Source: Kitasatospora sp. NA04385
GTDB taxonomy: Bacteria > Actinomycetota > Actinomycetes > Streptomycetales > Streptomycetaceae
Assembly: GCF_013364235.1 (NCBI RefSeq)
Contig: NZ_CP054919.1
Location: forward strand, 2,469,345 to 2,533,344
Reading direction: 5' to 3'
Length of the DNA: 64,000 bases
Shown here: positions 1-64,000 of the stretch, in pieces
How positions within the stretch are numbered: position 1 is the stretch's first letter
Layout: each line of letters opens with the position of its first letter
The notes under the pieces: model-generated
The model's input: only the letters and a program-made list of their open reading frames with translations
Database searches by the model: none
Told to the model about the DNA's origin: nothing
Made by a program: the position numbers and the translations under genes

Positions 1-2358
1 CTGCACCCACGCGATGGCCCGGTCCTCGCACGTCGACCTGGACAGCATCCGGGACGCCTCGCGCAGCCGCTCCGGCTCCGTGCCGTCGTGGCCCCGCAGC
101 AGCCCGGCTTCGAAGGGCCGACCGGCCTGCACCAGCAGTTCCACCGCCTCGTCCAGCGTCACGGGCCCGGTCCGGCCGGTGGGAGCGGCCGCCGGTGCGG
201 GGCCCGCGGTCGGGCGGCCGGCTACCTGCGACGCCCGCGGTTCGAGGCCCGGCGCGAGCGCGGCGGTACCGGGCCGGACGGCAGCGGGGTGGGCGGCATC
301 GAAGTGAGCGGCACTGAGGTGAGCGGCATTGAGGTGAGCGACGGCGGGGTGGGCGACGGCGAGCAGGGCGTGCCGGTCACCCGCCGCGGCCGCGGCCCGG
401 TACCAGCCGACGGACTCCCGGGAGCGGCCCAGTTCGCCCAGCAGTCGGCCGAGTTCGCGCATCGCGTAGGCGTCGCCACGGGCGGCTGCGCGTTCGTACC
501 AGTGGACGGCGCCGGTGCTGTCGCCCTGTCGCTCCAGCAGGTCGGCGGCCTGGAACAGGGCGGTCTCGCTGCCCGCTTCGGCCGCCTTCCGGTACCAGTC
601 CAGCGCCCCGTCCGGGTCCCCGTCCCGTTCGCACCGCTCGGCGCGGTCGCGCAGCGCCTGCGGGTCGCCGATGTGGGCGTACCAGGGCAGGTTGCCGTAC
701 TGGCCGTGCCTGGCGAACAGGGCGGCGGCCTCGTGCCAGGCGGTCTCGTCGCCGCAAGTCGCCGCGCGCTCGTACCAGGCGGCGGCCTCGTCGATCCGGC
801 CGGCCGCCTCCAGCGTTCCGGCGGCCTCGGGCACGACGGCCACCGCACCCTGGGCCCAGGCCCGTTCCCACCAGGCGGCCGCCCGGTCGATCCGGCCCGC
901 GGCGGCGCAGATCCTGGCGCAGTCGACGGCCGCTTCGGGGTGCCCGTCGTCCGCCGCCCGGGCGAACCACTCCAGGGCCTCGTCGGCGCGGCCGAGTTCG
1001 GCGAGCAGGCGTCCGGCCTGGTGGCGGGCGGCGCGGTGGCCGGCCCGGGCGGCCTCCTCGAAGCGGTGCAGGGCGGGTGCGATCCCGCCGGAGCGGCCGA
1101 GGAGTTCGGCGCCCCGGAAGCGGGCGTCGGTGCTCCCGGCCAGTGCGGCCCGGTCGTACCAGTCGACGGCCTGCTCGAACCTGCCGTCGCGTTCCAGCAG
1201 TTCGGCCGCCCGCAGCGCGGCCTCGGGCACTCCCCGGTCGGCTGCCGCGGCGTACCAGTCGGCGGCCTCGGCCGTCCGGCCCGCCTCGGCGAGCAGGGCG
1301 GCGCCGACCGACAGCGCGGCGAGGTCGCCCGCTTCGGCGGCCGAGGCGCAGAGCCCGACCGCGATCCGGGTGAGCCCGCGGACGGCCGCCGACCGTGCGA
1401 GGGCGGACCGGTCGGCGGGGTGGGCGTACCGGGCCAGGGACTCCCACAGCCCGGCCGGGACGGTGCGTCCCTCCCGTTCCGGCCGCAGCCGCCGCACCAG
1501 GGCCTCGGCGATCCGCACCTCGGGCCCGCCGGTCGTGCGGGCGGCCCCGACGCCCCGGGATGTCACGGCGCCGCGCGGTGCCCGGGCGGCCGCGGCCTTG
1601 GCGGCCGCCGGGTCGCCGGCCGTCAGCAGCGCACCCGTGCCGGGGACCGCCTCGCGCAGGTACTCCAGCCCGTCGGCCACCCAGCCCGGGCGGAGGGCGT
1701 TGCGCTCCCGGGAGGTCAGGTAGTGCGGGGCGGACGCCGCCAGCAGCGCCGCCGGCAGGACCGGGCGGTGGCCGAGGCGCACCGCGTCCAGCGCGGCATC
1801 GACGACGGCCCTGGCGGCCGGCGGCGCCGTGCGGTAGCGGTTCACCAGCCGTGCCCCGGCCGGCAGCGGACCGCCTCCGGTGCCGCGGCGAGTGCCACCG
1901 CCCGTTCCGGTGGCCACCGTCGACCTGACCCAGCGGCCCGTACCGTCCGCGGCCCGGACGACCGCCGTTCCTCGGAGGGCCGTCGGCCGCCGCACGGACG
2001 GGCAGGTCACGCCGGGGCCCGGTTCTCCCGACGGACGCCCGGTCTGCTGCCGGGGGATCCGGGCCCGGCTCCGGTCGGCCTCCAGGAGCGCGGACCAGTA
2101 GGCGGACCGCCGCACCGGACGGCCCGAGACGCGGGCCAACTCCCCCGCCACCGCGGCGAGTCGGTCCGCCTCGCGGGGCACCGAGCGCCCGGACAGCCAG
2201 CCGTGCAGGGTGGACGGGCTGATGCCGCCGATCCTGGCCAGCCGTTTCTGGGTGACCGCCCGACCGTCGGCCCGACGGGCCTCGTCCCAGAGCAGCAGGA
2301 GTTCGCGCAGCACCTCGGAGCGGGTCTCCCGGCCCCTCCCCCGCACGTCTGTTGTCAT
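1..2358 (-). CDS. XRE-type HTH regulator with TPR/Sel1-like repeats (C-terminus off the window)
   Basis: Open from ATG at 2358 to the left edge, so at least 786 residues are visible and the C-terminus is missing. The N-terminus (about residues 25-75) is a helix-turn-helix of the XRE type: it reads QKRLARIGGISPSTLHGWLS, then SVPREADRLAAVAGELARV. From about residue 300 to 665 there are degenerate 34-37-residue helical repeats (WYERAA.GDE.A..EAA.LL...G) typical of TPR/Sel1 proteins. Streptomyces carries many such HTH-TPR proteins of unknown target; a DNA-binding regulator or protein-interaction scaffold is inferred. The repeats are followed by a short five-residue periodicity (AHPAV AHLNA AHLSA AHFDA AHPAA) near residues 667-691. 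A GGGGAGC ribosome site precedes the start. Confidence 0.8.
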   Translation of the reverse strand, partial: MTTDVRGRGRETRSEVLRELLLLWDEARRADGRAVTQKRLARIGGISPSTLHGWLSGRSVPREADRLAAVAGELARVSGRPVRRSAYWSALLEADRSRARIPRQQTGRPSGEPGPGVTCPSVRRPTALRGTAVVRAADGTGRWVRSTVATGTGGGTRRGTGGGPLPAGARLVNRYRTAPPAARAVVDAALDAVRLGHRPVLPAALLAASAPHYLTSRERNALRPGWVADGLEYLREAVPGTGALLTAGDPAAAKAAAARAPRGAVTSRGVGAARTTGGPEVRIAEALVRRLRPEREGRTVPAGLWESLARYAHPADRSALARSAAVRGLTRIAVGLCASAAEAGDLAALSVGAALLAEAGRTAEAADWYAAAADRGVPEAALRAAELLERDGRFEQAVDWYDRAALAGSTDARFRGAELLGRSGGIAPALHRFEEAARAGHRAARHQAGRLLAELGRADEALEWFARAADDGHPEAAVDCARICAAAGRIDRAAAWWERAWAQGAVAVVPEAAGTLEAAGRIDEAAAWYERAATCGDETAWHEAAALFARHGQYGNLPWYAHIGDPQALRDRAERCERDGDPDGALDWYRKAAEAGSETALFQAADLLERQGDSTGAVHWYERAAARGDAYAMRELGRLLGELGRSRESVGWYRAAAAAGDRHALLAVAHPAVAHLNAAHLSAAHFDAAHPAAVRPGTAALAPGLEPRASQVAGRPTAGPAPAAAPTGRTGPVTLDEAVELLVQAGRPFEAGLLRGHDGTEPERLREASRMLSRSTCEDRAIAWVQ

Positions 2359-2738
2359 GCCAGCTCCCCGGCCGGACGCGGACCGGATCTTCGAACCCGC
2401 TCCCCTGCGTGCAGAGTACGCACTCCCGTACCCCCTCGTACCGACTTCTTGGCGAATCGCATTCCGAATCGGCGTTCCTGCCTCCGGGTGGGCCCGCCAC
2501 CTGCTATAGGGCCGCCCGGGGGCGGCGCCGGACGGCCGGTCCGCCCGGCAGGGAGGGCTTCGACGAGGGCGGCAACGCGGGCGCCGACGACGGCCCGCCG
2601 GGGAGTCGGTCCGGGGCGTCCAACCCGGCCCGGTGGGGAGTCGGCGGAGAGCCGGGCCGGGGAGTCCGGCGGAAGGCGCCCGGTGCCGGCGGTGCCCGGG
2701 GGCTCTCACAGCGGCCACCCGGCGCCGCTGAGGCCGAA

Positions 2739-2776
2739 GTTCCGACCGTGAAACAGGGCGGCACCGGTCGGGAAAC
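2739..2776 (+). promoter_or_regulatory. Candidate GlnR binding site upstream of nirBD
   Basis: The sequence reads GTTCC-6nt-GAAAC-6nt-GCACC-6nt-GAAAC, which has the exact a-b-a-b spacing of the Streptomyces GlnR operator (gTnAC-n6-GaAAC twice). Both b-boxes are perfect and 22 nt apart; the a-boxes are imperfect. GlnR is known to control nirB in Streptomyces coelicolor. The site lies about 190 nt upstream of the nirB start. Confidence 0.6.
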
Positions 2777-2781
2777 ACCCT

Positions 2782-2795
2782 CCGAGCATGCTCGG
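2782..2795. promoter_or_regulatory. Perfect palindrome beside the GlnR boxes
   Basis: CCGAGCATGCTCGG is a 14-nt perfect palindrome 5 nt downstream of the last GlnR-like half site and upstream of nirB. It could be an operator for a second regulator; no family can be named from the sequence. Confidence 0.35.
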
Positions 2796-2966
2796 TACCA
2801 CGACAGCGACCGGGTCCCGGGCCACCGAAGGCCCGCCCGGTCGAGGCCTCCGGCGGGACCGGAGGTGCGCTGCGCCACCGGACCGACGGTGATCCGTTCG
2901 GCGCCCGGCCCGCCCGCCAGCTCCGACCGCCCACCGTCCGGAGCACGACCTCGGAGGGACTTCCCG

Positions 2967-5594
2967 ATGACCACCACCAAGCCCACACTGCTCCTGGTCG
3001 GCTACGGCATGGTCGGCCACCGCTTCCTGGAAGCCCTGGCCGACACCGGGGCCGCCGCCCGCTACCGGGTCGTCGTCCTCGCCGAGGAGCCCCGGCACGC
3101 CTACGACCGGGTCGGCCTGACCTCCTACTTCTCCGGCCGGAGCGCGGACGACCTGCTGCTCGCCGAAGAGGGCTTCACCGATCGGCACGGGTTCGAGGTG
3201 CACCTCTCCTCCCCCGCCGTCTCGCTCGACCCGGCGGCCCGGACCGTCACCACGGCCGCCGGGCACACCCTCTCCTACGACACCCTGGTGCTGGCCACCG
3301 GCTCCTACCCCTTCGTCCCCCCGGTGGACGGCCGGGACGCCGAGGGGTGCTTCGTCTACCGCACCATCGAGGACCTGCAGGCGATCGAGGCGTACTCGGC
3401 CGGGGCCCGGGTCGGCGCGGTGGTCGGCGGCGGCCTGCTCGGGCTGGAGGCCGCGGGCGCGCTGAAGGGCCTGGGCCTGGAGACCCACGTGGTGGAGTTC
3501 GCGCCGCGGCTGATGCCCGTACAGGTCGACGACGCCGGCGGCGCCGCGCTGCGGCGGACCATCGAGTCGATGGGCGTGGTGGTGCACACCGGCATCGGCA
3601 CCAAGGCGATCACCGTCGCCGACGGGCGCGCGGTCGGCATGTCCTTCACCGACGACTCCGAGCTGGCGACCGACCTGGTGGTGTTCTCCGCCGGTGTCCG
3701 CCCCCGCGACCAACTGGCCCGCGAGGCGGGCCTGACGGTCGGCGAGCGCGGCGGCATCGCGATCGACGAGCACTGCCGCACCTCCGACCCGCACGTCTTC
3801 GCCATCGGCGAGTGCGCCCTCGCGGTGGACGGCCGGGTGTACGGCCTGGTCGCCCCCGGCTACGAGATGGCCGTCGCGGTGGCCCAGCAGCTGGCCGAGC
3901 AGGCCGCGCAGCCGTTCACCGGCGCCGACCTCTCCACCAAGCTCAAGCTGCTCGGCGTCGACGTGGCCAGCTTCGGCGACGCCTTCGGCAGCACGCCCGG
4001 CTCGCTGGACGTGGTGTACTCCGACTCCCGCTCCGGCGTCTACAAGAAGCTGGTGGTCACCGGCGAGGGGGCGCTGCTCGGCGGCATCCTGGTCGGCGAC
4101 GCCTCGGCCTACGCCACCCTCCGCCCGCTGGCGGGCACCGGGCGGCCGCTGCCCGTCCCCGCCGAATCGCTGGTCCTGCCGGCCGGCGCGGACACCGCCG
4201 TCTCGCTCGGCAGCTCCGCGCTGCCCGACGACGCGGTGGTCTGCAGCTGCAACAACGTCACCAAGGGCACGATCCGGGCGGCCGTCACCGATCACCGGTG
4301 CACCACCGTCCCCGAGGTGAAGAAGTGCACCCGGGCGGGCACCAACTGCGGCTCCTGCGTCAAGCTGCTCGGCACGATCGTCGCGGACGAGCTGGAGGCG
4401 AGCGGCGTCGAGGTCGACCGGGGCCTGTGCCCGTGCTTCGCCCACACCCGGGCCGAGCTCTACGAGATCGTCCTGGTCAAGCGGATCTCCACGCACCGCC
4501 GGCTGCTCGCCGAGCACGGCCGGGTGCCGGAGGGCTCCGAGGGCTGCGAGGTCTGCAAGCCGACCGTCGCCTCGATCATCGCCTCGCTGGCGCCCGAACT
4601 GGAGGCCTCCGGGCACATCCTGGACGGCGAGCAGGGCGGCCTGCAGGACACCAACGACCACTTCCTGGCCAACCTGCAGAAGAACGGCTCCTACTCGGTG
4701 GTGCCGCGCATCCCGGGTGGCGAGATCACCCCGGACAAGCTGATCGTGATCGGCGAGGTGGCCAAGGAGTTCGGCCTCTACACCAAGATCACCGGCGGTC
4801 AGCGGATCGACCTGTTCGGTGCCAGCGTGGACCAGCTGCCGATGATCTGGAGCCGACTGGTCGCGGCGGGCTTCGAGTCCGGCCACGCGTACGGGAAGTC
4901 GCTGCGCACGGTGAAGTCCTGCGTCGGCTCCACCTGGTGCCGCTACGGCGTGCAGGACTCGGTCGCCATGGCGATCCAGCTGGAGCTGCGCTACCGCGGC
5001 CTGCGCTCGCCGCACAAGCTCAAGTCCGCGGTCTCCGGCTGCGCCCGCGAGTGCGCCGAGGCCCGCGGCAAGGACTTCGGCGTCATCGCCACCACCAACG
5101 GCTGGAACCTGTACGTGGGCGGCAACGGCGGCGCCACGCCCCGGCACGCCGACCTGCTCGCCCAGGACCTGGACGACGAGCAGCTGGTCCGCCTGATCGA
5201 CCGGTTCCTGATGTTCTACATCCGCACCGCCGACCGGCTGGAGCGCACCTCCACCTGGCTGGAGCGGATCGACGGCGGCCTGGACCACGTCCGCGAGGTG
5301 GTGGTCGAGGACTCGCTGGGCATCGCCGACGAGCTGGAGGCGCTGATGGCGCGCCACATCGGCGACTACCAGGACGAGTGGGCGGCCACCCTGGCCGACC
5401 CCGACCGGATGCGCCGGTTCGTCTCCTTCGTCAACGCCCCGGGGGTGCCCGACCCGAGCATCCGCTTCGTGCCCGAGCGCGACCAGGTCAAGCCGGACCT
5501 GGTGCTGCTGTCCACCTCGGAGCAGCTGCTGGCCGCCCTCGACCCCGACAACGCCCCGTTCCCGGCCGCCCGCATCCTGGAGGAAGCCCGATGA
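2967..5594 (+). CDS. nirB: Nitrite reductase [NAD(P)H] large subunit
   Basis: Cytoplasmic assimilatory nitrite reductase (875 aa), reducing nitrite to ammonium with NAD(P)H through FAD, Fe-S and siroheme. Visible domains: FAD-binding fold with VGYGMVG near residues 11-17; NADH-binding fold with VVGGGLLGLEAAG near 150-165; BFD-like [2Fe-2S] domain from about 421 (CSCNN, then CTRAGTNCGSC); ferredoxin-like nitrite/sulphite reductase domains from about 575. The four [4Fe-4S]/siroheme cysteines are C-x5-C near 652/658 and C-x3-C near 692/696 (SGCAREC). The ATG at 2967 is chosen because GGAGGG lies 8 nt upstream and the FAD motif follows at once; the frame stays open far upstream but that part is not protein-like. 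The stop overlaps nirD (ATGA). Confidence 0.97.
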   Translation: MTTTKPTLLLVGYGMVGHRFLEALADTGAAARYRVVVLAEEPRHAYDRVGLTSYFSGRSADDLLLAEEGFTDRHGFEVHLSSPAVSLDPAARTVTTAAGHTLSYDTLVLATGSYPFVPPVDGRDAEGCFVYRTIEDLQAIEAYSAGARVGAVVGGGLLGLEAAGALKGLGLETHVVEFAPRLMPVQVDDAGGAALRRTIESMGVVVHTGIGTKAITVADGRAVGMSFTDDSELATDLVVFSAGVRPRDQLAREAGLTVGERGGIAIDEHCRTSDPHVFAIGECALAVDGRVYGLVAPGYEMAVAVAQQLAEQAAQPFTGADLSTKLKLLGVDVASFGDAFGSTPGSLDVVYSDSRSGVYKKLVVTGEGALLGGILVGDASAYATLRPLAGTGRPLPVPAESLVLPAGADTAVSLGSSALPDDAVVCSCNNVTKGTIRAAVTDHRCTTVPEVKKCTRAGTNCGSCVKLLGTIVADELEASGVEVDRGLCPCFAHTRAELYEIVLVKRISTHRRLLAEHGRVPEGSEGCEVCKPTVASIIASLAPELEASGHILDGEQGGLQDTNDHFLANLQKNGSYSVVPRIPGGEITPDKLIVIGEVAKEFGLYTKITGGQRIDLFGASVDQLPMIWSRLVAAGFESGHAYGKSLRTVKSCVGSTWCRYGVQDSVAMAIQLELRYRGLRSPHKLKSAVSGCARECAEARGKDFGVIATTNGWNLYVGGNGGATPRHADLLAQDLDDEQLVRLIDRFLMFYIRTADRLERTSTWLERIDGGLDHVREVVVEDSLGIADELEALMARHIGDYQDEWAATLADPDRMRRFVSFVNAPGVPDPSIRFVPERDQVKPDLVLLSTSEQLLAALDPDNAPFPAARILEEAR

Positions 5595-5938
5595 CCGCCA
5601 CCGCCACCGCCACCCGGGTCGAACTGCTCTCCGACGCCGGCTGGTCCCCGGTCTGCGACTGGGACCTGCTGGTCCCCGGCCGCGGCGTCGCCGTCCTGCT
5701 GCCGGACGGCCGCCAGGTCGCCGTGTTCCGCGACGGCAACGACCGCCTCTACGCCGCCGACAACCGCGATCCGTTCACCGGCGCGTACGTCCTCTCCCGC
5801 GGCCTGCTGGGCTCCACCTCGGACGGCCGGGTCTACGTGGCCTCGCCGCTGCTCAAGCAGCGCTTCGACCTGGCCACCGGGGAGTGCCTGGACGACGAGG
5901 GCGTCCGGATCGCCGTCCACGCGGCCCGCTCCGTCTGA
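5591..5938 (+). CDS. nirD: Nitrite reductase small subunit (Rieske-like, without cluster ligands)
   Basis: 115-aa partner of NirB, translationally coupled through a 4-nt ATGA overlap. It has the NirD Rieske-type fold (VCDWDLLVPGRGVAVLLPDG, later YVLSRGLLGS and YVASPLLKQRFDLATGEC). Like other NirD proteins it lacks the Cys-His pairs that would hold a [2Fe-2S] cluster. The role is as the small subunit of the NADH-dependent nitrite reductase in nitrogen assimilation. Confidence 0.95.
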   Translation: MTATATATRVELLSDAGWSPVCDWDLLVPGRGVAVLLPDGRQVAVFRDGNDRLYAADNRDPFTGAYVLSRGLLGSTSDGRVYVASPLLKQRFDLATGECLDDEGVRIAVHAARSV

Positions 5939-6016
5939 CCCGGCCCGCTCACCCAGCCCCTGACTCGGTCCTCTGACCCGGGACCCGGGGCGGCCCGCCC
6001 GCCCCGCTCCGACCGG

Positions 6017-6050
6017 CCTCGCCCCCGTCGTCCCGCCGACGGGGGCGAGG
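6017..6050. terminator. Bidirectional terminator between nirD and the convergent SGNH gene
   Basis: Perfect 13-bp stem (CCTCGCCCCCGTC, 8-nt loop, GACGGGGGCGAGG) lying directly against the stop codon of the convergent gene. There is no T-run, as is usual in streptomycetes. Confidence 0.75.
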
Positions 6051-7007
6051 TCAGCGCTGTGGCCGGAGCGCGGCCAGGACGGCGGCGGCCATGCCCTGCT
6101 GCCCCTGGGCGTTCGGGTGGATCGGTGCCAGCCCCTGGCCGGGGGCGAGCGGCTCCACCCAGCGGGTGCCCACGTCCTCGCACATGTCGTGGCCGGCGGA
6201 GGCTGAGTAGGTGTCGACGAACGCCACCCCGGCGGCTTCGGCCCGCTGCCGGAGCATGCCGTTCAAGCCCTGCTCCTGCTCGGAGACGAAATCGACGTCG
6301 GCGCCGGCGATCCCCTCGCCCAGTGTTCCGGCGCAGCGGCCCGAGTCCTGCGGCAGCAGGGCCGGGTACCCGATCAGCAGCACCTCGGCCTGCGGGGCGC
6401 GGCGCTTGATCTCACCGAGGGCGGCGGCGAGCCGCTCGCCGGTGGCCGCCATCTTCTGCTGGACCTCGCCCCGCCCGGCGCCGGTCGTGTAGTACGCCCG
6501 GCAGGGCGCGTCCTCGCCCCGGCCGGTCAGGCTGTGCCGGACGTTCTCGATCGCGCAGCGGCCCAGCACGTCGAGGAAGCCGGCGTCGTTGCCGCCGATC
6601 CCGAGCGTCACCAGCCGGGTGGCCGCCCCGAGCGCGTCCAGCTGGGGCGGGTTGGTCCCGTCGTCGGTCCGCTGGGCCGCCGTCAGGTCGCCGGTGCGCG
6701 CCCCGCTGCAGCTGACGTCGGTGAACTCCTTGAGGTCGAGCCGCTGGGCCACCAGGGACGGGTAATTGACGCCGGAGCGGCCGCAGCCCAGCGGGGAGCC
6801 GTTCTGCGGCGGTATCCGCAGGCCCGAGGTGTAGGAGTCGCCGAGGGCCACGTACGGCCCGGTGACGGCGGCGCGGGTGGCCGAGAGCGTCGGGGAGGGC
6901 CGTTCGGGTTCGGGCAGCGGGGAGGCGCCCCCCGCGCCGCACCCCGCGGTGCCGATCAGGACCGCCCCGGTCAGGGCCGCCGCGGCGGCCGGGAACCGGC
7001 GGCGCAC
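6051..7007 (-). CDS. SGNH/GDSL-family hydrolase, predicted lipoprotein
   Basis: 318-aa exported esterase/lipase-like protein. The N-terminus has basic residues, a hydrophobic stretch and a lipobox-like LIGTAGC, giving a predicted lipid-modified Cys near residue 23. Family blocks are visible: ALGDSYTSG with the nucleophilic Ser near residue 57, GIGGNDAGF, and the C-terminal catalytic APIHPNAQG. Substrate unknown. The GTG start directly follows the stop codon of the PAC2 gene (no spacer), so the two are probably cotranscribed. Confidence 0.88.
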   Translation of the reverse strand: MRRRFPAAAAALTGAVLIGTAGCGAGGASPLPEPERPSPTLSATRAAVTGPYVALGDSYTSGLRIPPQNGSPLGCGRSGVNYPSLVAQRLDLKEFTDVSCSGARTGDLTAAQRTDDGTNPPQLDALGAATRLVTLGIGGNDAGFLDVLGRCAIENVRHSLTGRGEDAPCRAYYTTGAGRGEVQQKMAATGERLAAALGEIKRRAPQAEVLLIGYPALLPQDSGRCAGTLGEGIAGADVDFVSEQEQGLNGMLRQRAEAAGVAFVDTYSASAGHDMCEDVGTRWVEPLAPGQGLAPIHPNAQGQQGMAAAVLAALRPQR

Positions 7008-7949
7008 CTACTCGGCGCCGCGCTCGTGCTCGGCCAGGAACTCCTCGAACCTCCGGCCGAGCTCGTCGGCCGAGGGGAGGTCGCTGGCCTCAGCGAGCAG
7101 GCTCTCGCGGTCGACGGCGCCGGAGACGGCGTCGTACTGGCCCTCCATGCCCTGGATCGCCGAGCGCAGCTCGCCGTCGCCCTGGGAGAGCTGGTCCTCG
7201 ATCTCGGCGTAGACCTCGTTGACCCGGGCGCGCAGTTCGCTGCCGGGCAGGACCAGGCCGGTGGCCGACTGGGTGGCCTCCAGGATCGCCACCGCGGCCG
7301 CCGGGTAGGACGAGCGGGCGATGTAGTGGGGGACGTGCGCCGCGAAGCCCAGCACGTCGTGCCCGGCCTCGCCGAGCCGGTACTCGACCAGTGCCTGGGC
7401 GCTGCCGGGCACCTGCGCCTGGTCGAACCACTTGGGGTGGCCGGCGGCCAGGTCGACCCGGTTGCCGTGCGGGGTGAGGCCGACCGGACGGGTGTGCGGG
7501 ACGCCCATCGGGATGCCGTGGAAGGAGAGCGCGAGCCGGATCTCGAACCGCTCCACCAGGTCGCCGACGGCGGCCGCGAACAGCTCCCACTCGGTGTCCG
7601 GCTCGGGGCCGGTGAGCACCAGGAAGGGCGCTCCCACCGAGTCGCGCACCAGCTGGAGCAGGATCTCCGGCGGCTCGTAGTCCGTCCAGCTCTCGCGGTC
7701 GAAGGTCATCGCGGGGCGGCGGGCCCGGTAGTCGACCAGCCTGTCGTGGTCGAACCTGGCCACCACCTGCGGGGACCCCTGCTCCAGCAGGTGCGCCACG
7801 ACCTGGCCGCCCGCCTCGCCGGCGTCCATGAAGCCCTCGAAGTGGTACAGCAGCACCAGGCCGGTGCCGGCCTCGGCGGCGGCGCGCGCCGCCGCCAGGG
7901 CGGTCACCCCCTGCGGTTCCAGTTCGTACAGCTCCTTGGGATCACGCAC
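7008..7949 (-). CDS. PAC2-family protein (proteasome-assembly-chaperone-like fold)
   Basis: 313-aa cytoplasmic protein of the actinobacterial PAC2 family. The GTG at 7949 is preferred because it yields the conserved [14 protein letters not shown] start; the frame remains open a further 32 codons upstream without family resemblance. The core contains [18 protein letters not shown] and [11 protein letters not shown], typical of the family. The C-terminal 70 residues look helical and charged. Molecular function is not established; the fold is shared with eukaryotic proteasome assembly chaperones. Confidence 0.85.
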
Positions 7950-8602
7950 GGCGCACCCATCCCCGTTCCGTCTCGTCGTCTCGCAATGCTTTCGAATCTG
8001 ATCTGTCCAGCGTGCGACGGCTCGTCGGAATTCCCACCCGCGCACGAGTCTTCACGCCGTCTCTCGAATCCTCTCACCTTCGGGCAAAGCACCTGGTCGC
8101 GGGCGTGGCAGACGGGTCTGCCGACGGGACGGCGGAGCGTCGCGGCGTGCCGGAAGGACCCGCGCGCCCCCGCTGGCGCGCCGCGAAGTGACGCACCGCC
8201 TTCTGGCGGGTATCGTCCTCTCGCTGCCTCGCATCGTCGCGTCGTCGCGCCACGCCGTCTGTCACGTCGTGGGCCACGCCCCGGTCCGTTGCGCTGCCAG
8301 CCATCCCATGCGCACCTTGCCTTCACTTGGCCGCCTGCTTCGCTTCGTGATCTCGTTTCTCTCTCGGCCATCTCGCGGACGCACACTGTCCCGTCGCTCA
8401 TCCCGCCGGATCGGTCCGTCGACCCGTGTCCGTACCGGCACCGCGCTGCCCGCCTCCGGGCTGCCGTCCCGCCGCACGCCCGAGCCTCTGGCGTAGCGCC
8501 CCCGGGCGGCCGTTCTCCGGGGCCGGGGCGACATCGACCACTGCCCTCGCGCCGCGAACCCGGCACGCGGGCCCCGACGACCGCCGAAGGACCGAAGGAT
8601 CC
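7950..8602. other. Long intergenic region upstream of the PAC2 and GNAT genes
   Basis: About 650 nt between divergent genes. Short frames exist on both strands, but they are rich in Arg/Ser/Pro and have no ribosome sites or recognisable motifs. No tRNA, riboswitch or strong hairpin was recognised; it presumably holds both promoters. Confidence 0.5.
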
Positions 8603-9358
8603 GTGCCCGTACCCGTCACCCTCTACGGCCGCACCGTGCGGCTGGAGCCCCTCGCCGAGCACCACGCCGCGGCCCTGGCCGTGGCAGGCTCCGAGGACCG
8701 TACGACCTACGCCTTCACCCCCGTGCCGCACGGCCTGGAGGCCGCCCGGGAGTACATCGCCCGCGCCCTCGCCGATCGGGCGGCGGGCCGGTCGATGCCG
8801 TTCGCCACCGTGAGCACGGCCGACAACCGGGTCGTGGGCTCCACCCGGTTCCTGGAACTGGACTACTGGCAGGGCCCGCTGGTCTGGCCGCCCGTGCCGG
8901 GCGTGCCGCACGGCGATCCGGTGGAAGCGGTTCCCGACGCCGCGGAGATCGGCAACACCTGGCTGTCCCCGCGGGCCCAGGGCACCGGCATCAACACGGA
9001 GGCGAAGCTGCTGATGCTGCGGCACGCCTTCGAGGTGTGGCGGGTGCAGCGAATCTCGCTGCGGGCCGATGCCCGCAACACCCGTTCCCGGATCGCCATC
9101 GAGCGGCTGGGCGCCACCTCCGAGGGGGTGCGCCGGGCGCACTCGCGCGGGCTGGACGGGGTGGTCCGGTCCACCGCGTTCTACTCGATCCTGGACGAGG
9201 AGTGGCCCGCCGTCCGGGACATCATCGAGCTGCGGATCGCCGCCGCGACCTCGCCCAGCGCGCCGGACCCGGCCCCCCTCAACCAGGAGTGCCTTAGACA
9301 CGGCAGCTCCCTGGTCTCCGATCCGATGATCGGCGACTCCCTGATGCCGGCCGCCTGA
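8603..9358 (+). CDS. GNAT-family N-acetyltransferase (RimJ/RimL-like)
   Basis: 251 aa. The GTG at 8603 is preceded by GAAGGA. N-terminal GRTVRLEPLAEHHAAAL is the usual opening of RimJ/RimL-type acetyltransferases. The acetyl-CoA region is IGNTWLSPRAQGTGINTEAKLLMLRHAFE, then RISLRADARNTRSRIAIERLGATSEG, which matches the family consensus for the beta4-alpha3 and late helices. Target unknown. The last 35 residues extend beyond the domain. Confidence 0.88.
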   Translation: MPVPVTLYGRTVRLEPLAEHHAAALAVAGSEDRTTYAFTPVPHGLEAAREYIARALADRAAGRSMPFATVSTADNRVVGSTRFLELDYWQGPLVWPPVPGVPHGDPVEAVPDAAEIGNTWLSPRAQGTGINTEAKLLMLRHAFEVWRVQRISLRADARNTRSRIAIERLGATSEGVRRAHSRGLDGVVRSTAFYSILDEEWPAVRDIIELRIAAATSPSAPDPAPLNQECLRHGSSLVSDPMIGDSLMPAA

Positions 9359-9436
9359 GCCGGTGGTCGTCCCGGTCCGGGGCGGGGGCGCGGCACCGCG
9401 CGGTGTCGCGTCCCGCCCCGGCCGGTTCCCGCCGGA

Positions 9437-9469
9437 GATTTCTCGGCACTCTGTCGAGTTGTCAAGGAG
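9437..9469 (-). other. Sequence resembling an actinobacterial pre-rRNA leader / boxA element
   Basis: Read on the minus strand the segment starts CTCCTTGACAACTCGACAG and continues AGTGCCGAGAAATC. From memory this closely parallels the Streptomyces 16S-23S/rRNA leader stretch (TTGAGAACTCAACAG, then GTGCC and AAATC), which includes the boxA antitermination signal. No rRNA gene follows. It sits downstream of the winged-helix gene stop on the same strand. It may be a remnant or an independent nut-like site. Confidence 0.35.
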
Positions 9470-9555
9470 CACGGACAGCACTGGGTCGGGCCCACCTCCG
9501 CTCCTGGGTGTGATCCTTTTGACACTCCGCCGGGCGGCCCGCTCTCCGCCCTGTC

Positions 9556-9909
9556 TCAGCCCGCGTTCCCGCTCCCGTCCGGTCCGGTTCCGGCTGGCCC
9601 GGTTCCGGCCGCTGCCCCAGCTGCCTCCGCGGCGGCGGCCATCTGCTGGAGCGCCGCGAGGTGCGCCGCCAGCAGGGTGCGGCCCTGCTGGGTCGCGGAG
9701 AGCCAGGTGCGGGGCCGCTTCCCGACGTAGCCCTTGCGGGCCCGCAGGTAGCCGGCCGTCTCCAGGCCCGAGGCCGTCTTGCTGAGCACCGAGTCCGAGA
9801 CCTGGCAGTAGTCGCGGACGACGGAGAACTCGGCTTCCTGGCACCCGCTGAGGAAGGCCAGGACGGTGAGCCTGGTGGGCTGGTGGAGTATCGGGTCGAG
9901 CCCGTTCAC
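9556..9909 (-). CDS. Winged-helix transcriptional regulator (MarR/HTH_34-like)
   Basis: 117 aa. Begins LDPILHQPTRLTVLAFLSGC, then FSVVRDYCQVSDSVLSKTASGLETAGYL and KGYVGKRPRTWLSATQQGR, the pattern of the short winged-helix family that pairs with small membrane proteins. The Ala/Gly-rich C-terminal tail (from about residue 90) is probably disordered. The GTG start at 9909 overlaps the stop of the upstream membrane-protein gene (GTGA), so the pair is translationally coupled. It likely binds the palindrome at 10473-10493 and represses its own operon. Confidence 0.85.
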   Translation of the reverse strand: MNGLDPILHQPTRLTVLAFLSGCQEAEFSVVRDYCQVSDSVLSKTASGLETAGYLRARKGYVGKRPRTWLSATQQGRTLLAAHLAALQQMAAAAEAAGAAAGTGPAGTGPDGSGNAG

Positions 9910-10403
9910 TGCTCGCTGCTCATGCTCTGCTCCTTGATTTCCCGGTTGGCCATGGTGATGACGCCCCACACGGCCAGGCCCGCGACCACGCCCGCGGCAG
10001 CCATGGCCCATCCCTGCTCGCCGGTGGCCAGCCAGGTGCCGAACCAGGCCAGCACCGACAGCAGGACGGTCAGGCCGAGCGCCCGCAGGACGCCCGGCGG
10101 AACCTTGGTCTTCTCCAGTTGCGCGGCGACACCGCTGGAACGCATGGCCACCCGCACTATGGCCGCCAGCACCGCCGCGAGGGCGGCCGCGCACAGCGGT
10201 ATCAGCCACTGTGCCTGCCGTTGGAAACTCTGGCCGATCGCCGCGCAGTAGACCGCCAGGGTCGCGCCCACTCCGGGGCCGTACCACCAGGGCATCGGTG
10301 CGGGCCGCCGGGCGGCAGCCTGCGCGCGCTGGGCGATCGCCAACGCCTGTGCGGGCGTGAGCTCCTCGGACTGCTCGTGCGCGTGCTGCTTGTCGTCAAC
10401 CAT
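9906..10403 (-). CDS. Small integral membrane protein coupled to the winged-helix regulator
   Basis: 165 aa, starting MVDDKQHAHEQSEELTPAQA. Four hydrophobic segments are visible after a basic/Pro-rich stretch (PMPWWYGPG): roughly residues 50-66, 72-90, 113-130 and 137-153. No enzymatic motif. Membrane protein plus small winged-helix regulator is a recurrent actinobacterial arrangement of unknown physiological role. Confidence 0.8.
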   Translation of the reverse strand: MVDDKQHAHEQSEELTPAQALAIAQRAQAAARRPAPMPWWYGPGVGATLAVYCAAIGQSFQRQAQWLIPLCAAALAAVLAAIVRVAMRSSGVAAQLEKTKVPPGVLRALGLTVLLSVLAWFGTWLATGEQGWAMAAAGVVAGLAVWGVITMANREIKEQSMSSEQ

Positions 10404-10472
10404 CTGGACCCCCGAGCGGACGTGCCGTCGAATCCGGCCCGCTGCCGGATCAAGTGCTATCACTCTGACACA

Positions 10473-10493
10473 TACTTTCCGGAGGGGAAAGTA
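10473..10493. promoter_or_regulatory. Operator-like perfect palindrome upstream of the membrane/HTH operon
   Basis: TACTTTCC-GGAGG-GGAAAGTA: perfect 8-bp arms with a 5-nt spacer, about 70 nt upstream of the membrane-protein start. This is the AT-rich island of an otherwise GC-rich spacer. Its position and its similarity to TACTTT-type operators of related winged-helix regulators suggest autoregulation; the latter similarity is from memory. Confidence 0.65.
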
Positions 10494-10521
10494 ATTTTCC
10501 GACGGCTTGTCAGCAGGTGCT

Positions 10522-11049
10522 TCAGCAGCGCGGATCGATCTCCTGGAAGCTCGCGTAGTGGTCCGCCGTCCAGTACTGCTCACCGATGCCCCCGGTGACG
10601 ATCCGCCTGGTTCCGCGGTCGCCCGACCCGGGCGTGACCACGGTGAACTCGTGGTAGTAGCCGTTGGATTGACGGGGCAGCCGACCCTCCCGGTTCTCGA
10701 AGACGATGCCGTCCGAGCGGTACGGATAGGGGCCGCCCCGGGCGATCAGGCCGAGGGTGTCGAGGGCCTGGACGGGCAGCTTGCCACGGCAGACGTCGGC
10801 CAGTGCCGGGTCGGTGGGGACCCAGGCGCCTTGGGCGGCGGACGACTTGGCCGGGGCCGACGGCTTGGGTGCGCTCGCGGTTCCGCCGCGGGTGGCGGAC
10901 GGGGAAGCGGGGGCGGACGCGGCGGGCGGGGACTTCGCGCTGCTCGCGCCGTCCGGGTCGTTCCCGCCGTTCAGCAGGGCGGCGACGCCCGCGGCGATGC
11001 CGAGGAGGACCACGGCAACGAGGCTGATCAGGCGGTTGCGGCTGTTCAT
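10522..11049 (-). CDS. Guanyl-specific ribonuclease of the RNase Sa/N1/T1 family, membrane-targeted
   Basis: 175 aa. Residues 1-30 form an N-terminal hydrophobic segment (signal peptide or anchor), residues 31-75 an Ala/Pro/Ser linker, and the rest a full RNase Sa-type domain. Catalytic residues by alignment to RNase Sa: Glu134 (YYHEFTV), Arg149 (GTRRIVTG) and His164 (TADHYASF), with Cys near 86 and Cys175 placed to form the conserved disulphide. It should cleave RNA after G outside the cytoplasm. No barstar-like inhibitor gene is adjacent. ATG at 11049 is chosen because the hydrophobic segment follows directly. Confidence 0.93.
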   Translation of the reverse strand: MNSRNRLISLVAVVLLGIAAGVAALLNGGNDPDGASSAKSPPAASAPASPSATRGGTASAPKPSAPAKSSAAQGAWVPTDPALADVCRGKLPVQALDTLGLIARGGPYPYRSDGIVFENREGRLPRQSNGYYHEFTVVTPGSGDRGTRRIVTGGIGEQYWTADHYASFQEIDPRC

Positions 11050-11180
11050 GGCCCCCAGCCTGCCGCACCCGCTCACCCGAACGGCGCACGGCGCGCGGCG
11101 CACGCACCCGGCGGGCGGGAGCGGAGCGGACGACCGGAAGCGAAGCGGGCAGGCTGGGGCGGAGCGGACGGGAGAACGCC

Positions 11181-11284
11181 GCCGGGGCGGGAACGGACGC
11201 CGTTGTCCGTTCCCGCCCCGGCTGCTTCGTACGGCGGCTCTCCTGCGCCGAGCTCCGCCGTACGCCCCTCCCCTTCCGGAGGGG
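11181..11284 (-). terminator. Three tandem hairpins downstream of ppdK
   Basis: Reading away from ppdK: a 7-bp stem at 11265-11284; a 10-bp stem (CGTACGGCGG) at 11228-11264; and a perfect 18-bp stem with a 6-nt loop at 11181-11222. All lie in the 260-nt gap before the RNase gene. Together they should stop transcription from the highly expressed ppdK; no T-run follows any of them. Confidence 0.7.
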
Positions 11285-11312
11285 TGCGGTCAGTGAACCG
11301 CGCTGCTTCGTG

Positions 11313-14021
<2,709 letters not shown>

Positions 14022-14540
14022 GGGTCGTTCTCCTCGCACACGGTTGCCCTGACGCCGGAGAACATACCCATTTCGAAGGCCTTCTAGGGGAGCGAATAGC
14101 TCGTACGAGCTGCTGAGCGGGCGATTGGCCAGCAGATCTAATGCCCGGGCGGGCGTTCGCCTGCGTTGCTGAAATCGTCCGGGTGACGCTTGCGATGCTT
14201 CAAGAAGTGAACACATCGCCACATGCAGCTCACGCGAACCGGACACACCGTGACGGCATTCGCTCCACCACGTTTCCCCGGCTTGATTTCCTGCAGTCAG
14301 CTGCGGCGATCCGCCGGCAGGGCCGTTCGGGAAGCGATCCGGACTTGTACACCTTGGCGAAGTCCGCTGACTGGCTGTCACTCGCCACGATATGTGGCCA
14401 GCGTCACGAGCGCATCTCAGCTGTCGAGCCGACCCGGACTACGTCGAGTGTCGCTTTCCGTTGATGATCCAGTCGCTCTGCGTTGCTCGAATTAGCCTCG
14501 AAGGAGCCTCACTGTCCATCTTGGACAATCAGGCTGGGAC
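14022..14540. other. Intergenic region between ppdK and dusB
   Basis: About 520 nt of visibly lower GC than its neighbours. It should hold the ppdK promoter (minus strand). It includes a GAAGGCCTTC palindrome near 14075 and TGTCC-5nt-GGACA near 14513. Small frames on both strands lack ribosome sites and recognisable motifs, so no gene is called. Confidence 0.5.
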
Positions 14541-14580
14541 GCCACGGCCAGGCTCGGGCCCAGGCAGAACCTGCCGTGGC
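14541..14580 (-). terminator. Terminator downstream of dusB
   Basis: GCCACGGC (14541-14548) pairs with GCCGTGGC (14573-14580), extended by AGG/CCT past a one-base bulge. It begins 8 nt beyond the dusB stop. Confidence 0.55.
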
Positions 14581-14587
14581 GTACAGA

Positions 14588-15775
14588 TCATCCACCAGAG
14601 GTGTCCGATTCGGCGTCTTCGGCGAGTCGGGCGCACTCGTACGGATCGTCCAACCAGCCTTCCGGCAGGACCACCCGGTTGTTGCCGCTGGTCCGGCCGC
14701 GCGGACCGTCCGCACCGATCGGCCAGCTCTGCTCCTGGTCGACCAGGGCCAGCGTCTCGGCCAGTTCGGTCAGCGAGCTGGAACCGGCGAGCTTCACCCG
14801 CAGTTCGGAGCCGACCGAGAAGCCCTTGGTGTACCAGGCGACGTGCTTGCGGAAGTCGATGACGCCGCGGGCCTCGTCACCGAGCCACTCCCCCAGCAGC
14901 TGGGCGTGCCGCACCATGGCGCGGGCCACGTAGCCGAAGGTGGGGCGGGCGTAGTCGACGTCCCCCTCGAAGATCGACACCAGGTCCTTGAACAGCCAGG
15001 GCCGGCCCAGGCAGCCCCGGCCGACGACCACGCCGTCGCAACCCGTCTCGCGCATCATCCGCACCGCGTCGTCGGCGGACCAGATGTCACCGTTGCCGAG
15101 CACCGGGATGCCGGCCGGGACGGACTCGCGGAGCCGGGCGATGGCCGACCAGTCCGCGGTACCGCCGTAGTGCTGGGCTGCGGTACGGCCGTGCAGGGCG
15201 ATGGCGGAGACGCCCTCCTCCGCACCGATCCGGCCGGCGTCGAGGTAGGTGAGGTGGTCGTCGTCGATGCCCTTGCGCATCTTCATGGTGACGGGCAGGT
15301 CGCCGGCGTTGGCGACCGCCTGGCGCAGGATGTCGCGCAGCAGGTTGCGCTTGTACGGCAGCGCGGAGCCGCCGCCCTTGCGAGTCACCTTGGGGACGGG
15401 GCAGCCGAAGTTGAGGTCGATGTGGTCGGCGAGGCCCTCCGCGGAGATCATCCGCGCCGCCTTGCCGACCGTCTCCGGGTCCACCCCGTACAGCTGGATC
15501 GAGCGCGGCTTCTCGCTCGGGTCGAACTTGATCAGCTGCATGGTCTTGGCGTTGCGCTCGACCAGCGCGCGGGTGGTGATCATCTCGGAGACGTACAGAC
15601 CCCGGCCGCCGCTCTGCTCCCGGCACAGGGTGCGGAAGGGGGCATTGGTGATGCCGGCCATCGGCGCCAGCACCACCGGCGGCCAGACCTGCATCGGCCC
15701 GATGTTCAACGGGGCGAACTCCGGTGCGCCGGGTGCTGCCGGGGTGGCCTGGACGGTGTCGGGCGTGGTGGTCAT
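14588..15775 (-). CDS. dusB: tRNA-dihydrouridine synthase (DusB-type)
   Basis: 395-aa flavoprotein that reduces uridine to dihydrouridine in tRNA. The TIM-barrel motifs are visible: VVLAPMAGITNAPFR near the N-terminus, DLNFGCPVPKVTRKGGGSAL with the catalytic Cys of the GCP motif near residue 116, then VTMKMRKG and IALHGRTAAQHYGG, and the FMN phosphate site GVVVGRGCLGRPW. The C-terminal helical RNA-binding part follows. The ATG at 15775 gives an extended N-terminus rich in Ala/Pro before the barrel. Confidence 0.93.
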   Translation of the reverse strand: MTTTPDTVQATPAAPGAPEFAPLNIGPMQVWPPVVLAPMAGITNAPFRTLCREQSGGRGLYVSEMITTRALVERNAKTMQLIKFDPSEKPRSIQLYGVDPETVGKAARMISAEGLADHIDLNFGCPVPKVTRKGGGSALPYKRNLLRDILRQAVANAGDLPVTMKMRKGIDDDHLTYLDAGRIGAEEGVSAIALHGRTAAQHYGGTADWSAIARLRESVPAGIPVLGNGDIWSADDAVRMMRETGCDGVVVGRGCLGRPWLFKDLVSIFEGDVDYARPTFGYVARAMVRHAQLLGEWLGDEARGVIDFRKHVAWYTKGFSVGSELRVKLAGSSSLTELAETLALVDQEQSWPIGADGPRGRTSGNNRVVLPEGWLDDPYECARLAEDAESDTSGG

Positions 15776-16040
15776 GCGCGGCGGATCCTCATACGGGTAG
15801 GGCCCCAACGGCGGGCTTCCGGACTCTCCATTCTCTCCCACCCGCCGGGCGGGCCCGTCCGGGACCGGGGCGGGGCGGCTGACGGGGCGGTGCGGGGCGG
15901 GCTGACCTGGCGGAACTGGGTGGTTGGACCGGGGGGTGGGGCCGGGCGGTCAGGGCTGGGCTGGTGCGGCGTGGTGGGGATGGGTGCGGTGAGGGACGAG
16001 TGCGACGAGCGGCCCCCCTTGTCGGGCGGGCCCGGGCGGG

Positions 16041-16943
16041 TCAGGGTCTCCCGGTCCGGCCGATGGTGACGGTGCCGGAGGAGGAGGTGATGTCGAGCAG
16101 TCTCGGCGCGCCGCTGTCCTGGAGGGACTGGTCTATCGTCTGGCTGCCGCCGTCGCTGCTGAGGTCGATCCGGTACCGGCTGTGGTCGTCGGGCAGTTGC
16201 AGGACGAGGTTTCCGGAGGCGAGGCGGGTGGTGACCTCGTCCGGCGGACGGTCGTACTGCAGGGTGACCGACCCGGAGGAGGCGGACAGTTGGGCCCTCG
16301 ACGAGCTCAGCTCCGTGCCGATGATCTGTCCGGACCCGCTCCTCGCCCAGATCGACCCGCTGACCTTGATCAATTCGATCTGGCCGCTGCCGGTCTCCGC
16401 CGAGACGTTGCCGGACACACCCGCGATCTCCGTCCGCCCGGAGCCGTTGCGGGCGTGGACGCTGGTCGACGGCGGCACCTGTATCTCCAGGGCCACCGGG
16501 CAACCGTGCAGGATCCGGGCCTCCGGGCAGTCGACGGAGACCGTCATCGTCCCCTCGCCGATCCTGGCGGTGACCGTGGGCTTCCGCAGGGCCCAGCCGA
16601 TCCGCTCGGACACCACCACCCGGTCGGTGCCGCCGGAACGCACGGTGACCTGGGCGGGGCCGGAGTCGATGTCGAGCTGCCCGACCGTCTCGAAGTACGT
16701 CCGCTCCCGGACCGCCTCCTGCCGGACGAGCAGCGCCCCCGTGGCAGCGGCGCCCGCCAGGACGACGCAGGCCAGGGCCAGCACGCCGACGATCCGCCAG
16801 ACCCGGCGCTCGCCCGGGCCGGGCGCGGCCGTCGGGCCGACCGGCCCCGGGACCGGCAGCCAGCGGGCGAGCCTGCCCGGTCCGGGAACCGCCCGGGGCT
16901 CGGCGGGAACCACCCGGGGCTCGGGCGGGGCGGGCCTCGTCAC
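16041..16943 (-). CDS. Membrane-anchored DUF4097-like beta-helix protein
   Basis: 300 aa. A Pro/Arg-rich cytoplasmic N-terminus is followed by one transmembrane helix (about residues 49-72). The long extracytoplasmic part has repeating short strands: GSGRTEIAGVSGNVSAETGS, GQIELIKVSGSIWARSGSGQ and later SSGSVTLQYD, ASGNLVLQL and SSSGTVTIG. Such repeats characterise the DUF4097 putative adhesin family. The GTG start overlaps the response regulator stop (GTGA), so it is the third gene of a kinase-regulator operon and probably a target or accessory of that system. Confidence 0.8.
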   Translation of the reverse strand: MTRPAPPEPRVVPAEPRAVPGPGRLARWLPVPGPVGPTAAPGPGERRVWRIVGVLALACVVLAGAAATGALLVRQEAVRERTYFETVGQLDIDSGPAQVTVRSGGTDRVVVSERIGWALRKPTVTARIGEGTMTVSVDCPEARILHGCPVALEIQVPPSTSVHARNGSGRTEIAGVSGNVSAETGSGQIELIKVSGSIWARSGSGQIIGTELSSSRAQLSASSGSVTLQYDRPPDEVTTRLASGNLVLQLPDDHSRYRIDLSSDGGSQTIDQSLQDSGAPRLLDITSSSGTVTIGRTGRP

Positions 16944-17587
16944 TGGCTGACCTCCAGGAAGCGCAGCACCGCGAGCACCCGCCGATGGGTGTCCTCGGCG
17001 GGCGGCAGGTCGAGTTTGGTGAGGATGGAGTTGATGTGCTTGGAGACGGCGCTGTCGCTGACCACCAGGGAATCGGCGATCGCGGTGTTCGAACGCCCCT
17101 CGGCCATCAGCGCCAGCACGTCCCGCTCGCGGGGCGTCAGCCGGTGCAGCGGATCGCTGTCGCGGCGCAGCAGCAGTTGGGCGACGACTTCGGGGTCGAG
17201 GGCGGTACCGCCCTGGGCGACCCGGTGCAGCGCCTCCACGAACTCATCCACGTTGGCGACCCGCTGCTTGAGCAGGTAGCCGACACCGCTGGTGTTCCTG
17301 GCCAGCAAGTCCGCCGCGTAGCGCTCCTCGACGAACTGGGAGAGCAGGACGACCGCGGTATCGGGCCACTGCCGGCGGATCATCAGTGCGGCCCGGACCC
17401 CTTCGTCGGAGAAGCCCGGGGGCATCCGGACGTCCGCGACGACGATCTTCGGGCGGTGCTCCTCGACGGCGGCGAGCAGCGCTTCGGCGTCCCCCACCGC
17501 GGCGGCGACCTCATAGCCCTCGCTCTCCAGCACCTTGACGATGCCGATCCTCAGCAGGACCGAGTCCTCGGCGATCACAGCTCGCAT
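16940..17587 (-). CDS. NarL/LuxR-family response regulator
   Basis: 215 aa. The receiver domain (1-120) has the acidic pair ED near residues 7-8, the phosphoacceptor Asp52 in VVADVRMPP, and a Lys in GYLLKQR. The C-terminal LuxR-type HTH (about 150-200) reads LTPRERDVLALMAEGRSNTA, then IADSLVVSDSAVSKHI. It overlaps the kinase gene by 13 nt and the downstream DUF4097-like gene by 4 nt, so the three are one operon. The signal is unknown. Confidence 0.95.
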   Translation of the reverse strand: MRAVIAEDSVLLRIGIVKVLESEGYEVAAAVGDAEALLAAVEEHRPKIVVADVRMPPGFSDEGVRAALMIRRQWPDTAVVLLSQFVEERYAADLLARNTSGVGYLLKQRVANVDEFVEALHRVAQGGTALDPEVVAQLLLRRDSDPLHRLTPRERDVLALMAEGRSNTAIADSLVVSDSAVSKHINSILTKLDLPPAEDTHRRVLAVLRFLEVSQ

Positions 17588-18834
17588 GGCAGCTCCATGG
17601 TGATGGTGGTCGGGCCCCCGCGGGGGCTGGTGATGGCGAACGACCCGTCGACCGAGGCGGCGCGCTTGCGCAGGCCGTCCAGACCGGTGCCCCGGCCGGC
17701 CTCCGCCCCGCCGATGCCGTCGTCGGTGATGGTGATGCGCAGCCGGTCGGCCGACCGGCGCAGGGCGAGGTCCACCCGGGAGGCCCGGGAGTGCTTGGCG
17801 GCGTTGGCCAGCGCTTCGGAGACCGTGAAATAGGCGACCGCCTCCACGGTGGGGGCTATCCGGCCCGGCAGGTCGACCGTGAGGTGCACCGGGACGGGGC
17901 TGCGGGCGGCGATGCCGGAGAGCGCCGCGTCGAGCCCCCGGTCCTCCAGCACCGCGGGGTGCAGGCCGCGGACCAGGTCGCGGAGCTCCTTGACGGCGGC
18001 CTGGGCCTCCTCGTGCGCGGCGGCGATGACCTCCAGGGCCTCGGGCGGGAGGTGTTTGAGGGTGCGCCGGGCGAGGCCCAGGTTCATCGCGAGCGAGACC
18101 AGCCGCTGCTGCGCGCCGTCGTGCAAGTCCCGCTCGATGCGGCGCCGTTCGGCGTCCGCGGCGTCCACCACGTCGACCCGGCTGCGGGCCAGGTGCTCGA
18201 CGCGGCGCTCCAGCACCTCCGCCCGGTTCGGGCCGAGCAGCGCCCGGACCGTCCACAGGTCGACCGCGGCGAACAGGGCGGCGAGCCAGGGCACGGCCGC
18301 CAGCAGGAGCAGGCCGCCGAACGTGGCGAAGGCACCTTCGACGGCCCAACCCGGCCCGGTGCGCAGGGGGTTGCCGGGCGGCAGCAGCCACACCCAGCCG
18401 AAGAAACCGAGCAGGACGAGCGACGCCCCCGAGAGGGCGAGCACCAGGCCGGCGCACAGGGCCTGCAGCGGGGCGACCACCAGGTGGTGGAGGGCCTGGC
18501 GCCACGTCAGCCCCGCACGGAGCCGGACCAGCCACCCCGCGCCCGGCGGGACCCGGCCCGGGATCTCCACTCCATGCAGGGCGCGGACCCGGCTGCGCTG
18601 GGCGGTGGTCAGCAGGTCGAAGAGGACCACGGCCAGGAACGACCACAGCAGCAGGGCGCCGCCCGAGGAGCTGAGGACGATCGCGCAGGGCAGGCCGAAC
18701 GGGAGGCCAGCGGCCAGGAACAGCGAGTCCCGTCGAGCAATCGCGGACCAAGGCGTGCGCGCGACCAGGGCGGCGCGGACCGCGGCACCCTGTACCGCCC
18801 GGCTCGGAGGCGTATCGATCTTCGACTGGAACAT
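17575..18834 (-). CDS. Two-component sensor histidine kinase (NarL-type partner)
   Basis: 419 aa. Four to five hydrophobic segments occupy residues about 35-190, with no large extracytoplasmic sensor domain. The HisKA_3 dimerisation helix AERRRIERDLHDGAQQRLVS carries the phosphorylated His near residue 242. The ATPase domain has SEALANAAKHSRAS (N-box) near 345 and DDGIGGAEAGRGTGLDGL (G-boxes) near 375-392. It should phosphorylate the adjacent response regulator. The ATG start at 18834 lies 48 nt from a large hairpin (18882-18923). Confidence 0.94.
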   Translation of the reverse strand: MFQSKIDTPPSRAVQGAAVRAALVARTPWSAIARRDSLFLAAGLPFGLPCAIVLSSSGGALLLWSFLAVVLFDLLTTAQRSRVRALHGVEIPGRVPPGAGWLVRLRAGLTWRQALHHLVVAPLQALCAGLVLALSGASLVLLGFFGWVWLLPPGNPLRTGPGWAVEGAFATFGGLLLLAAVPWLAALFAAVDLWTVRALLGPNRAEVLERRVEHLARSRVDVVDAADAERRRIERDLHDGAQQRLVSLAMNLGLARRTLKHLPPEALEVIAAAHEEAQAAVKELRDLVRGLHPAVLEDRGLDAALSGIAARSPVPVHLTVDLPGRIAPTVEAVAYFTVSEALANAAKHSRASRVDLALRRSADRLRITITDDGIGGAEAGRGTGLDGLRKRAASVDGSFAITSPRGGPTTITMELPCEL

Positions 18835-18881
18835 GCGGATCAGCGTAGAGGCCGTCCGATCACGGCCTCCATGGCGTGAGC

Positions 18882-18923
18882 CTCCGTCTTTTTGGTGTAC
18901 CTGGCTACACCAAGAAGACGGAG
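18882..18923. other. 42-nt near-perfect hairpin in the divergent kinase / unknown-gene region
   Basis: Two 18-nt arms (CTCCGTCTTTTTGGTGTA and TACACCAAGAAGACGGAG) flank a CCTGGC loop. Only one position is not Watson-Crick (a possible G-U pair). It lies 48 nt upstream of the kinase start and 46 nt upstream of the + strand gene. No T-run flanks it, so operator, attenuator or mobile-element end are all possible. Confidence 0.6.
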
Positions 18924-18969
18924 CCGTGCGCTACCGACAAGATCACTGCCCCGAAGGATTCTTGACGGC

Positions 18970-19476
18970 ATGACGAACACGAACCTGATCCGCTGTGGCC
19001 GCGTCCCCTTCTCCGCCGTCCGGGCGGCGACCGCCGACCTCCTCGGCACCTCATCCGAACTCGCCTCCTCTGCCGCCGAGTTGGGGATGATCGCCGAGGT
19101 CGGCCCGTGGGCGGTGCGGCTGCGCGAGGGCCGCCGCACCGCGATGGAGGTCTACGAGTACGGCGAGTTGCTCGACGTCGTGGTCGAGTCCTCACTGGGT
19201 GGCTCCGGGCTGCGCGGGGCCCGACGCGGCCCGGCCGGAAGACCGGGGGGAGGGCCGGTCTCGTGCGCGTGGGGCCGGCTGCCACCCTGCGGGGCGCCCC
19301 CGTCGGTGCACTTCCTCGCCGGTGGTCTGCGGCGGCGGCCCACGGGTGCGGACACCGTGCGGACGGCGGGCCGGTTCTGGTTCGGCTCGGTGGCCGGAGA
19401 GTTCCGCTGGGCGCGGCTGCCTGCGGCCGTCGGCTGCGCTTGCGCGGGCCGCCCGATACAGGGGAGGGCAGCGTGA
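18970..19476 (+). CDS. Hypothetical protein coupled to a membrane-protein gene
   Basis: 168 aa, not recognised. Starts MTNTNLIRCGRVPFSAVRAA, with GAAGGA upstream at 11-nt spacing. The first 75 residues look like an alpha/beta domain (LGMIAEVGPWAVRLREGRRT, then YEYGELLDVVVESSLG). A Gly/Arg/Pro-rich middle is followed by VHFLAGGLRRRP and GRFWFGSVAGEFRWARLP, which again look structured. The stop overlaps the next gene's GTG (GTGA), which supports both frames. Confidence 0.6.
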   Translation: MTNTNLIRCGRVPFSAVRAATADLLGTSSELASSAAELGMIAEVGPWAVRLREGRRTAMEVYEYGELLDVVVESSLGGSGLRGARRGPAGRPGGGPVSCAWGRLPPCGAPPSVHFLAGGLRRRPTGADTVRTAGRFWFGSVAGEFRWARLPAAVGCACAGRPIQGRAA

Positions 19477-20522
19477 TCGGGTTGGTTCCCGTACCCGCCG
19501 CGGGCGGTGCCGGTGGTGTCCTAGGGGCCGGGCGTCCCGCGGTTCCGGGCCGGTGGGCCGGGTGGTTGCGGGCCGAGGTGCTGTTCCTGGGCTGCGCGCT
19601 GGTCCTGCTGCCCTGGGCGGCACTGCTCGCCGCGCTGCCCGGCGGCCGCCCCTGGGCGGTGCTCGATCTGGCCGAGGCGGCGGCCCTGTCCGCGGCCTCC
19701 GTGCGGCTGCGACGGAGCCGGAGCCCGTTCGGGCCCGCCGTTCTGGCCGGCGTCCTGCTGGTCACGGACGCCGGGTGCGACCTGGCGGCGGCCTCCAGCG
19801 GGTCGGAGCTGCTGGTCGCCCTGTTGATGGCGGTGGGCGCGGAGCTGCCGTTGGCCGCCGTGTGCGGGGTGACGGCGTTCCGGCCGGGTGCCGGTCCGGT
19901 ACCCCGGGTCGCCGGGCGTCTCCGGCTCCGGCGATTCCGGCTTCGGAAGATCCGGAGGCGGGCCGCCGTCCCGACTCCGGTGGGCGACCGGCCCACCGGG
20001 TTCCTCAAGGAAGGAGTGTCAGTGCAGAACGTCCACCTGACGACACAGGTCGCTACGGGGATCGCGTCCGGCTCTCCGGCGAACCGGCTGTACACCGGGA
20101 TGTCGAGCCGGTTGCGGGTCGCTGCGGATGGGGGCCGACCGAACCGCTCGGCCGCTGCTGGGGCTCCCCGGCCCGGCACCGTGCCCGTGCCCGTGCCCGT
20201 CGCACCCGCCACATCGGTCATGTCCGCCACGCCCGCCACGCCCGCGCGGACGAGCGGGTGCGACCGTCCGGCTCGATCGCCCGGCGGGTCCAGGGCTGCC
20301 GGGCCCCGGTGCCGGGCCGAGACCTGGGCGTCCCCGCCCCGACCCGGCCGGGCCAGCCGAGCAGCGTCCGACACGGTGAGAACGACCGTCTCCGCTCGGC
20401 GCGATCCCGGAGTGCGGCGGCGACCCGGTCTGGAGCGACAGTCCCGCTTCGGGGAAGTGCGCTCCCGGCAGTCCCGCAGAAGCACAGCCGGTCCACGCCG
20501 CCGCTCCGCGCTGGGGAACTGA
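19473..20522 (+). CDS. Small four-helix membrane protein with an aberrant low-complexity C-terminal extension
   Basis: Starts at GTG 19473 behind GGGGAGGG, overlapping the previous stop by 4 nt. Residues about 25-140 form a four-helix membrane domain (EVLFLGCALVLLPWAALLAA, LDLAEAAALSAASVRLRR, VLAGVLLVTDAGCDLAAASS, LVALLMAVGAELPLAAVCGV) seen in small Streptomyces membrane proteins. After about residue 145 the frame continues for about 200 residues of Arg/Pro/Ala/Ser-rich sequence with simple repeats (VPVPVPV) and poorer third-position GC. That part may not be genuine protein. An internal GTG at 20022 has a good AAGGAAGGAG site. Confidence 0.5.
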   Translation: MIGLVPVPAAGGAGGVLGAGRPAVPGRWAGWLRAEVLFLGCALVLLPWAALLAALPGGRPWAVLDLAEAAALSAASVRLRRSRSPFGPAVLAGVLLVTDAGCDLAAASSGSELLVALLMAVGAELPLAAVCGVTAFRPGAGPVPRVAGRLRLRRFRLRKIRRRAAVPTPVGDRPTGFLKEGVSVQNVHLTTQVATGIASGSPANRLYTGMSSRLRVAADGGRPNRSAAAGAPRPGTVPVPVPVAPATSVMSATPATPARTSGCDRPARSPGGSRAAGPRCRAETWASPPRPGRASRAASDTVRTTVSARRDPGVRRRPGLERQSRFGEVRSRQSRRSTAGPRRRSALGN

Positions 20523-20948
20523 GCGCCTGAGGAGGAAACCCGCCTCGGAAGGTTCGCTTCCCCACCCCTGCCCAAGGAACCTGAACCACCTGCCTCGCTC
20601 GGGGCCGAAAGGAGCCGCCCGACCTGCCGGTGATCCGACGGATGCCGCCGCCACCGATCCGCTCTCGTTCTTCCTCCTGTAGACCCTCGGTCCTTGACTC
20701 CTCCATAGTGCGATGCGCCCTGCCGACCAACGACCGCTATCCGGCGATCGACCCCCCGTTGCCGGGGTCGCGCTCACCGGTGCGGGCATGGTCGGCGGGC
20801 ACTACTACGGTTTGCCAGGTGCGGACGGGGCGGGAAGCGGGCCCGGCGACGGGGCGGGGCGGGGCGGCGTCCCGCGCGGAAGAACGCGGCGGCAGGGGCC
20901 GCGCGAAAATGGGAAGCCGCTGTCCGGAGCCGGTGCGAGGATGGCGGC
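20523..20948. other. Intergenic region upstream of the NADAR gene
   Basis: About 425 nt with no convincing gene, hairpin or known regulatory motif on either strand. Confidence 0.5.
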
Positions 20949-21530
20949 ATGACGACGCCCCCGCCCCTCCTCCCGCACGAGACGCGTACCCACGAGCAGT
21001 TGACGGCCGCGATCACGTCGTCCGGGGTGCGTCCGAAGTACCTGTGTTTCTGGGGGCACCGACCGCAGCAGGACGGACAGGTCGGTCCCGGTTCGCTCAG
21101 CCAGTGGTGGCCCTCCCCGTTCACCGTCGACGGGGTCCGGTACCACACCGCCGAACACTGGATGATGGCCGGGAAGGCCAGGCTGTTCGGGGACGAGGAG
21201 GCCGTCCCGAAGATCCTCGGGGCGCGGACGCCCGCGGAGGCGAAGAAGTTGGGCCGCCTGATCCAGGGGTTCGACGAGGACCGGTGGGTGGCGCACCGTT
21301 TCGAACTGGTGGTGACCGGCAGCACCGCGAAGTTCGGACAGGACGAACGGCTCCGCACGTACCTGCTCCGTACCGGTACCCGCGTCCTGGTGGAAGCCAG
21401 CCCGCTCGACCGGATCTGGGGCATCGGACTCGCGGCCGACGACGAGCGGGCCGTCTCCCCGGAGCAGTGGCGGGGCCTGAACCTGCTCGGTTTCGCCCTG
21501 ATGGAGGCGCGGGCCCGGCTGGCGGGCTGA
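20949..21530 (+). CDS. NADAR-family protein (YbiA-like N-glycosidase fold)
   Basis: 193 aa. Family blocks: FWGHRPQQDGQVGPGSLSQW, then YHTAEHWMMAGKARLFGD, and later YLLRTGTRVLVEASPLDRIW followed by GIGLAADD. Members cleave ADP-ribosyl or related N-glycosidic bonds: YbiA acts on riboflavin-pathway intermediates, and other members remove ADP-ribose from guanine. The conserved Trp/Glu/Asp pocket residues seem present (AEHW, SPLDRIWGIGL). It stands alone: no DarT-type toxin or riboflavin gene is adjacent, so the substrate cannot be inferred. Confidence 0.9.
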   Translation: MTTPPPLLPHETRTHEQLTAAITSSGVRPKYLCFWGHRPQQDGQVGPGSLSQWWPSPFTVDGVRYHTAEHWMMAGKARLFGDEEAVPKILGARTPAEAKKLGRLIQGFDEDRWVAHRFELVVTGSTAKFGQDERLRTYLLRTGTRVLVEASPLDRIWGIGLAADDERAVSPEQWRGLNLLGFALMEARARLAG

Positions 21531-21789
21531 CCTCCCACGCTGAACCACCCCTCCCTGTAAGCCGATTGGCCTCAACTCGCGCAAGTGGGGTGAGTAGGGC
21601 GGGATTTGGCCGCAATCCACGCATTGCACCGGTCTCCGGCACCACAACGGCCGTTCCCATCCACATCCCGAAAAGGTTAAGACTTGCTCCCGTAACGTTC
21701 CCGCCGTACGGCAGCGCCAGGATGGCCACCAGTTGTTGTGTTCGGAGGCCGGTCGGGTGGCCTCCTCGGAGAGGTCGGGGCGGGACGCG

Positions 21790-23535
21790 ATGACCGTACG
21801 CAATACGAGGCCGGATGCGGCCGATGTCCAAATGCTCAGAGCGGAGTTGGACGAACTCCTGAGAGCGCGGCAGTTCGCCGCGCAGCGCGAGCGCCGGCTC
21901 GCCGAAGCCGTCCGGGGCGGCCACGAACCCGACCACGCGCCCGCGTACGGTCGCCCGCCCCGGCAACCGGATCCCGAACTGGTACGACAGCTCGCCCAGG
22001 CGCAGAACCTCCGCGAAGGACTCGGCGCGCGCTGCCTGGAACTGAGCGACCGCCTCCTCGCCGCCGAGGACCGGCAGTTGGCGGTACGACTGGCCGAGGC
22101 ACCCGCTGCCCACGCCTCCGCCCACGCTCCCGGCCCGAACGATGCCTTCGGAGGCCAGCTCGGGGGCCCCCGATCCCACCGCCCGACCGGGCTGGCCGAG
22201 CCAACCGGGCCGACTGCCGCCCCGGTGCTCCCGCAGCGCTCGTTCCCGACCGGGGCCCGCTTCGGTGGCGGGCACCGCCCTGATCCCGCCCATGACTTCA
22301 ACTCCACAGCTGGCGGCTCCACCGGCACGACCGACACGACCAGCACCATCGGCGCCTCCGCTTCGACCGCGCCCCCGGCCGCGGACGCCCCGCCGCTGCG
22401 CGGTGCCCGGTTCAGGACCAGCCGCCCCCTCCGCTCCAGCAGGAGGAACGACGACCGCGGGGCCTCCCCGTCCGCACCGCCCCACACCGACACCGGCCCC
22501 GCCGGACGCGACACGGCCGCCCGGGGCAACGGCCCGAGCGCCGGAAACGACGAACACCTCGGCACCTCGTGGGCCAGAACACACTCTCCCGGAGACGGGC
22601 TTGGCGGCACCAAGGCGCCCGGCACCGACTCCTGGCGCTCCGACCGGCCGCGCACCGGTCGCGACAACAGCACGCACGACGGCAGGGGGAACGGCAGCGC
22701 GAACAACAGCAGCCCCGACGCCGGGTTCCAGGGCGCCGGGGCCGGCGCGGGGACGGCCCCGGAGGCGGGCGGGGCGCGGCTCCGAACCGGTGCCGAGCTG
22801 ATCGCCCTCGTCCAGCGGATCACCGACCTGCACCGGCAGGGCGCGGTGCACGAGTCCGCGGCCATCGTGGGGCAGGTGGCGCTGATGATCGCGCCGGCCG
22901 ACCTGGTCGGGCTGGCGGCCCTGCTGCACGGCGAGGGACCGGCCGGTTCCTCCACCTACCTGGCCAGGTCCGTGGCCCTCGGCGCTCCGGAGCACGCGGC
23001 GGCCACACTGGCGGAACTGCGCCGCGAGGGGCTGGTGGAGGAGGCGGCCGACCTGTTCCACGCCCTGTGGACGGTGAACGCGCAGGCGCTTCCCGCTCTG
23101 CTCGCCGCACTGGAGCAGTCGGGGCAGTCCGCCGACGGGCAGACCCTGCTGTGGGAACGGGCCTCCGCTCCTGCCGGTGAACTTTCCGAGCTGGCCCGGT
23201 GCCTGCGGGCCTCGGGACGTTCCGGCGACGTCCACCACCTGCTGCGCCAGGCCGCGGGCCGACCGGTCGGAGAGGTCGCCACGATCGCCGCGGCGCTGGA
23301 CGAGGAGTCTGCCGCCGAATTGGTCCGGGAGCTGGTGCGGATGCGTTCGGCCGACGACGTGGGCCAGTTCGCGGCCGCGGTCCGGGATTCGGTGGAGCTG
23401 TACAACGCGGTGCTGTTCGCCACGGACGGCCTGGAGGAGAGCCGGGCCCGCAGCGTGTTCGCGGCGCTGCGCACCGCAGGGCTGCCGACCGAACCGGCCG
23501 CCCGGCCCCGGTCGAAGTCCCGCCAGCGCCGCTGA
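21790..23535 (+). CDS. Hypothetical protein with coiled coil, long disordered linker and helical-repeat C-terminus
   Basis: 581 aa, function not recognised. Residues about 10-105 are charged and helical (MLRAELDELLRARQFAAQRE and LVRQLAQAQNLREGLG), likely a coiled coil. Residues about 110-330 are Gly/Ser/Thr/Pro/Asp-rich and surely disordered. Residues about 335-570 are a helical domain with repeated 30-35-residue units (LVGLAALLHGEGPAGSSTYL, HAAATLAELRREGLVEEAAD, ELSELARCLRASGRSGDVHH). The ATG at 21790 is chosen because sequence upstream is not protein-like. The architecture suggests a scaffold. Confidence 0.75.
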   Translation: MTVRNTRPDAADVQMLRAELDELLRARQFAAQRERRLAEAVRGGHEPDHAPAYGRPPRQPDPELVRQLAQAQNLREGLGARCLELSDRLLAAEDRQLAVRLAEAPAAHASAHAPGPNDAFGGQLGGPRSHRPTGLAEPTGPTAAPVLPQRSFPTGARFGGGHRPDPAHDFNSTAGGSTGTTDTTSTIGASASTAPPAADAPPLRGARFRTSRPLRSSRRNDDRGASPSAPPHTDTGPAGRDTAARGNGPSAGNDEHLGTSWARTHSPGDGLGGTKAPGTDSWRSDRPRTGRDNSTHDGRGNGSANNSSPDAGFQGAGAGAGTAPEAGGARLRTGAELIALVQRITDLHRQGAVHESAAIVGQVALMIAPADLVGLAALLHGEGPAGSSTYLARSVALGAPEHAAATLAELRREGLVEEAADLFHALWTVNAQALPALLAALEQSGQSADGQTLLWERASAPAGELSELARCLRASGRSGDVHHLLRQAAGRPVGEVATIAAALDEESAAELVRELVRMRSADDVGQFAAAVRDSVELYNAVLFATDGLEESRARSVFAALRTAGLPTEPAARPRSKSRQRR

Positions 23536-23744
23536 CCGGGCCTCCGCGCGGGCACCGCACCGCACCGCACCGCGCGTCCCGGACCGCACACCCCGCCCGG
23601 ATATCCAGGCCCGCGCACCCTCGCACTCGTCCCGCCCACTCGTCCCGCTTGCTCGTCCCGACCGCCCCGCTCGGCACGCCACTCGAACGGGCCCGCCCGG
23701 CAGGGCGGTCGGGAACTTCAACGGACGGGGCCCGAACGCCGAAC

Positions 23745-23782
23745 GGCCGGCGGACGCCCCTGCGAAGGGGTGTCCGCCGGCC
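23745..23782. terminator. Strong bidirectional terminator upstream of the glyS stop
   Basis: 17-bp stem (GGCCGGCGGACGCCCCT against AGGGGTGTCCGCCGGCC, one G-U pair) with a GCGA tetraloop. It lies between the convergent ends of the 581-aa protein gene and glyS. The spacer before it contains short GCACC and ACTCGTCCCGC repeats. Confidence 0.8.
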
Positions 23783-23818
23783 GGACGGAGAACTGCGGCT
23801 CTGCTCCGGGGCCCGGTG

Positions 23819-25201
23819 TCAGCAGCCGATCAGGCGGGTGGCCAGGTAGGACTTCACCTGGTCGAGCGACACGCGCTCCTGCGCCATGGTGTCGCGCTCG
23901 CGGACGGTCACCGCGTTGTCCTCGAGGGTGTCGAAGTCGACGGTGACGCAGAACGGGGTACCGATCTCGTCCTGACGGCGGTAGCGCTTGCCGATCGCGC
24001 CGGCGTCGTCGAACTCGACGTTCCAGGCGGAGCGCAGGTCGGCGGCGAGGCCGCGGGCCTTCGGCGAGAGGTCGGCGTTGCGGGACAGCGGGAGCACCGC
24101 GACCTTGACCGGGGCGAGCCGGGGGTCGAGCCGCATGCCGACGCGCTTCTCCATGACGCCCTTGGCGTTCGGCGCCTCGTCCTCGAAGTAGGCGTCGAGC
24201 AGGAAGGCCAGCATGGCGCGGTTGAGGCCGGCCGCGGGCTCGATCACGTACGGGAAGTACCGCTCGTTCGCGTCCTGGTCGAAGTACTTGAGGTCCTGGC
24301 CGGAGTGCTCGCTGTGCACCGTCAGGTCGTAGTCGGTGCGGTTGGCCACGCCCTCCAGCTCGGAGAACTCGCTGCCGCCGAAGTTGAAGCGGTACTCGAT
24401 GTCCACCGTGCGCTTGGCGTAGTGGGAGAGCTTCTCCTTGGGGTGCTCGAAGAAGCGCATGTTCTCGGTCCGCAGGCCGAGGTCGACGTACCAGTTCCAG
24501 CGCTGCTCGAGCCAGTACTCGTGCCAGGTCTCGTCCTCGCCCGGCTTGACGAAGAACTCCATCTCCATCTGCTCGAACTCGCGGGTCCGGAAGATGAAGT
24601 TGCCGGGGGTGATCTCGTTGCGGAAGCTCTTGCCGACCTGGGCGATGCCGAACGGCGGCTTCTTGCGCGTGGTGGTCTGCACGGCGCGGAAGTTGGTGAA
24701 GATGCCCTGCGCGGTCTCCGGGCGCAGGTAGGCCAGGCCGGCGGCGTCCTCGGTGACACCGAGGTGCGTCTTCAGCATGCCCGAGAACTCCTTGGGCTCC
24801 GTGAAGGCGCCCTTGTTGCCGCAGTTCGGGCAGTTGAGGTCGGCCAGGCCGTTGGCGGGGAGCTTGCCGTGCTTGGCCTCGTAGGCCTCTTCCAGGTGGT
24901 CGGCGCGGAAGCGCTTGTGACAGGAGAGGCACTCGGTCAGCGGGTCGTTGAAGGTCGCGACGTGGCCGGAGGCCTCCCAGACCTCGCGGGCGAGGATCAC
25001 CGAGGAGTCGATACCGACGACGTCCTCCCGAGCGGTGACCATCGCGCGCCACCACTGGCGCTTGATGTTCTCCTTGAGCTCGACTCCCAGCGGACCGTAG
25101 TCCCAGGCGGCACGGGTACCGCCGTAGATCTCGCTGCAAGGGTAGACGAAGCCACGGCGCTTGCTCAGGCTGACGATCGTGTCGATCTTGTCGGCGGCCA
25201 C
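23819..25201 (-). CDS. glyS: Glycine--tRNA ligase (homodimeric, alpha2 type)
   Basis: 460-aa class II aminoacyl-tRNA synthetase. Motifs: [25 protein letters not shown] at the N-terminus (motif 1 region), a zinc-type insertion [13 protein letters not shown] near residues 90-130, motif 2 [25 protein letters not shown], and motif 3 [16 protein letters not shown]. The C-terminal anticodon-binding domain follows (KVAVLPLSR, later [16 protein letters not shown]). GTG start at 25201. It is divergent from znuA. Confidence 0.97.
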
Positions 25202-25460
25202 AGTGCTCTCTTCAGTACGACGGCACGGTCAGGGCGCGGCTGGTTGCGCGCGCCCGAATAACTCAGGGTACCGGGGATGCAGGGGCGGGGTTCAACTCGA
25301 TAGTGGCACGGGAGGGCCGCCGGGTGGCTGTACCGGGAGTGAACAGCCGTGCGTTCTCCGGCGTGTTGGGGGTCGCCCGGTGAAGGTGCGGTGCCCGGAC
25401 GGTACAGGCGGCGGCACCGGCGGGGCGTGGCTGGTAAGGGACGGGCCCACCCAATGCAAG

Positions 25461-25490
25461 TTGACAATCATTTCCAGATAAGATGAGAAT
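25461..25490 (+). promoter_or_regulatory. Predicted znuA promoter, probably giving a leaderless transcript
   Basis: TTGACA (25461-25466), an 18-nt spacer and GAGAAT (25485-25490). The expected transcription start, about 7 nt on, falls at the ATG at 25498. There is no ribosome site ahead of any of the possible starts. Confidence 0.5.
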
Positions 25491-25498
25491 GGTTGTCA
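25462..25498 (+). promoter_or_regulatory. Two Zur boxes over the znuA promoter and start codon
   Basis: TGACAATCATTTCCA (25462-25476) and TGAGAATGGTTGTCA (25484-25498) are 7-1-7 inverted repeats of the actinobacterial Zur-box type, with centres 22 nt apart. The first covers the -35, the second the -10 and the first base of the start codon. Zinc-loaded Zur, encoded at the end of this operon, should repress here. Confidence 0.85.
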
Positions 25499-26466
25499 TG
25501 AGGATTCGCCGCACGTCCACCCCGATAGCACTCGCCGTCACCGCCCTCGCCGGATCCCTGCTGCTCTCCGGCTGCGGCGGCGTCAGCAGCGCGGCGGGGA
25601 AGGACGGCGGCCGGCTGGAGGTCGTGGCCTCCTTCTACCCGATGGAGTTCCTGGCCCGGCAGATAGGCGGGGAGCACGTCAAGGTCACCGACCTGACCGC
25701 TCCCGGAGTCGAGCCGCACGACCTGGAGCTGACGGCCAAGCAGGTCGCGGCCGTCCAGCGGGCCGACGCGGTGGTCTACCTGAAGGGCCTGCAACCGACC
25801 GTGGACAAGGCGGTCGAGCAGTCCCACGTCAAGCACGCGGTGGACGCCACCGCCGTCTCCCCCCTGGTGGACCACCACCTCGACGAGGGCGGGGAGGACG
25901 GGACCGAGGCGCACGACGGCGAGCACGAGGACGAGCACGGCGGCGCGACCGGTGACCCGCACATCTGGCTGGACCCGACCCGGTACGCGGCGGTGGCCCG
26001 CGCCGTGGGCGCCGAACTCGCGGGGATCGACCCCGCCAACGCCGCCGACTACCAGCACAACACCGACGACCTGGTGGCCCGGCTCGGCTCCCTGGACCAG
26101 GAGTTCAAGGACGGCCTGACCGGTACCGCCACCCGGACCTTCGTCACCAGCCACGCCGCGTTCGGCTACCTCGCCGACCACTACGGACTGGAGCAGGTCG
26201 CGATCAACGGGGTCGACCCGGAGGCCGAGCCCACCCCGTCCCGGATGGCCGCGATCCAGCGCGCCGCCAAGGAGAACGGCGTGACCACCGTCTTCTTCGA
26301 GGCCCTGGTCAGCCCCAAGCTGGCCGACACCGTGGCCGCCGACCTGGGGCTCAAGACCGCCGTGCTCGACCCCCTGGAAGGGATCAATGAGCCGGACCGG
26401 AACGACTACTTCTCCGTCATGCGGCAGAACCTGACCAACCTGCGGGCCGCGCTCGGCGCCCGCTGA
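25498..26466 (+). CDS. znuA: Zinc ABC transporter substrate-binding lipoprotein
   Basis: 322 aa. Signal peptide with lipobox LLLSGC (Cys near residue 24). Typical cluster A-I zinc-binding protein: VVASFYPMEFLARQIGGEHV, GVEPHDLELTAKQ with a ligand His, a His/Asp/Glu-rich flexible loop at about 120-150 (HHLDEG..HDGEHEDEHGG), then DPHIWLDP, TSHAAFGYLADHYGL and a C-terminal ligand region. In-frame ATGs at 25483 and 25489 fall inside the Zur box; 25498 is preferred because the signal peptide follows and the predicted transcript begins there. First gene of the znu operon. Confidence 0.95.
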   Translation: MRIRRTSTPIALAVTALAGSLLLSGCGGVSSAAGKDGGRLEVVASFYPMEFLARQIGGEHVKVTDLTAPGVEPHDLELTAKQVAAVQRADAVVYLKGLQPTVDKAVEQSHVKHAVDATAVSPLVDHHLDEGGEDGTEAHDGEHEDEHGGATGDPHIWLDPTRYAAVARAVGAELAGIDPANAADYQHNTDDLVARLGSLDQEFKDGLTGTATRTFVTSHAAFGYLADHYGLEQVAINGVDPEAEPTPSRMAAIQRAAKENGVTTVFFEALVSPKLADTVAADLGLKTAVLDPLEGINEPDRNDYFSVMRQNLTNLRAALGAR

Positions 26467-26672
26467 GCCCTCCCCGGACACCCCGGAACCACCCCGGAAC
26501 CACCGCGGATCTCCCGGGCCCTCCCGGAACCCGGAACCTCCCGGAACCCGGGGCCTGAGACCCGGAACCGGGTGCCCGAACCCCACCTGGAAGCACCAGA
26601 GCCCGCCCCGACCCACCCGGGCCCCTCCGAAACGGACCTGAGCGAGCGGCGAGAGCAGAGCGAGGAACCATC
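26467..26672 (+). repeat. znuA-znuC spacer made of GGAACC-rich repeats
   Basis: A 206-nt spacer, long for an otherwise overlapping operon. It contains several copies of CCGGAACC within 26486-26572 and a small palindrome ACCCGGAACCGGGT (26560-26573). It may fold and reduce downstream expression relative to znuA; that is inference. Confidence 0.5.
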
Positions 26673-27497
26673 ATGAGTGCTGTCATTGCCACGACAGACT
26701 CCGACCGGCCGCATCCGTCCTCCCCCGAGGACGCCGGGCCGGCGGTCGTCGGGCTCCGGGGCGCGGTCGCCACCGTCGGGGGGCGGCCGGTGCTCCGCGG
26801 CGTCGACCTCACCGTCCGGCCGGGCGAAGTGGTCGCCCTGCTGGGCGCCAACGGGTCCGGCAAGTCCACCACCGTGAAGAGCGTGATCGGCTCGGTGCCG
26901 CTGGAGTCGGGCACCCTGGAGCTGTTCGGCCGGCCGTACCGCAGGTTCCGGGACTGGCACCGGATCGGGTACGTCCCGCAGCGCACCACCGCCGCCGGCG
27001 GGGTGCCGGCCACGGTGCGCGAGGTGGTCTCCACCGGGCGGCTGCCGCAGCACGGGCTGCTGCCGTTCCGTCGCAAGGACCGGGCCGCGGTGGACCGGGC
27101 GCTGACCGCCGTCGGCATGCTGGAGCGGGCCGGGGACGGGGTGGCCCACCTCTCCGGCGGACAGCACCAGCGGGTGCTGATCGCCCGCGCCCTGGTCGGC
27201 GCCCCCGACCTGCTGATCATGGACGAGCCGATGGCCGGCGTCGACGTGGACAGCCAGCAGGTGCTCGCCGACATCCTCCGCACCGAGGTGGAACGCGGCT
27301 GCGCGGTGCTGCTGGTGCTGCACGAACTCGGGCCGCTGGAGCCGCTGATCGACCGCGCCGTGGTGCTCCGCGACGGCTGCGTGGCGCACGACGGACCGCC
27401 GCCCCGGGGCGTCGGCCAGCACGCGCTGCCCGGTCACGACCACGTCCACCCGCACGCCGACGACCACCACCGCACCACCCAGGGGCTACTGACATGA
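26673..27497 (+). CDS. znuC: Zinc ABC transporter ATP-binding protein
   Basis: 274 aa. Walker A GANGSGKST near residue 65, Q-loop region YVPQRT, signature LSGGQHQRVLIARAL, Walker B LLIMDEP and switch His in LLVLHEL. The last 35 residues are His/Asp-rich (PGHDHVHPHADDHHRTT), an unusual tail for an ABC ATPase that could bind zinc. GAGGAA precedes the ATG. The stop overlaps znuB (ATGA). Confidence 0.95.
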   Translation: MSAVIATTDSDRPHPSSPEDAGPAVVGLRGAVATVGGRPVLRGVDLTVRPGEVVALLGANGSGKSTTVKSVIGSVPLESGTLELFGRPYRRFRDWHRIGYVPQRTTAAGGVPATVREVVSTGRLPQHGLLPFRRKDRAAVDRALTAVGMLERAGDGVAHLSGGQHQRVLIARALVGAPDLLIMDEPMAGVDVDSQQVLADILRTEVERGCAVLLVLHELGPLEPLIDRAVVLRDGCVAHDGPPPRGVGQHALPGHDHVHPHADDHHRTTQGLLT

Positions 27498-28513
27498 TCG
27501 AGATGTTCCAACCCGACTTCATGCAGCGGGCGTTCCTCGCCGCCGTCCTGGTCGGCGTCACCGCGCCCTCGATCGGCATCTACCTGGTGCAGCGCCGACA
27601 GGCGCTGATGGGCGACGGCATCGGGCACGTCGCGCTGACCGGTGTCGGCCTCGGCTTCCTGTTCCAGGCCAACCCGATGTGGACGGCGGTGCTGGTCTGC
27701 GTGCTGGGCGCCGTCGTGATGGAGCTCGTCCGGTCCCGCGGCAACCAGCGCGGCGACATCGCGCTGGCGATGCTCTTCTACGGCGGCATGGCCGGCGGCA
27801 AGCTGCTGGTCTCGATGAGCAGCCAGTCCGGCGCGGGCAGCCTGGAGAGCTACCTCTGGGGTTCCATCCTGTTCGTCTCCCCCGGCGACCTGGCGGTGAT
27901 CGGCCTGCTCGCGGCGGTGGTCCTCGCGGTCACCGTGGGCCTGCGCCGACAGCTGTTCGCGGTCTGCCAGGACGAGGAGTTCGCCCGGGTAACGGGCCTG
28001 CCGGTGCGGGTGCTGAACCTGCTGATCGCGGTGATGGCCGCCGTCACCGTGACGGTCGCCATGCGGGTGGTCGGCCTGCTGCTGGTGAGCGCGCTGATGG
28101 TGGTCCCGGTGGCGGCCGCCCAGCAGCTGACCCGGTCCTTCGCGGCCACCCAGGCCACCGCGATCGGCGTGGGCGTGGTGACGGCGCTGCTCGGCGTCGG
28201 CACCTCTTACCAGGCCGACCTGCCGTCCGGCCCGACCATCGTGTTCCTGGCCATCCTCACCTTCGCCCTGTTCAGCGCGGTCGCCGCACCGCTGGCCCGA
28301 CGGCGCCACCGGGCGTCCGCCGAGCACGGCCCGGTGGTGTGCGACGTGGCCCTGCCCGACGGCGCCGCCGGGAGTTCCCCGGGCGGGTCGGGAACCACCG
28401 GAGGCCCGGCGGCAGTCCTGGGGGGAACGGAGCCGGTCCGGGCACCGGCGGGGACGACGACCGATGCACCGCTGCCGGGGGAGTCGCTGTCAAGTCGGGG
28501 GCTGGCACAATGA
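27494..28513 (+). CDS. znuB: Zinc ABC transporter permease
   Basis: 339-aa integral membrane protein of the ABC-3 family with about eight hydrophobic helices through residue 280. The family motifs MGDGIGHVALTGVGLGF and RQLFAVCQDEEFARVTGLP are present, then VGLLLVSALMVVPVAAAQQL. The last 60 residues are a Gly/Pro/Thr-rich hydrophilic tail. It is coupled to znuC by a 4-nt overlap. Confidence 0.95.
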   Translation: MIEMFQPDFMQRAFLAAVLVGVTAPSIGIYLVQRRQALMGDGIGHVALTGVGLGFLFQANPMWTAVLVCVLGAVVMELVRSRGNQRGDIALAMLFYGGMAGGKLLVSMSSQSGAGSLESYLWGSILFVSPGDLAVIGLLAAVVLAVTVGLRRQLFAVCQDEEFARVTGLPVRVLNLLIAVMAAVTVTVAMRVVGLLLVSALMVVPVAAAQQLTRSFAATQATAIGVGVVTALLGVGTSYQADLPSGPTIVFLAILTFALFSAVAAPLARRRHRASAEHGPVVCDVALPDGAAGSSPGGSGTTGGPAAVLGGTEPVRAPAGTTTDAPLPGESLSSRGLAQ

Positions 28514-28548
28514 TGTGCGAAACCACCCGATCAGCAGGAGGACCCACG

Positions 28549-28968
28549 GTGACCACCGCAGGCCCGTCGCCGCGCGCGCGATCGACTCGGCAGCGCACCG
28601 CCGTCTCGGCGGTCCTGGACGAGATTGAGGATTTCCGCAGCGCGCAGGAACTGCACGACATGCTCAAGCACCGGGGCGACTCGGTGGGTCTGACCACCGT
28701 CTACCGCACGCTGCAGTCGCTGGCCGAGGCCGGCGAGGTGGACGTGCTGCGCACCGCCGAGGGCGAGGCGGTCTACCGGCGGTGCAGCAGCGGGCACCAC
28801 CACCACCTGGTGTGCCGGCACTGCGGGGCGACCGTCGAGGTCGAGGGCCCCGCGGTCGAACGCTGGGCCAACGCGGTCGCCGCCGAACACGGATTCAGCG
28901 ACATCGCGCACACCCTGGAGATCTTCGGCACCTGCGGCGACTGCGCCGCCAAGCAGCAGACGGAGTAG
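28549..28968 (+). CDS. zur: Zinc uptake regulator, Fur family
   Basis: 139 aa. The winged helix reads RQRTAVSAVLDEIEDFRSAQ, then LKHRGDSVGLTTVYRTLQSL. The dimerisation/metal region is SSGHHHHLVCRHCGATVEVE, with CxxC pairs CRHC and CGDC for the structural zinc. The GTG at 28549 is chosen because a perfect AGGAGG lies 7 nt upstream. In ATG 28510, which overlaps the znuB stop, the same frame would add 13 residues. It represses the znu operon through the Zur boxes, closing a feedback loop. Confidence 0.95.
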   Translation: MTTAGPSPRARSTRQRTAVSAVLDEIEDFRSAQELHDMLKHRGDSVGLTTVYRTLQSLAEAGEVDVLRTAEGEAVYRRCSSGHHHHLVCRHCGATVEVEGPAVERWANAVAAEHGFSDIAHTLEIFGTCGDCAAKQQTE

Positions 28969-29009
28969 CCGCCCGGCGGCCGGACGGCGGAACCCGGCCC
29001 CGGCAACGG

Positions 29010-29047
29010 CGAGGGCCCGAATCGGAACAGTCCGATCCGGGCCCTCG
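29010..29047. terminator. Bidirectional terminator between zur and uppS
   Basis: Stem of 10 bp (CGAGGGCCCG/CGGGCCCTCG), one mismatch, then 6 bp (ATCGGA/TCCGAT) with an ACAG loop, between convergent genes. Confidence 0.8.
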
Positions 29048-29122
29048 GCGTAGCCCCGAGCAGGGCCAGGGCCAGGCCCCGCCGTGGCCGGGGCTACGGC
29101 CCAGGCCACGGCCGCGCCGCGG

Positions 29123-29950
29123 TCAGCGCTGGGGCGGGAGCTCGGCGGCGACGTCGTTGGGCAGCGCCCCGCCGAAACGGCGGTCGCGGCGGGCGTACTG
29201 CTCGCAGGCGCGCCACAGGTCGCGACGGTCGAAGTCCGGCCAGAGCACGTCCTGGAAGACCAGCTCGGCGTAGGCGGACTGCCAGGCGAGGAAGTTGGAG
29301 GTGCGCTGCTCGCCGCTGGGGCGCAGGAACAGGTCGACGTCCGGCATGTCCGGGTAGTACAGGTACTTGGCGAACAGCTTCTCGTTGACCTTCTCCGGGT
29401 TGAGCTTCCCGGCGGCGACGTCGCGGGCGATGGCCAGCGCGGCGTCGGCGATCTCGGCCCGGCCGCCGTAGTTGAGGCAGAAGTACAGCGTCATCGCGTC
29501 GTTGCCCTTGGTCTGCTCCTGGGCGACCTGGAGCTCCTGGACCACGCTCTTCCACATCCGCGGCATCCGGCCGGCCCAGCGGATCCGGATGCCCATGGCG
29601 TCCATCTCGTCGCGGCGGCGGCGGATCACGTCCCGGTTGAAGTTCATCAGGAACTTCACCTCGTCCGGGGAGCGCTTCCAGTTCTCGGTGGAGAAGGCGT
29701 ACAGCGAGAGGTTCTTGACCCCGACCTCCAGGCAGCCGCGCAGCACGTCGAGGACGACGCCCTCGCCGACCCGGTGGCCCTCGGTGCGGGGCAGGCCGCG
29801 CTCCTTGGCCCAGCGTCCGTTGCCGTCCATGACCACCGCGACGTGGTTGGGGACCAGCTCGCCCGGGATCTTCGGCGGCTTGGCGCCGCTCGGGTGCGGG
29901 GCCGGAGCCTCGTACGTCCGCTTGCTGCCGAACAGCCGTCGCGCGACCAT
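29123..29950 (-). CDS. uppS: Isoprenyl transferase (undecaprenyl diphosphate synthase family)
   Basis: 275-aa cis-prenyltransferase making the polyprenyl lipid carrier for cell-wall synthesis. Family blocks: [20 protein letters not shown] near residue 35 (catalytic Asp and Gly-Asn-Gly), [24 protein letters not shown], and the C-terminal [20 protein letters not shown] followed by YAEL. The ATG at 29950 is preferred over an upstream extension because of a GAAGTGAG ribosome site and family length. It starts 2 nt after the recO stop. Confidence 0.96.
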
Positions 29951-29952
29951 GC

Positions 29953-30699
29953 TCACTTCTCCACGTATCTCATCGAGCGGATGCCCCGCTCCAGGTGCCA
30001 CTGCAGGTAGGCGGCCACCAGCCCGCTGCCCTCGCGCCAGTACCGCGGCTCGCAGCCGTCGGCGGTCTGCCAGTCTCCGGAGAGCAGCGCGCCGAGCAGT
30101 ACCAGTGTCTCAGGGGAGGGTACGGCACTTCCGGGCACCCGGCAGTCGCCGCACAGCACGCCGCCGGCCTGGAGCGAGAAGAAGCGGTTGGGGCCGGGCA
30201 GGCCGCAGCGGGCGCAGTCGGTGAAGCTCGCGCCGTAGCCGTTGACGGCGAGCGAGCGCAGCAGGAAGGCGTCCAGCACCAGGTGCGACTGGTGGGTGCC
30301 GGCGGCCAGCGTGCGCAGGGCTCCGACCAGCAGCAGGTACTGCTGGACGGCGGGCTGGCCCTCGTTCTCGGCGAAGCGCTCGGCGGTCTCCAGCATCGCG
30401 GTGCCCGCCGTGTAGCGGGCGTAGTCGTCGACGATCCGGGCGCCGTAGGGGGCGATGGTCTCCACCTGGGTGCACAGCGGCAGGGTGCGGCCGACCAGGT
30501 CGCTGCCGCGGCTGAAGAACTGGATGTCGACGTGCGAGAAGGGTTCGAGCCGGGCCCCGAACTTCGACTTGGTCCGGCGCACCCCCCGGGCCACCGCGCG
30601 CACCTGGCCGTGCTGGCGGGTGAGGAAGGTGATGATCCGGTCGGCCTCGCCGAGCTTCTGGGTGCGCAGCACGATGCCGTCGTCGCGGAAGAGACTCAT
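29953..30699 (-). CDS. recO: DNA repair protein RecO
   Basis: 248 aa; RecFOR-pathway protein that helps load RecA on SSB-coated DNA. The N-terminal OB fold reads [20 protein letters not shown], then [20 protein letters not shown]; a helical domain follows and a Cys4 zinc element (CARCG, later CGDC) sits near residues 160-185. ATG 30699 is the family start; ATG 30711 is in frame four codons upstream but overlaps the likely -10 GACAAT. uppS follows at 2 nt. Confidence 0.95.
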
Positions 30700-30947
30700 G
30701 GTGGAACCCATTGTCCCGCACCCCGCCGACAGCCCGGCCGGACGAGGGAGGTGGCGGCGCGCAGCCGTGAACCCGCACCGGGGTTGTGGGGGCTTTCACC
30801 CGTGCGGTGCGGGACACGGCGGGCCCGGGAGGGGGGAGTTTCGGGCCCGGCTCATGGGTGGTGCGGTGGTGCGGAGGTGCAGAAGGCGGAGAACGGGGGA
30901 CGGGGAGCAGCGGGAAGGGGGAAGGAGCGTGGCGGGAGCGGGTCGGG

Positions 30948-31613
30948 TCAGTGCGGGGCGCGGGTGGCCGCCTCCAGCAGCAGGCCGACCTGCTGGTCGG
31001 TGAGGCGCAGGCAGCGGCCGACCACGGCGAGCACGGCCCGCTCCTGCGGGAGGTAGCGGCCGTCGGCGAGGGCGATCACCGCGCCGAGGGTGAGCAGTCG
31101 TTCGCGGCCCTGCACGGCGAGGTGCGGGGCGAGCGGTTCGAGCGCGGCGTGCAGTTCGACGGCGAGCCCGCCGCCCTCGGCGTCCACGTCGATCGGTTCG
31201 CCGCCGCCGTGCCCGGAGAGCGCGGCCAGCGCGGCCAGCACCTGGGCCTCGCCGCAGTCGTCGAACCCGGCTTCCCTGATCACCGCGCAGGCCGCCTCGC
31301 GCCCGCCGCGCCCAGCGGTGCCGCCGGCCGCGAGCGCGGCCAGGGCGATGGTGTACTGGGCGTCGCGGAGCATCGCGCCGAGCCGGACCGAGGTCAACTG
31401 GTCCAGGGCGTCGACCCCGTAGCGGCCGCGGCAGGACGTGCACTGGACGCTGCGGACCACGCCGCCGAGCGGCAGGACCGGCGTCCCGAGCAACCGCAGC
31501 CACCGCCGGCCGTGTTGCCGGCGGTAGTTGCGGTCTCCACCACAGCCCGGGCAGAAGAATTCACCGAGGACATCCGTCCGCCACCGAGGGCGAACACCCC
31601 ACAACCCTGTCAC
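30948..31613 (-). CDS. TerB-like (tellurite-resistance family) protein with N-terminal zinc ribbon
   Basis: 221 aa. N-terminal zinc-ribbon: FFCPGCGGDRNYRR then VQCTSCRGRYG (two CxxC pairs, about residues 20-65). The C-terminal helical domain resembles TerB, with GAVIALADGRYLPQERAVLAVVGRCL and an acidic metal-binding look. The biochemical role of TerB domains is unsettled (metal or stress sensing). The GTG at 31613 has GGGGAG upstream. Confidence 0.75.
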   Translation of the reverse strand: MTGLWGVRPRWRTDVLGEFFCPGCGGDRNYRRQHGRRWLRLLGTPVLPLGGVVRSVQCTSCRGRYGVDALDQLTSVRLGAMLRDAQYTIALAALAAGGTAGRGGREAACAVIREAGFDDCGEAQVLAALAALSGHGGGEPIDVDAEGGGLAVELHAALEPLAPHLAVQGRERLLTLGAVIALADGRYLPQERAVLAVVGRCLRLTDQQVGLLLEAATRAPH

Positions 31614-31860
31614 GGCGCCACTCCCCAGACATGGCAGGCGGCCTGCACATCAATGGGCAGGTCACGCGTCCGGACGCCGGAGTCGTCCCACCGACCCCGG
31701 TTCCGGTCCGACGATGTTGCCACGGTTACCGGCTCGTGTCAGCACCCTGAACGGGTGCCGAGGGGAAAATTTGTGACCGGGACCACATGTGACCGCCGAC
31801 ACTCCCCGAACGCCCGCACCGCGAGCCGGATATCTCCTGATGATCCGTCAATGCCCGCTC

Positions 31861-31916
31861 GCAGCACGCAAGGAGCAGCGCGCGAGAAGCAGCACCCAAG
31901 GAGCAGCACGCGAGAA
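31861..31916. repeat. Two tandem 28-nt direct repeats
   Basis: Units at 31861-31888 and 31889-31916 differ at two positions. Each begins GCAGCAC and contains CAAGGAGCAGC. No known element type. Confidence 0.7.
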
Positions 31917-31957
31917 GCGGAAGAGGCGGGAAGGACCCGCGCGGGCCGGGAACGCGA

Positions 31958-31984
31958 AGGGGACCCGCCGGTGGCGGGCCCCCT
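31958..31984 (-). terminator. Terminator downstream of leuA
   Basis: AGGGG + CCCGCC paired with GGCGGG + CCCCT across one A/C mismatch, GGT loop, 28 nt beyond the leuA stop. Confidence 0.6.
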
Positions 31985-32011
31985 CGGAGCGCACGGGCGG
32001 GCGCGGCGGCG

Positions 32012-34427
<2,416 letters not shown>

Positions 34428-34432
34428 CCGGA

Positions 34433-34464
34433 CGCCCGGGCACCACCGGACCGGCCCCCGGGCG
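34433..34464 (+). terminator. Hairpin downstream of the emfourin-like gene
   Basis: CGCCCGGG (34433-34440) pairs with CCCGGGCG (34457-34464), starting 6 nt after the stop. Confidence 0.45.
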
Positions 34465-34537
34465 CCCGGCCACCCCCCGGGCACCACCCACGACACCGCC
34501 CGTGGCACCGTCAACGCGCCGACGCGGCAGGGGCCGT

Positions 34538-35251
34538 TCAGATCCAGCCGTCCAGCGAGGCCAGGAAGCCCGCCGGGTCGTCGCGGTGGATGCAGTGCCC
34601 GGCGCCGGGCACGGTGCGCACCTCGAAGCCGCGGCGGCGCAGCTCGGCGGCGTCCCGCTCCGGCACCAGGCCGCTCGGGTCGGCGAGCTGGACCAGCGAG
34701 GGGACGACCGGGGCGCGCGGCAGCAGGGAGAGCTCCGGGTGCTCCCACAGGCCGAGCGCGGTGTCGGTGTCCCAGAGCGCGAGGGCGGCGAGTTCGGCGT
34801 CCACGTCCTCGGCGGCCCGGTCGGGGTGCAGGCCGGTGATGAAGTCCCTGGTGCCGAAGCGCTTGAAGTCGACGAACGGCTCGGGGCCCATCCCGGGGCG
34901 GTCGTAGACGAACGCGGGGTCGCTGTAGACCGCCCGGGCGGGCTTCAGCCGCTCGACGGCCAGGTGGAGCGCCAGCGCGCCCATCGAGTGGCCGATCGCC
35001 AGGTCCGCACCGGCGGGCAGGGTGTCGACCAGGTCCTCGGCGAACAGCTCCGGCCCGTACCGCTCGGCCGGGGTCGCGCCGGTGCCGCGCGGGGAGGCGC
35101 CGTGGCCGCGCAGGTCGACGGCGACCACCCGGTAGCCGCGCTCGGCGAGCGCGGGGCCGATCACCCGCCAGGTGCGGTGGTCGGCCTGGATGCCGTGGAC
35201 CAGCAGCGCGGTGCGCCCGCCCGTGCCCCACTCGTGGGTGTGCAGTTCCAT
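34538..35251 (-). CDS. Alpha/beta hydrolase
   Basis: 237 aa. LLVHGIQADHRTWRVIGPAL (oxyanion HG), VVAVDLRGHGASPRG, nucleophile elbow AIGHSMGALAL (Ser near residue 90), a late acid in QLADPSGLVPERD and catalytic His in GAGHCIHRDDP. Cytoplasmic, substrate unknown. It starts 31 nt after the era stop, and probably shares its transcript. Confidence 0.9.
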   Translation of the reverse strand: MELHTHEWGTGGRTALLVHGIQADHRTWRVIGPALAERGYRVVAVDLRGHGASPRGTGATPAERYGPELFAEDLVDTLPAGADLAIGHSMGALALHLAVERLKPARAVYSDPAFVYDRPGMGPEPFVDFKRFGTRDFITGLHPDRAAEDVDAELAALALWDTDTALGLWEHPELSLLPRAPVVPSLVQLADPSGLVPERDAAELRRRGFEVRTVPGAGHCIHRDDPAGFLASLDGWI

Positions 35252-35282
35252 CCCGGCCGACCCCTCCCGATGCGACGTGCCG

Positions 35283-36212
35283 TCAGAAGCCGAGCTTACG
35301 CAGCTGCTTGGGGTCGCGCTGCCAGTCCTTGGCCACCTTGACGTGCAGGTCCAGGTAGACCGGGGTGCCCAGGAGCGCCTCGATCTGCTTGCGGGCGGTG
35401 GTGCCGACGTGCTTGAGGCGGGCGCCCTTGGCGCCGATCACGATGGCCTTCTGGCTCTGCCGCTCGATGTACACGTTGGCGTGGATGTCCAGCAGCGGCC
35501 GGTCGGCGGGACGGCCCTCGCGCGGGATCATCTCCTCGACCACCACGGCCAGCGAGTGCGGCAGTTCGTCGCGCACGCCCTCCAGCGCGGCCTCCCGGAT
35601 CAGCTCGGCGACCATGGTCTGCTCGGGCTCGTCGGTGAGGTCGCCGTCCGGGTACAGCGGCACGCCCTCGGGCATGAGCTTGGCCAGCAGCTCGCCGACC
35701 AGCTCGACCTGCTGGTCGCCCACGGCGGAGACCGGGATGATCTCGGCCCACTCGATGCCGAGTTCGGCACCCAGCTGCTGGACGGCGATCAGCTGCTCGG
35801 CGAGCCGCTTGGAGTCGACCAGGTCGGTCTTGGTGACGATCGCGACCTTCGGCGTCTTGCGGATCTCGGCGAGCTCCTTGGCGATGAACTTGTCGCCGGG
35901 GCCGAGCTTCTGGTCGGCGGGCACGCAGAAGCCGATCACGTCGACCTCGGCCCAGGTGCTGCGGACCAGGTCGTTGAGCCGCTCGCCGAGCAGGGTGCGG
36001 GGCTTGTGCAGCCCGGGGGTGTCGACCAGTACGAGCTGGGAGTCGGGGCGGTGCACGATGCCGCGCACGGTGTGCCGGGTGGTCTGCGGACGGTCGGAGG
36101 TGATCGCGACCTTCGTCCCGACCAGGGCGTTGGTCAGGGTCGACTTGCCCGCGTTGGGACGGCCGACGAAACACGCGAACCCGGAGCGGTACGGGGAGGA
36201 AGGGGCATTCAT
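35283..36212 (-). CDS. era: GTPase Era
   Basis: 309 aa from ATG 36212. Ribosome-assembly GTPase with G1 GRPNAGKST, G3 DTPGL, G4 TKTD and the C-terminal KH domain (IVIGAKGARLKHVGTTARKQ). An in-frame ATG at 36221 would add three residues, but 36212 lies exactly 7 nt after a -10-like GACAAT, which predicts a leaderless transcript starting there. No ribosome site precedes either. Confidence 0.95.
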   Translation of the reverse strand: MNAPSSPYRSGFACFVGRPNAGKSTLTNALVGTKVAITSDRPQTTRHTVRGIVHRPDSQLVLVDTPGLHKPRTLLGERLNDLVRSTWAEVDVIGFCVPADQKLGPGDKFIAKELAEIRKTPKVAIVTKTDLVDSKRLAEQLIAVQQLGAELGIEWAEIIPVSAVGDQQVELVGELLAKLMPEGVPLYPDGDLTDEPEQTMVAELIREAALEGVRDELPHSLAVVVEEMIPREGRPADRPLLDIHANVYIERQSQKAIVIGAKGARLKHVGTTARKQIEALLGTPVYLDLHVKVAKDWQRDPKQLRKLGF

Positions 36213-36323
36213 GGCACCCATTGTCGCCGATCCGCGGCGCCGTCCCGGTCACCGGGCACCCGGCCGGTCCCCCGGACGTCCGGTCGGACGTCCGGTCGGC
36301 CCCGGGCGTCCGGCCGCGGGGGC

Positions 36324-36485
36324 TCAGTCGGCCTTCTTCTTCCCGCCCCCGGTGATCGCGCCGACCAGGACCAGTGCCAGCAGGGTCAGGGTGCCGGCCA
36401 GCCACCACGGGGAGCCGGTCTCGTGCCAGCGTCCGAAGCCCATGACGCAGAGGATCAGTCCGCAGAAGAACGCCGCGACGCCCAT
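36324..36485 (-). CDS. Small membrane protein
   Basis: 53 aa with two hydrophobic segments (GVAAFFCGLILCVMGFGR and WWLAGTLTLLALVLVGAI) and a Lys-rich end (GGGKKKAD). The ATG at 36485 is chosen because GGGAGGGG lies directly upstream. Located between a cytidine-deaminase-like gene and era. Function unknown. Confidence 0.75.
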   Translation of the reverse strand: MGVAAFFCGLILCVMGFGRWHETGSPWWLAGTLTLLALVLVGAITGGGKKKAD

Positions 36486-36648
36486 GTCCCCTCCCCCGCC
36501 GGAACCGGCCCCGGCCGATGCGATTATCGCACCCAGGGGATCCAGAGGGCCGACCGCAGGGGCGGCGGGGCCCCTTCCGGACACCCCGCCCGCCCGGGCC
36601 CCACCCGCTCGGGCCCCGCCCTGCCGCGTCAGCCGCGACGAGCCGCTC

Positions 36649-37002
36649 TCACTCCGCCGCCACGGCCGCCTTCAGCACTCCGTCCGGCCCAGCCAGCAGC
36701 ACCGGCGTCCCGGCCCCGCCCAGGTCCCGCACGGCGGCCAGGTCGTCCGCCGCCGGCGCGTCCGCCTCGGACACCACCGCGGCCGCCTCCAGGCCCTTCG
36801 CCCCGCTCGCCACCGCCATCGCCACCGCCGTCCGCAGCGCGCTCAGCCGCAGCGACTCCAGCGCCACCGTCCCGGCCACGTACGTCCGCCCGGTCTCGTC
36901 ACGGACGGCGGCCCCCTCGGCCACGCCGTTGCGGGCGCGGGCCGAGCGGGCCAGCGTGATGATCTTCTTGTCCTCGGGGTCCAGCTCGGAAATCTCGGTC
37001 AT
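36649..37002 (-). CDS. Cytidine-deaminase-like protein lacking catalytic residues
   Basis: 117 aa. Overall pattern is that of a short cytidine deaminase (DPEDKKIITLARSARARNGV, then GRTYVAGTVALESLRLSALR and TAVAMAVASG). The positions of the zinc/catalytic (C/H)AE motif read SAL and there is no PCxxC motif, so deaminase activity is not expected. A structural or regulatory role is possible. The upstream ATG at 37014 is an alternative start. Confidence 0.75.
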   Translation of the reverse strand: MTEISELDPEDKKIITLARSARARNGVAEGAAVRDETGRTYVAGTVALESLRLSALRTAVAMAVASGAKGLEAAAVVSEADAPAADDLAAVRDLGGAGTPVLLAGPDGVLKAAVAAE

Positions 37003-37109
37003 GGCCCCGAGCATAGTTACCGCCCGCCACCCGCCGGACGCCCCGCCCAAGCCTCGGTCAGCGCCGCTTAGTCAGCGCCACCGGCCCCCGTCGGCTCAGC
37101 GCCACCGGC

Positions 37110-37649
37110 TCAGTGCCCGGTCGGTTTGGGCGGTCCGGGCCGGAGCACCTTCACCAGGGCGGGCGGGCCGTCCGGCAGCGCGTCGTCCTTGGCGTGGCGC
37201 CGCTTCCAGTACGGGTTGTCCTGCGGCAGGTGGCTGCCGACCCTGCCGTACATCCCGAAGGTCAGCACCACGAAGCCGAACACGAAGCTGAAGATGACGT
37301 TGGAGATGTGGAAGGCGAGCCGGTTGGCACTGGAGTCCAGCACCATCAGGCCGACGAAGCCGGCCAGCACGAACAGCACGCCCATGATCATGTTGATGTT
37401 GGAGGCGGTGTTGCCGCCGATCACGGCGCCCAGGATCAGGATCCCGCCGGCCACCAGCGAGAGCACGCTCAGCGCCCCGTTGCTGGACAGGCCGATCACC
37501 TCCTTGCCCGAGGTGTCCAGGAACCCGGGGTGGGTGCCGGTCAGCCCGAGGATGCCGAACACCACCAGGAACAGCCCGCACAGGCCCGCGCCGTAGCGGT
37601 AGACCGTGCCGAGCCGGTGGTCGACCGGGAGTTCGTCGTGCAGTTTCAT
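37110..37649 (-). CDS. DUF4383-type membrane protein
   Basis: 179 aa with four hydrophobic helices (YGAGLCGLFLVVFGILGL, ALSVLSLVAGGILILGAVIG, MIMGVLFVLAGFVGLMVL, VIFSFVFGFVVLTFGMYG) and a cytoplasmic basic tail (YWKRRHAKDD). The motif NTASNINMIMG between helices 2 and 3 fits the DUF4383 family. The start overlaps the preceding gene's stop by one base (TGATG), so the two are coupled. Function unknown. Confidence 0.8.
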   Translation of the reverse strand: MKLHDELPVDHRLGTVYRYGAGLCGLFLVVFGILGLTGTHPGFLDTSGKEVIGLSSNGALSVLSLVAGGILILGAVIGGNTASNINMIMGVLFVLAGFVGLMVLDSSANRLAFHISNVIFSFVFGFVVLTFGMYGRVGSHLPQDNPYWKRRHAKDDALPDGPPALVKVLRPGPPKPTGH

Positions 37650-37888
37650 CAGGTCCTCCCCGCGTGCTCGGTGCGGAGGAACGGCACTTCGTGGAGGTAC
37701 AGCGACCCGCACTGCTGGCAGCAGTGCAGCCCGGTGCCCCAGGCCTCCTCCGGCCTGCTCTCGGCGTCCGAGGCGATCTCGGCGCCGCACATGCCGTGCG
37801 AGGGGTCGGCGGCACGGACCACGTGCCACCTGGCCACCTCGCCGGCCGGCCCGTTCGGGCCGTACTCCGCGCGCAGTAGATGTGCCAT
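37649..37888 (-). CDS. Small zinc-ribbon-like protein
   Basis: 79 aa starting MAHLLRAEYGPNGPAGEVAR. Cys/His residues that could bind zinc: HGMCGAE near residue 30 and LHCCQQCGSLYLH near 58. GGAAGAC precedes the ATG at 37888. Translationally coupled to the DUF4383 gene. Function not recognised. Confidence 0.65.
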   Translation of the reverse strand: MAHLLRAEYGPNGPAGEVARWHVVRAADPSHGMCGAEIASDAESRPEEAWGTGLHCCQQCGSLYLHEVPFLRTEHAGRT

Positions 37889-38011
37889 GTCTTCCACGGT
37901 GCGCACGCCCCAGGCGGCACCGCAAACGGGCCCCGGGCCGTACCGTCCCAACCGGGTCTCCGATCGGGACGGCCCGTCCAGGGGCCCGTCGTCACGCGGG
38001 CGTCCGGGAGC

Positions 38012-39340
38012 CTAGGAGGCGGCTTCCTCCGCCGGTTCCTCGCTCTCCTCCGCGACCCGCACCGGGGTGGCCACCACGGTGCCGATCCGGTTGCGCCGGC
38101 CCGCCGAGCTCTCCGCGGTCAGGCCGATCGCGGCCAGCCCGCTGCCCTCCGGCACCGGCACCTCGCACGAGGAGCCCGGGATCGGCACCCGGCCCAGGCA
38201 CTTGGCCAGCAGCCCGCCGACGGTCTCCACGTCCTCGTCGTCCAGCTCGATCCCGAACAGCTCGCCGAGGTCCTCCACGGTGAGCCGGGCGGTGATCCGG
38301 TACGAGCCGTCCCCGAGGTCCTCGACCGGGGCGATCTCCCGGTCGTACTCGTCGGTGATCTCGCCGACGATCTCCTCCAGGATGTCCTCGATGGTGACCA
38401 GTCCGGCGGTGCCGCCGTACTCGTCGATCACGATCGCGACGTGCGAGCGCATCTGCTGCATCTCGCGCAGCAGGTCCGCGGCCGGCTTGGAGTCGGGGAC
38501 GAACACCGCCGGGCGCATCACCGCGTCGACCTGGTCGGACTCGGCGTCCCGGTTGATGTGGGTGCGGCGCACCAGGTCCTTGAGGTAGACGATGCCGACC
38601 ACGTCGTCCTCGTTGTCGCCGACCACCGGGATGCGCGAGAAGCCGGAGCGCAGCGCCAGCGTCAGCGTCTGGCGGACGGTCTTGTGCCGCTCGATCATCA
38701 CCAGGTCGGTGCGCGGCACCATCACCTCGCGCACGATGGTGTCGCCCAGCTCGAAGACCGAGTGCACCATCCGGCGCTCCTCGTCCTCGATCAGGTCGTC
38801 CTTCTCGGCCAGGTCGACCAGCGCCCGCAGCTCGGCCTCGGAGGCGAATGGGCCCTCCTTGTAGCCCTTGCCGGGCGTCAGCGCGTTGCCCAGCAGGATC
38901 AGCAGCCGCGGGATCGGCCCGAGGATGCGGGCCAGCGGCAGCAGCACGTAGGACGCGGCGGTGACGGTGCTCAGCGGGTGCTGGCGGCCGATCGTGCGCG
39001 GGGAGACCCCGACCGCGACGAAGGACACCAGCACCATCACGCCGAACGCCACCAGCACGGCCTGCCAGGTCTGCTGGAAGCTGCGCACGCACACCACGGT
39101 GACCAGCACCGCGGCGCCCATCTCGCTGGCGACCCGGATCAGCGTCGCCAGGTTGAGGTAGCGGATGCTGTCGGAGGCCAGGGTCAGCAGCCGGTCGGAG
39201 CCGCGCCGCCCGGAGCGGACCGCCTCCTCGGCCCGGAAGCGGGACATCCGGGAGATGCCCGCCTCGGCGCACGCCGCCAGCCAGCCCAGGCCGACCAGCA
39301 GCAGCGCGCCGATCAGGAAGCTCGTACTCTCACCACTCAC
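38012..39340 (-). CDS. CNNM/CorC-type transporter-associated protein with CBS domains
   Basis: 442 aa. N-terminal DUF21 membrane domain with about four helices (residues 5-145), then paired CBS domains (MVPRTDLVMIERHKTVRQTL, SRIPVVGDNEDDVVGIVYLK, IVIDEYGGTAGLVTIEDILE) and a C-terminal CorC_HlyC domain (DGSYRITARLTVEDLGELFG). The family is often annotated as haemolysin and is linked to Mg2+/Co2+ handling. GTG start at 39340, 13 nt after the ybeY stop; part of the phoH-ybeY operon. Confidence 0.93.
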   Translation of the reverse strand: MSGESTSFLIGALLLVGLGWLAACAEAGISRMSRFRAEEAVRSGRRGSDRLLTLASDSIRYLNLATLIRVASEMGAAVLVTVVCVRSFQQTWQAVLVAFGVMVLVSFVAVGVSPRTIGRQHPLSTVTAASYVLLPLARILGPIPRLLILLGNALTPGKGYKEGPFASEAELRALVDLAEKDDLIEDEERRMVHSVFELGDTIVREVMVPRTDLVMIERHKTVRQTLTLALRSGFSRIPVVGDNEDDVVGIVYLKDLVRRTHINRDAESDQVDAVMRPAVFVPDSKPAADLLREMQQMRSHVAIVIDEYGGTAGLVTIEDILEEIVGEITDEYDREIAPVEDLGDGSYRITARLTVEDLGELFGIELDDEDVETVGGLLAKCLGRVPIPGSSCEVPVPEGSGLAAIGLTAESSAGRRNRIGTVVATPVRVAEESEEPAEEAAS

Positions 39341-39353
39341 AGCGGGCCGGCCC

Positions 39354-39848
39354 TCAGTGGACGGTCGGCGCGGGCGACAGGCCGGACAGGCCGCGGCCGG
39401 CCCGCCAGTCGTCCAGGATCCGCTTCTGCAGCGCGAACATCTCGCGCTCCTCGTCGGGCTCCTCGTGGTCGTAGCCGAGCACGTGCAGCACCCCGTGGAC
39501 GGTGAGCAGCTGCAGCTCCTCGTCCATCGAGTGCTTGGTGGGGGCGGCCAGTCCCTGCTGCTGCGCCACCTCGGGGCAGAGCACGATGTCGCCGAGCAGG
39601 CCCTCCGGCAGGTCCTCGCCCTCCTTGCCCGGACGCAGCTCGTCCATCGGGAAGGACATCACGTCGGTCGGTCCTGGCAGGTCCATCCACTGGACGTGCA
39701 GCTCCGCCATCGACTCGCTGTCGTAGAGGATCACGGAGAGCTCGGACTGCGGATGGATCCGCATCTTGTCGAGGGCGTAGCGGGCGACGTCGAGGATGGA
39801 CTCCTCGTCGATGTCCCACCCGGACTCGTTGGCGATGTCGATCGACAT
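39354..39848 (-). CDS. ybeY: Endoribonuclease YbeY (rRNA maturation factor)
   Basis: 164 aa. Metal-binding [20 protein letters not shown] matches the family HGxLHLxGYDH signature; upstream [10 protein letters not shown] is the other conserved block. Involved in 16S rRNA 3'-end maturation and ribosome quality control. Lies 14 nt after phoH. Confidence 0.96.
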
Positions 39849-39862
39849 GGAGGGCTCAGTAC

Positions 39863-40966
39863 TCAGCTTTCGGTGCGATGGGACTGCCGGGGCGCCCGGG
39901 CGCCCCGCCGTTGGACGGGTTTGCGGTCGCCGGACTCCTCGGCCTCCTGCCGGGCGTCCCAGCGTTCGTACGCATCCACGATGCGGCCGACCAGCTTGTG
40001 CCGCACCACGTCGGTGCTGGTCAGCACCGAGAAGTGGATGTCGGGCACGTCGGCGAGGATCTCCTGGACCACCTTGAGGCCGGAGCGGGTGCCGCCCGGC
40101 AGGTCGATCTGGCTGGTGTCGCCGGTCACGACCACCCGGGAGTTGAAGCCCAGGCGGGTCAGGAACATCTTCATCTGCTCGGGCGAGGTGTTCTGCGCCT
40201 CGTCGAGGATGATGAAGGCGTCGTTCAGGGTGCGGCCGCGCATGTACGCCAGCGGGGCCACCTCGATCGTCCCGGCCGCCATCAGCCGCGGGATCGAGTC
40301 GGGGTCCATCATGTCGTGCAGCGCGTCGTACAGCGGGCGCAGGTACGGGTCGATCTTCTCGTAGAGGGTGCCGGGCAGGAAGCCCAGCCGCTCCCCCGCC
40401 TCGACGGCCGGCCGGGTCAGGATGATCCGGTTGACCTCCTTGGCCTGCAGGGCCTGGACGGCCTTGGCCATCGCCAGGTAGGTCTTGCCGGTGCCGGCCG
40501 GGCCGAGGCCGAAGACGATGGTGTGCTTGTCGATCGCCTCGACGTAGCGCTGCTGGTTGAGCGTCTTGGGGCGGATGGTGCGGCCCCGGTTGGACAGGAT
40601 GTTCGCCGTGAACACCTCGGACGGGGCCGGGTGGGCCGGGTCCTCGGCGGCGCTCCTGAGCATGCTGATGGAGCGCTCCACGGCGTCCTCCGTCAGGGGT
40701 TGGCCGGTGCGCAGCACCAGCATCATCTCGGTGAAGAGCTGCTTGACGAGCGCGACCTCGGCGGGCGAGCCGGTGGCCGTCACCTCGTTTCCGCGGACGT
40801 GGATGTCGGCGCCCGGGAAGCCCTCCTCGATCACTCGCAGGAGCGAGTCGGCCGCACCCAGCAGGGTGACCATCGGGTGCTTCTCCGGGATGACGATCCG
40901 GGTGCTGGTGGACGCCTCGTCGGGGCGCCGCTGTCCGTCGGTTCGGGTCTGCGGTGTGTCAGTCAT
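39863..40966 (-). CDS. phoH: PhoH-family ATPase
   Basis: 367 aa. P-loop [17 protein letters not shown] near residue 157, Walker [13 protein letters not shown] near 250, and [17 protein letters not shown]-terminal domain with [20 protein letters not shown]. The bacterial PhoH-YbeY pairing implies an RNA-related role. First gene of a phoH-ybeY-CorC operon. Confidence 0.94.
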
Positions 40967-41160
40967 GGGTCGGCGCTGCGGCCTGCCTCATCCCAATCCG
41001 TCGTGTCGTGTGGCTCGGGCTCTCCGGGTCACCAGGGTACGCCGCGCAGGTGTTCGCCGGAGCGGCGCGGCGGCTTCGATGGTGGGGGCTCGCGCCCCGA
41101 TGCGCGAGCGGTTTTCCCGCACGTCGGGGCCGGGCGGGGCGGGCCGGGGCCCGGGGGCGG

Positions 41161-42078
41161 TCAACGGCGCGGCGGGACGGGGATCCGGGCGAGGTCCTCG
41201 GCGACCACGATCTCGCCGTCGAAGTGCTCCGCCGCCTCGGCGAGGTGGCCGGACAGGTCGGGGTAGCGCTGCGAGAAGTGGGTGAGCACCAGCCGGCGCA
41301 CGCCGGCCCCGGCGGCCACCCGGGCGGCCTGGGCGGCGGTCAGGTGGCCGTGCTCCTCGGCGAGCGCCGCGTCCCGGTCGAGGAAGGTCGCCTCGATCAC
41401 CAGCAGGTCGGCGCCCTCGGCGAGTTCGTGCACCCCGTCGCAGAGCCGGGTGTCCATCACGAAGGCGAACCGCTGGCCCGGCCGGACCTCGCCGACCTGT
41501 TCGGCGGTGACCGTCCGCCCGTCCAGCTCGACCCGGCCCTCGCGCTGCAGCACGCCCACCGCGGGGCCGCGCAGGCCGAGTTCGCGCAGCTTCTCGGGCC
41601 GCAGCCGGAACCCGTCCGGCTCGGTCAGCCGGTAGCCGAACGACTCCACCGGGTGGGAGAGCCGCACCGCGCCGAGCGCGAACGGGGCGCCCGGCGCCTC
41701 CAGCGGGCCCGCGGCGGCCACCGGGCGCTCGCGGATCTCGGCCGTCGCGCGGTAGGCGCTGGCGTGCCGCAGCCGGTCGAAGAACTCCTGCCCGGACGCC
41801 GGGTAGTAGGCGTCCACCGGGTGCGGCACCCGGTCCAGGTTGATCCGCTGCACGATCCCGGGCAGCCCCAGGCAGTGGTCCCCGTGGAAGTGCGACACCG
41901 CGATCCGGGTGATCCCGGTGGCGCTCACCCCGGCGTGCAGCATCTGCCGCTGGGTGCCCTCGCCCGGGTCGAACAGCAGCCCCTCGCCGTCCCAGCGCAG
42001 CAGGTACCCGTTGTGGTTGCGGTGCCTGGTCGGCACCTGGCTGGCGGTGCCCAGGACGACGAGTTCACGCTGCGACAA
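41161..42078 (-). CDS. rnz: Ribonuclease Z (tRNA 3' processing, MBL fold)
   Basis: 305 aa. Metallo-beta-lactamase metal site [15 protein letters not shown] (HxHxDH), later [10 protein letters not shown] and [11 protein letters not shown] with further ligands. [19 protein letters not shown] is the usual RNase Z N-terminus. The start appears to be TTG at 42078: there is no ATG/GTG near the conserved N-terminus, and the HIT stop lies only 3 nt upstream, suggesting coupling. Confidence 0.93.
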
Positions 42079-42081
42079 CGC

Positions 42082-42435
42082 TCAGACCAGTCCCTCGGTG
42101 AGCGGCTTGCCGCCCAGCACGTGCACGTGCGCGTGGAACACCGTCTGCCCGGCGCCCGCACCGGTGTTGAAGATCAGCCGGTACGAGTCCAGGCCCTCGC
42201 CCGCCGCCGCGCCGCCCGCCTCGGCCAGCAGCTCGGCCGCCACCTCCGGTTCGGCGGCGGCCAGTTCGGCCGCGTCGGCGTAGTGCACCCGCGGGACGAC
42301 CAGCAGGTGCGTGGGCGCCTGCGGGCTGATGTCCCGGAACGTCAGCGTCCGCTCGCTCTTGCGCACCACGGTCGCCGGGATGTCCCCCGACACGATCTTG
42401 CAGAACACACAGTCCGCCTGCGGCTCGCCGGCCAT
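42082..42435 (-). CDS. HIT-family nucleotide-binding protein
   Basis: 117 aa. HIT catalytic stretch QTVFHAHVHVLGGKPL (HxHxHxx) and N-terminal CVFCKIVSGDIPATVV. Likely hydrolyses purine nucleoside phosphoramidates or dinucleotides. ATG at 42435 preferred (GGAG at suitable spacing); a GTG at 42444 is an alternative. Upstream of rnz in the same transcript. Confidence 0.93.
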   Translation of the reverse strand: MAGEPQADCVFCKIVSGDIPATVVRKSERTLTFRDISPQAPTHLLVVPRVHYADAAELAAAEPEVAAELLAEAGGAAAGEGLDSYRLIFNTGAGAGQTVFHAHVHVLGGKPLTEGLV

Positions 42436-42561
42436 CTCCCGCACTCCTCACCTGAACCCGTCACTGGTGCAACGACCTTACAGCGACCGGCGCGCCGCAC
42501 CGGGCGGGTCCGGCGTTCCCGGGGGCCGTCCGGGCGGCGGCGGACGGCCCCGCGGGCGGGG

Positions 42562-45500
42562 TCACTCGACCGGGGGCGGGGTCTTGGCGGGGGTGCGGTC
42601 CAGGGACTCCAGGGCGAGGCGGACGGCGGTCTCCAGCTGGGGGTCCCGGCCGGCCGCCCAGTCGTGCGGGGCGATCGGGACCTCGACGTCGGGGGTGACG
42701 CCCCGGTTCTCCAGGTTCCAGCCGTAACCCTTCAGCCAGAACGAGTACTTGGGCTGGGTGACCAGCGTCCCGTCGACCAGGGTGTACCTGCTGTCGATGC
42801 CGATGACGCCGCCCCAGGTGCGGGTGCCGACCACCGGGCCGATGCCCAGGGCCTGGATCGCGGCGTTGACGATGTCGCCGTCGGAGCCGGAGAACTCGTC
42901 GGCCAGCGCCACCACCGGGCCGCGCGGGGCGTCGCCGGGGTACGGGTCGGGGTGGGCGAGGTCGCGGCCGTGGTTCCAGCCGACGATCCGGCGGGCCAGC
43001 TTCTCGACGATCAGCTGGGAGGTGTGGCCGCCGCGGTTCTCCCGCAGGTCGAGGACGACGCCCTCCAGGGACATCTCGAACCGCAGGTCGCGGTGGAGCT
43101 GCGCCCAGCCGGCGCTCTGCATGTCGGGGACGTGCAGGTAGCCGAGCCGTCCCCCGGACAGCTCGCGGACGGCGGCCCGCCGCCCGGCGACCCAGTCGTG
43201 GTAGCGCAGCGCCTCCTCGTCGTCGAGCGGCACCACCACGGGGTGGCGCTCGCCGCCGTCCCGGCCGGTGACGGTGAGCTCGACCGGCTGGTCGGCGGTG
43301 CCGGCCAGCAGCGGGGCGGGGCCGCTGACCGGGTCGACCGGGCGGCCGTTGACGGCCAGCAGCGCGTCGCCGGGCCGGACCGCCACGCCGGGCGCGGCCA
43401 GCGGGGAGCGGGCCCGCGGGTCGGAGGACTCGCCGGGCAGCACCCGGGCCACCCGCCACAGCTCGCCGTCGCGCACCAGGTCCGCGCCGAGCAGGCCCTG
43501 CCGCCGGGCGGCCTCGGTGCCGCGGCCGGGCGGCAGCACGTACGCGTGCGAGGTGCCGAGCTCGCCGACCGTCTCCCACAGCAGGTCGACCAGGTCGGAG
43601 CGGCTGCCGAGGTGCTCGACCAGCGGCCGGTACCTGGCCAGGACGCCCGCCCAGTCGACGCCGCCCAGGTCGGCGCGCCAGAAGTTGTCCCGCATCAGGC
43701 GGCCGTTCTCGTCGAACATCTGCCGCCACTCGGCGGCCGGGTCGACGGTCACCCGGACCCGGTCCAGGCCGACGTCGCCCTCCTCGTCCTCCCCGGCCTT
43801 CTGGTCGGCGGGCACGATCCGCAGCGAGCCGTCCTCCAGCACCGCCAGCCGGGCGCCGTCGCCGCTGACCGCGAACGCGTCGACGCCGGTGAGCAGTTCC
43901 TCCGCCCGCCGCTTGCGCAGGTCGAACCGCTCCAGCGCGGTGCGGGCCGGCTCGTCGTCCAACGAGGCGGCGCTGTCGCCGAGTTCGCCGCCGAACGGGT
44001 ACCTGGTCCACAGCACCCCGTCCTTCGCGGCGCGCAGCACCCCGAACCGCCCGGCCTCCACCGGGAACGGCACGATCCGGTCGGCGAGGCCCTCCAGGTC
44101 GACCCGGGTGACCGGCACCGCGGCGTCCTTCTCGCTCTCCTTGGGCTCCTCCTCCTCGCCGCCCGCCGGCCGCCCGCCGCGCTGCGGGCCGAACGGCGAC
44201 GGGGTCTCGGCGGCCAGCGTCAGCAGGTACGGGCGGGTGCCGCCGGGGAAGGACAGGTCGAAGGCGTGCTGGTCGTACACCGGGTCGAAGCTGCGCACCG
44301 AGAGGAACGCCAGGTGCCTGCCGTCCGCGGTGAAGGCCGGCGAGTAGTCGTGGAAGCGCTGCGGGGTGGCCTCGCCGACGGTGCGCGAGGTCAGGTCGGC
44401 GAGCATGATCTGCCGCAGCGACCACGGGCCGAGCACCGGCTGCGACCAGGCCAGCCAGCCCGAGTCCGGGCTGAACACCAGTCCGGAGACCTCGCCGTCG
44501 GCGCTGCGCGCCAGCTCGCTCACCGCGCCGTCGCTGAGCGCCACCAGCAGCACCCGGCCGTCGTGCGAGGCCACCGCGAGCTGCCGGCCGTCCGGCGAGA
44601 CCACCAGGGCGCGCACCCGGCCGAGCTGTCCGGCCGCCAGCCGGCGGCGCTCGGCGCCCAGCACCGCCGGGGCGTGCTCCAGCGCGTCGTCGCCCTCGGC
44701 GTCGGTGACCCAGACCGCGCCCTGCGCGCCGTCCTCGCCGGGGACGACCCGGGCCAGCCGGGCCCGTGCGCCGGGCGTCTCGTCCAGCACCCGGGCCGGG
44801 CCCTCCCGGTGGGTCACCCAGTGCACGGTGCCGCGCACCACCACGGCCGCGGCCCGGCCGGTGCGGTCCGGCGCGGCGCTCTCCACCTGCCCGGCGGCGG
44901 CCGTCGGGTGCGGGCGGCGCCGGGTGCGCGGCCCGGCCGGGCGGACGTCCAGCCGGCGCGGCCGGGCGCCGTCCAAGTCGTCCAGCAGCCACAGCTCACC
45001 GGCGCTCTGCCAGACGACCCGGGTGCCGTCGGTGGACGCCTGCCGGGCGTAGAACCCGCTGTCCGCCGGGCCGTGCGCCCGCAGGTCGGAGCCGTCCGGG
45101 AGGCTGGAGTACAGCCGCCCGGTGCCCTCGTGGTCGGAGAGGAACGCCACCCGGTCGCCGACCCACAGCGGGCACTCCAACTGCCCGTCCAGGTCGGCGT
45201 GCAGGCGCTCGAACCGGGCGCCGCCGATCCACAGCTTCCCGGCCCGGCCGCCCCGGTAGCGCTTCCAGTGCGCGGCCTCCCGGTTGTGCGTCCCCAGCAG
45301 CACCCGGCCGCCGCCGGCGCCCTCCGGCACCGGCTCGAAGGCCAGCGAGCCGATCGGCCCGTACGGCAGCCGCGACGGCTCCCCACCGTCCAGCGGCACC
45401 GCGAACGCCCAGGTCCGCCGGATCGTCTCCTGCCCGGCGGTGGTGATCGCGACCGGCCGGCCGTCGCCGCTCCACCCGACCAGCGCGGTGAGCGGGCTCC

Positions 45501-45762
45501 CCCAGTACGTCAGCCGCCGCGCCGGGCCGCCCTCCACCGGGCCGACGTGCACCTCCGGCGCGCCGTCCCGGGTCGAGGCCCAGGCCAGCGACCGCCCGTC
45601 CGGCGAGAACCGCACCGCGCCGACCGGCACCTGGTCCGCCGTCACCCGCCAGGCCCGCCCGCCGTCCACCGGCGCCAGCCAGACGTCGTCCTCGGCGACG
45701 AAGGCCACCAGGTCGCCGTGCAGGTGGGGGTGGCGCAGGTAGCCGCGCGTCGATTCCGTCAT
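42562..45762 (-). CDS. Tricorn protease homologue
   Basis: 1066 aa, close to the family's usual length. N-terminal beta-propeller repeats (GYLRHPHLHGDLVAFVAEDD, RFSPDGRSLAWASTRDGAPE, further repeats to about 600), then a helical and PDZ region (GVAVRPGDALLAVNGRPVDP near 800) and the C-terminal S41 protease core. The nucleophile is the Ser in EFSGSDGDIVNAA near residue 957, and GVVLDLRENRGGHTSQLI precedes it. Cytosolic peptidase acting on oligopeptides from upstream proteolysis. Confidence 0.95.
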   Translation of the reverse strand: MTESTRGYLRHPHLHGDLVAFVAEDDVWLAPVDGGRAWRVTADQVPVGAVRFSPDGRSLAWASTRDGAPEVHVGPVEGGPARRLTYWGSPLTALVGWSGDGRPVAITTAGQETIRRTWAFAVPLDGGEPSRLPYGPIGSLAFEPVPEGAGGGRVLLGTHNREAAHWKRYRGGRAGKLWIGGARFERLHADLDGQLECPLWVGDRVAFLSDHEGTGRLYSSLPDGSDLRAHGPADSGFYARQASTDGTRVVWQSAGELWLLDDLDGARPRRLDVRPAGPRTRRRPHPTAAAGQVESAAPDRTGRAAAVVVRGTVHWVTHREGPARVLDETPGARARLARVVPGEDGAQGAVWVTDAEGDDALEHAPAVLGAERRRLAAGQLGRVRALVVSPDGRQLAVASHDGRVLLVALSDGAVSELARSADGEVSGLVFSPDSGWLAWSQPVLGPWSLRQIMLADLTSRTVGEATPQRFHDYSPAFTADGRHLAFLSVRSFDPVYDQHAFDLSFPGGTRPYLLTLAAETPSPFGPQRGGRPAGGEEEEPKESEKDAAVPVTRVDLEGLADRIVPFPVEAGRFGVLRAAKDGVLWTRYPFGGELGDSAASLDDEPARTALERFDLRKRRAEELLTGVDAFAVSGDGARLAVLEDGSLRIVPADQKAGEDEEGDVGLDRVRVTVDPAAEWRQMFDENGRLMRDNFWRADLGGVDWAGVLARYRPLVEHLGSRSDLVDLLWETVGELGTSHAYVLPPGRGTEAARRQGLLGADLVRDGELWRVARVLPGESSDPRARSPLAAPGVAVRPGDALLAVNGRPVDPVSGPAPLLAGTADQPVELTVTGRDGGERHPVVVPLDDEEALRYHDWVAGRRAAVRELSGGRLGYLHVPDMQSAGWAQLHRDLRFEMSLEGVVLDLRENRGGHTSQLIVEKLARRIVGWNHGRDLAHPDPYPGDAPRGPVVALADEFSGSDGDIVNAAIQALGIGPVVGTRTWGGVIGIDSRYTLVDGTLVTQPKYSFWLKGYGWNLENRGVTPDVEVPIAPHDWAAGRDPQLETAVRLALESLDRTPAKTPPPVE

Positions 45763-45809
45763 CCCGCCAGCCTAGGCGGGAACCGCGGCGCCACGTCAGA
45801 GGTCGGACC

Positions 45810-45883
45810 CGAAACCCGCCGCGCGGGGCGCCGGACCCGAAACCCGCCGCACGGAGCACGAAACCCGCCGCGCGGGGCGCCGG
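45810..45883. repeat. Three short direct repeats between rsmE and the tricorn gene
   Basis: Copies beginning CGAAACCCGCCGC start at 45810, 45838 and 45859. The first and third share 25 nt including GCGGGGCGCCGG; the middle one diverges after GC. They lie in the 146-nt spacer on the non-coding side of both genes. Confidence 0.7.
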
Positions 45884-45908
45884 GCCCCGGGGAGGCCCGC
45901 CCCGCCCG

Positions 45909-46652
45909 TCACCCCCAGCGGCCGGTGCGGCCCAGCAGCAGGGAGCCGGCCGCGACGCCCGCCGTGGAGGTGCGCAGGACGGAGCGGCCGAGGCGGTAGG
46001 GCGCGGCGCCGGCCTCGGCGAAGGCGGCGATCTCCTCCGGGGAGACGCCCCCCTCGGGCCCGACGACCAGGACGATCTCGCCGTCGGCGGGCAGCTGCGC
46101 GGTGGCCAGCGGCAGCGCGCCCTCCTCGTGCAGGACGGCCGCGAAGCCCGCGGCGGCGAGCAGCGGCAGCAGCTGCCGGGTGGTCACCGCGTCCCGGACC
46201 TCGGGGAAGCGCAGCCGCCGCGACTGCTTGCCGGCCTCGCGCGCGGTGGCCCGCCACTTGGCGAGCGCCTTGGCGCCGCGCTCGCCCTTCCACTGGGTGA
46301 TGCAGCGGGAGGCGGCCCAGGGCACGATCGCGTCGATCCCGGCCTCGGTCATGGTCTCGACGGCGAGTTCGCCGCGGTCGCCCTTGGGGAGGGCCTGGAC
46401 GACGGTGATCCGGGGCGCGGGCGCGGGTTCCTCGCGGACGGCGGTGACCAGGACGTCGAGGGCGTCCTTGCCGTGCAGCGCGGCGACGGTGCCGTCCGCG
46501 CCGCGGCCGCGGCCGTCGGCGAGGGTGAGCGCCTCGCCGGGCTCCAGGCGTTTGACGGCGACGGCGTGCCGGCCCTCGGGGCCGTCGAGCCGGACGGTCG
46601 CGCCGGGGGCGGTCCCCGTCAGGTCGTCGACGACGAACACGGGTGCGGTCAT
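45909..46652 (-). CDS. rsmE: 16S rRNA (uracil(1498)-N3)-methyltransferase
   Basis: 247 aa. SPOUT-family motifs: RLDGPEGRHAVAVKRLEPGE in the N-terminal PUA-like part, ITVVQALPKGDRGELAVETM, AASRCITQWKGERGAKALAK, and the knot region LVVGPEGGVSPEEIAAFAEA plus RSVLRTSTAGVAA. ATG 46652 gives the family start; ATG 46682 is ten codons upstream and only a few bases from the T-run of the dnaJ terminator. Confidence 0.95.
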   Translation of the reverse strand: MTAPVFVVDDLTGTAPGATVRLDGPEGRHAVAVKRLEPGEALTLADGRGRGADGTVAALHGKDALDVLVTAVREEPAPAPRITVVQALPKGDRGELAVETMTEAGIDAIVPWAASRCITQWKGERGAKALAKWRATAREAGKQSRRLRFPEVRDAVTTRQLLPLLAAAGFAAVLHEEGALPLATAQLPADGEIVLVVGPEGGVSPEEIAAFAEAGAAPYRLGRSVLRTSTAGVAAGSLLLGRTGRWG

Positions 46653-46684
46653 CGGTGCAGCGGTCCTCTCAGCAGGGCCCATCG

Positions 46685-46736
46685 AAAAAACCGGCCGGGA
46701 GCGGCGGGGGCGCGCAGCCCCCCGCCGCTCCCGGCC
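46685..46736 (-). terminator. Canonical intrinsic terminator after dnaJ
   Basis: On the minus strand an 18-bp perfect GC stem (arms 46719-46736 and 46693-46710, 8-nt loop) followed by GG and six T. This is the only hairpin seen in the window with a real T-run. It lies 16 nt past the dnaJ stop and directly before rsmE. Confidence 0.9.
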
Positions 46737-46751
46737 CGGGTGGTACGGGTC

Positions 46752-47888
46752 TCACCGGCCGTTGAAGGCGTCCTTCAGCCGGGAGAACAGGCCCTGCTGG
46801 CCGGGCGCGAACTGCCCGGACGGACGCTCCTCGCCGCGGAGCATGGCGAGCCGGCGCAGCAGCTCCTCCTGCTCCGGGTCGAGCTTGGTGGGCGTCTGCA
46901 CCTCGACGTGCACTATCAGGTCGCCCCGGCCGCCGCCGCGCAGGTGGGTGATGCCGCGGCCGTGCAGCGGGATCGACTGGCCGGACTGGGTGCCGGGCCG
47001 GATGTCGACCTCCTCCAGGCCGTCCAGGGTCTGCAGCGGCACCTGGGTGCCGAGCGACGCGGCGGTCATCGGGATGGTGACGGTGCAGTGCAGGTCGTCG
47101 CCGCGCCGCTGGAAGGTCGGGTGGCTGGTCTCGGCGATCTCGACGTACAGGTCGCCGGCGGGGCCGCCGCCGGGGCCGACCTCGCCCTCGCCGGCCAGCT
47201 GGATCCGGGTGCCGTTGTCGACGCCGGCCGGGATCTTGACCGTGAGGGTGCGGCGGGCGCGGACCCGGCCGTCGCCGGCGCACTCTGGACAGGGGGTGGG
47301 GACGACGGTGCCGAAGCCCTGGCACTGCGGGCAGGGGCGGGAGGTCATGACCTGGCCCAGGAAGGACCGGGTGACCTGGGAGACCTCGCCCTTGCCGCGA
47401 CACATGTCGCAGGTCTGCGCGGAGGTGCCGGGCGCGGCGCCCTCGCCGTTGCAGGTGGTGCAGGTGACGGCGGTGTCGACCTGGAGCTCCTTGGTGGTGC
47501 CGAAGGCGGCCTCCTCCAGGGTGATCTCCAGCCGGATCATGGCGTCCTGGCCGCGGCGGGTGCGCGAGCGCGGGCCGCGCTGGCCGGTCGCGGCGCCGAA
47601 GAAGGCGTCCATGATGTCGGAGAAGCCGAACCCGGCCGCACCCGCGCCGAAGCCGCCCGCGCCGCCGCCCGGCGACAGCGGGTCCCCGCCGAGGTCGTAG
47701 ACCTGGCGCTTCTGCGGATCGGAGAGCACCTCGTAGGCGGCGTTGATCTCCTTGAACCGCTCCTGCGTCTTCGGGTCCGGGTTGACGTCCGGGTGCAGTT
47801 CACGGGCGAGGCGCCGGAACGCCTTCTTGATCTCGTCCTGCCCCGCGTCGCGTCGGACGCCGAGTACCGCGTAGTAGTCCGTGGCCAC
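46752..47888 (-). CDS. dnaJ: Molecular chaperone DnaJ (DnaJ2 type)
   Basis: 378 aa. J domain with HPD in RELHPDVNPDPKTQERF near residue 33, Gly/Phe-rich linker (FGAGAAGFGFSD), four CxxCxGxG zinc repeats (CTTCNGEG, CDMCRGKG, CPQCQGFG, CPECAGDG) and C-terminal substrate-binding domains. DnaK co-chaperone. The GTG at 47888 (MATDYYAVLG) is preferred over TTG 47891; GGAG lies upstream. Follows hrcA on the same strand, so HrcA/CIRCE control is expected. Confidence 0.96.
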   Translation of the reverse strand: MATDYYAVLGVRRDAGQDEIKKAFRRLARELHPDVNPDPKTQERFKEINAAYEVLSDPQKRQVYDLGGDPLSPGGGAGGFGAGAAGFGFSDIMDAFFGAATGQRGPRSRTRRGQDAMIRLEITLEEAAFGTTKELQVDTAVTCTTCNGEGAAPGTSAQTCDMCRGKGEVSQVTRSFLGQVMTSRPCPQCQGFGTVVPTPCPECAGDGRVRARRTLTVKIPAGVDNGTRIQLAGEGEVGPGGGPAGDLYVEIAETSHPTFQRRGDDLHCTVTIPMTAASLGTQVPLQTLDGLEEVDIRPGTQSGQSIPLHGRGITHLRGGGRGDLIVHVEVQTPTKLDPEQEELLRRLAMLRGEERPSGQFAPGQQGLFSRLKDAFNGR

Positions 47889-47974
47889 CAAATGCTCCGG
47901 TTTGTTCCGCCTCTAGAAGTGCCTGCGACAGCACGCTGCTTGTTGCGCCGTTCCGCTGCGGACGCGCCGTCCCG

Positions 47975-49048
47975 CTACGACTCCGCCAGGATCTGGCCGA
48001 CGTACCGTGCCACCGCGCGCACCGCCCCCATTGTGCCCGGGTAATCCATCCGGGTCGGACCGATCACTCCCAGCTTTGCCACGCTCTGGTCGCCCGAACC
48101 GTAACCGACCGAGACCACCGACGTGGAATTGAGCCCCTCGTAGGCGATCTCGTGGCCGATCCGGACCGTCATCGCCGAGTCGGCCGTCTCACCCAGCAGG
48201 CGCAACAGCACCACCTGCTCCTCCAGGGCCTCCAGGACCGGCCGGATGGTGAGCGGGAAGTCGTGGCCGAAGCGGGTCAGGTTGGCGGTGCCCGCCAGCA
48301 TGATCCGCTCCTCGTTCTGTTCGGCCAGCGCCTCGAACAGGACGGTCAGCACGGTGCTGACCGCGGGCCGGTCGGCGGGCTCGAAGCCGGCCGGCAGGTC
48401 CTCCAGGACGGTCGGCACCTCGGGCAGCCGGCAGCCGCCCGCCATGCTGTTGAGCCTGGCCCGCAGGTCGCCGAGCAGGGCCTCGCCGACCGGGGCGGGG
48501 CAGTCGACCATCCGCTGTTCGACCCGGCCGGTGTTGGTGATCAGCACCAGCATCAGCTTGGCCGGGGTGAGTGACACCAGTTCGATGTGCCGCACGGTGG
48601 AGCGGGTCAGCGAGGGGTACTGGACGACCGCGACCTGCCTGGTCAGCTGGGCGAGCAGCCGCACCGTCCGGGCGACCACGTCGTCCAGGTCGACCGCGCC
48701 CTCCAGGAAGTGCCGGATCGCCCGGCGCTCCGGAGCGGTCATCGGCTTGACCTCGGCGAGCCGGTCGACGAACAGCCGGTAGCCCTTGTCGGTGGGGATC
48801 CGGCCCGCACTGGTGTGCGGCTGGTGAATGTACCCCTCCTCCTCCAGCGCGGACATGTCGTTGCGGACGGTGGCCGGGGAGACGCCCAGGTTGTGCCGCT
48901 CCACCAGCGCCTTGGAGCCGACCGGCTCCTCGGTGCCCACGTAGTCCTGGACGATCGCCCTGAGCACCGCGAGCCGCCGCTCGTCCAGCGGCCGGGCGGA
49001 CGGGCGCGTGTCGATGAGTCGGCCGTCGGGCTTGCCGTCGTCCGGCAT
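47975..49048 (-). CDS. hrcA: Heat-inducible transcription repressor HrcA
   Basis: 357 aa. N-terminal winged helix [60 protein letters not shown], followed by the GAF-like and dimerisation regions ending [23 protein letters not shown] 49048 has GGAGG upstream and adds about 20 residues before the usual family start. Represses its own operon through the CIRCE element 50 nt upstream. Confidence 0.96.
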
Positions 49049-49097
49049 GGGGCACGCACCTCCGTCGTCGTCCGTTGTTCCGGTGTCCGGTCCGGGC

Positions 49098-49124
49098 CTG
49101 GCACTCAGCCGGGCAGAGTGCCAG
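49098..49124. promoter_or_regulatory. CIRCE operator
   Basis: CTGGCACTC, 9-nt spacer, GAGTGCCAG: perfect 9-bp arms with the canonical 9-nt spacing (consensus TTAGCACTC-N9-GAGTGCTAA). Lies between the divergent hrcA and htpX genes, 50 nt from the hrcA start. Confidence 0.93.
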
Positions 49125-49355
49125 AACCGTACGTGCCAGTGTACGGCCAGGGCCTGACGGCAGGAACGGTACGCCCGCGTGATCCTCGTCCGATGGCGCC
49201 GCGACGCGCCCGGGGGGTGTCCCGTTCCCACCGAATTCCCACCGTTTCGGATGGTGCCCGCGGGCCCGCCCGGTGGCAGCATCGAAGACGAGCGGGGCGG
49301 ACGGCGCGGCGGGGCCGCGGGTCCGGGCCGCACGAAGCGCAGAGGAGGAGCAGCG

Positions 49356-50276
49356 ATGTCGGCGGCACAGCACTCCCGGTTCACCCCCGACCGCGGCCTG
49401 ACCGGCCGGATGGTCACCACCATGTTCCTGATCGGCCTGGTCTACGTGGGCTTCACCGGCCTGCTGATCGTGCTGCTGCGCGGCGCCTGGCCGCTGGTGG
49501 TGCTGATCTCCGGCGGCCTGTTCGTCGCGCAGTTCTGGTTCTCCGACAAGATCACCGAGCGGGCGATGGGCGCCCACCGGGTGACCCCCGAGCAGTACCC
49601 GCAGCTGCACGGCGCGGTGGACCGGCTGTGCGCGCTGGCCGACATGCCCAAACCCAGGGTCGCGGTCGCCGACAACGACATGCCCAACGCCTTCGCCACC
49701 GGCCGCAACCCGCAGAACGCGGTGATCTGCGTGACCACCGGGCTGCTGCGCCGGCTGGAGCCGGAGGAGCTGGAGGGCGTGCTGGCCCACGAGCTGTCGC
49801 ACGTCGCGCACCGGGACGTCGCGGTGATGACGGTGGCCGGCTTCCTCGGCGTGCTGGCCGGCGCGATGACCAGGATCGCCCTGTACGGCGGGATGATGGG
49901 CGGCGGCAACCGGAACAGCAACGACCAGAACGCGGCGATCGCGATGGTGCTGATCCCGCTGGCCTCGATGGTGGTGTACGCGATCAGCTTCCTGCTGACC
50001 AGGCTGCTGTCGCGCTACCGCGAGCTGGCCGCCGACCGGGCGGCCGCCCAGCTGACCGGCCGGCCGGCCGCGCTGGCCTCGGCGCTGACCAAGGTGACCG
50101 GGCAGATCGCCGCCATCCCGAGCAAGGACCTGCGGCAGGCCCAGCCGTACAACGCCTTCTACTTCGCCCCGGCGCTGAGCGCCAAGGAGGCGGCCTCGCA
50201 GCTGTTCGCCACCCACCCGTCGCTGGAGCAGCGGCTGGCACAGCTGCGGAAGGTCTCCGAAGAACTCGGGCGCTGA
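49356..50276 (+). CDS. htpX: Protease HtpX homologue (M48B, zinc-dependent, membrane)
   Basis: 306 aa. Two N-terminal hydrophobic segments, zinc motif [13 protein letters not shown] (HExxH near residue 146), two more hydrophobic segments ([31 protein letters not shown]) and the third ligand in [15 protein letters not shown]. Degrades misfolded membrane proteins. The ATG follows AGAGGAGGAG. It is divergent from hrcA, 230 nt from the CIRCE, and 30 nt ahead of pspAB. Confidence 0.94.
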
Positions 50277-50306
50277 GCCCGTCCACCGTCAGAAGGAGCT
50301 TTCCGC

Positions 50307-50894
50307 GTGGGATTCCTGGACGCCCTGTTCGGCCGGAGCAAGCCGGTGAAGCCCGACCTCGACCAGCTGTTCGGCGTCCCGTCGGCGGCGCTGACCCTGC
50401 AGGCCGCCAAGGGGTTCCTCCCGACCGGCCTGGGATCGGTCTGCTTCGCCGCGGTCGAGGGCGCGGCCTTCACCGAGGTGCAGCAGCAGGTGCGGGCGCT
50501 GCTGGACGCGGACACCGGGCGCGGCGGCGTGCCGGTCGAGGCGTCCCGGGACGCGTACGGGTACTCCTGGCTGCTGGCCCGGCACACCCCCGACGAGCTG
50601 CCCGACCTGGTCAACGACCTGCACGCGGTCAACAGCGAGCTGGAGGCCGGCGGTTTCGGGCCGCAGCTGCTCTGCTCGCTGGTCGGCTTCCGGGACGCCG
50701 AGGGCCGCTCGCTGGCGCTGGTGTACCTGTACAAGCGCGGCACCTTCTACCCGATGTGCAAGGTCGCCGGGCAGGAGAAGCGGGACAACCCGCTGGAGAT
50801 CGAGGTCTCCCACCTGCTCCGCGACGACCTGCGGATCGAGCCGGACCTGTCCCGCTGGTTCCCGGTCTGGGGCGCTCCCGGCATCGAGGACTGA
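50307..50894 (+). CDS. pspAB: PspA-associated protein PspAB
   Basis: 195 aa, starting GFLDALFGRSKPVKPDLDQL; later GYSWLLARHTPDELPDLVND and YLYKRGTFYPMCKVAGQEKR. These match the actinobacterial PspAB family, which typically lies next to htpX and is linked to phage-shock/envelope stress. GTG at 50307 behind AGAAGGAGC. No PspA gene is in the window. Confidence 0.85.
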   Translation: MGFLDALFGRSKPVKPDLDQLFGVPSAALTLQAAKGFLPTGLGSVCFAAVEGAAFTEVQQQVRALLDADTGRGGVPVEASRDAYGYSWLLARHTPDELPDLVNDLHAVNSELEAGGFGPQLLCSLVGFRDAEGRSLALVYLYKRGTFYPMCKVAGQEKRDNPLEIEVSHLLRDDLRIEPDLSRWFPVWGAPGIED

Positions 50895-50945
50895 GCCCGC
50901 GGGGGCCCGTCCCCGCGCCCGGCTCAGCTCCGGCTCAGCCCCGGC

Positions 50946-51653
50946 TCAGCCCCGGCCGACGTCCTGGTAGGCGGTCTGGTAGGCGTCCTGGTAGGCGGCC
51001 ACCGCCGCGTCGACGACCGCCCGCAGGTCCGCGGCCTCCCGCTCGCCGCCGTTCTCCTGCACCACCAGCAGCACGTCGCCGTCGCGCAGCACCGCGGTCC
51101 GGTCGGTCCAGACCGGGCCGCCGCCGTCGACGGCGCGCCAGGTGACGTGCAGCAGCAGACCGCCGCCGAGCGGTTCGACGGCCACCGTCCGCTCGCTGCG
51201 GGTGCCGTCGACGAGCGCGGTGCCGGGGGCGGCGCAGCGCAGGGCGGCGGCCAGCAGGTCGGCCAGTATCCGGGCGGCCCGGCCGGGCGGGTAGCGCTCC
51301 AGCGACTCCCGGCCGGACCAGCCCCGGTCCAGGTCGTCGGCCGGGGGGCGCTCGACGCCCACCGCGACGTCCTCCAGCGGCGGGGCGTGCCGGGTCAGGA
51401 AGGAGTCGGTGTCGAGCTCCTCGCAGGGCACCTCGGCCAGCGGCTCCGGGCTGCCCCCGCCGCTCGGCGCCCGGGTGGTGGTGAGGTCCGCGGCGCCGGT
51501 GCGCAGCGCGTAGCCGGGCGGCAGCCGGTCGGCGGTCAGCAGCGCGTCCCGCAGCGCGCGCGGTCCCGTCCGGGCGGCGGCGCCAGTGCAGCCCGTCGCG
51601 CCCAGCACGATCGCGGTGGCCGCCGCCACCGCCGTCCAGCCCCGTCCGCGCAC
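50946..51653 (-). CDS. Predicted lipoprotein of unknown function
   Basis: 235 aa. Signal peptide MRGRGWTAVAAATAIVLGAT with lipobox LGATGC (Cys near residue 22). The exported part has no recognised domain; DRLPPGYALRTG near residue 43 and a single later Cys pair (VPCEELD, ALRCAAPG) are seen. The C-terminus has a short repeat (YQDAYQTAYQDV). GTG start at 51653. Confidence 0.7.
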   Translation of the reverse strand: MRGRGWTAVAAATAIVLGATGCTGAAARTGPRALRDALLTADRLPPGYALRTGAADLTTTRAPSGGGSPEPLAEVPCEELDTDSFLTRHAPPLEDVAVGVERPPADDLDRGWSGRESLERYPPGRAARILADLLAAALRCAAPGTALVDGTRSERTVAVEPLGGGLLLHVTWRAVDGGGPVWTDRTAVLRDGDVLLVVQENGGEREAADLRAVVDAAVAAYQDAYQTAYQDVGRG

Positions 51654-51742
51654 CCGTGCCCTCCCGTCCCCGCCCGCTCCGTACCCTCGCACACCCGCCC
51701 CGGCCGCGGCCTGACGCGCCGTCGGCCCGGCGGCGGGGTCCG

Positions 51743-51748
51743 TAGACT
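51743..51748 (+). promoter_or_regulatory. -10 element placing a leaderless start on the DUF3097 gene
   Basis: TAGACT ends 7 nt before the ATG at 51756, and no ribosome site is present. This is the classical actinobacterial leaderless arrangement. Confidence 0.5.
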
Positions 51749-51755
51749 GCCGACC

Positions 51756-52601
51756 ATGCGGAGCAGGGAGTACGGACCGGATCTGACCCCGCCGTGGAAG
51801 CGGCAGCAGCCGGCCCCGAAGGTGGCGGCGGAGCGGGACCTGGTGGTGGAGGAGGCGGCCACCGGGTTCTGCGGGGCGGTGGTGCGCTGCGAGCGGACGG
51901 CCGAGGGGTTCACCGTCACGCTGGAGGACCGCTTCGGCAAGCACCGGGTGTTCCCGCTGGTGCCGCGCGGGTTCCTGCTGGAGGGGCGGGTGGTGACGCT
52001 GGTGCGGCCCGCCGCGGCCGCCCCGGCCCCGCCGCGCGGCCCGGGGCGCACCGCGTCCGGTTCGGTCGCGGTGCCGGGCGCGCGGGCCCGGGTGGCCCGG
52101 GAGTCGCGGATCTACGTGGAGGGCCGGCACGACGCCGAGCTGGTCGAACGGGTCTGGGGCGACGACCTGCGGATCGAGGGCGTGGTGGTGGAGTACCTGG
52201 AGGGCGTGGACGACCTGCCCGCCATCGTCGACTCCTTCGCCCCCGGCCCCGGCCGCCGGCTGGGCGTGCTGGTCGACCACCTGCTGCCCGGCACCAAGGA
52301 GCACCGGATCGCCGAGCGGGTGACCGGCGACCACGTGCTGGTCGTCGGCCACCCGTACGTGGACGTCTGGCAGGCCGTCAAACCGGCCGCCCTGGGCATC
52401 CCCGCCTGGCCCGCGGTGCCGCGCGGCGAGGTCTGGAAGGAGGGGGTGTGCCGCCGGCTGGGCTGGCCGGTGGACACCCCCGCCGCCTGGAAGCGGATCC
52501 TCGCCGCGGTCGACGGCTGGAAGGACCTGGAGCCGGAACTGCTGGGCCGGGTCGAGGAGTTGATCGACTTCGTCACACTGCCGGGCGGTGCCGGGGCCTG
52601 A
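51756..52601 (+). CDS. DUF3097 family protein
   Basis: 281 aa, conserved actinobacterial protein. N-terminus YGPDLTPPWKRQQPAPKVAA, a small beta domain (GAVVRCERTAEGFTVTLEDR), then ARESRIYVEGRHDAELVERV and GVLVDHLLPGTKEHRIAERV, which resemble Toprim-like nucleotide-binding stretches (EGRHDAELV; VDHL). Enzymatic function is unknown. Convergent with hemW. Confidence 0.88.
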   Translation: MRSREYGPDLTPPWKRQQPAPKVAAERDLVVEEAATGFCGAVVRCERTAEGFTVTLEDRFGKHRVFPLVPRGFLLEGRVVTLVRPAAAAPAPPRGPGRTASGSVAVPGARARVARESRIYVEGRHDAELVERVWGDDLRIEGVVVEYLEGVDDLPAIVDSFAPGPGRRLGVLVDHLLPGTKEHRIAERVTGDHVLVVGHPYVDVWQAVKPAALGIPAWPAVPRGEVWKEGVCRRLGWPVDTPAAWKRILAAVDGWKDLEPELLGRVEELIDFVTLPGGAGA

Positions 52602-52615
52602 GCCCCCGGACCGGG

Positions 52616-53845
52616 TCAGTCGACCAGGTCGCGGACCACCCCGTCCGCCAGCAGCCGCCCGCGCAGGGTGAGCGCCGCCCGGCCCGCCGCGTACGGCACG
52701 GGCTCCAGCAGGCCGTCGGCGAGGGCCCGGTCGGCGGCGGCGCGGCCGTCGGCGGTGAGCAGGTCCAGCGGGCAGCCCTCGGCCAGCCGCAGTTCCAGCA
52801 GGATGCGCTCGACCCGGCGGTCCTCGTCGGCCAGCACCTCGCGGCCGAGCGCGGGGGTGCGGCCCTCGGCGAGGGCCTGCGCGTACGCGGCGGGGTGCTT
52901 GGCGTTCCACCAGCGGACGCCGCCGACGTGGCTGTGCGCGCCGGGGCCGGCGCCCCACCAGTCGGCGCCGGTCCAGTACAGCTCGTTGTGGCGGCAGCGG
53001 CCCTCGGGGGTGGTGGCCCAGTTGGAGACCTCGTACCAGTGGTAGCCCGCGGCGGCGAGCGCCGTCTCGGCCATCAGGTAGCGGTCGGCGTGCACGTCGT
53101 CGTCGATCATCGGCAGTTCGCCGCGCTTGACCCGGGCGGCCAGCCGGGTGCCGTCCTCGACGATCAGCGAGTAGGCGGAGACGTGGTCGGGGCCGGCGCC
53201 GATCGCGGCGTCCAGCGAGGTCTGCCAGTCCCGGTCGCTCTCGCCGGGGGTGCCGTAGATCAGGTCCAGGTTGACGTGCTCGAAGCCGGCGGCGCGGGCC
53301 TCGGCGACGCAGGCCTCGGGGCGGCCGGGGGTGTGGTGGCGGTCGAGCAGGGCGAGCACGTGCGGGCGGGCGCTCTGCATGCCGAAGGAGATCCGGTTGT
53401 AGCCGCCCGCGCGCAGTTCGGCCAGGTACGCCGGGTCGACGGACTCCGGGTTGGCCTCGGTGGTGACCTCCGCGCCGGGGGCGAGCCCGAACTCCTCGCG
53501 CAGCGCGGCCAGCATCCGCACCAGGTCGCGGGCGGGCAGCAGGGTGGGGGTGCCGCCGCCGAGGAAGACCGTCTCGACCGGCAGGTCGGTGTCGCCGAGG
53601 ACCCGGCGGGCCAGCCGGATCTCGGCGATCACGTTGTCCGCGTACGTCTCCTGCGAGGCGACGGCGCCGGAGGAGCGCAGCTCGGTGGCGGTGTAGGTGT
53701 TGAAGTCGCAGTAGCCGCAGCGGCTGGCGCAGTACGGCACGTGCAGGTAGAAGCCGAACGGCCGCCCGCCGAGTCCGTGCAGGGCGCGGGCGGGCAGCGA
53801 GCCGTCGGACGGCACGGGTTCGCCGTCGGGGAGTGCGGAGGGCAT
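52616..53845 (-). CDS. hemW: Radical SAM heme chaperone HemW
   Basis: 409 aa. Radical SAM cluster motif YLHVPYCASRCGYCDFNTYT (CxxxCxxC near residues 39-46), VFLGGGTPTLLP, TTEANPESVDP, and RISFGMQSARPHVL. The C-terminal HemN-like domain follows. It lacks features of oxygen-independent coproporphyrinogen oxidase beyond the shared fold; HemW proteins deliver heme. The ATG start lies 6 nt after a -10-like GACAAT, so it is probably leaderless. Confidence 0.94.
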   Translation of the reverse strand: MPSALPDGEPVPSDGSLPARALHGLGGRPFGFYLHVPYCASRCGYCDFNTYTATELRSSGAVASQETYADNVIAEIRLARRVLGDTDLPVETVFLGGGTPTLLPARDLVRMLAALREEFGLAPGAEVTTEANPESVDPAYLAELRAGGYNRISFGMQSARPHVLALLDRHHTPGRPEACVAEARAAGFEHVNLDLIYGTPGESDRDWQTSLDAAIGAGPDHVSAYSLIVEDGTRLAARVKRGELPMIDDDVHADRYLMAETALAAAGYHWYEVSNWATTPEGRCRHNELYWTGADWWGAGPGAHSHVGGVRWWNAKHPAAYAQALAEGRTPALGREVLADEDRRVERILLELRLAEGCPLDLLTADGRAAADRALADGLLEPVPYAAGRAALTLRGRLLADGVVRDLVD

Positions 53846-53914
53846 GCGCCCATTGTCCGGTAGCGGCCGGCGAAACCCGAAAAGGGTCCGCCGGCCGTAC
53901 CGGACGGGCGGGGC

Positions 53915-55816
53915 TCAGGCCTCGTTGGTGCCCGCGTACATCGCGCTGACCTCGTCGGCGTACGTCCGCTCGACCACCGGGCGCTTGATCTTCAGGCTCG
54001 GGGTCAGCTCGCCGTGCTCGATGTCCAGGTCGCGCGGGAGCAGCGCGAACTTCTTGATCGTCTGCCAGCGCTGGAGGTCGCCGTTGAGGCGCTGCACGAA
54101 GCCGTCGATCAGCTCGACGGTGGCCCGGTCGGCGACCACCTCGGCGTACGACTTGCCGGCCAGGCCGTGCTCGGCGGCCCACGGCATGATCACCGTCTCG
54201 TCCAGGCCGATCAGCGCGGTGCAGTAGTTGCGGCCGTTGCCGATCACCAGGACGTTGCTGACGAACGGGCAGATCGCCTTGAACTTGCCCTCCACCTCGC
54301 TGGGGGCGACGTACTTGCCGCCGGAGGTCTTGAACATGTCCTTCTTGCGGTCGGTGATCCGCAGGTAGCCGCCCTCGGTGAGCTCGCCGATGTCCCCGGT
54401 GTGGAACCAGCCGTCCGGCTCCAGCACCTCGGCGGTCTGCTCGGGCATCTCGTGGTAGCCGCGCATGACGCCGGGGCCGCGCAGCAGGATCTCGCCGTCC
54501 TCGCCGATCCGCACCTCGGTGCCGGGCAGCGGCGGGCCGACGGTGCCGACCCGGAAGTCCTCGGCCCGGTTGACCGTGGAGCCGGCCGAGGTCTCGGTCA
54601 GGCCGTAGCCCTCCAGCACCGGGACGCCCGCGCCCTTGAAGAAGTAGCCGATCTCCGGGGCCAGCGCCGCGCTGCCCGACACCGCGCCGCGCAGCCGGCC
54701 GCCGAACGCGGCCCGGATCTTGGTGTACACCAGCTTGTCGGCCAGCGAGTGCCGCAGCCGCAGGCCCAGCGGGGCGCTCTCCCGACCGGTGGCGATCTGC
54801 GCGGCCTGGACGGTCTGCGCGTACGCGCGGGCGGTCTTCGCCGCCCACATGAAGATCTTGTACTTGGCGCCGCCCTCGGCCCGGGCCTTGCCCGCGATGC
54901 CGTTGTAGACCTTCTCGAAGATCCGCGGCGCGGAGGCCATCAGGGTCGGGCGGATCACCGGCAGGTTGTGGATGATCCGGTCCACCCGGCCGTCCACCGC
55001 CATCACGTGGCCGGTGGCGATCTGGCCGGAGATCAGCGTCTTGCCGAACACGTGCGACAGCGGCAGCCACATGAACTGCACGTCGTCCGCGCGCAGCAGC
55101 CCGCTCTCCTCCTGCGCCACGCCCTCGTACGCCCAACAGTCGTGCACCAGGCGCACGCCCTTGGGGCGGCCGGTGGTGCCGGAGGTGTAGATCAGGGTGG
55201 CGAGCTGCTCCTTGTCGAGCGAGCCGATCGCCGCCTCGACCGCGCCGGGGTGCTCGGCCAGGTGCGCGGCGCCGCGCTCCTCCAGCTCGGCCAGGCTGAG
55301 CACGGTCAGTCCCTCGACCTCCGGGACGCCCTTCTCCGGGACGTCGAACAGGACGACCCACTCCAGCGCGGGCAGCGCGTCCTTCTGCTCGGCGGCCTTG
55401 CGCAGCTGGCCCTCGTTCTCGGCGAACAGCGCGCGGCTGCCGGAGTTCGCCAGGATGAACGCGGTCTCGTCGGCGTTGGTGCTCGGGTAGACGGTGGTGG
55501 TCGCCGCGCCGGCGCACATGTTGCCCAGGTCGGCGAGGATCCACTCGATCCGGGTGGCCGAGGCGATCGCGACCCGGTCCTCGGCCCGCACGCCCAGCGC
55601 CATCAGGCCGGCCGCCACCGCGGAGATCCGCCGGAACGCCTGCGCCCAGGTCAGCGAGCGCCACTGCTCGGCGCCCGGCGCGCTGTCGGCGGCCTGCTCG
55701 TCCACCGGAACCGGGTACCGGTAGGCCTCACCGTTCGGGGTGGCGCTTACCCTGCTGAGCAACAGGTGCGCCACGGAGGGCGGACGCCGCTCGATCACGG
55801 ACTGCGCTGAACTCAA
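53915..55816 (-). CDS. Long-chain acyl-CoA synthetase (AMP-forming)
   Basis: 633 aa. ANL-superfamily motifs: P-loop LIYTSGTTGRPKGVRLVHDC near residue 210, YGLTETSAGSTVN near 405, WFHTGDIGEL near 465 and RITDRKKDMFKTSGGKYVAP near 480, with the C-terminal Lys region LTPSLKIKRPVVE. Activates fatty acids to acyl-CoA for degradation or lipid synthesis. The start is TTG at 55816, supported by GGAGGTCC at ideal spacing and by the conserved N-terminus. Confidence 0.94.
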   Translation of the reverse strand: MSSAQSVIERRPPSVAHLLLSRVSATPNGEAYRYPVPVDEQAADSAPGAEQWRSLTWAQAFRRISAVAAGLMALGVRAEDRVAIASATRIEWILADLGNMCAGAATTTVYPSTNADETAFILANSGSRALFAENEGQLRKAAEQKDALPALEWVVLFDVPEKGVPEVEGLTVLSLAELEERGAAHLAEHPGAVEAAIGSLDKEQLATLIYTSGTTGRPKGVRLVHDCWAYEGVAQEESGLLRADDVQFMWLPLSHVFGKTLISGQIATGHVMAVDGRVDRIIHNLPVIRPTLMASAPRIFEKVYNGIAGKARAEGGAKYKIFMWAAKTARAYAQTVQAAQIATGRESAPLGLRLRHSLADKLVYTKIRAAFGGRLRGAVSGSAALAPEIGYFFKGAGVPVLEGYGLTETSAGSTVNRAEDFRVGTVGPPLPGTEVRIGEDGEILLRGPGVMRGYHEMPEQTAEVLEPDGWFHTGDIGELTEGGYLRITDRKKDMFKTSGGKYVAPSEVEGKFKAICPFVSNVLVIGNGRNYCTALIGLDETVIMPWAAEHGLAGKSYAEVVADRATVELIDGFVQRLNGDLQRWQTIKKFALLPRDLDIEHGELTPSLKIKRPVVERTYADEVSAMYAGTNEA

Positions 55817-56066
55817 CGAGGACCTCCGGGGACGGGTGGACCGAGCGCGGGCGGACGCCGGACACGGGGGCGGCCGGACACCGACTTAACCGGTGAGTAA
55901 CAAGAGGGCACCAGCAGCCTAGGGGGTGGGAAGCCGATCCGTAAGGGGGTGACGCGAGGCGGCACGCCCCCGGGCCGGCAGTGCAGCACCCACCCGGACG
56001 TGAAGCTTTCCCACAGGTACCAGAATTTGGGATGCGCTCATCCCCCTCGCAGACGAGAGTGTCACG

Positions 56067-57800
56067 GTGCTTTTCAGACTCCTACGGGCCCATCTGCGCC
56101 CCTACTCCCGGGACATCACCCTGCTGGTGCTGCTGCAGCTGGTGTCCACCATCGGCATGCTCTACCTGCCGACGCTCAACGCCGACATCATCGACAGCGG
56201 CGTGCTCAAGGGCGACACCGGCTACATCCTGCGGGTCGGCGGCGTGATGGTCGGCGTGTCGCTGGCCCAGGCCGCCTGCTCGATCGGCGCGGTCCACTAC
56301 GGCGCCCGCACCGCCATGGCCATCGGCCGGGACATCCGCGGCGCGGTGTTCTCCCGGGTGCAGGACTTCTCCGCCCGCGAGCTCAACCAGTTCGGCGCGC
56401 CCTCGCTGATCACCCGCACCACCAACGACGTCCAGCAGGTCCAGATGCTGGCGCTGATGACCTTCACGCTGATGGTCGCCGCGCCGATCATGTGCGTCGG
56501 CGGCGTCGTCATGGCGCTGAACCAGGACGTGGCGCTGTCCGGCCTGCTGCTGGCCGTGGTGCCCGCGCTGGGCGCGGTGGTCACCGTGCTGGTCGCCAGG
56601 ATGCGTCCGCAGTTCCGCGGCATGCAGACCAGGATCGACTCGGTCAACCGGATCATGCGCGAGCAGATCACCGGCATCCGGGTCATCCGGGCCTTCGTCA
56701 AGGACGACCACGAGAAGGCCCGCTTCACCGGCGCCAACGGCGAACTCGCCGACTACGCGCTGCGGGTCGGCCGGCTGATGGCGCTGATGTTCCCGATCGT
56801 GATGGGCGTGGTGAACGTCTCCAGCGTCGCCGTGTTCTGGTTCGGCGCGCACCGCATCGACAGCGGCGACATGCAGATCGGCGCGCTCACCGCGTTCCTC
56901 TCCTACCTGATGCAGATCCTGATGAGCGTCATGATGGCCACCTTCATGTTCATGATGGTGCCGCGCGCCGAGGTCTGCGCCGAGCGCATCCAGGAGGTGC
57001 TGGACACCGAGTCCAGCGTCGTGCCCCCGCTGCACCCGGTCACCGAGCTGCGCGGCCGCGGCACCCTGGAGCTGCGCGGCGTCGACTTCCGCTACCCCGG
57101 CGCCGAGGCCCCGGTGCTGCGCGGCATCGACCTGGCCGCCCGGCCCGGCGAGACCACCGCCGTCATCGGCTCCACCGGCTCCGGCAAGACCACCCTGCTC
57201 GGGCTCGTCCCCCGGCTGTTCGACGCCACCGCCGGCGAGGTGCTGATCGACGGCGTGGACGTGCGCGAGCTCGACCCGCAGAAGCTGTCCGAGATCATCG
57301 GCCTCGTCCCGCAGAAGCCGTACCTGTTCTCCGGCACCGTCGCCTCCAACCTGCGCTACGGCAAGCCCGAGGCCACCGACGAGGAGCTCTGGCAGGCCCT
57401 GGAGACCGCCCAGGCCAAGGACTTCGTGGAGCGGTTCCCGGAGGGCCTGGACGCCCCGATCGCCCAGGGCGGCACCAACGTCTCCGGCGGCCAGCGCCAG
57501 CGCCTGGCGATCGCCCGGGCGCTGGTCCGCCGGCCGGAGATCTACCTGTTCGACGACTCCTTCTCGGCCCTCGACTACGCCACCGACGCCCGGCTGCGCG
57601 CCGCGCTCTCCCGGGAGACCGGGGACGCCACCGTGGTGATCGTCGCCCAGCGGGTCTCCACTATCCGCGACGCCGACCGGATCGTCGTCCTCGACGAGGG
57701 CGCCGTCGTCGGCACCGGCACCCACCGGGAGCTGATGGCCGACAACCCGACGTACCGGGAGATCGTGCTCTCCCAGCTCACCGAGCAGGAGGCGGCGTGA
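56067..57800 (+). CDS. ABC exporter half-transporter with degenerate ATPase site (subunit A)
   Basis: 577 aa: six-helix exporter domain (residues 1-320) and an ATPase domain. Walker A GSTGSGKTT near 371, signature VSGGQRQR near 471. In Walker B the catalytic Glu is Asp (LFDDSFSALD, near 494) and the switch His is Gln (VAQRVSTI, near 526), so its own site should be non-hydrolytic. GTG start at 56067; its stop overlaps the partner gene (GTGA), so they form a heterodimer. Confidence 0.94.
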   Translation: MLFRLLRAHLRPYSRDITLLVLLQLVSTIGMLYLPTLNADIIDSGVLKGDTGYILRVGGVMVGVSLAQAACSIGAVHYGARTAMAIGRDIRGAVFSRVQDFSARELNQFGAPSLITRTTNDVQQVQMLALMTFTLMVAAPIMCVGGVVMALNQDVALSGLLLAVVPALGAVVTVLVARMRPQFRGMQTRIDSVNRIMREQITGIRVIRAFVKDDHEKARFTGANGELADYALRVGRLMALMFPIVMGVVNVSSVAVFWFGAHRIDSGDMQIGALTAFLSYLMQILMSVMMATFMFMMVPRAEVCAERIQEVLDTESSVVPPLHPVTELRGRGTLELRGVDFRYPGAEAPVLRGIDLAARPGETTAVIGSTGSGKTTLLGLVPRLFDATAGEVLIDGVDVRELDPQKLSEIIGLVPQKPYLFSGTVASNLRYGKPEATDEELWQALETAQAKDFVERFPEGLDAPIAQGGTNVSGGQRQRLAIARALVRRPEIYLFDDSFSALDYATDARLRAALSRETGDATVVIVAQRVSTIRDADRIVVLDEGAVVGTGTHRELMADNPTYREIVLSQLTEQEAA

Positions 57801-59872
57801 CCAGCCCCGAGACCCCCGAGAACCCGCCGACGGACGGGGCCCCCGGCAAGCCCGACCTGTCCAAGGCCGGAGCCGACGGGGCCGCCGAGGCGCCCGGAGG
57901 CTCCGGGACGCCCGCGCCGTCCGGCTCGCAGGAAGCCGCCGCCCGGCGCGGTGGAGGCGGCCCGGGCCGGTTCATGGGCGCGCAGGGCACCGAGAAGTCC
58001 AAGGACTTCGGCGGCTCCGCCAAACGCCTGTTCGCCCTGCTCGGTCCCGAGCGCACGCTGCTGTTCACCGTGCTGGGCTTCGGCGTGCTCGGCGTGGGCT
58101 GCCAGGTGCTCGGCCCCCGGGTGCTCGGCAAGGCCACCGACCTGATCGTGGCCGGCTGGACGGGCATGCAGACCGAAGGTGCGCCCAGCAAGGCGGCCGC
58201 CGTCGAGGGCGCCCGTGCCCGGGGCGGTGACAACGCCGCCGACCTGCTCTCCACCATCGACTTCACGCCCGGCCACGGCATGGACTTCGGCGCCATCGGC
58301 AGCATCCTGCTCTGGGTGCTCGGCATCTACCTGGCCGCGGTCCTGTTCGGCGTGGTGCAGGGCCGGCTGGCCGCGCTGGCGATCAACCGGACGGTGTTCC
58401 GGCTGCGCGAGGAGGTCGAGGCGAAGCTGTCCCGGCTGCCGCTCAGCTACTTCGACCGGCAGCCGCGCGGCGAGGTGCTCAGCCGGGTCACCAACGACAT
58501 CGACAACATCAACCAGTCCATGCAGCAGACCATGGGCCAGGTGGTGAACTCGCTGCTCACCATCGTCGGCGTGCTGGCGATGATGTTCTGGATCTCCCCG
58601 CTGCTGGCCGTGATCGCGCTGGTCTCGGTACCGGTCTCGGTGGTGGTCGCCACCAAGGTCGGCAAGCGCGCCCAGCCGCAGTTCGTCAAGCAGTGGGGCT
58701 CGACCGGCAAGCTGAACGCGCACATCGAGGAGATGTTCACCGGGCACAGCCTGGTGAAGGTCTTCGGCCGCCAGAAGGAGGCCGCCGAGCTCTTCGAGCA
58801 GGAGAACCAGGCGCTCTACGAGGCGTCCTTCAAGGCGCAGTTCATCTCGGGCGTCATCCAGCCCGCGATGATGCTGGTGGGCAACATCAACTACGTGCTG
58901 GTCGCGGTGGTCGGCGGCCTGCGGGTGGCCAGCGGCGCGCTGTCGATCGGCGACGTGCAGGCGTTCATCCAGTACTCCCGGCAGTTCAGCCAGCCGCTCA
59001 GTCAGGTCGCCTCGATGGCCAACCTGGTGCAGTCCGGCGTGGCCTCCGCCGAGCGGGTCTTCGAACTGCTGGACGCCGAGGAGCAGTCCCCCGAGCCCCA
59101 GCACCCCGAGCGCCCCGCCGAGCTCCGCGGCCGGGTCGCGTTCGAGGAGGTCTCCTTCCGCTACGAGCCCGGCAAGCCGCTGATCGACGGCCTGTCGCTG
59201 AAGGTCGAACCCGGCCACACGGTGGCCATCGTCGGCCCCACCGGCGCGGGCAAGACCACCATGGTCAACCTGCTGATGCGCTTCTACGAGGTCAGCGGCG
59301 GCCGGATCACCCTGGACGGCGTGGACATCGCCGCGATGTCCCGCGAGGACCTGCGCTCCGGCATCGGCATGGTCCTCCAGGACACCTGGCTGTTCGGCGG
59401 CACCATCGCCGAGAACATCGCCTACGGCGCCGGGTCCGCCACCCGCGAGCAGGTCGTCGCCGCCGCGAAGGCCGCCCACGTCGACCGCTTCGTGCGGACC
59501 CTGCCCGAGGGCTACGACACCGTCCTGGACGACGAGGGCACCGGCGTCAGCGCCGGCGAGAAGCAGCTGATCACCATCGCCCGGGCCTTCCTCGCCCAGC
59601 CCTCCATCCTGGTCCTCGACGAGGCCACCAGCTCCGTCGACACCCGCACCGAGGTGCTGATCCAGCGCGCCATGGCCGAACTGCGCACCGGACGCACCAG
59701 CTTCGTCATCGCCCACCGCCTCTCCACCATCCGGGACGCCGACGTCATCCTGGTGATGGAGAACGGCTCGATCGCCGAACAGGGCACCCACGACGAGCTG
59801 ATCGCCGCCGACGGCGCCTACGCCCGCCTCTACCAGGCCCAGTTCGCCCAGGCCGTGGCCGAGGTCGACTGA
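57797..59872 (+). CDS. ABC exporter half-transporter with canonical Walker B (subunit B)
   Basis: 691 aa. A disordered Pro/Gly/Ala-rich N-terminus of about 70 residues precedes the six-helix domain. The ATPase has Walker A GPTGAGKTT near 480, Walker B VLDEATSSVD near 605 with catalytic Glu, and switch His in IAHRLSTI near 638. Its signature is VSAGEKQL rather than SGGQ. Paired with subunit A, the standard logic of asymmetric exporters gives one active and one degenerate site. Substrate unknown; lipid, peptide or drug are possible. Confidence 0.94.
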   Translation: MTSPETPENPPTDGAPGKPDLSKAGADGAAEAPGGSGTPAPSGSQEAAARRGGGGPGRFMGAQGTEKSKDFGGSAKRLFALLGPERTLLFTVLGFGVLGVGCQVLGPRVLGKATDLIVAGWTGMQTEGAPSKAAAVEGARARGGDNAADLLSTIDFTPGHGMDFGAIGSILLWVLGIYLAAVLFGVVQGRLAALAINRTVFRLREEVEAKLSRLPLSYFDRQPRGEVLSRVTNDIDNINQSMQQTMGQVVNSLLTIVGVLAMMFWISPLLAVIALVSVPVSVVVATKVGKRAQPQFVKQWGSTGKLNAHIEEMFTGHSLVKVFGRQKEAAELFEQENQALYEASFKAQFISGVIQPAMMLVGNINYVLVAVVGGLRVASGALSIGDVQAFIQYSRQFSQPLSQVASMANLVQSGVASAERVFELLDAEEQSPEPQHPERPAELRGRVAFEEVSFRYEPGKPLIDGLSLKVEPGHTVAIVGPTGAGKTTMVNLLMRFYEVSGGRITLDGVDIAAMSREDLRSGIGMVLQDTWLFGGTIAENIAYGAGSATREQVVAAAKAAHVDRFVRTLPEGYDTVLDDEGTGVSAGEKQLITIARAFLAQPSILVLDEATSSVDTRTEVLIQRAMAELRTGRTSFVIAHRLSTIRDADVILVMENGSIAEQGTHDELIAADGAYARLYQAQFAQAVAEVD

Positions 59873-59891
59873 CGGCCGCCCCGCCGCCCGA

Positions 59892-59933
59892 CGCGCCGGG
59901 GGAGGTCCGCACCAGCGGGCCTCCCCCGGCGCG
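59892..59933 (+). terminator. Terminator downstream of the ABC exporter
   Basis: Perfect 14-bp stem (CGCGCCGGGGGAGG/CCTCCCCCGGCGCG) with a 14-nt loop, 20 nt beyond the stop. Confidence 0.75.
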
Positions 59934-60045
59934 TTCGTGCTCCCCGGCCCGGCCCCGCCTCCGGCCTCCCGTCGCTTTTCCACGCTCCTGACGGCAGGTC
60001 AGTGCCGCCCGCTCCGGGCGCCGTTGGCCGCGCTACGGTGGCCGG

Positions 60046-60957
60046 GTGCCCGATCAGAACGCCGCCGCCACCGCGTCCGCCGCCGCTGCCGCCGAGGTCT
60101 TCCAGGCCGAGCGCCGCTACCTGGGCGCGGTCGCCTACCGCCTGCTGGGCTCGATCGCCGACGCCGAGGACGTGCTGCAGGACGCCTGGCTGCGCTGGCA
60201 GTCCGCCGACCGCTCGGACGTGGCCGACCCGCGCGCGTACCTGACCACGGTGGTCACCCGGCTCTGCTACGACCAGCTGGGCTCGGCCCGGGCCCGGCGG
60301 GAGGCGTACGTCGGCGAGTGGCTGCCGGAGCCGGTGCTGACCACCGGCGGCCCCGCCGAGCCCGCCGAACTGGCCGAACTGGGCGAGCAGGTGTCGGTGG
60401 CGATGCTGGCGGTGATGGAGCAGCTGACCCCGGCCGAGCGGGCGGCGTTCGTGCTGCACGACGTCTTCGCGGTCGGCTTCGACGAGATCGCCCCGGCCCT
60501 GGAGCGCTCCCCCGAGGCCACCCGGCAGCTCGCCTCACGGGCCCGCCGCCGGATCCGGGACGGCGGCCGGCGCGGCCCGGTCGACCCGGCCGAGCACCAC
60601 CGGGTGGTGACGGCGTTCACCGCCGCGGCCACCGGCGGCGACCTGGCCGCGCTGCTGGCGCTGCTCGACCCCGAGGTGGCCTGGCACGCCGACGGCGGCG
60701 GCATCGTCAACGCGGTGCGCCGGCCGGTGTTCGGCGCGCTGCGCGTCGCCCGGCTGCTGCACAAGCTCTCCGGCCGCTGGATCGACGCCGAACGCCCGCT
60801 GGTGCCGGCCTCGGTCAACGGCGAGCCGGGCGCGGTCTGGTACTCGGCGCCCGGCGAGGTCGGCGGCGTGATGGCGTTCACCGTCGAGGACGGCCTGATC
60901 ACCGCCGCGTACGTGATGGTGAACCCGGAGAAGCTCGGCCACCTCCAAGGGTTGTGA
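60046..60957 (+). CDS. ECF41-type RNA polymerase sigma factor (SigJ-like)
   Basis: 303 aa. Sigma2 domain with LLGSIADAEDVLQDAWLRW, sigma4 with LTPAERAAFVLHDVFAVGFD then EIAPALERSPEATRQLASRA, and a C-terminal SnoaL-like extension with the ECF41 hallmark WHADGGG near residue 218 and NPEKL near the end. In this group the extension modulates sigma activity in place of an anti-sigma factor. The start is GTG 60046, leaderless, 6 nt after TACGGT. Target gene is probably the adjacent oxidoreductase. Confidence 0.93.
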   Translation: MPDQNAAATASAAAAAEVFQAERRYLGAVAYRLLGSIADAEDVLQDAWLRWQSADRSDVADPRAYLTTVVTRLCYDQLGSARARREAYVGEWLPEPVLTTGGPAEPAELAELGEQVSVAMLAVMEQLTPAERAAFVLHDVFAVGFDEIAPALERSPEATRQLASRARRRIRDGGRRGPVDPAEHHRVVTAFTAAATGGDLAALLALLDPEVAWHADGGGIVNAVRRPVFGALRVARLLHKLSGRWIDAERPLVPASVNGEPGAVWYSAPGEVGGVMAFTVEDGLITAAYVMVNPEKLGHLQGL

Positions 60958-60967
60958 CCCGGATCAC

Positions 60968-60994
60968 GGTCACACTCCGGCGGGCCGTCCCGTC
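60968..60994 (+). promoter_or_regulatory. Predicted ECF41 promoter of the oxidoreductase gene
   Basis: GGTCACA (60968-60974), exactly 16 nt, then CGTC (60991-60994). The published ECF41 target promoter consensus is TGTCACA-N16-CGTC; six of seven -35 bases and all of the -10 match. It lies 45 nt upstream of the gene next to the sigma factor, the position expected for ECF41 targets. Confidence 0.75.
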
Positions 60995-61038
60995 CCCCTT
61001 CCAGAACCGCCACCGGCGGGGTCACCGAGGAGGACGAG

Positions 61039-62139
61039 ATGACCGGCAAGCACATCGTGGTGATCGGCGCGGGCTACGCGGGGCTGTCCGCCGCCGCCGG
61101 GATCGGCCGCGGGCCGGACCGGGTCACCCTGATCGCCCCCGAGCAGCGCTTCGGGCACCGCGTCCGGCAGCACGAGATCGCCGCCGGCCGCCGGGTCGCC
61201 CGCCCCGAGATCGCCCGCGTGCTGCGCGGGCGCCGGGTCGTCCACCTGGCCACCCGGGCCGTCGCGCTCGACCTGGCCGCCCGCGAGGTGCGCACCGAGG
61301 ACGGCGGCCGGGTCGGGTACGACACCCTGGTGTACGCGCGCGGCAGCCGCACCGCCTGGGGCGACGTGCCGGGCGCCGCCGAGCACGCCTACTCGGCGGA
61401 GCGCGCCGAGGAACTGCGCGGCCGGCTCACCGCGGACCCGGCGCCCGCGACGCTCGCCGTGGTCGGCGGCGGGGCCACCGGCATCGAGCTGGCCGCCGAA
61501 CTGGCCGAGGCGTACCCCGACCGGCAGGTCCGGCTGGTCGCGGCCGGGCAGGTCGGCGGCTGGCTGTCGGAACGCGGCCGGGCGCACGTCCTGGCCGTGC
61601 TCGGCCGCCTCGGGGTGCGGGTCCACGAGCACCACCGGGTCACCGTCGTCACCGCGGACGGGCTGGTCTGCGAAGGCGCGGACGCGGACGGGCCGGGCCG
61701 CGCGGGCGCGGAGCTGCCCGCCCAGGTGGTGGTGTGGGCCGCCTCGATGGAGCCGCACCCGCTGGCCGCCGCCTCCGGCCTGGCCGTCAACGCGCGCGGC
61801 CGGGCCCTGGTGGACGAGCACCTGCGCTCGCGCTCGCACCCCGAGGTGCACGTGGTCGGGGACGCCGCCGCCGTCGAGGTGCCCGGCATCGGCGAGCTGC
61901 GGATGGCCTGCGCCACCGCGATGCCGCAGGGCCGCTACCTGGCCAAGCTGCTCACCGGCCGCACCGACGAGCCGTTCTCCTACCGCTACGTCACCCAGTG
62001 CCTGAGCCTGGGGCGCGGCGAGGCGCTGGTGCAGCTGATCCACGGCGACGACTCGATGCGGCCCCGGGTGCTGACCGGCGTGGCCGGGCGGCTGGTCAAG
62101 GCGGGCATCGTCAAGGGCCTGCCGCTGTCGCTGCGCTGA
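61039..62139 (+). CDS. FAD-dependent NADH-dehydrogenase-like oxidoreductase, ECF41 partner
   Basis: 366 aa. FAD-binding IVVIGAGYAGLSAAAG at the N-terminus, ATG-type loop region (YDTLVYARGSRTA), NAD-binding LAVVGGGATGIELAAELAEA near 140, and HVVGDAAAVEVPG near 270 for the second FAD contact. Resembles type II NADH dehydrogenases and FAD oxidoreductases of the kind found next to ECF41 sigma factors. No membrane-anchoring helix is obvious. GAGGAGGA precedes the ATG. Confidence 0.9.
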   Translation: MTGKHIVVIGAGYAGLSAAAGIGRGPDRVTLIAPEQRFGHRVRQHEIAAGRRVARPEIARVLRGRRVVHLATRAVALDLAAREVRTEDGGRVGYDTLVYARGSRTAWGDVPGAAEHAYSAERAEELRGRLTADPAPATLAVVGGGATGIELAAELAEAYPDRQVRLVAAGQVGGWLSERGRAHVLAVLGRLGVRVHEHHRVTVVTADGLVCEGADADGPGRAGAELPAQVVVWAASMEPHPLAAASGLAVNARGRALVDEHLRSRSHPEVHVVGDAAAVEVPGIGELRMACATAMPQGRYLAKLLTGRTDEPFSYRYVTQCLSLGRGEALVQLIHGDDSMRPRVLTGVAGRLVKAGIVKGLPLSLR

Positions 62140-62144
62140 AACGG

Positions 62145-62188
62145 CGGCGGGCCGGCACCCCCCGGTGGAAGGGGGTGCCAGCCCGCCG
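62145..62188. terminator. Bidirectional terminator between the oxidoreductase and lepA
   Basis: CGGCGGGC + GGCACCCCC pairs with GGGGGTGCC + GCCCGCCG across one C/A mismatch, 8-nt loop, between convergent genes. Confidence 0.8.
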
Positions 62189-62208
62189 TAGCAGCCCGTC
62201 CGGAGAAG

Positions 62209-64000
62209 CTACTTCTTCTCCTTCGGGGCCTCCGCGTCCGTCGACAGCGCGGCGATGAAGGCCTCCTGCGGGACCTCCACCCGGCCGACCATCTTCATCC
62301 GCTTCTTGCCTTCCTTCTGCTTCTCCAGCAGCTTGCGCTTGCGCGAGATGTCACCGCCGTAGCACTTGGCGAGGACGTCCTTGCGGATCGCCCGGACCGT
62401 CTCGCGGGCGATCACCCGGGAGCCGATCGCGGCCTGGATCGGCACCTCGAACTGCTGGCGCGGGATCAGCTTCTGCAGCTTGCCGGCCATCATCACGCCG
62501 TAGTTGTAGGCCTTGTCCTTGTGCACGATCGCGGAGAACGCGTCCACCGCGTCGCCGTGCAGCAGGATGTCGACCTTGACCAGGTTGGCGGACTGCTCGC
62601 CGATGGGCTCGTAGTCGAGCGAGGCGTAGCCGCGGGTCTTGGACTTCAGCTGGTCGAAGAAGTCGAAGACGATCTCGGCGAGCGGCAGGGTGTAGCGCAG
62701 CTCCACCCGGTCCTCGGAGAGGTAGTCCATGCCCTGGAGGGTGCCGCGGCGGGACTGGCAGAGCTCCATGATCGCGCCGACGAACTCGTTCGGGGCGAGG
62801 ATGGTGCCGCGCACCACCGGCTCGAACACCTCGGCGATCTTGCCGGTGGGGAACTCGCTCGGGTTGGTGACGGTGTGCTCGGTGCCGTCCTCCATGATCA
62901 CCCGGTAGATCACGTTCGGGGCGGTGGAGATCAGGTCGAGGTTGAACTCGCGCTCCAGGCGCTCCCGGATGATCTCCAGGTGCAGCAGGCCGAGGAAGCC
63001 GCAGCGGTAGCCGAAGCCGAGCGCGACCGAGGTCTCCGGCTCGTAGACCAGTGCGGCGTCGTTCAGCCGCAGCTTGTCCAGCGCGTCGCGCAGCAGCGGG
63101 TAGTCCGAGCCGTCCAGCGGGTAGAGGCCGGAGAACACCATCGGGCGCGGGTCCTTGTAGCCGCCGAGGGCCTCGGTGGCGCCCTTGTTCTGCGAGGTGA
63201 TGGTGTCGCCGACCTTGGACTGCCGGACGTCCTTCACACCGGTGATGATGTAGCCCACCTCGCCGACGCCGAGGCCGTCGGCGACCTTGGGTTCCGGCGA
63301 GATGACGCCGATCTCCAGCAGCTCGTGGGTCGCGCCGGTGGACATCATGGCGATCCGCTCGCGCTTGGTGAGCTGGCCGTCCACCACTCGCACGTAGGTG
63401 ACCACGCCGCGGTAGGCGTCGTACACCGAGTCGAAGATCATCGCGCGGGCCGGGGCGTTCTTGACGCCGACCGGGGCCGGGATCTTCTCGACCACGTGGT
63501 CGAGCAGGTCCTCGACGCCGAGGCCGGTCTTGGCGGAGACCTTCAGCACGTCGGCCGGGTCGCAGCCGATGATGTGCGCGATCTCGGCGGCGTACTTCTC
63601 CGGCTGGGCGGCCGGCAGGTCGATCTTGTTGAGCACCGGGATGATCGTGAGGTCGTTCTCCAGCGCCAGGTACAGGTTGGCGAGGGTCTGCGCCTCGATG
63701 CCCTGGGCGGCGTCGACCACCAGGATGGTCCCCTCGCAGGCCGCGAGGGAGCGGGACACCTCGTACGTGAAGTCCACGTGGCCGGGGGTGTCGATCATGT
63801 TGAGGATGTGCGTCGTGCCCGCGTTCTCACCGGACCTGGGCGCCCACGGGAGGCGGACGGCCTGGGACTTGATGGTGATGCCGCGCTCGCGCTCGATGTC
63901 CATCCGGTCGAGGTACTGGGCGCGCATCTGCCGGGGGTCCACCACGCCGGTGATCTGCAGCATCCGGTCGGCGAGCGTCGACTTGCCGTGGTCGATGTGG
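62209..64000 (-). CDS. lepA: Elongation factor 4 (LepA), N-terminus off the window
   Basis: Translational GTPase that remodels stalled or mis-translocated ribosomes. About 597 residues are visible and the frame is open at the right edge, where the end of the P-loop ([12 protein letters not shown]) is readable. Further G motifs: [20 protein letters not shown] and [15 protein letters not shown]. The unique LepA C-terminal domain is complete ([20 protein letters not shown], then [20 protein letters not shown]). About 15-20 N-terminal residues are missing. Confidence 0.97.

Follow-up and report, generated by a model that had tools for sequence, protein, structure and literature searches.

In Kitasatospora sp. 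NA04385, a gene for a sigma factor with ECF41 features lies directly in front of a gene for an FAD-dependent oxidoreductase, and this locus raises the question of what controls the promoter of the enzyme gene and whether the sigma factor acts there alone. The stretch of DNA analyzed (the window) comprises 64,000 nucleotides of contig NZ_CP054919.1, and positions below are those of the window unless a genome coordinate is given.

The sigma factor, the flavoenzyme and the ECF41 promoter

The sigma factor gene (60046–60957, plus strand, GTG start) encodes a protein of 303 aa, which in a profile search scored 339.6 bits against NF007214, the model of the SigJ subfamily (cut-off 271). Sigma regions 2 and 4 were recognized above their cut-offs (PF04542, Sigma70_r2, 49.2 bits; PF08281, r4_2, 36.6 bits), and the solved SigJ 5xe7 matched residues 15–297. 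SnoaL_2 scored 22.0 bits, below its cut-off of 27; the C-terminal SnoaL-like extension was accepted despite this because of the nearly full-length match to SigJ, which has a SnoaL-like domain (PMC8999054), and the NF007214 score above the cut-off. The DGGG and NPxKL features to which the initial annotation had pointed were found at residues 216 and 293 (the latter as NPEKL), together with WLPEP at residue 92. WLPEP is the linker named for ECF41 in a description that gives three extension motifs, in the parts consulted, without their letters (PMC3426412); the names DGGG and NPxKL come from the initial annotation. Among the best 80 of 298 relatives of the window sigma factor, the nearest named ones belong to Kitasatospora.

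The presumed target (61039–62139, plus strand) starts 81 nt after the sigma gene, a pairing kept in the orthologues, and its ATG is preceded by GAGGAGG at 61027. The product of 366 aa matched Pyr_redox_2 with 120.5 bits; its nearest solved proteins, YjlD (NADH dehydrogenase-like) and FSP1, aligned over approximately residues 3–333 and are distant (best E-value 5.5e-24). By sequence, the enzyme appears to belong to the two-Rossmann FAD/NAD(P) family of type II NADH dehydrogenase (NDH-2). The next gene (62209–63963, minus strand), presumably lepA-like, is convergent.

A near-consensus ECF41 promoter had been proposed at 60968–60994, and GGTCACA (−35, 60968–60974) and CGTC (−10, 60991–60994), separated by 16 nt, were indeed read there on the plus strand. 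The published consensus is TGTCACA-n16-CGTC with a spacer of 16 ± 1 nt (Wecke et al. 2012, PMC3426412), from which the window promoter departs at one position, the first base (G for T). The bare string is not rare, as the 8.4 Mb, single-contig genome holds KGTCACA-N15-17-CGTC 13 times, versus two with the reversed control; it is the conservation in relatives that lifts the motif above chance. The window was aligned with 20 relatives having both genes in the same order (L031–L049 and L051; L050 and L052 were excluded, as no such oxidoreductase was found beside the sigma gene). NGTCACA-N16-CGTC occupied the same place in 18 of them, which rules out a chance string, and the remaining two carried degenerate forms (GGTCACG...AGTC in L034 and TCTCACA...AGTC in L051). 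A second CGTC (60986–60989), five bases upstream of the N16 copy, was lost in most of the 20 relatives, and therefore the N16 CGTC was taken as the −10 element. The first −35 base is free in the lineage of the window and the G for T is a habit of this lineage: among 32 loci with the sigma gene first or divergent, G was present in 12, C in 10 and T in 10, and among 30 loci with the enzyme gene first T was found in 27.

Altogether, the sigma regions, the extension, WLPEP and the extension motifs, the neighbouring oxidoreductase and a promoter with a single mismatch were found in one unit of 2 kb, as had been claimed for sigma factor, promoter and target; the unit is conserved in Kitasatospora and Streptomyces relatives.

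The absence of the ECF41 motif upstream of the sigma gene itself was confirmed and extended, as none was present within 300 nt in 33 of 34 sigma genes of the window's type, the window included; the exception, L138, has an ECF41-like motif within this distance. TAnnnT was found 6–7 nt before an in-frame GTG or ATG in 31 of the 34 genes, the window again included, and was not found at that place in L051, L137 and L139. In the window it reads TACGGT (60034–60039, plus strand), a putative −10 element 6 nt before the GTG at 60046. Such a layout is expected for a leaderless transcript, presumably from a housekeeping-type promoter. The initial annotation had further suggested that autoregulation would depend on readthrough. 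This suggestion did not stand: the ECF41 promoter comes after the sigma gene and reads in the same direction, and the gene after the enzyme is convergent, and therefore no readthrough from this promoter can enter the sigma gene. In the sigma-first layout the level of the sigma factor is probably set independently; autoregulation could occur in enzyme-first loci, which have the sigma gene behind that of the enzyme.

A palindrome upstream of ECF41 promoters

Directly in front of the −35 element lies a candidate CRP-like palindromic operator, GTGACCCGGATCAC (60954–60967, plus strand), of the form GTGA-N6-TCAC, which is absent from the initial annotation. Its conservation beside the −35 element implies a second regulator.

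For a survey of this element, loci were chosen by similarity of the sigma factor and not by pattern (the best 80 of 298 relatives, 30 loci from 121 genomes, and L001 and L002), which after dropping 13 duplicates gave 68 distinct loci with both genes found. The −35/−10 pair was located independently of the palindrome in 62 of the 68, and the palindrome was then sought within 60 nt upstream. Exact GTGA-N6-TCAC was present in 48 of these 62 promoters, drawn from the best 80 of 298 relatives and the 30 loci, against a mean of 0.095 loci after dinucleotide shuffling; by layout, these were 29 of the 32 promoters with the sigma gene first or divergent and 19 of the 30 with the enzyme gene first. With up to one mismatch allowed, all 62 promoters carried the palindrome, and any other arm spacing from N0 to N14 occurred in at most one locus. 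The consensus pooled over the 62 loci is TGTGACGCRGRTCACA. The six loci that left the test for want of a strict −35/−10 pair were L002, L034, L051, L073, L082 and L139; next to a looser promoter, five of them have the palindrome with up to one mismatch, while that of L139 overlaps a degenerate −35.

The placement was equally regular. With up to one mismatch allowed, the palindrome adjoined the −35 element (gap 0) in 31 of the 32 loci whose sigma gene comes first or is divergent, the exception being L059 (sigma gene on the opposite strand, gap 10), and it lay 9–11 bp upstream of the −35 in all 30 enzyme-first loci, whose enzymes are only about 36–42% identical to the window enzyme. Both oxidoreductase/ECF41 pairs found in the window genome have the palindrome, and the two represent both layouts. 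In the second ECF41/NDH-2-like pair (G000:C1:343267-345448; L002, L174) the enzyme gene comes first, and GTGACGCGGGTCAC precedes TGTCACG by 10 bp.

The composite of palindrome and promoter at gap 0 occurred in 19 of 61 relatives, at one place each, with 0 control matches. When 394 genomes of the class were searched for the exact palindrome with GTCACR-N16-YGTC in the next 30 nt (gaps up to 29), the composite was found at 94 places in 77 genomes, against one match with the reversed control. We examined 91 of these places, leaving out G615, G449 and the window's own. An ECF41-like sigma gene lay within 3 kb at 55 of the 91; none was found within 3 kb of the fetched stretch at the other 36, several of which look like chance matches in coding sequence; 30 of the stretches had short flanks. 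The gaps of the 55 ECF41-linked copies fell into separate classes, namely 0 bp (two copies), 3–5 bp (20), 9–10 bp (16), 14–15 bp (10) and 20–22 bp (seven), with no copy at 1–2, 6–8, 11–13 or 16–19 bp. The best-fitting periods were 5.4–5.6 bp for the 55 copies and 4.9–5.0 bp when pooled with the 62 loci, with relatedness ignored; a uniform null reached the observed phasing in none of 2000 draws, a statistic that likewise ignores relatedness. The −10 element was GGTGTC in 29 of 30 copies with gaps of 3–5 and 14–15 and CGTC in 8 of 11 with gaps of 0 and 10; as the gap classes go with different −10 elements, promoter subtype and operator phase seem to be linked.

The palindrome is not special to oxidoreductase targets. 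That early impression came from a narrow rule (gap 0–2) and was overturned by a wider one (gaps 0–12, up to one mismatch), under which 9 of 28 strict TGTCACA-N16-CGTC promoters in front of a non-oxidoreductase open reading frame had the palindrome and 19 did not. The nine include epimerase-like and carboxymuconolactone-decarboxylase-like targets, named by eye. Strict promoters with an oxidoreductase reading frame carried it in 9 of 9 cases, and motif matches without such a frame in 0 of 17. A further 26 oxidoreductase loci, two of them from the window genome, were found across the phylum by paralogous enzyme. Under a rule of up to two mismatches, gap 0–14 and an ECF41-type promoter, half of them (13 of 26) had the palindrome. 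Of the 13 that fell outside the rule, L192 carries it at gap 15 (the locus is L260 in the class-wide set), and several others have it ahead of a different −35, TGTCAGGAA.

Several individual loci deserve mention. In L184, L185, L186, L188, L189, L196, L202 and L203, a GTGA...TCAC-type palindrome is followed, by eye, by TGTCAGGAA (TGTCAGCAA in L186) and a downstream GTTC before related oxidoreductases; these loci possibly represent a further ECF subgroup that shares the upstream operator. The only exact TGTCACA-N16-CGTC of the window genome belongs to a carboxymuconolactone-decarboxylase-like/ECF41 pair (G000:C1:6608855-6610291; L003, L175), where GAGACGCACGTCAC, a palindrome with one mismatch, is located 9 bp upstream. 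In one genus (g221; L243, L244, L246, L248, L249, L250), GTGAAGGACATCAC or GTGAACGACATCAC precedes TGTCACA by 20–22 bp, and a conserved GCCACA lies between the two. Between flavin-reductase-like and sensor-like genes (by eye) of the window genome, GTGATTTGAGTCACAGTCACAG (L170 ~2099; G000:C1:4496298) repeats the arrangement of palindrome plus GTCACA seen at the window, without a clear CGTC. Other GTGAYNYRGNTCAC sites of this genome (18 distinct places; six rows with the reversed control) gave no clear regulon in the eight neighbourhoods of the related list that were read.

The candidate binder and its proposed mode of action

The window site fits, by its letters, a CRP palindrome of the TGTGA-N6-TCACA type. 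The window genome encodes a Crp of 224 aa (L177, G000:C1:3601275-3601949), which aligned end to end with the CRP/FNR-family protein 3h3u, taken here to be mycobacterial Crp. The helix GASRETVNKALADF (SRETV) is identical in both; in CRP proteins this helix reads GTGA. The motif described for Streptomyces coelicolor Crp, GTG-N6-GNCAC (Gao et al. 2012, quoted in PMC10033298), was matched on either strand by 52 of the 62 sites and not by 10, a weak test, because it is sufficient that GTGA is followed by C or TCAC preceded by G, which may be true of about half of all GTGA-N6-TCAC strings. The genes from which Crp control might be read gave less. The adenylate cyclase gene cya is a reported Crp target elsewhere; the only site upstream of the presumed (adenylate-cyclase-like) cya, GTGAGGCTCGCCAC, has one mismatch, an exact palindrome lies beyond the 3′ end of the gene, and no palindrome was found before crp in the upstream stretch read. 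Since the motif and the helix speak for Crp and the weak cya and absent crp sites against it, Crp is taken as the best candidate rather than as a demonstrated binder; we consider it the likely one, fitting better than the NADH sensor Rex.

With slightly less assurance, we favor a model in which the enzyme promoter has two inputs, the ECF41 sigma factor and Crp–cAMP. Its parts, their conservation and their spacing were observed directly; the binding is predicted. The sigma factor would be kept at a basal level by its own leaderless housekeeping-type promoter, and its SnoaL-like C-terminal domain would hold it in check and then release it, a gating that has been reported for ECF41 (review PMC8999054). 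The active sigma factor would direct RNA polymerase to the enzyme gene, Crp–cAMP bound at the palindrome would help sigma-4 at a −35 with a degenerate first base, as at class II Crp promoters, and the enzyme would be made only when the ECF41 signal and the Crp–cAMP state agree. Crp sites are centred at −41.5 (class II), or upstream of this by multiples of a full turn. The centre of the window palindrome, 60960.5, would lie at about −40.5 to −42.5, assuming a start 7–9 nt after CGTC. The gap-0 centre would then be near the class II position, and activation agrees with the finding of a degenerate −35 next to an activator site; granted that Crp binds, activation seems a somewhat better guess than repression, and we draw this more cautiously.

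In enzyme-first loci, the operator would work from about one helical turn further upstream, and at other actinomycete ECF41 promoters from other fixed steps. Gaps of 3–5 and 14–15 bp place it on the opposite face of the helix, which plain class I or class II activation does not predict; since such half-turn steps do not fit simple full-turn phasing, repression stays in play. A general class of Crp–cAMP-coupled actinomycete ECF41 promoters, at which a CRP-type dimer would touch the ECF holoenzyme from a few allowed gaps in approximately half-turn steps, is a tentative extension to which we give slightly less than an even chance. If true, ‘single-target’ ECF41 sigma factors would be wired into a global carbon and energy signal instead of acting alone.

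Repression is the reading that otherwise survives best, although we hold it to be unlikely. Here Crp or another GTGA-reading regulator would cover the −35 and block the ECF41 holoenzyme until a signal arrives. The gap-0 layout does overlap the region contacted by sigma-4, occlusion may be more easily squared with half-turn placements, and Rex, with a related operator of the TGTGAA-N4-TTCACA type, represses respiratory genes including ndh2 in Streptomyces avermitilis (PMC5355995). However, occlusion should be weak at the enzyme-first and other loci, whose site lies 9–22 bp upstream of the −35, and the degenerate first −35 base of the gap-0 group fits help better than hindrance.

That the palindrome is a Rex site is quite improbable and was set aside on the evidence of the half-sites. 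A Rex-type gene is encoded in the window genome (256 bits against NF003995, which we take to be the Rex model; cut-off 126), the Rex operator shares the GTGA-N6-TCAC frame, and the presumed target resembles NADH dehydrogenase. The Rex operators of S. avermitilis, however, keep a TTCAC or GTGAA half (consensus TTGTGAANNNNTTCACAA; PMC5355995), and such a half was present in only three of the 62 sites and not in the window site. Just upstream of a nuoA-like gene (by eye; L171 ~2068, G000:C1:4629167) we noted TTGTGAACTGCCTCACAT, which has the GTGAA half and is similar to the Rex operator described for nuoA1 of S. avermitilis (PMC5355995); with that half present there, Rex-type and window-type sites can be told apart in one genome.

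No more credit is given to the palindrome being two inverted sigma-4 half-sites (GTCACA-like) that form a divergent ECF41 promoter or a second sigma site. The reverse complement of the left arm does resemble the −35 (NGTCACA), but a divergent −10 at 15–17 nt from this arm occurred in only three of 62 loci (L039, L048, L101), a number judged, without a shuffle, to be about chance, and the divergent promoter was rejected on this count. Moreover, the base before TCAC is free over the 62 sites (G 30, A 18, C 11, T 3). In the −35, by contrast, the corresponding base is G in 66 of 67 loci when a looser promoter rule is applied. Finally, an ordinary ECF41–target pair, in which the sigma stop codon and the −35 would just happen to form a palindrome, can practically be dismissed: the left arm of GTGACCCGGATCAC does overlap the TGA stop codon in the window species, but the palindrome is kept in L032, L038–L041, L043 and L044 with the stop codon elsewhere, and it also stands upstream of enzyme-first operons.

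Relation to known ECF41, Crp and Rex systems

The two-input model bears on a widespread group that is described as having an unknown inducing signal, a single neighbouring target and no anti-sigma partner (PMC3426412). A CRP-type operator at fixed distances from many ECF41 promoters would be a first concrete hint of physiology (cAMP or energy state) and would make it possible to test how a global activator acts together with an ECF holoenzyme. It may also be a reason why little effect might be seen when an ECF41 sigma factor alone is overexpressed or deleted.

In the literature search, whose coverage was partial and which does not prove absence, we found no report of a link between Crp and ECF41 promoters or of such an operator, and ‘palindrom’, ‘inverted repeat’ and ‘CRP’ do not occur in the main text of PMC3426412. 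With the S. coelicolor Crp regulon (motif quoted in PMC10033298), the window shares the operator frame GTG-N6-GNCAC, and a Crp with a GTGA-reading helix is encoded. With the S. avermitilis Rex operators (PMC5355995) it shares the GTGA-N6-TCAC frame and respiratory targets, but the TTCAC/GTGAA half is lacking in 59 of the 62 sites. The sigma factor is of the same family as Mycobacterium tuberculosis SigJ (PDB 5xe7), by comparison of the sigma sequences.

The closest counterparts are the ECF41/COE pairs (Wecke et al. 2012, PMC3426412), in which the neighbour gene (COE) encodes a carboxymuconolactone decarboxylase, an oxidoreductase or an epimerase and one of the listed layouts (24 of 53) has the sigma gene first with the promoter at the COE gene. 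The window shares with them sigma-2 and sigma-4 with the extension, WLPEP, the oxidoreductase neighbour and the promoter of the TGTCACA-n16-CGTC type. Unlike in the published description of these pairs, GTGA-N6-TCAC adjoins the −35 and the first base of the −35 is free. Hence, the ECF41 pairs and their promoter were already known, whereas the conserved, putatively CRP-type operator beside them appears, within the literature covered, to be new.
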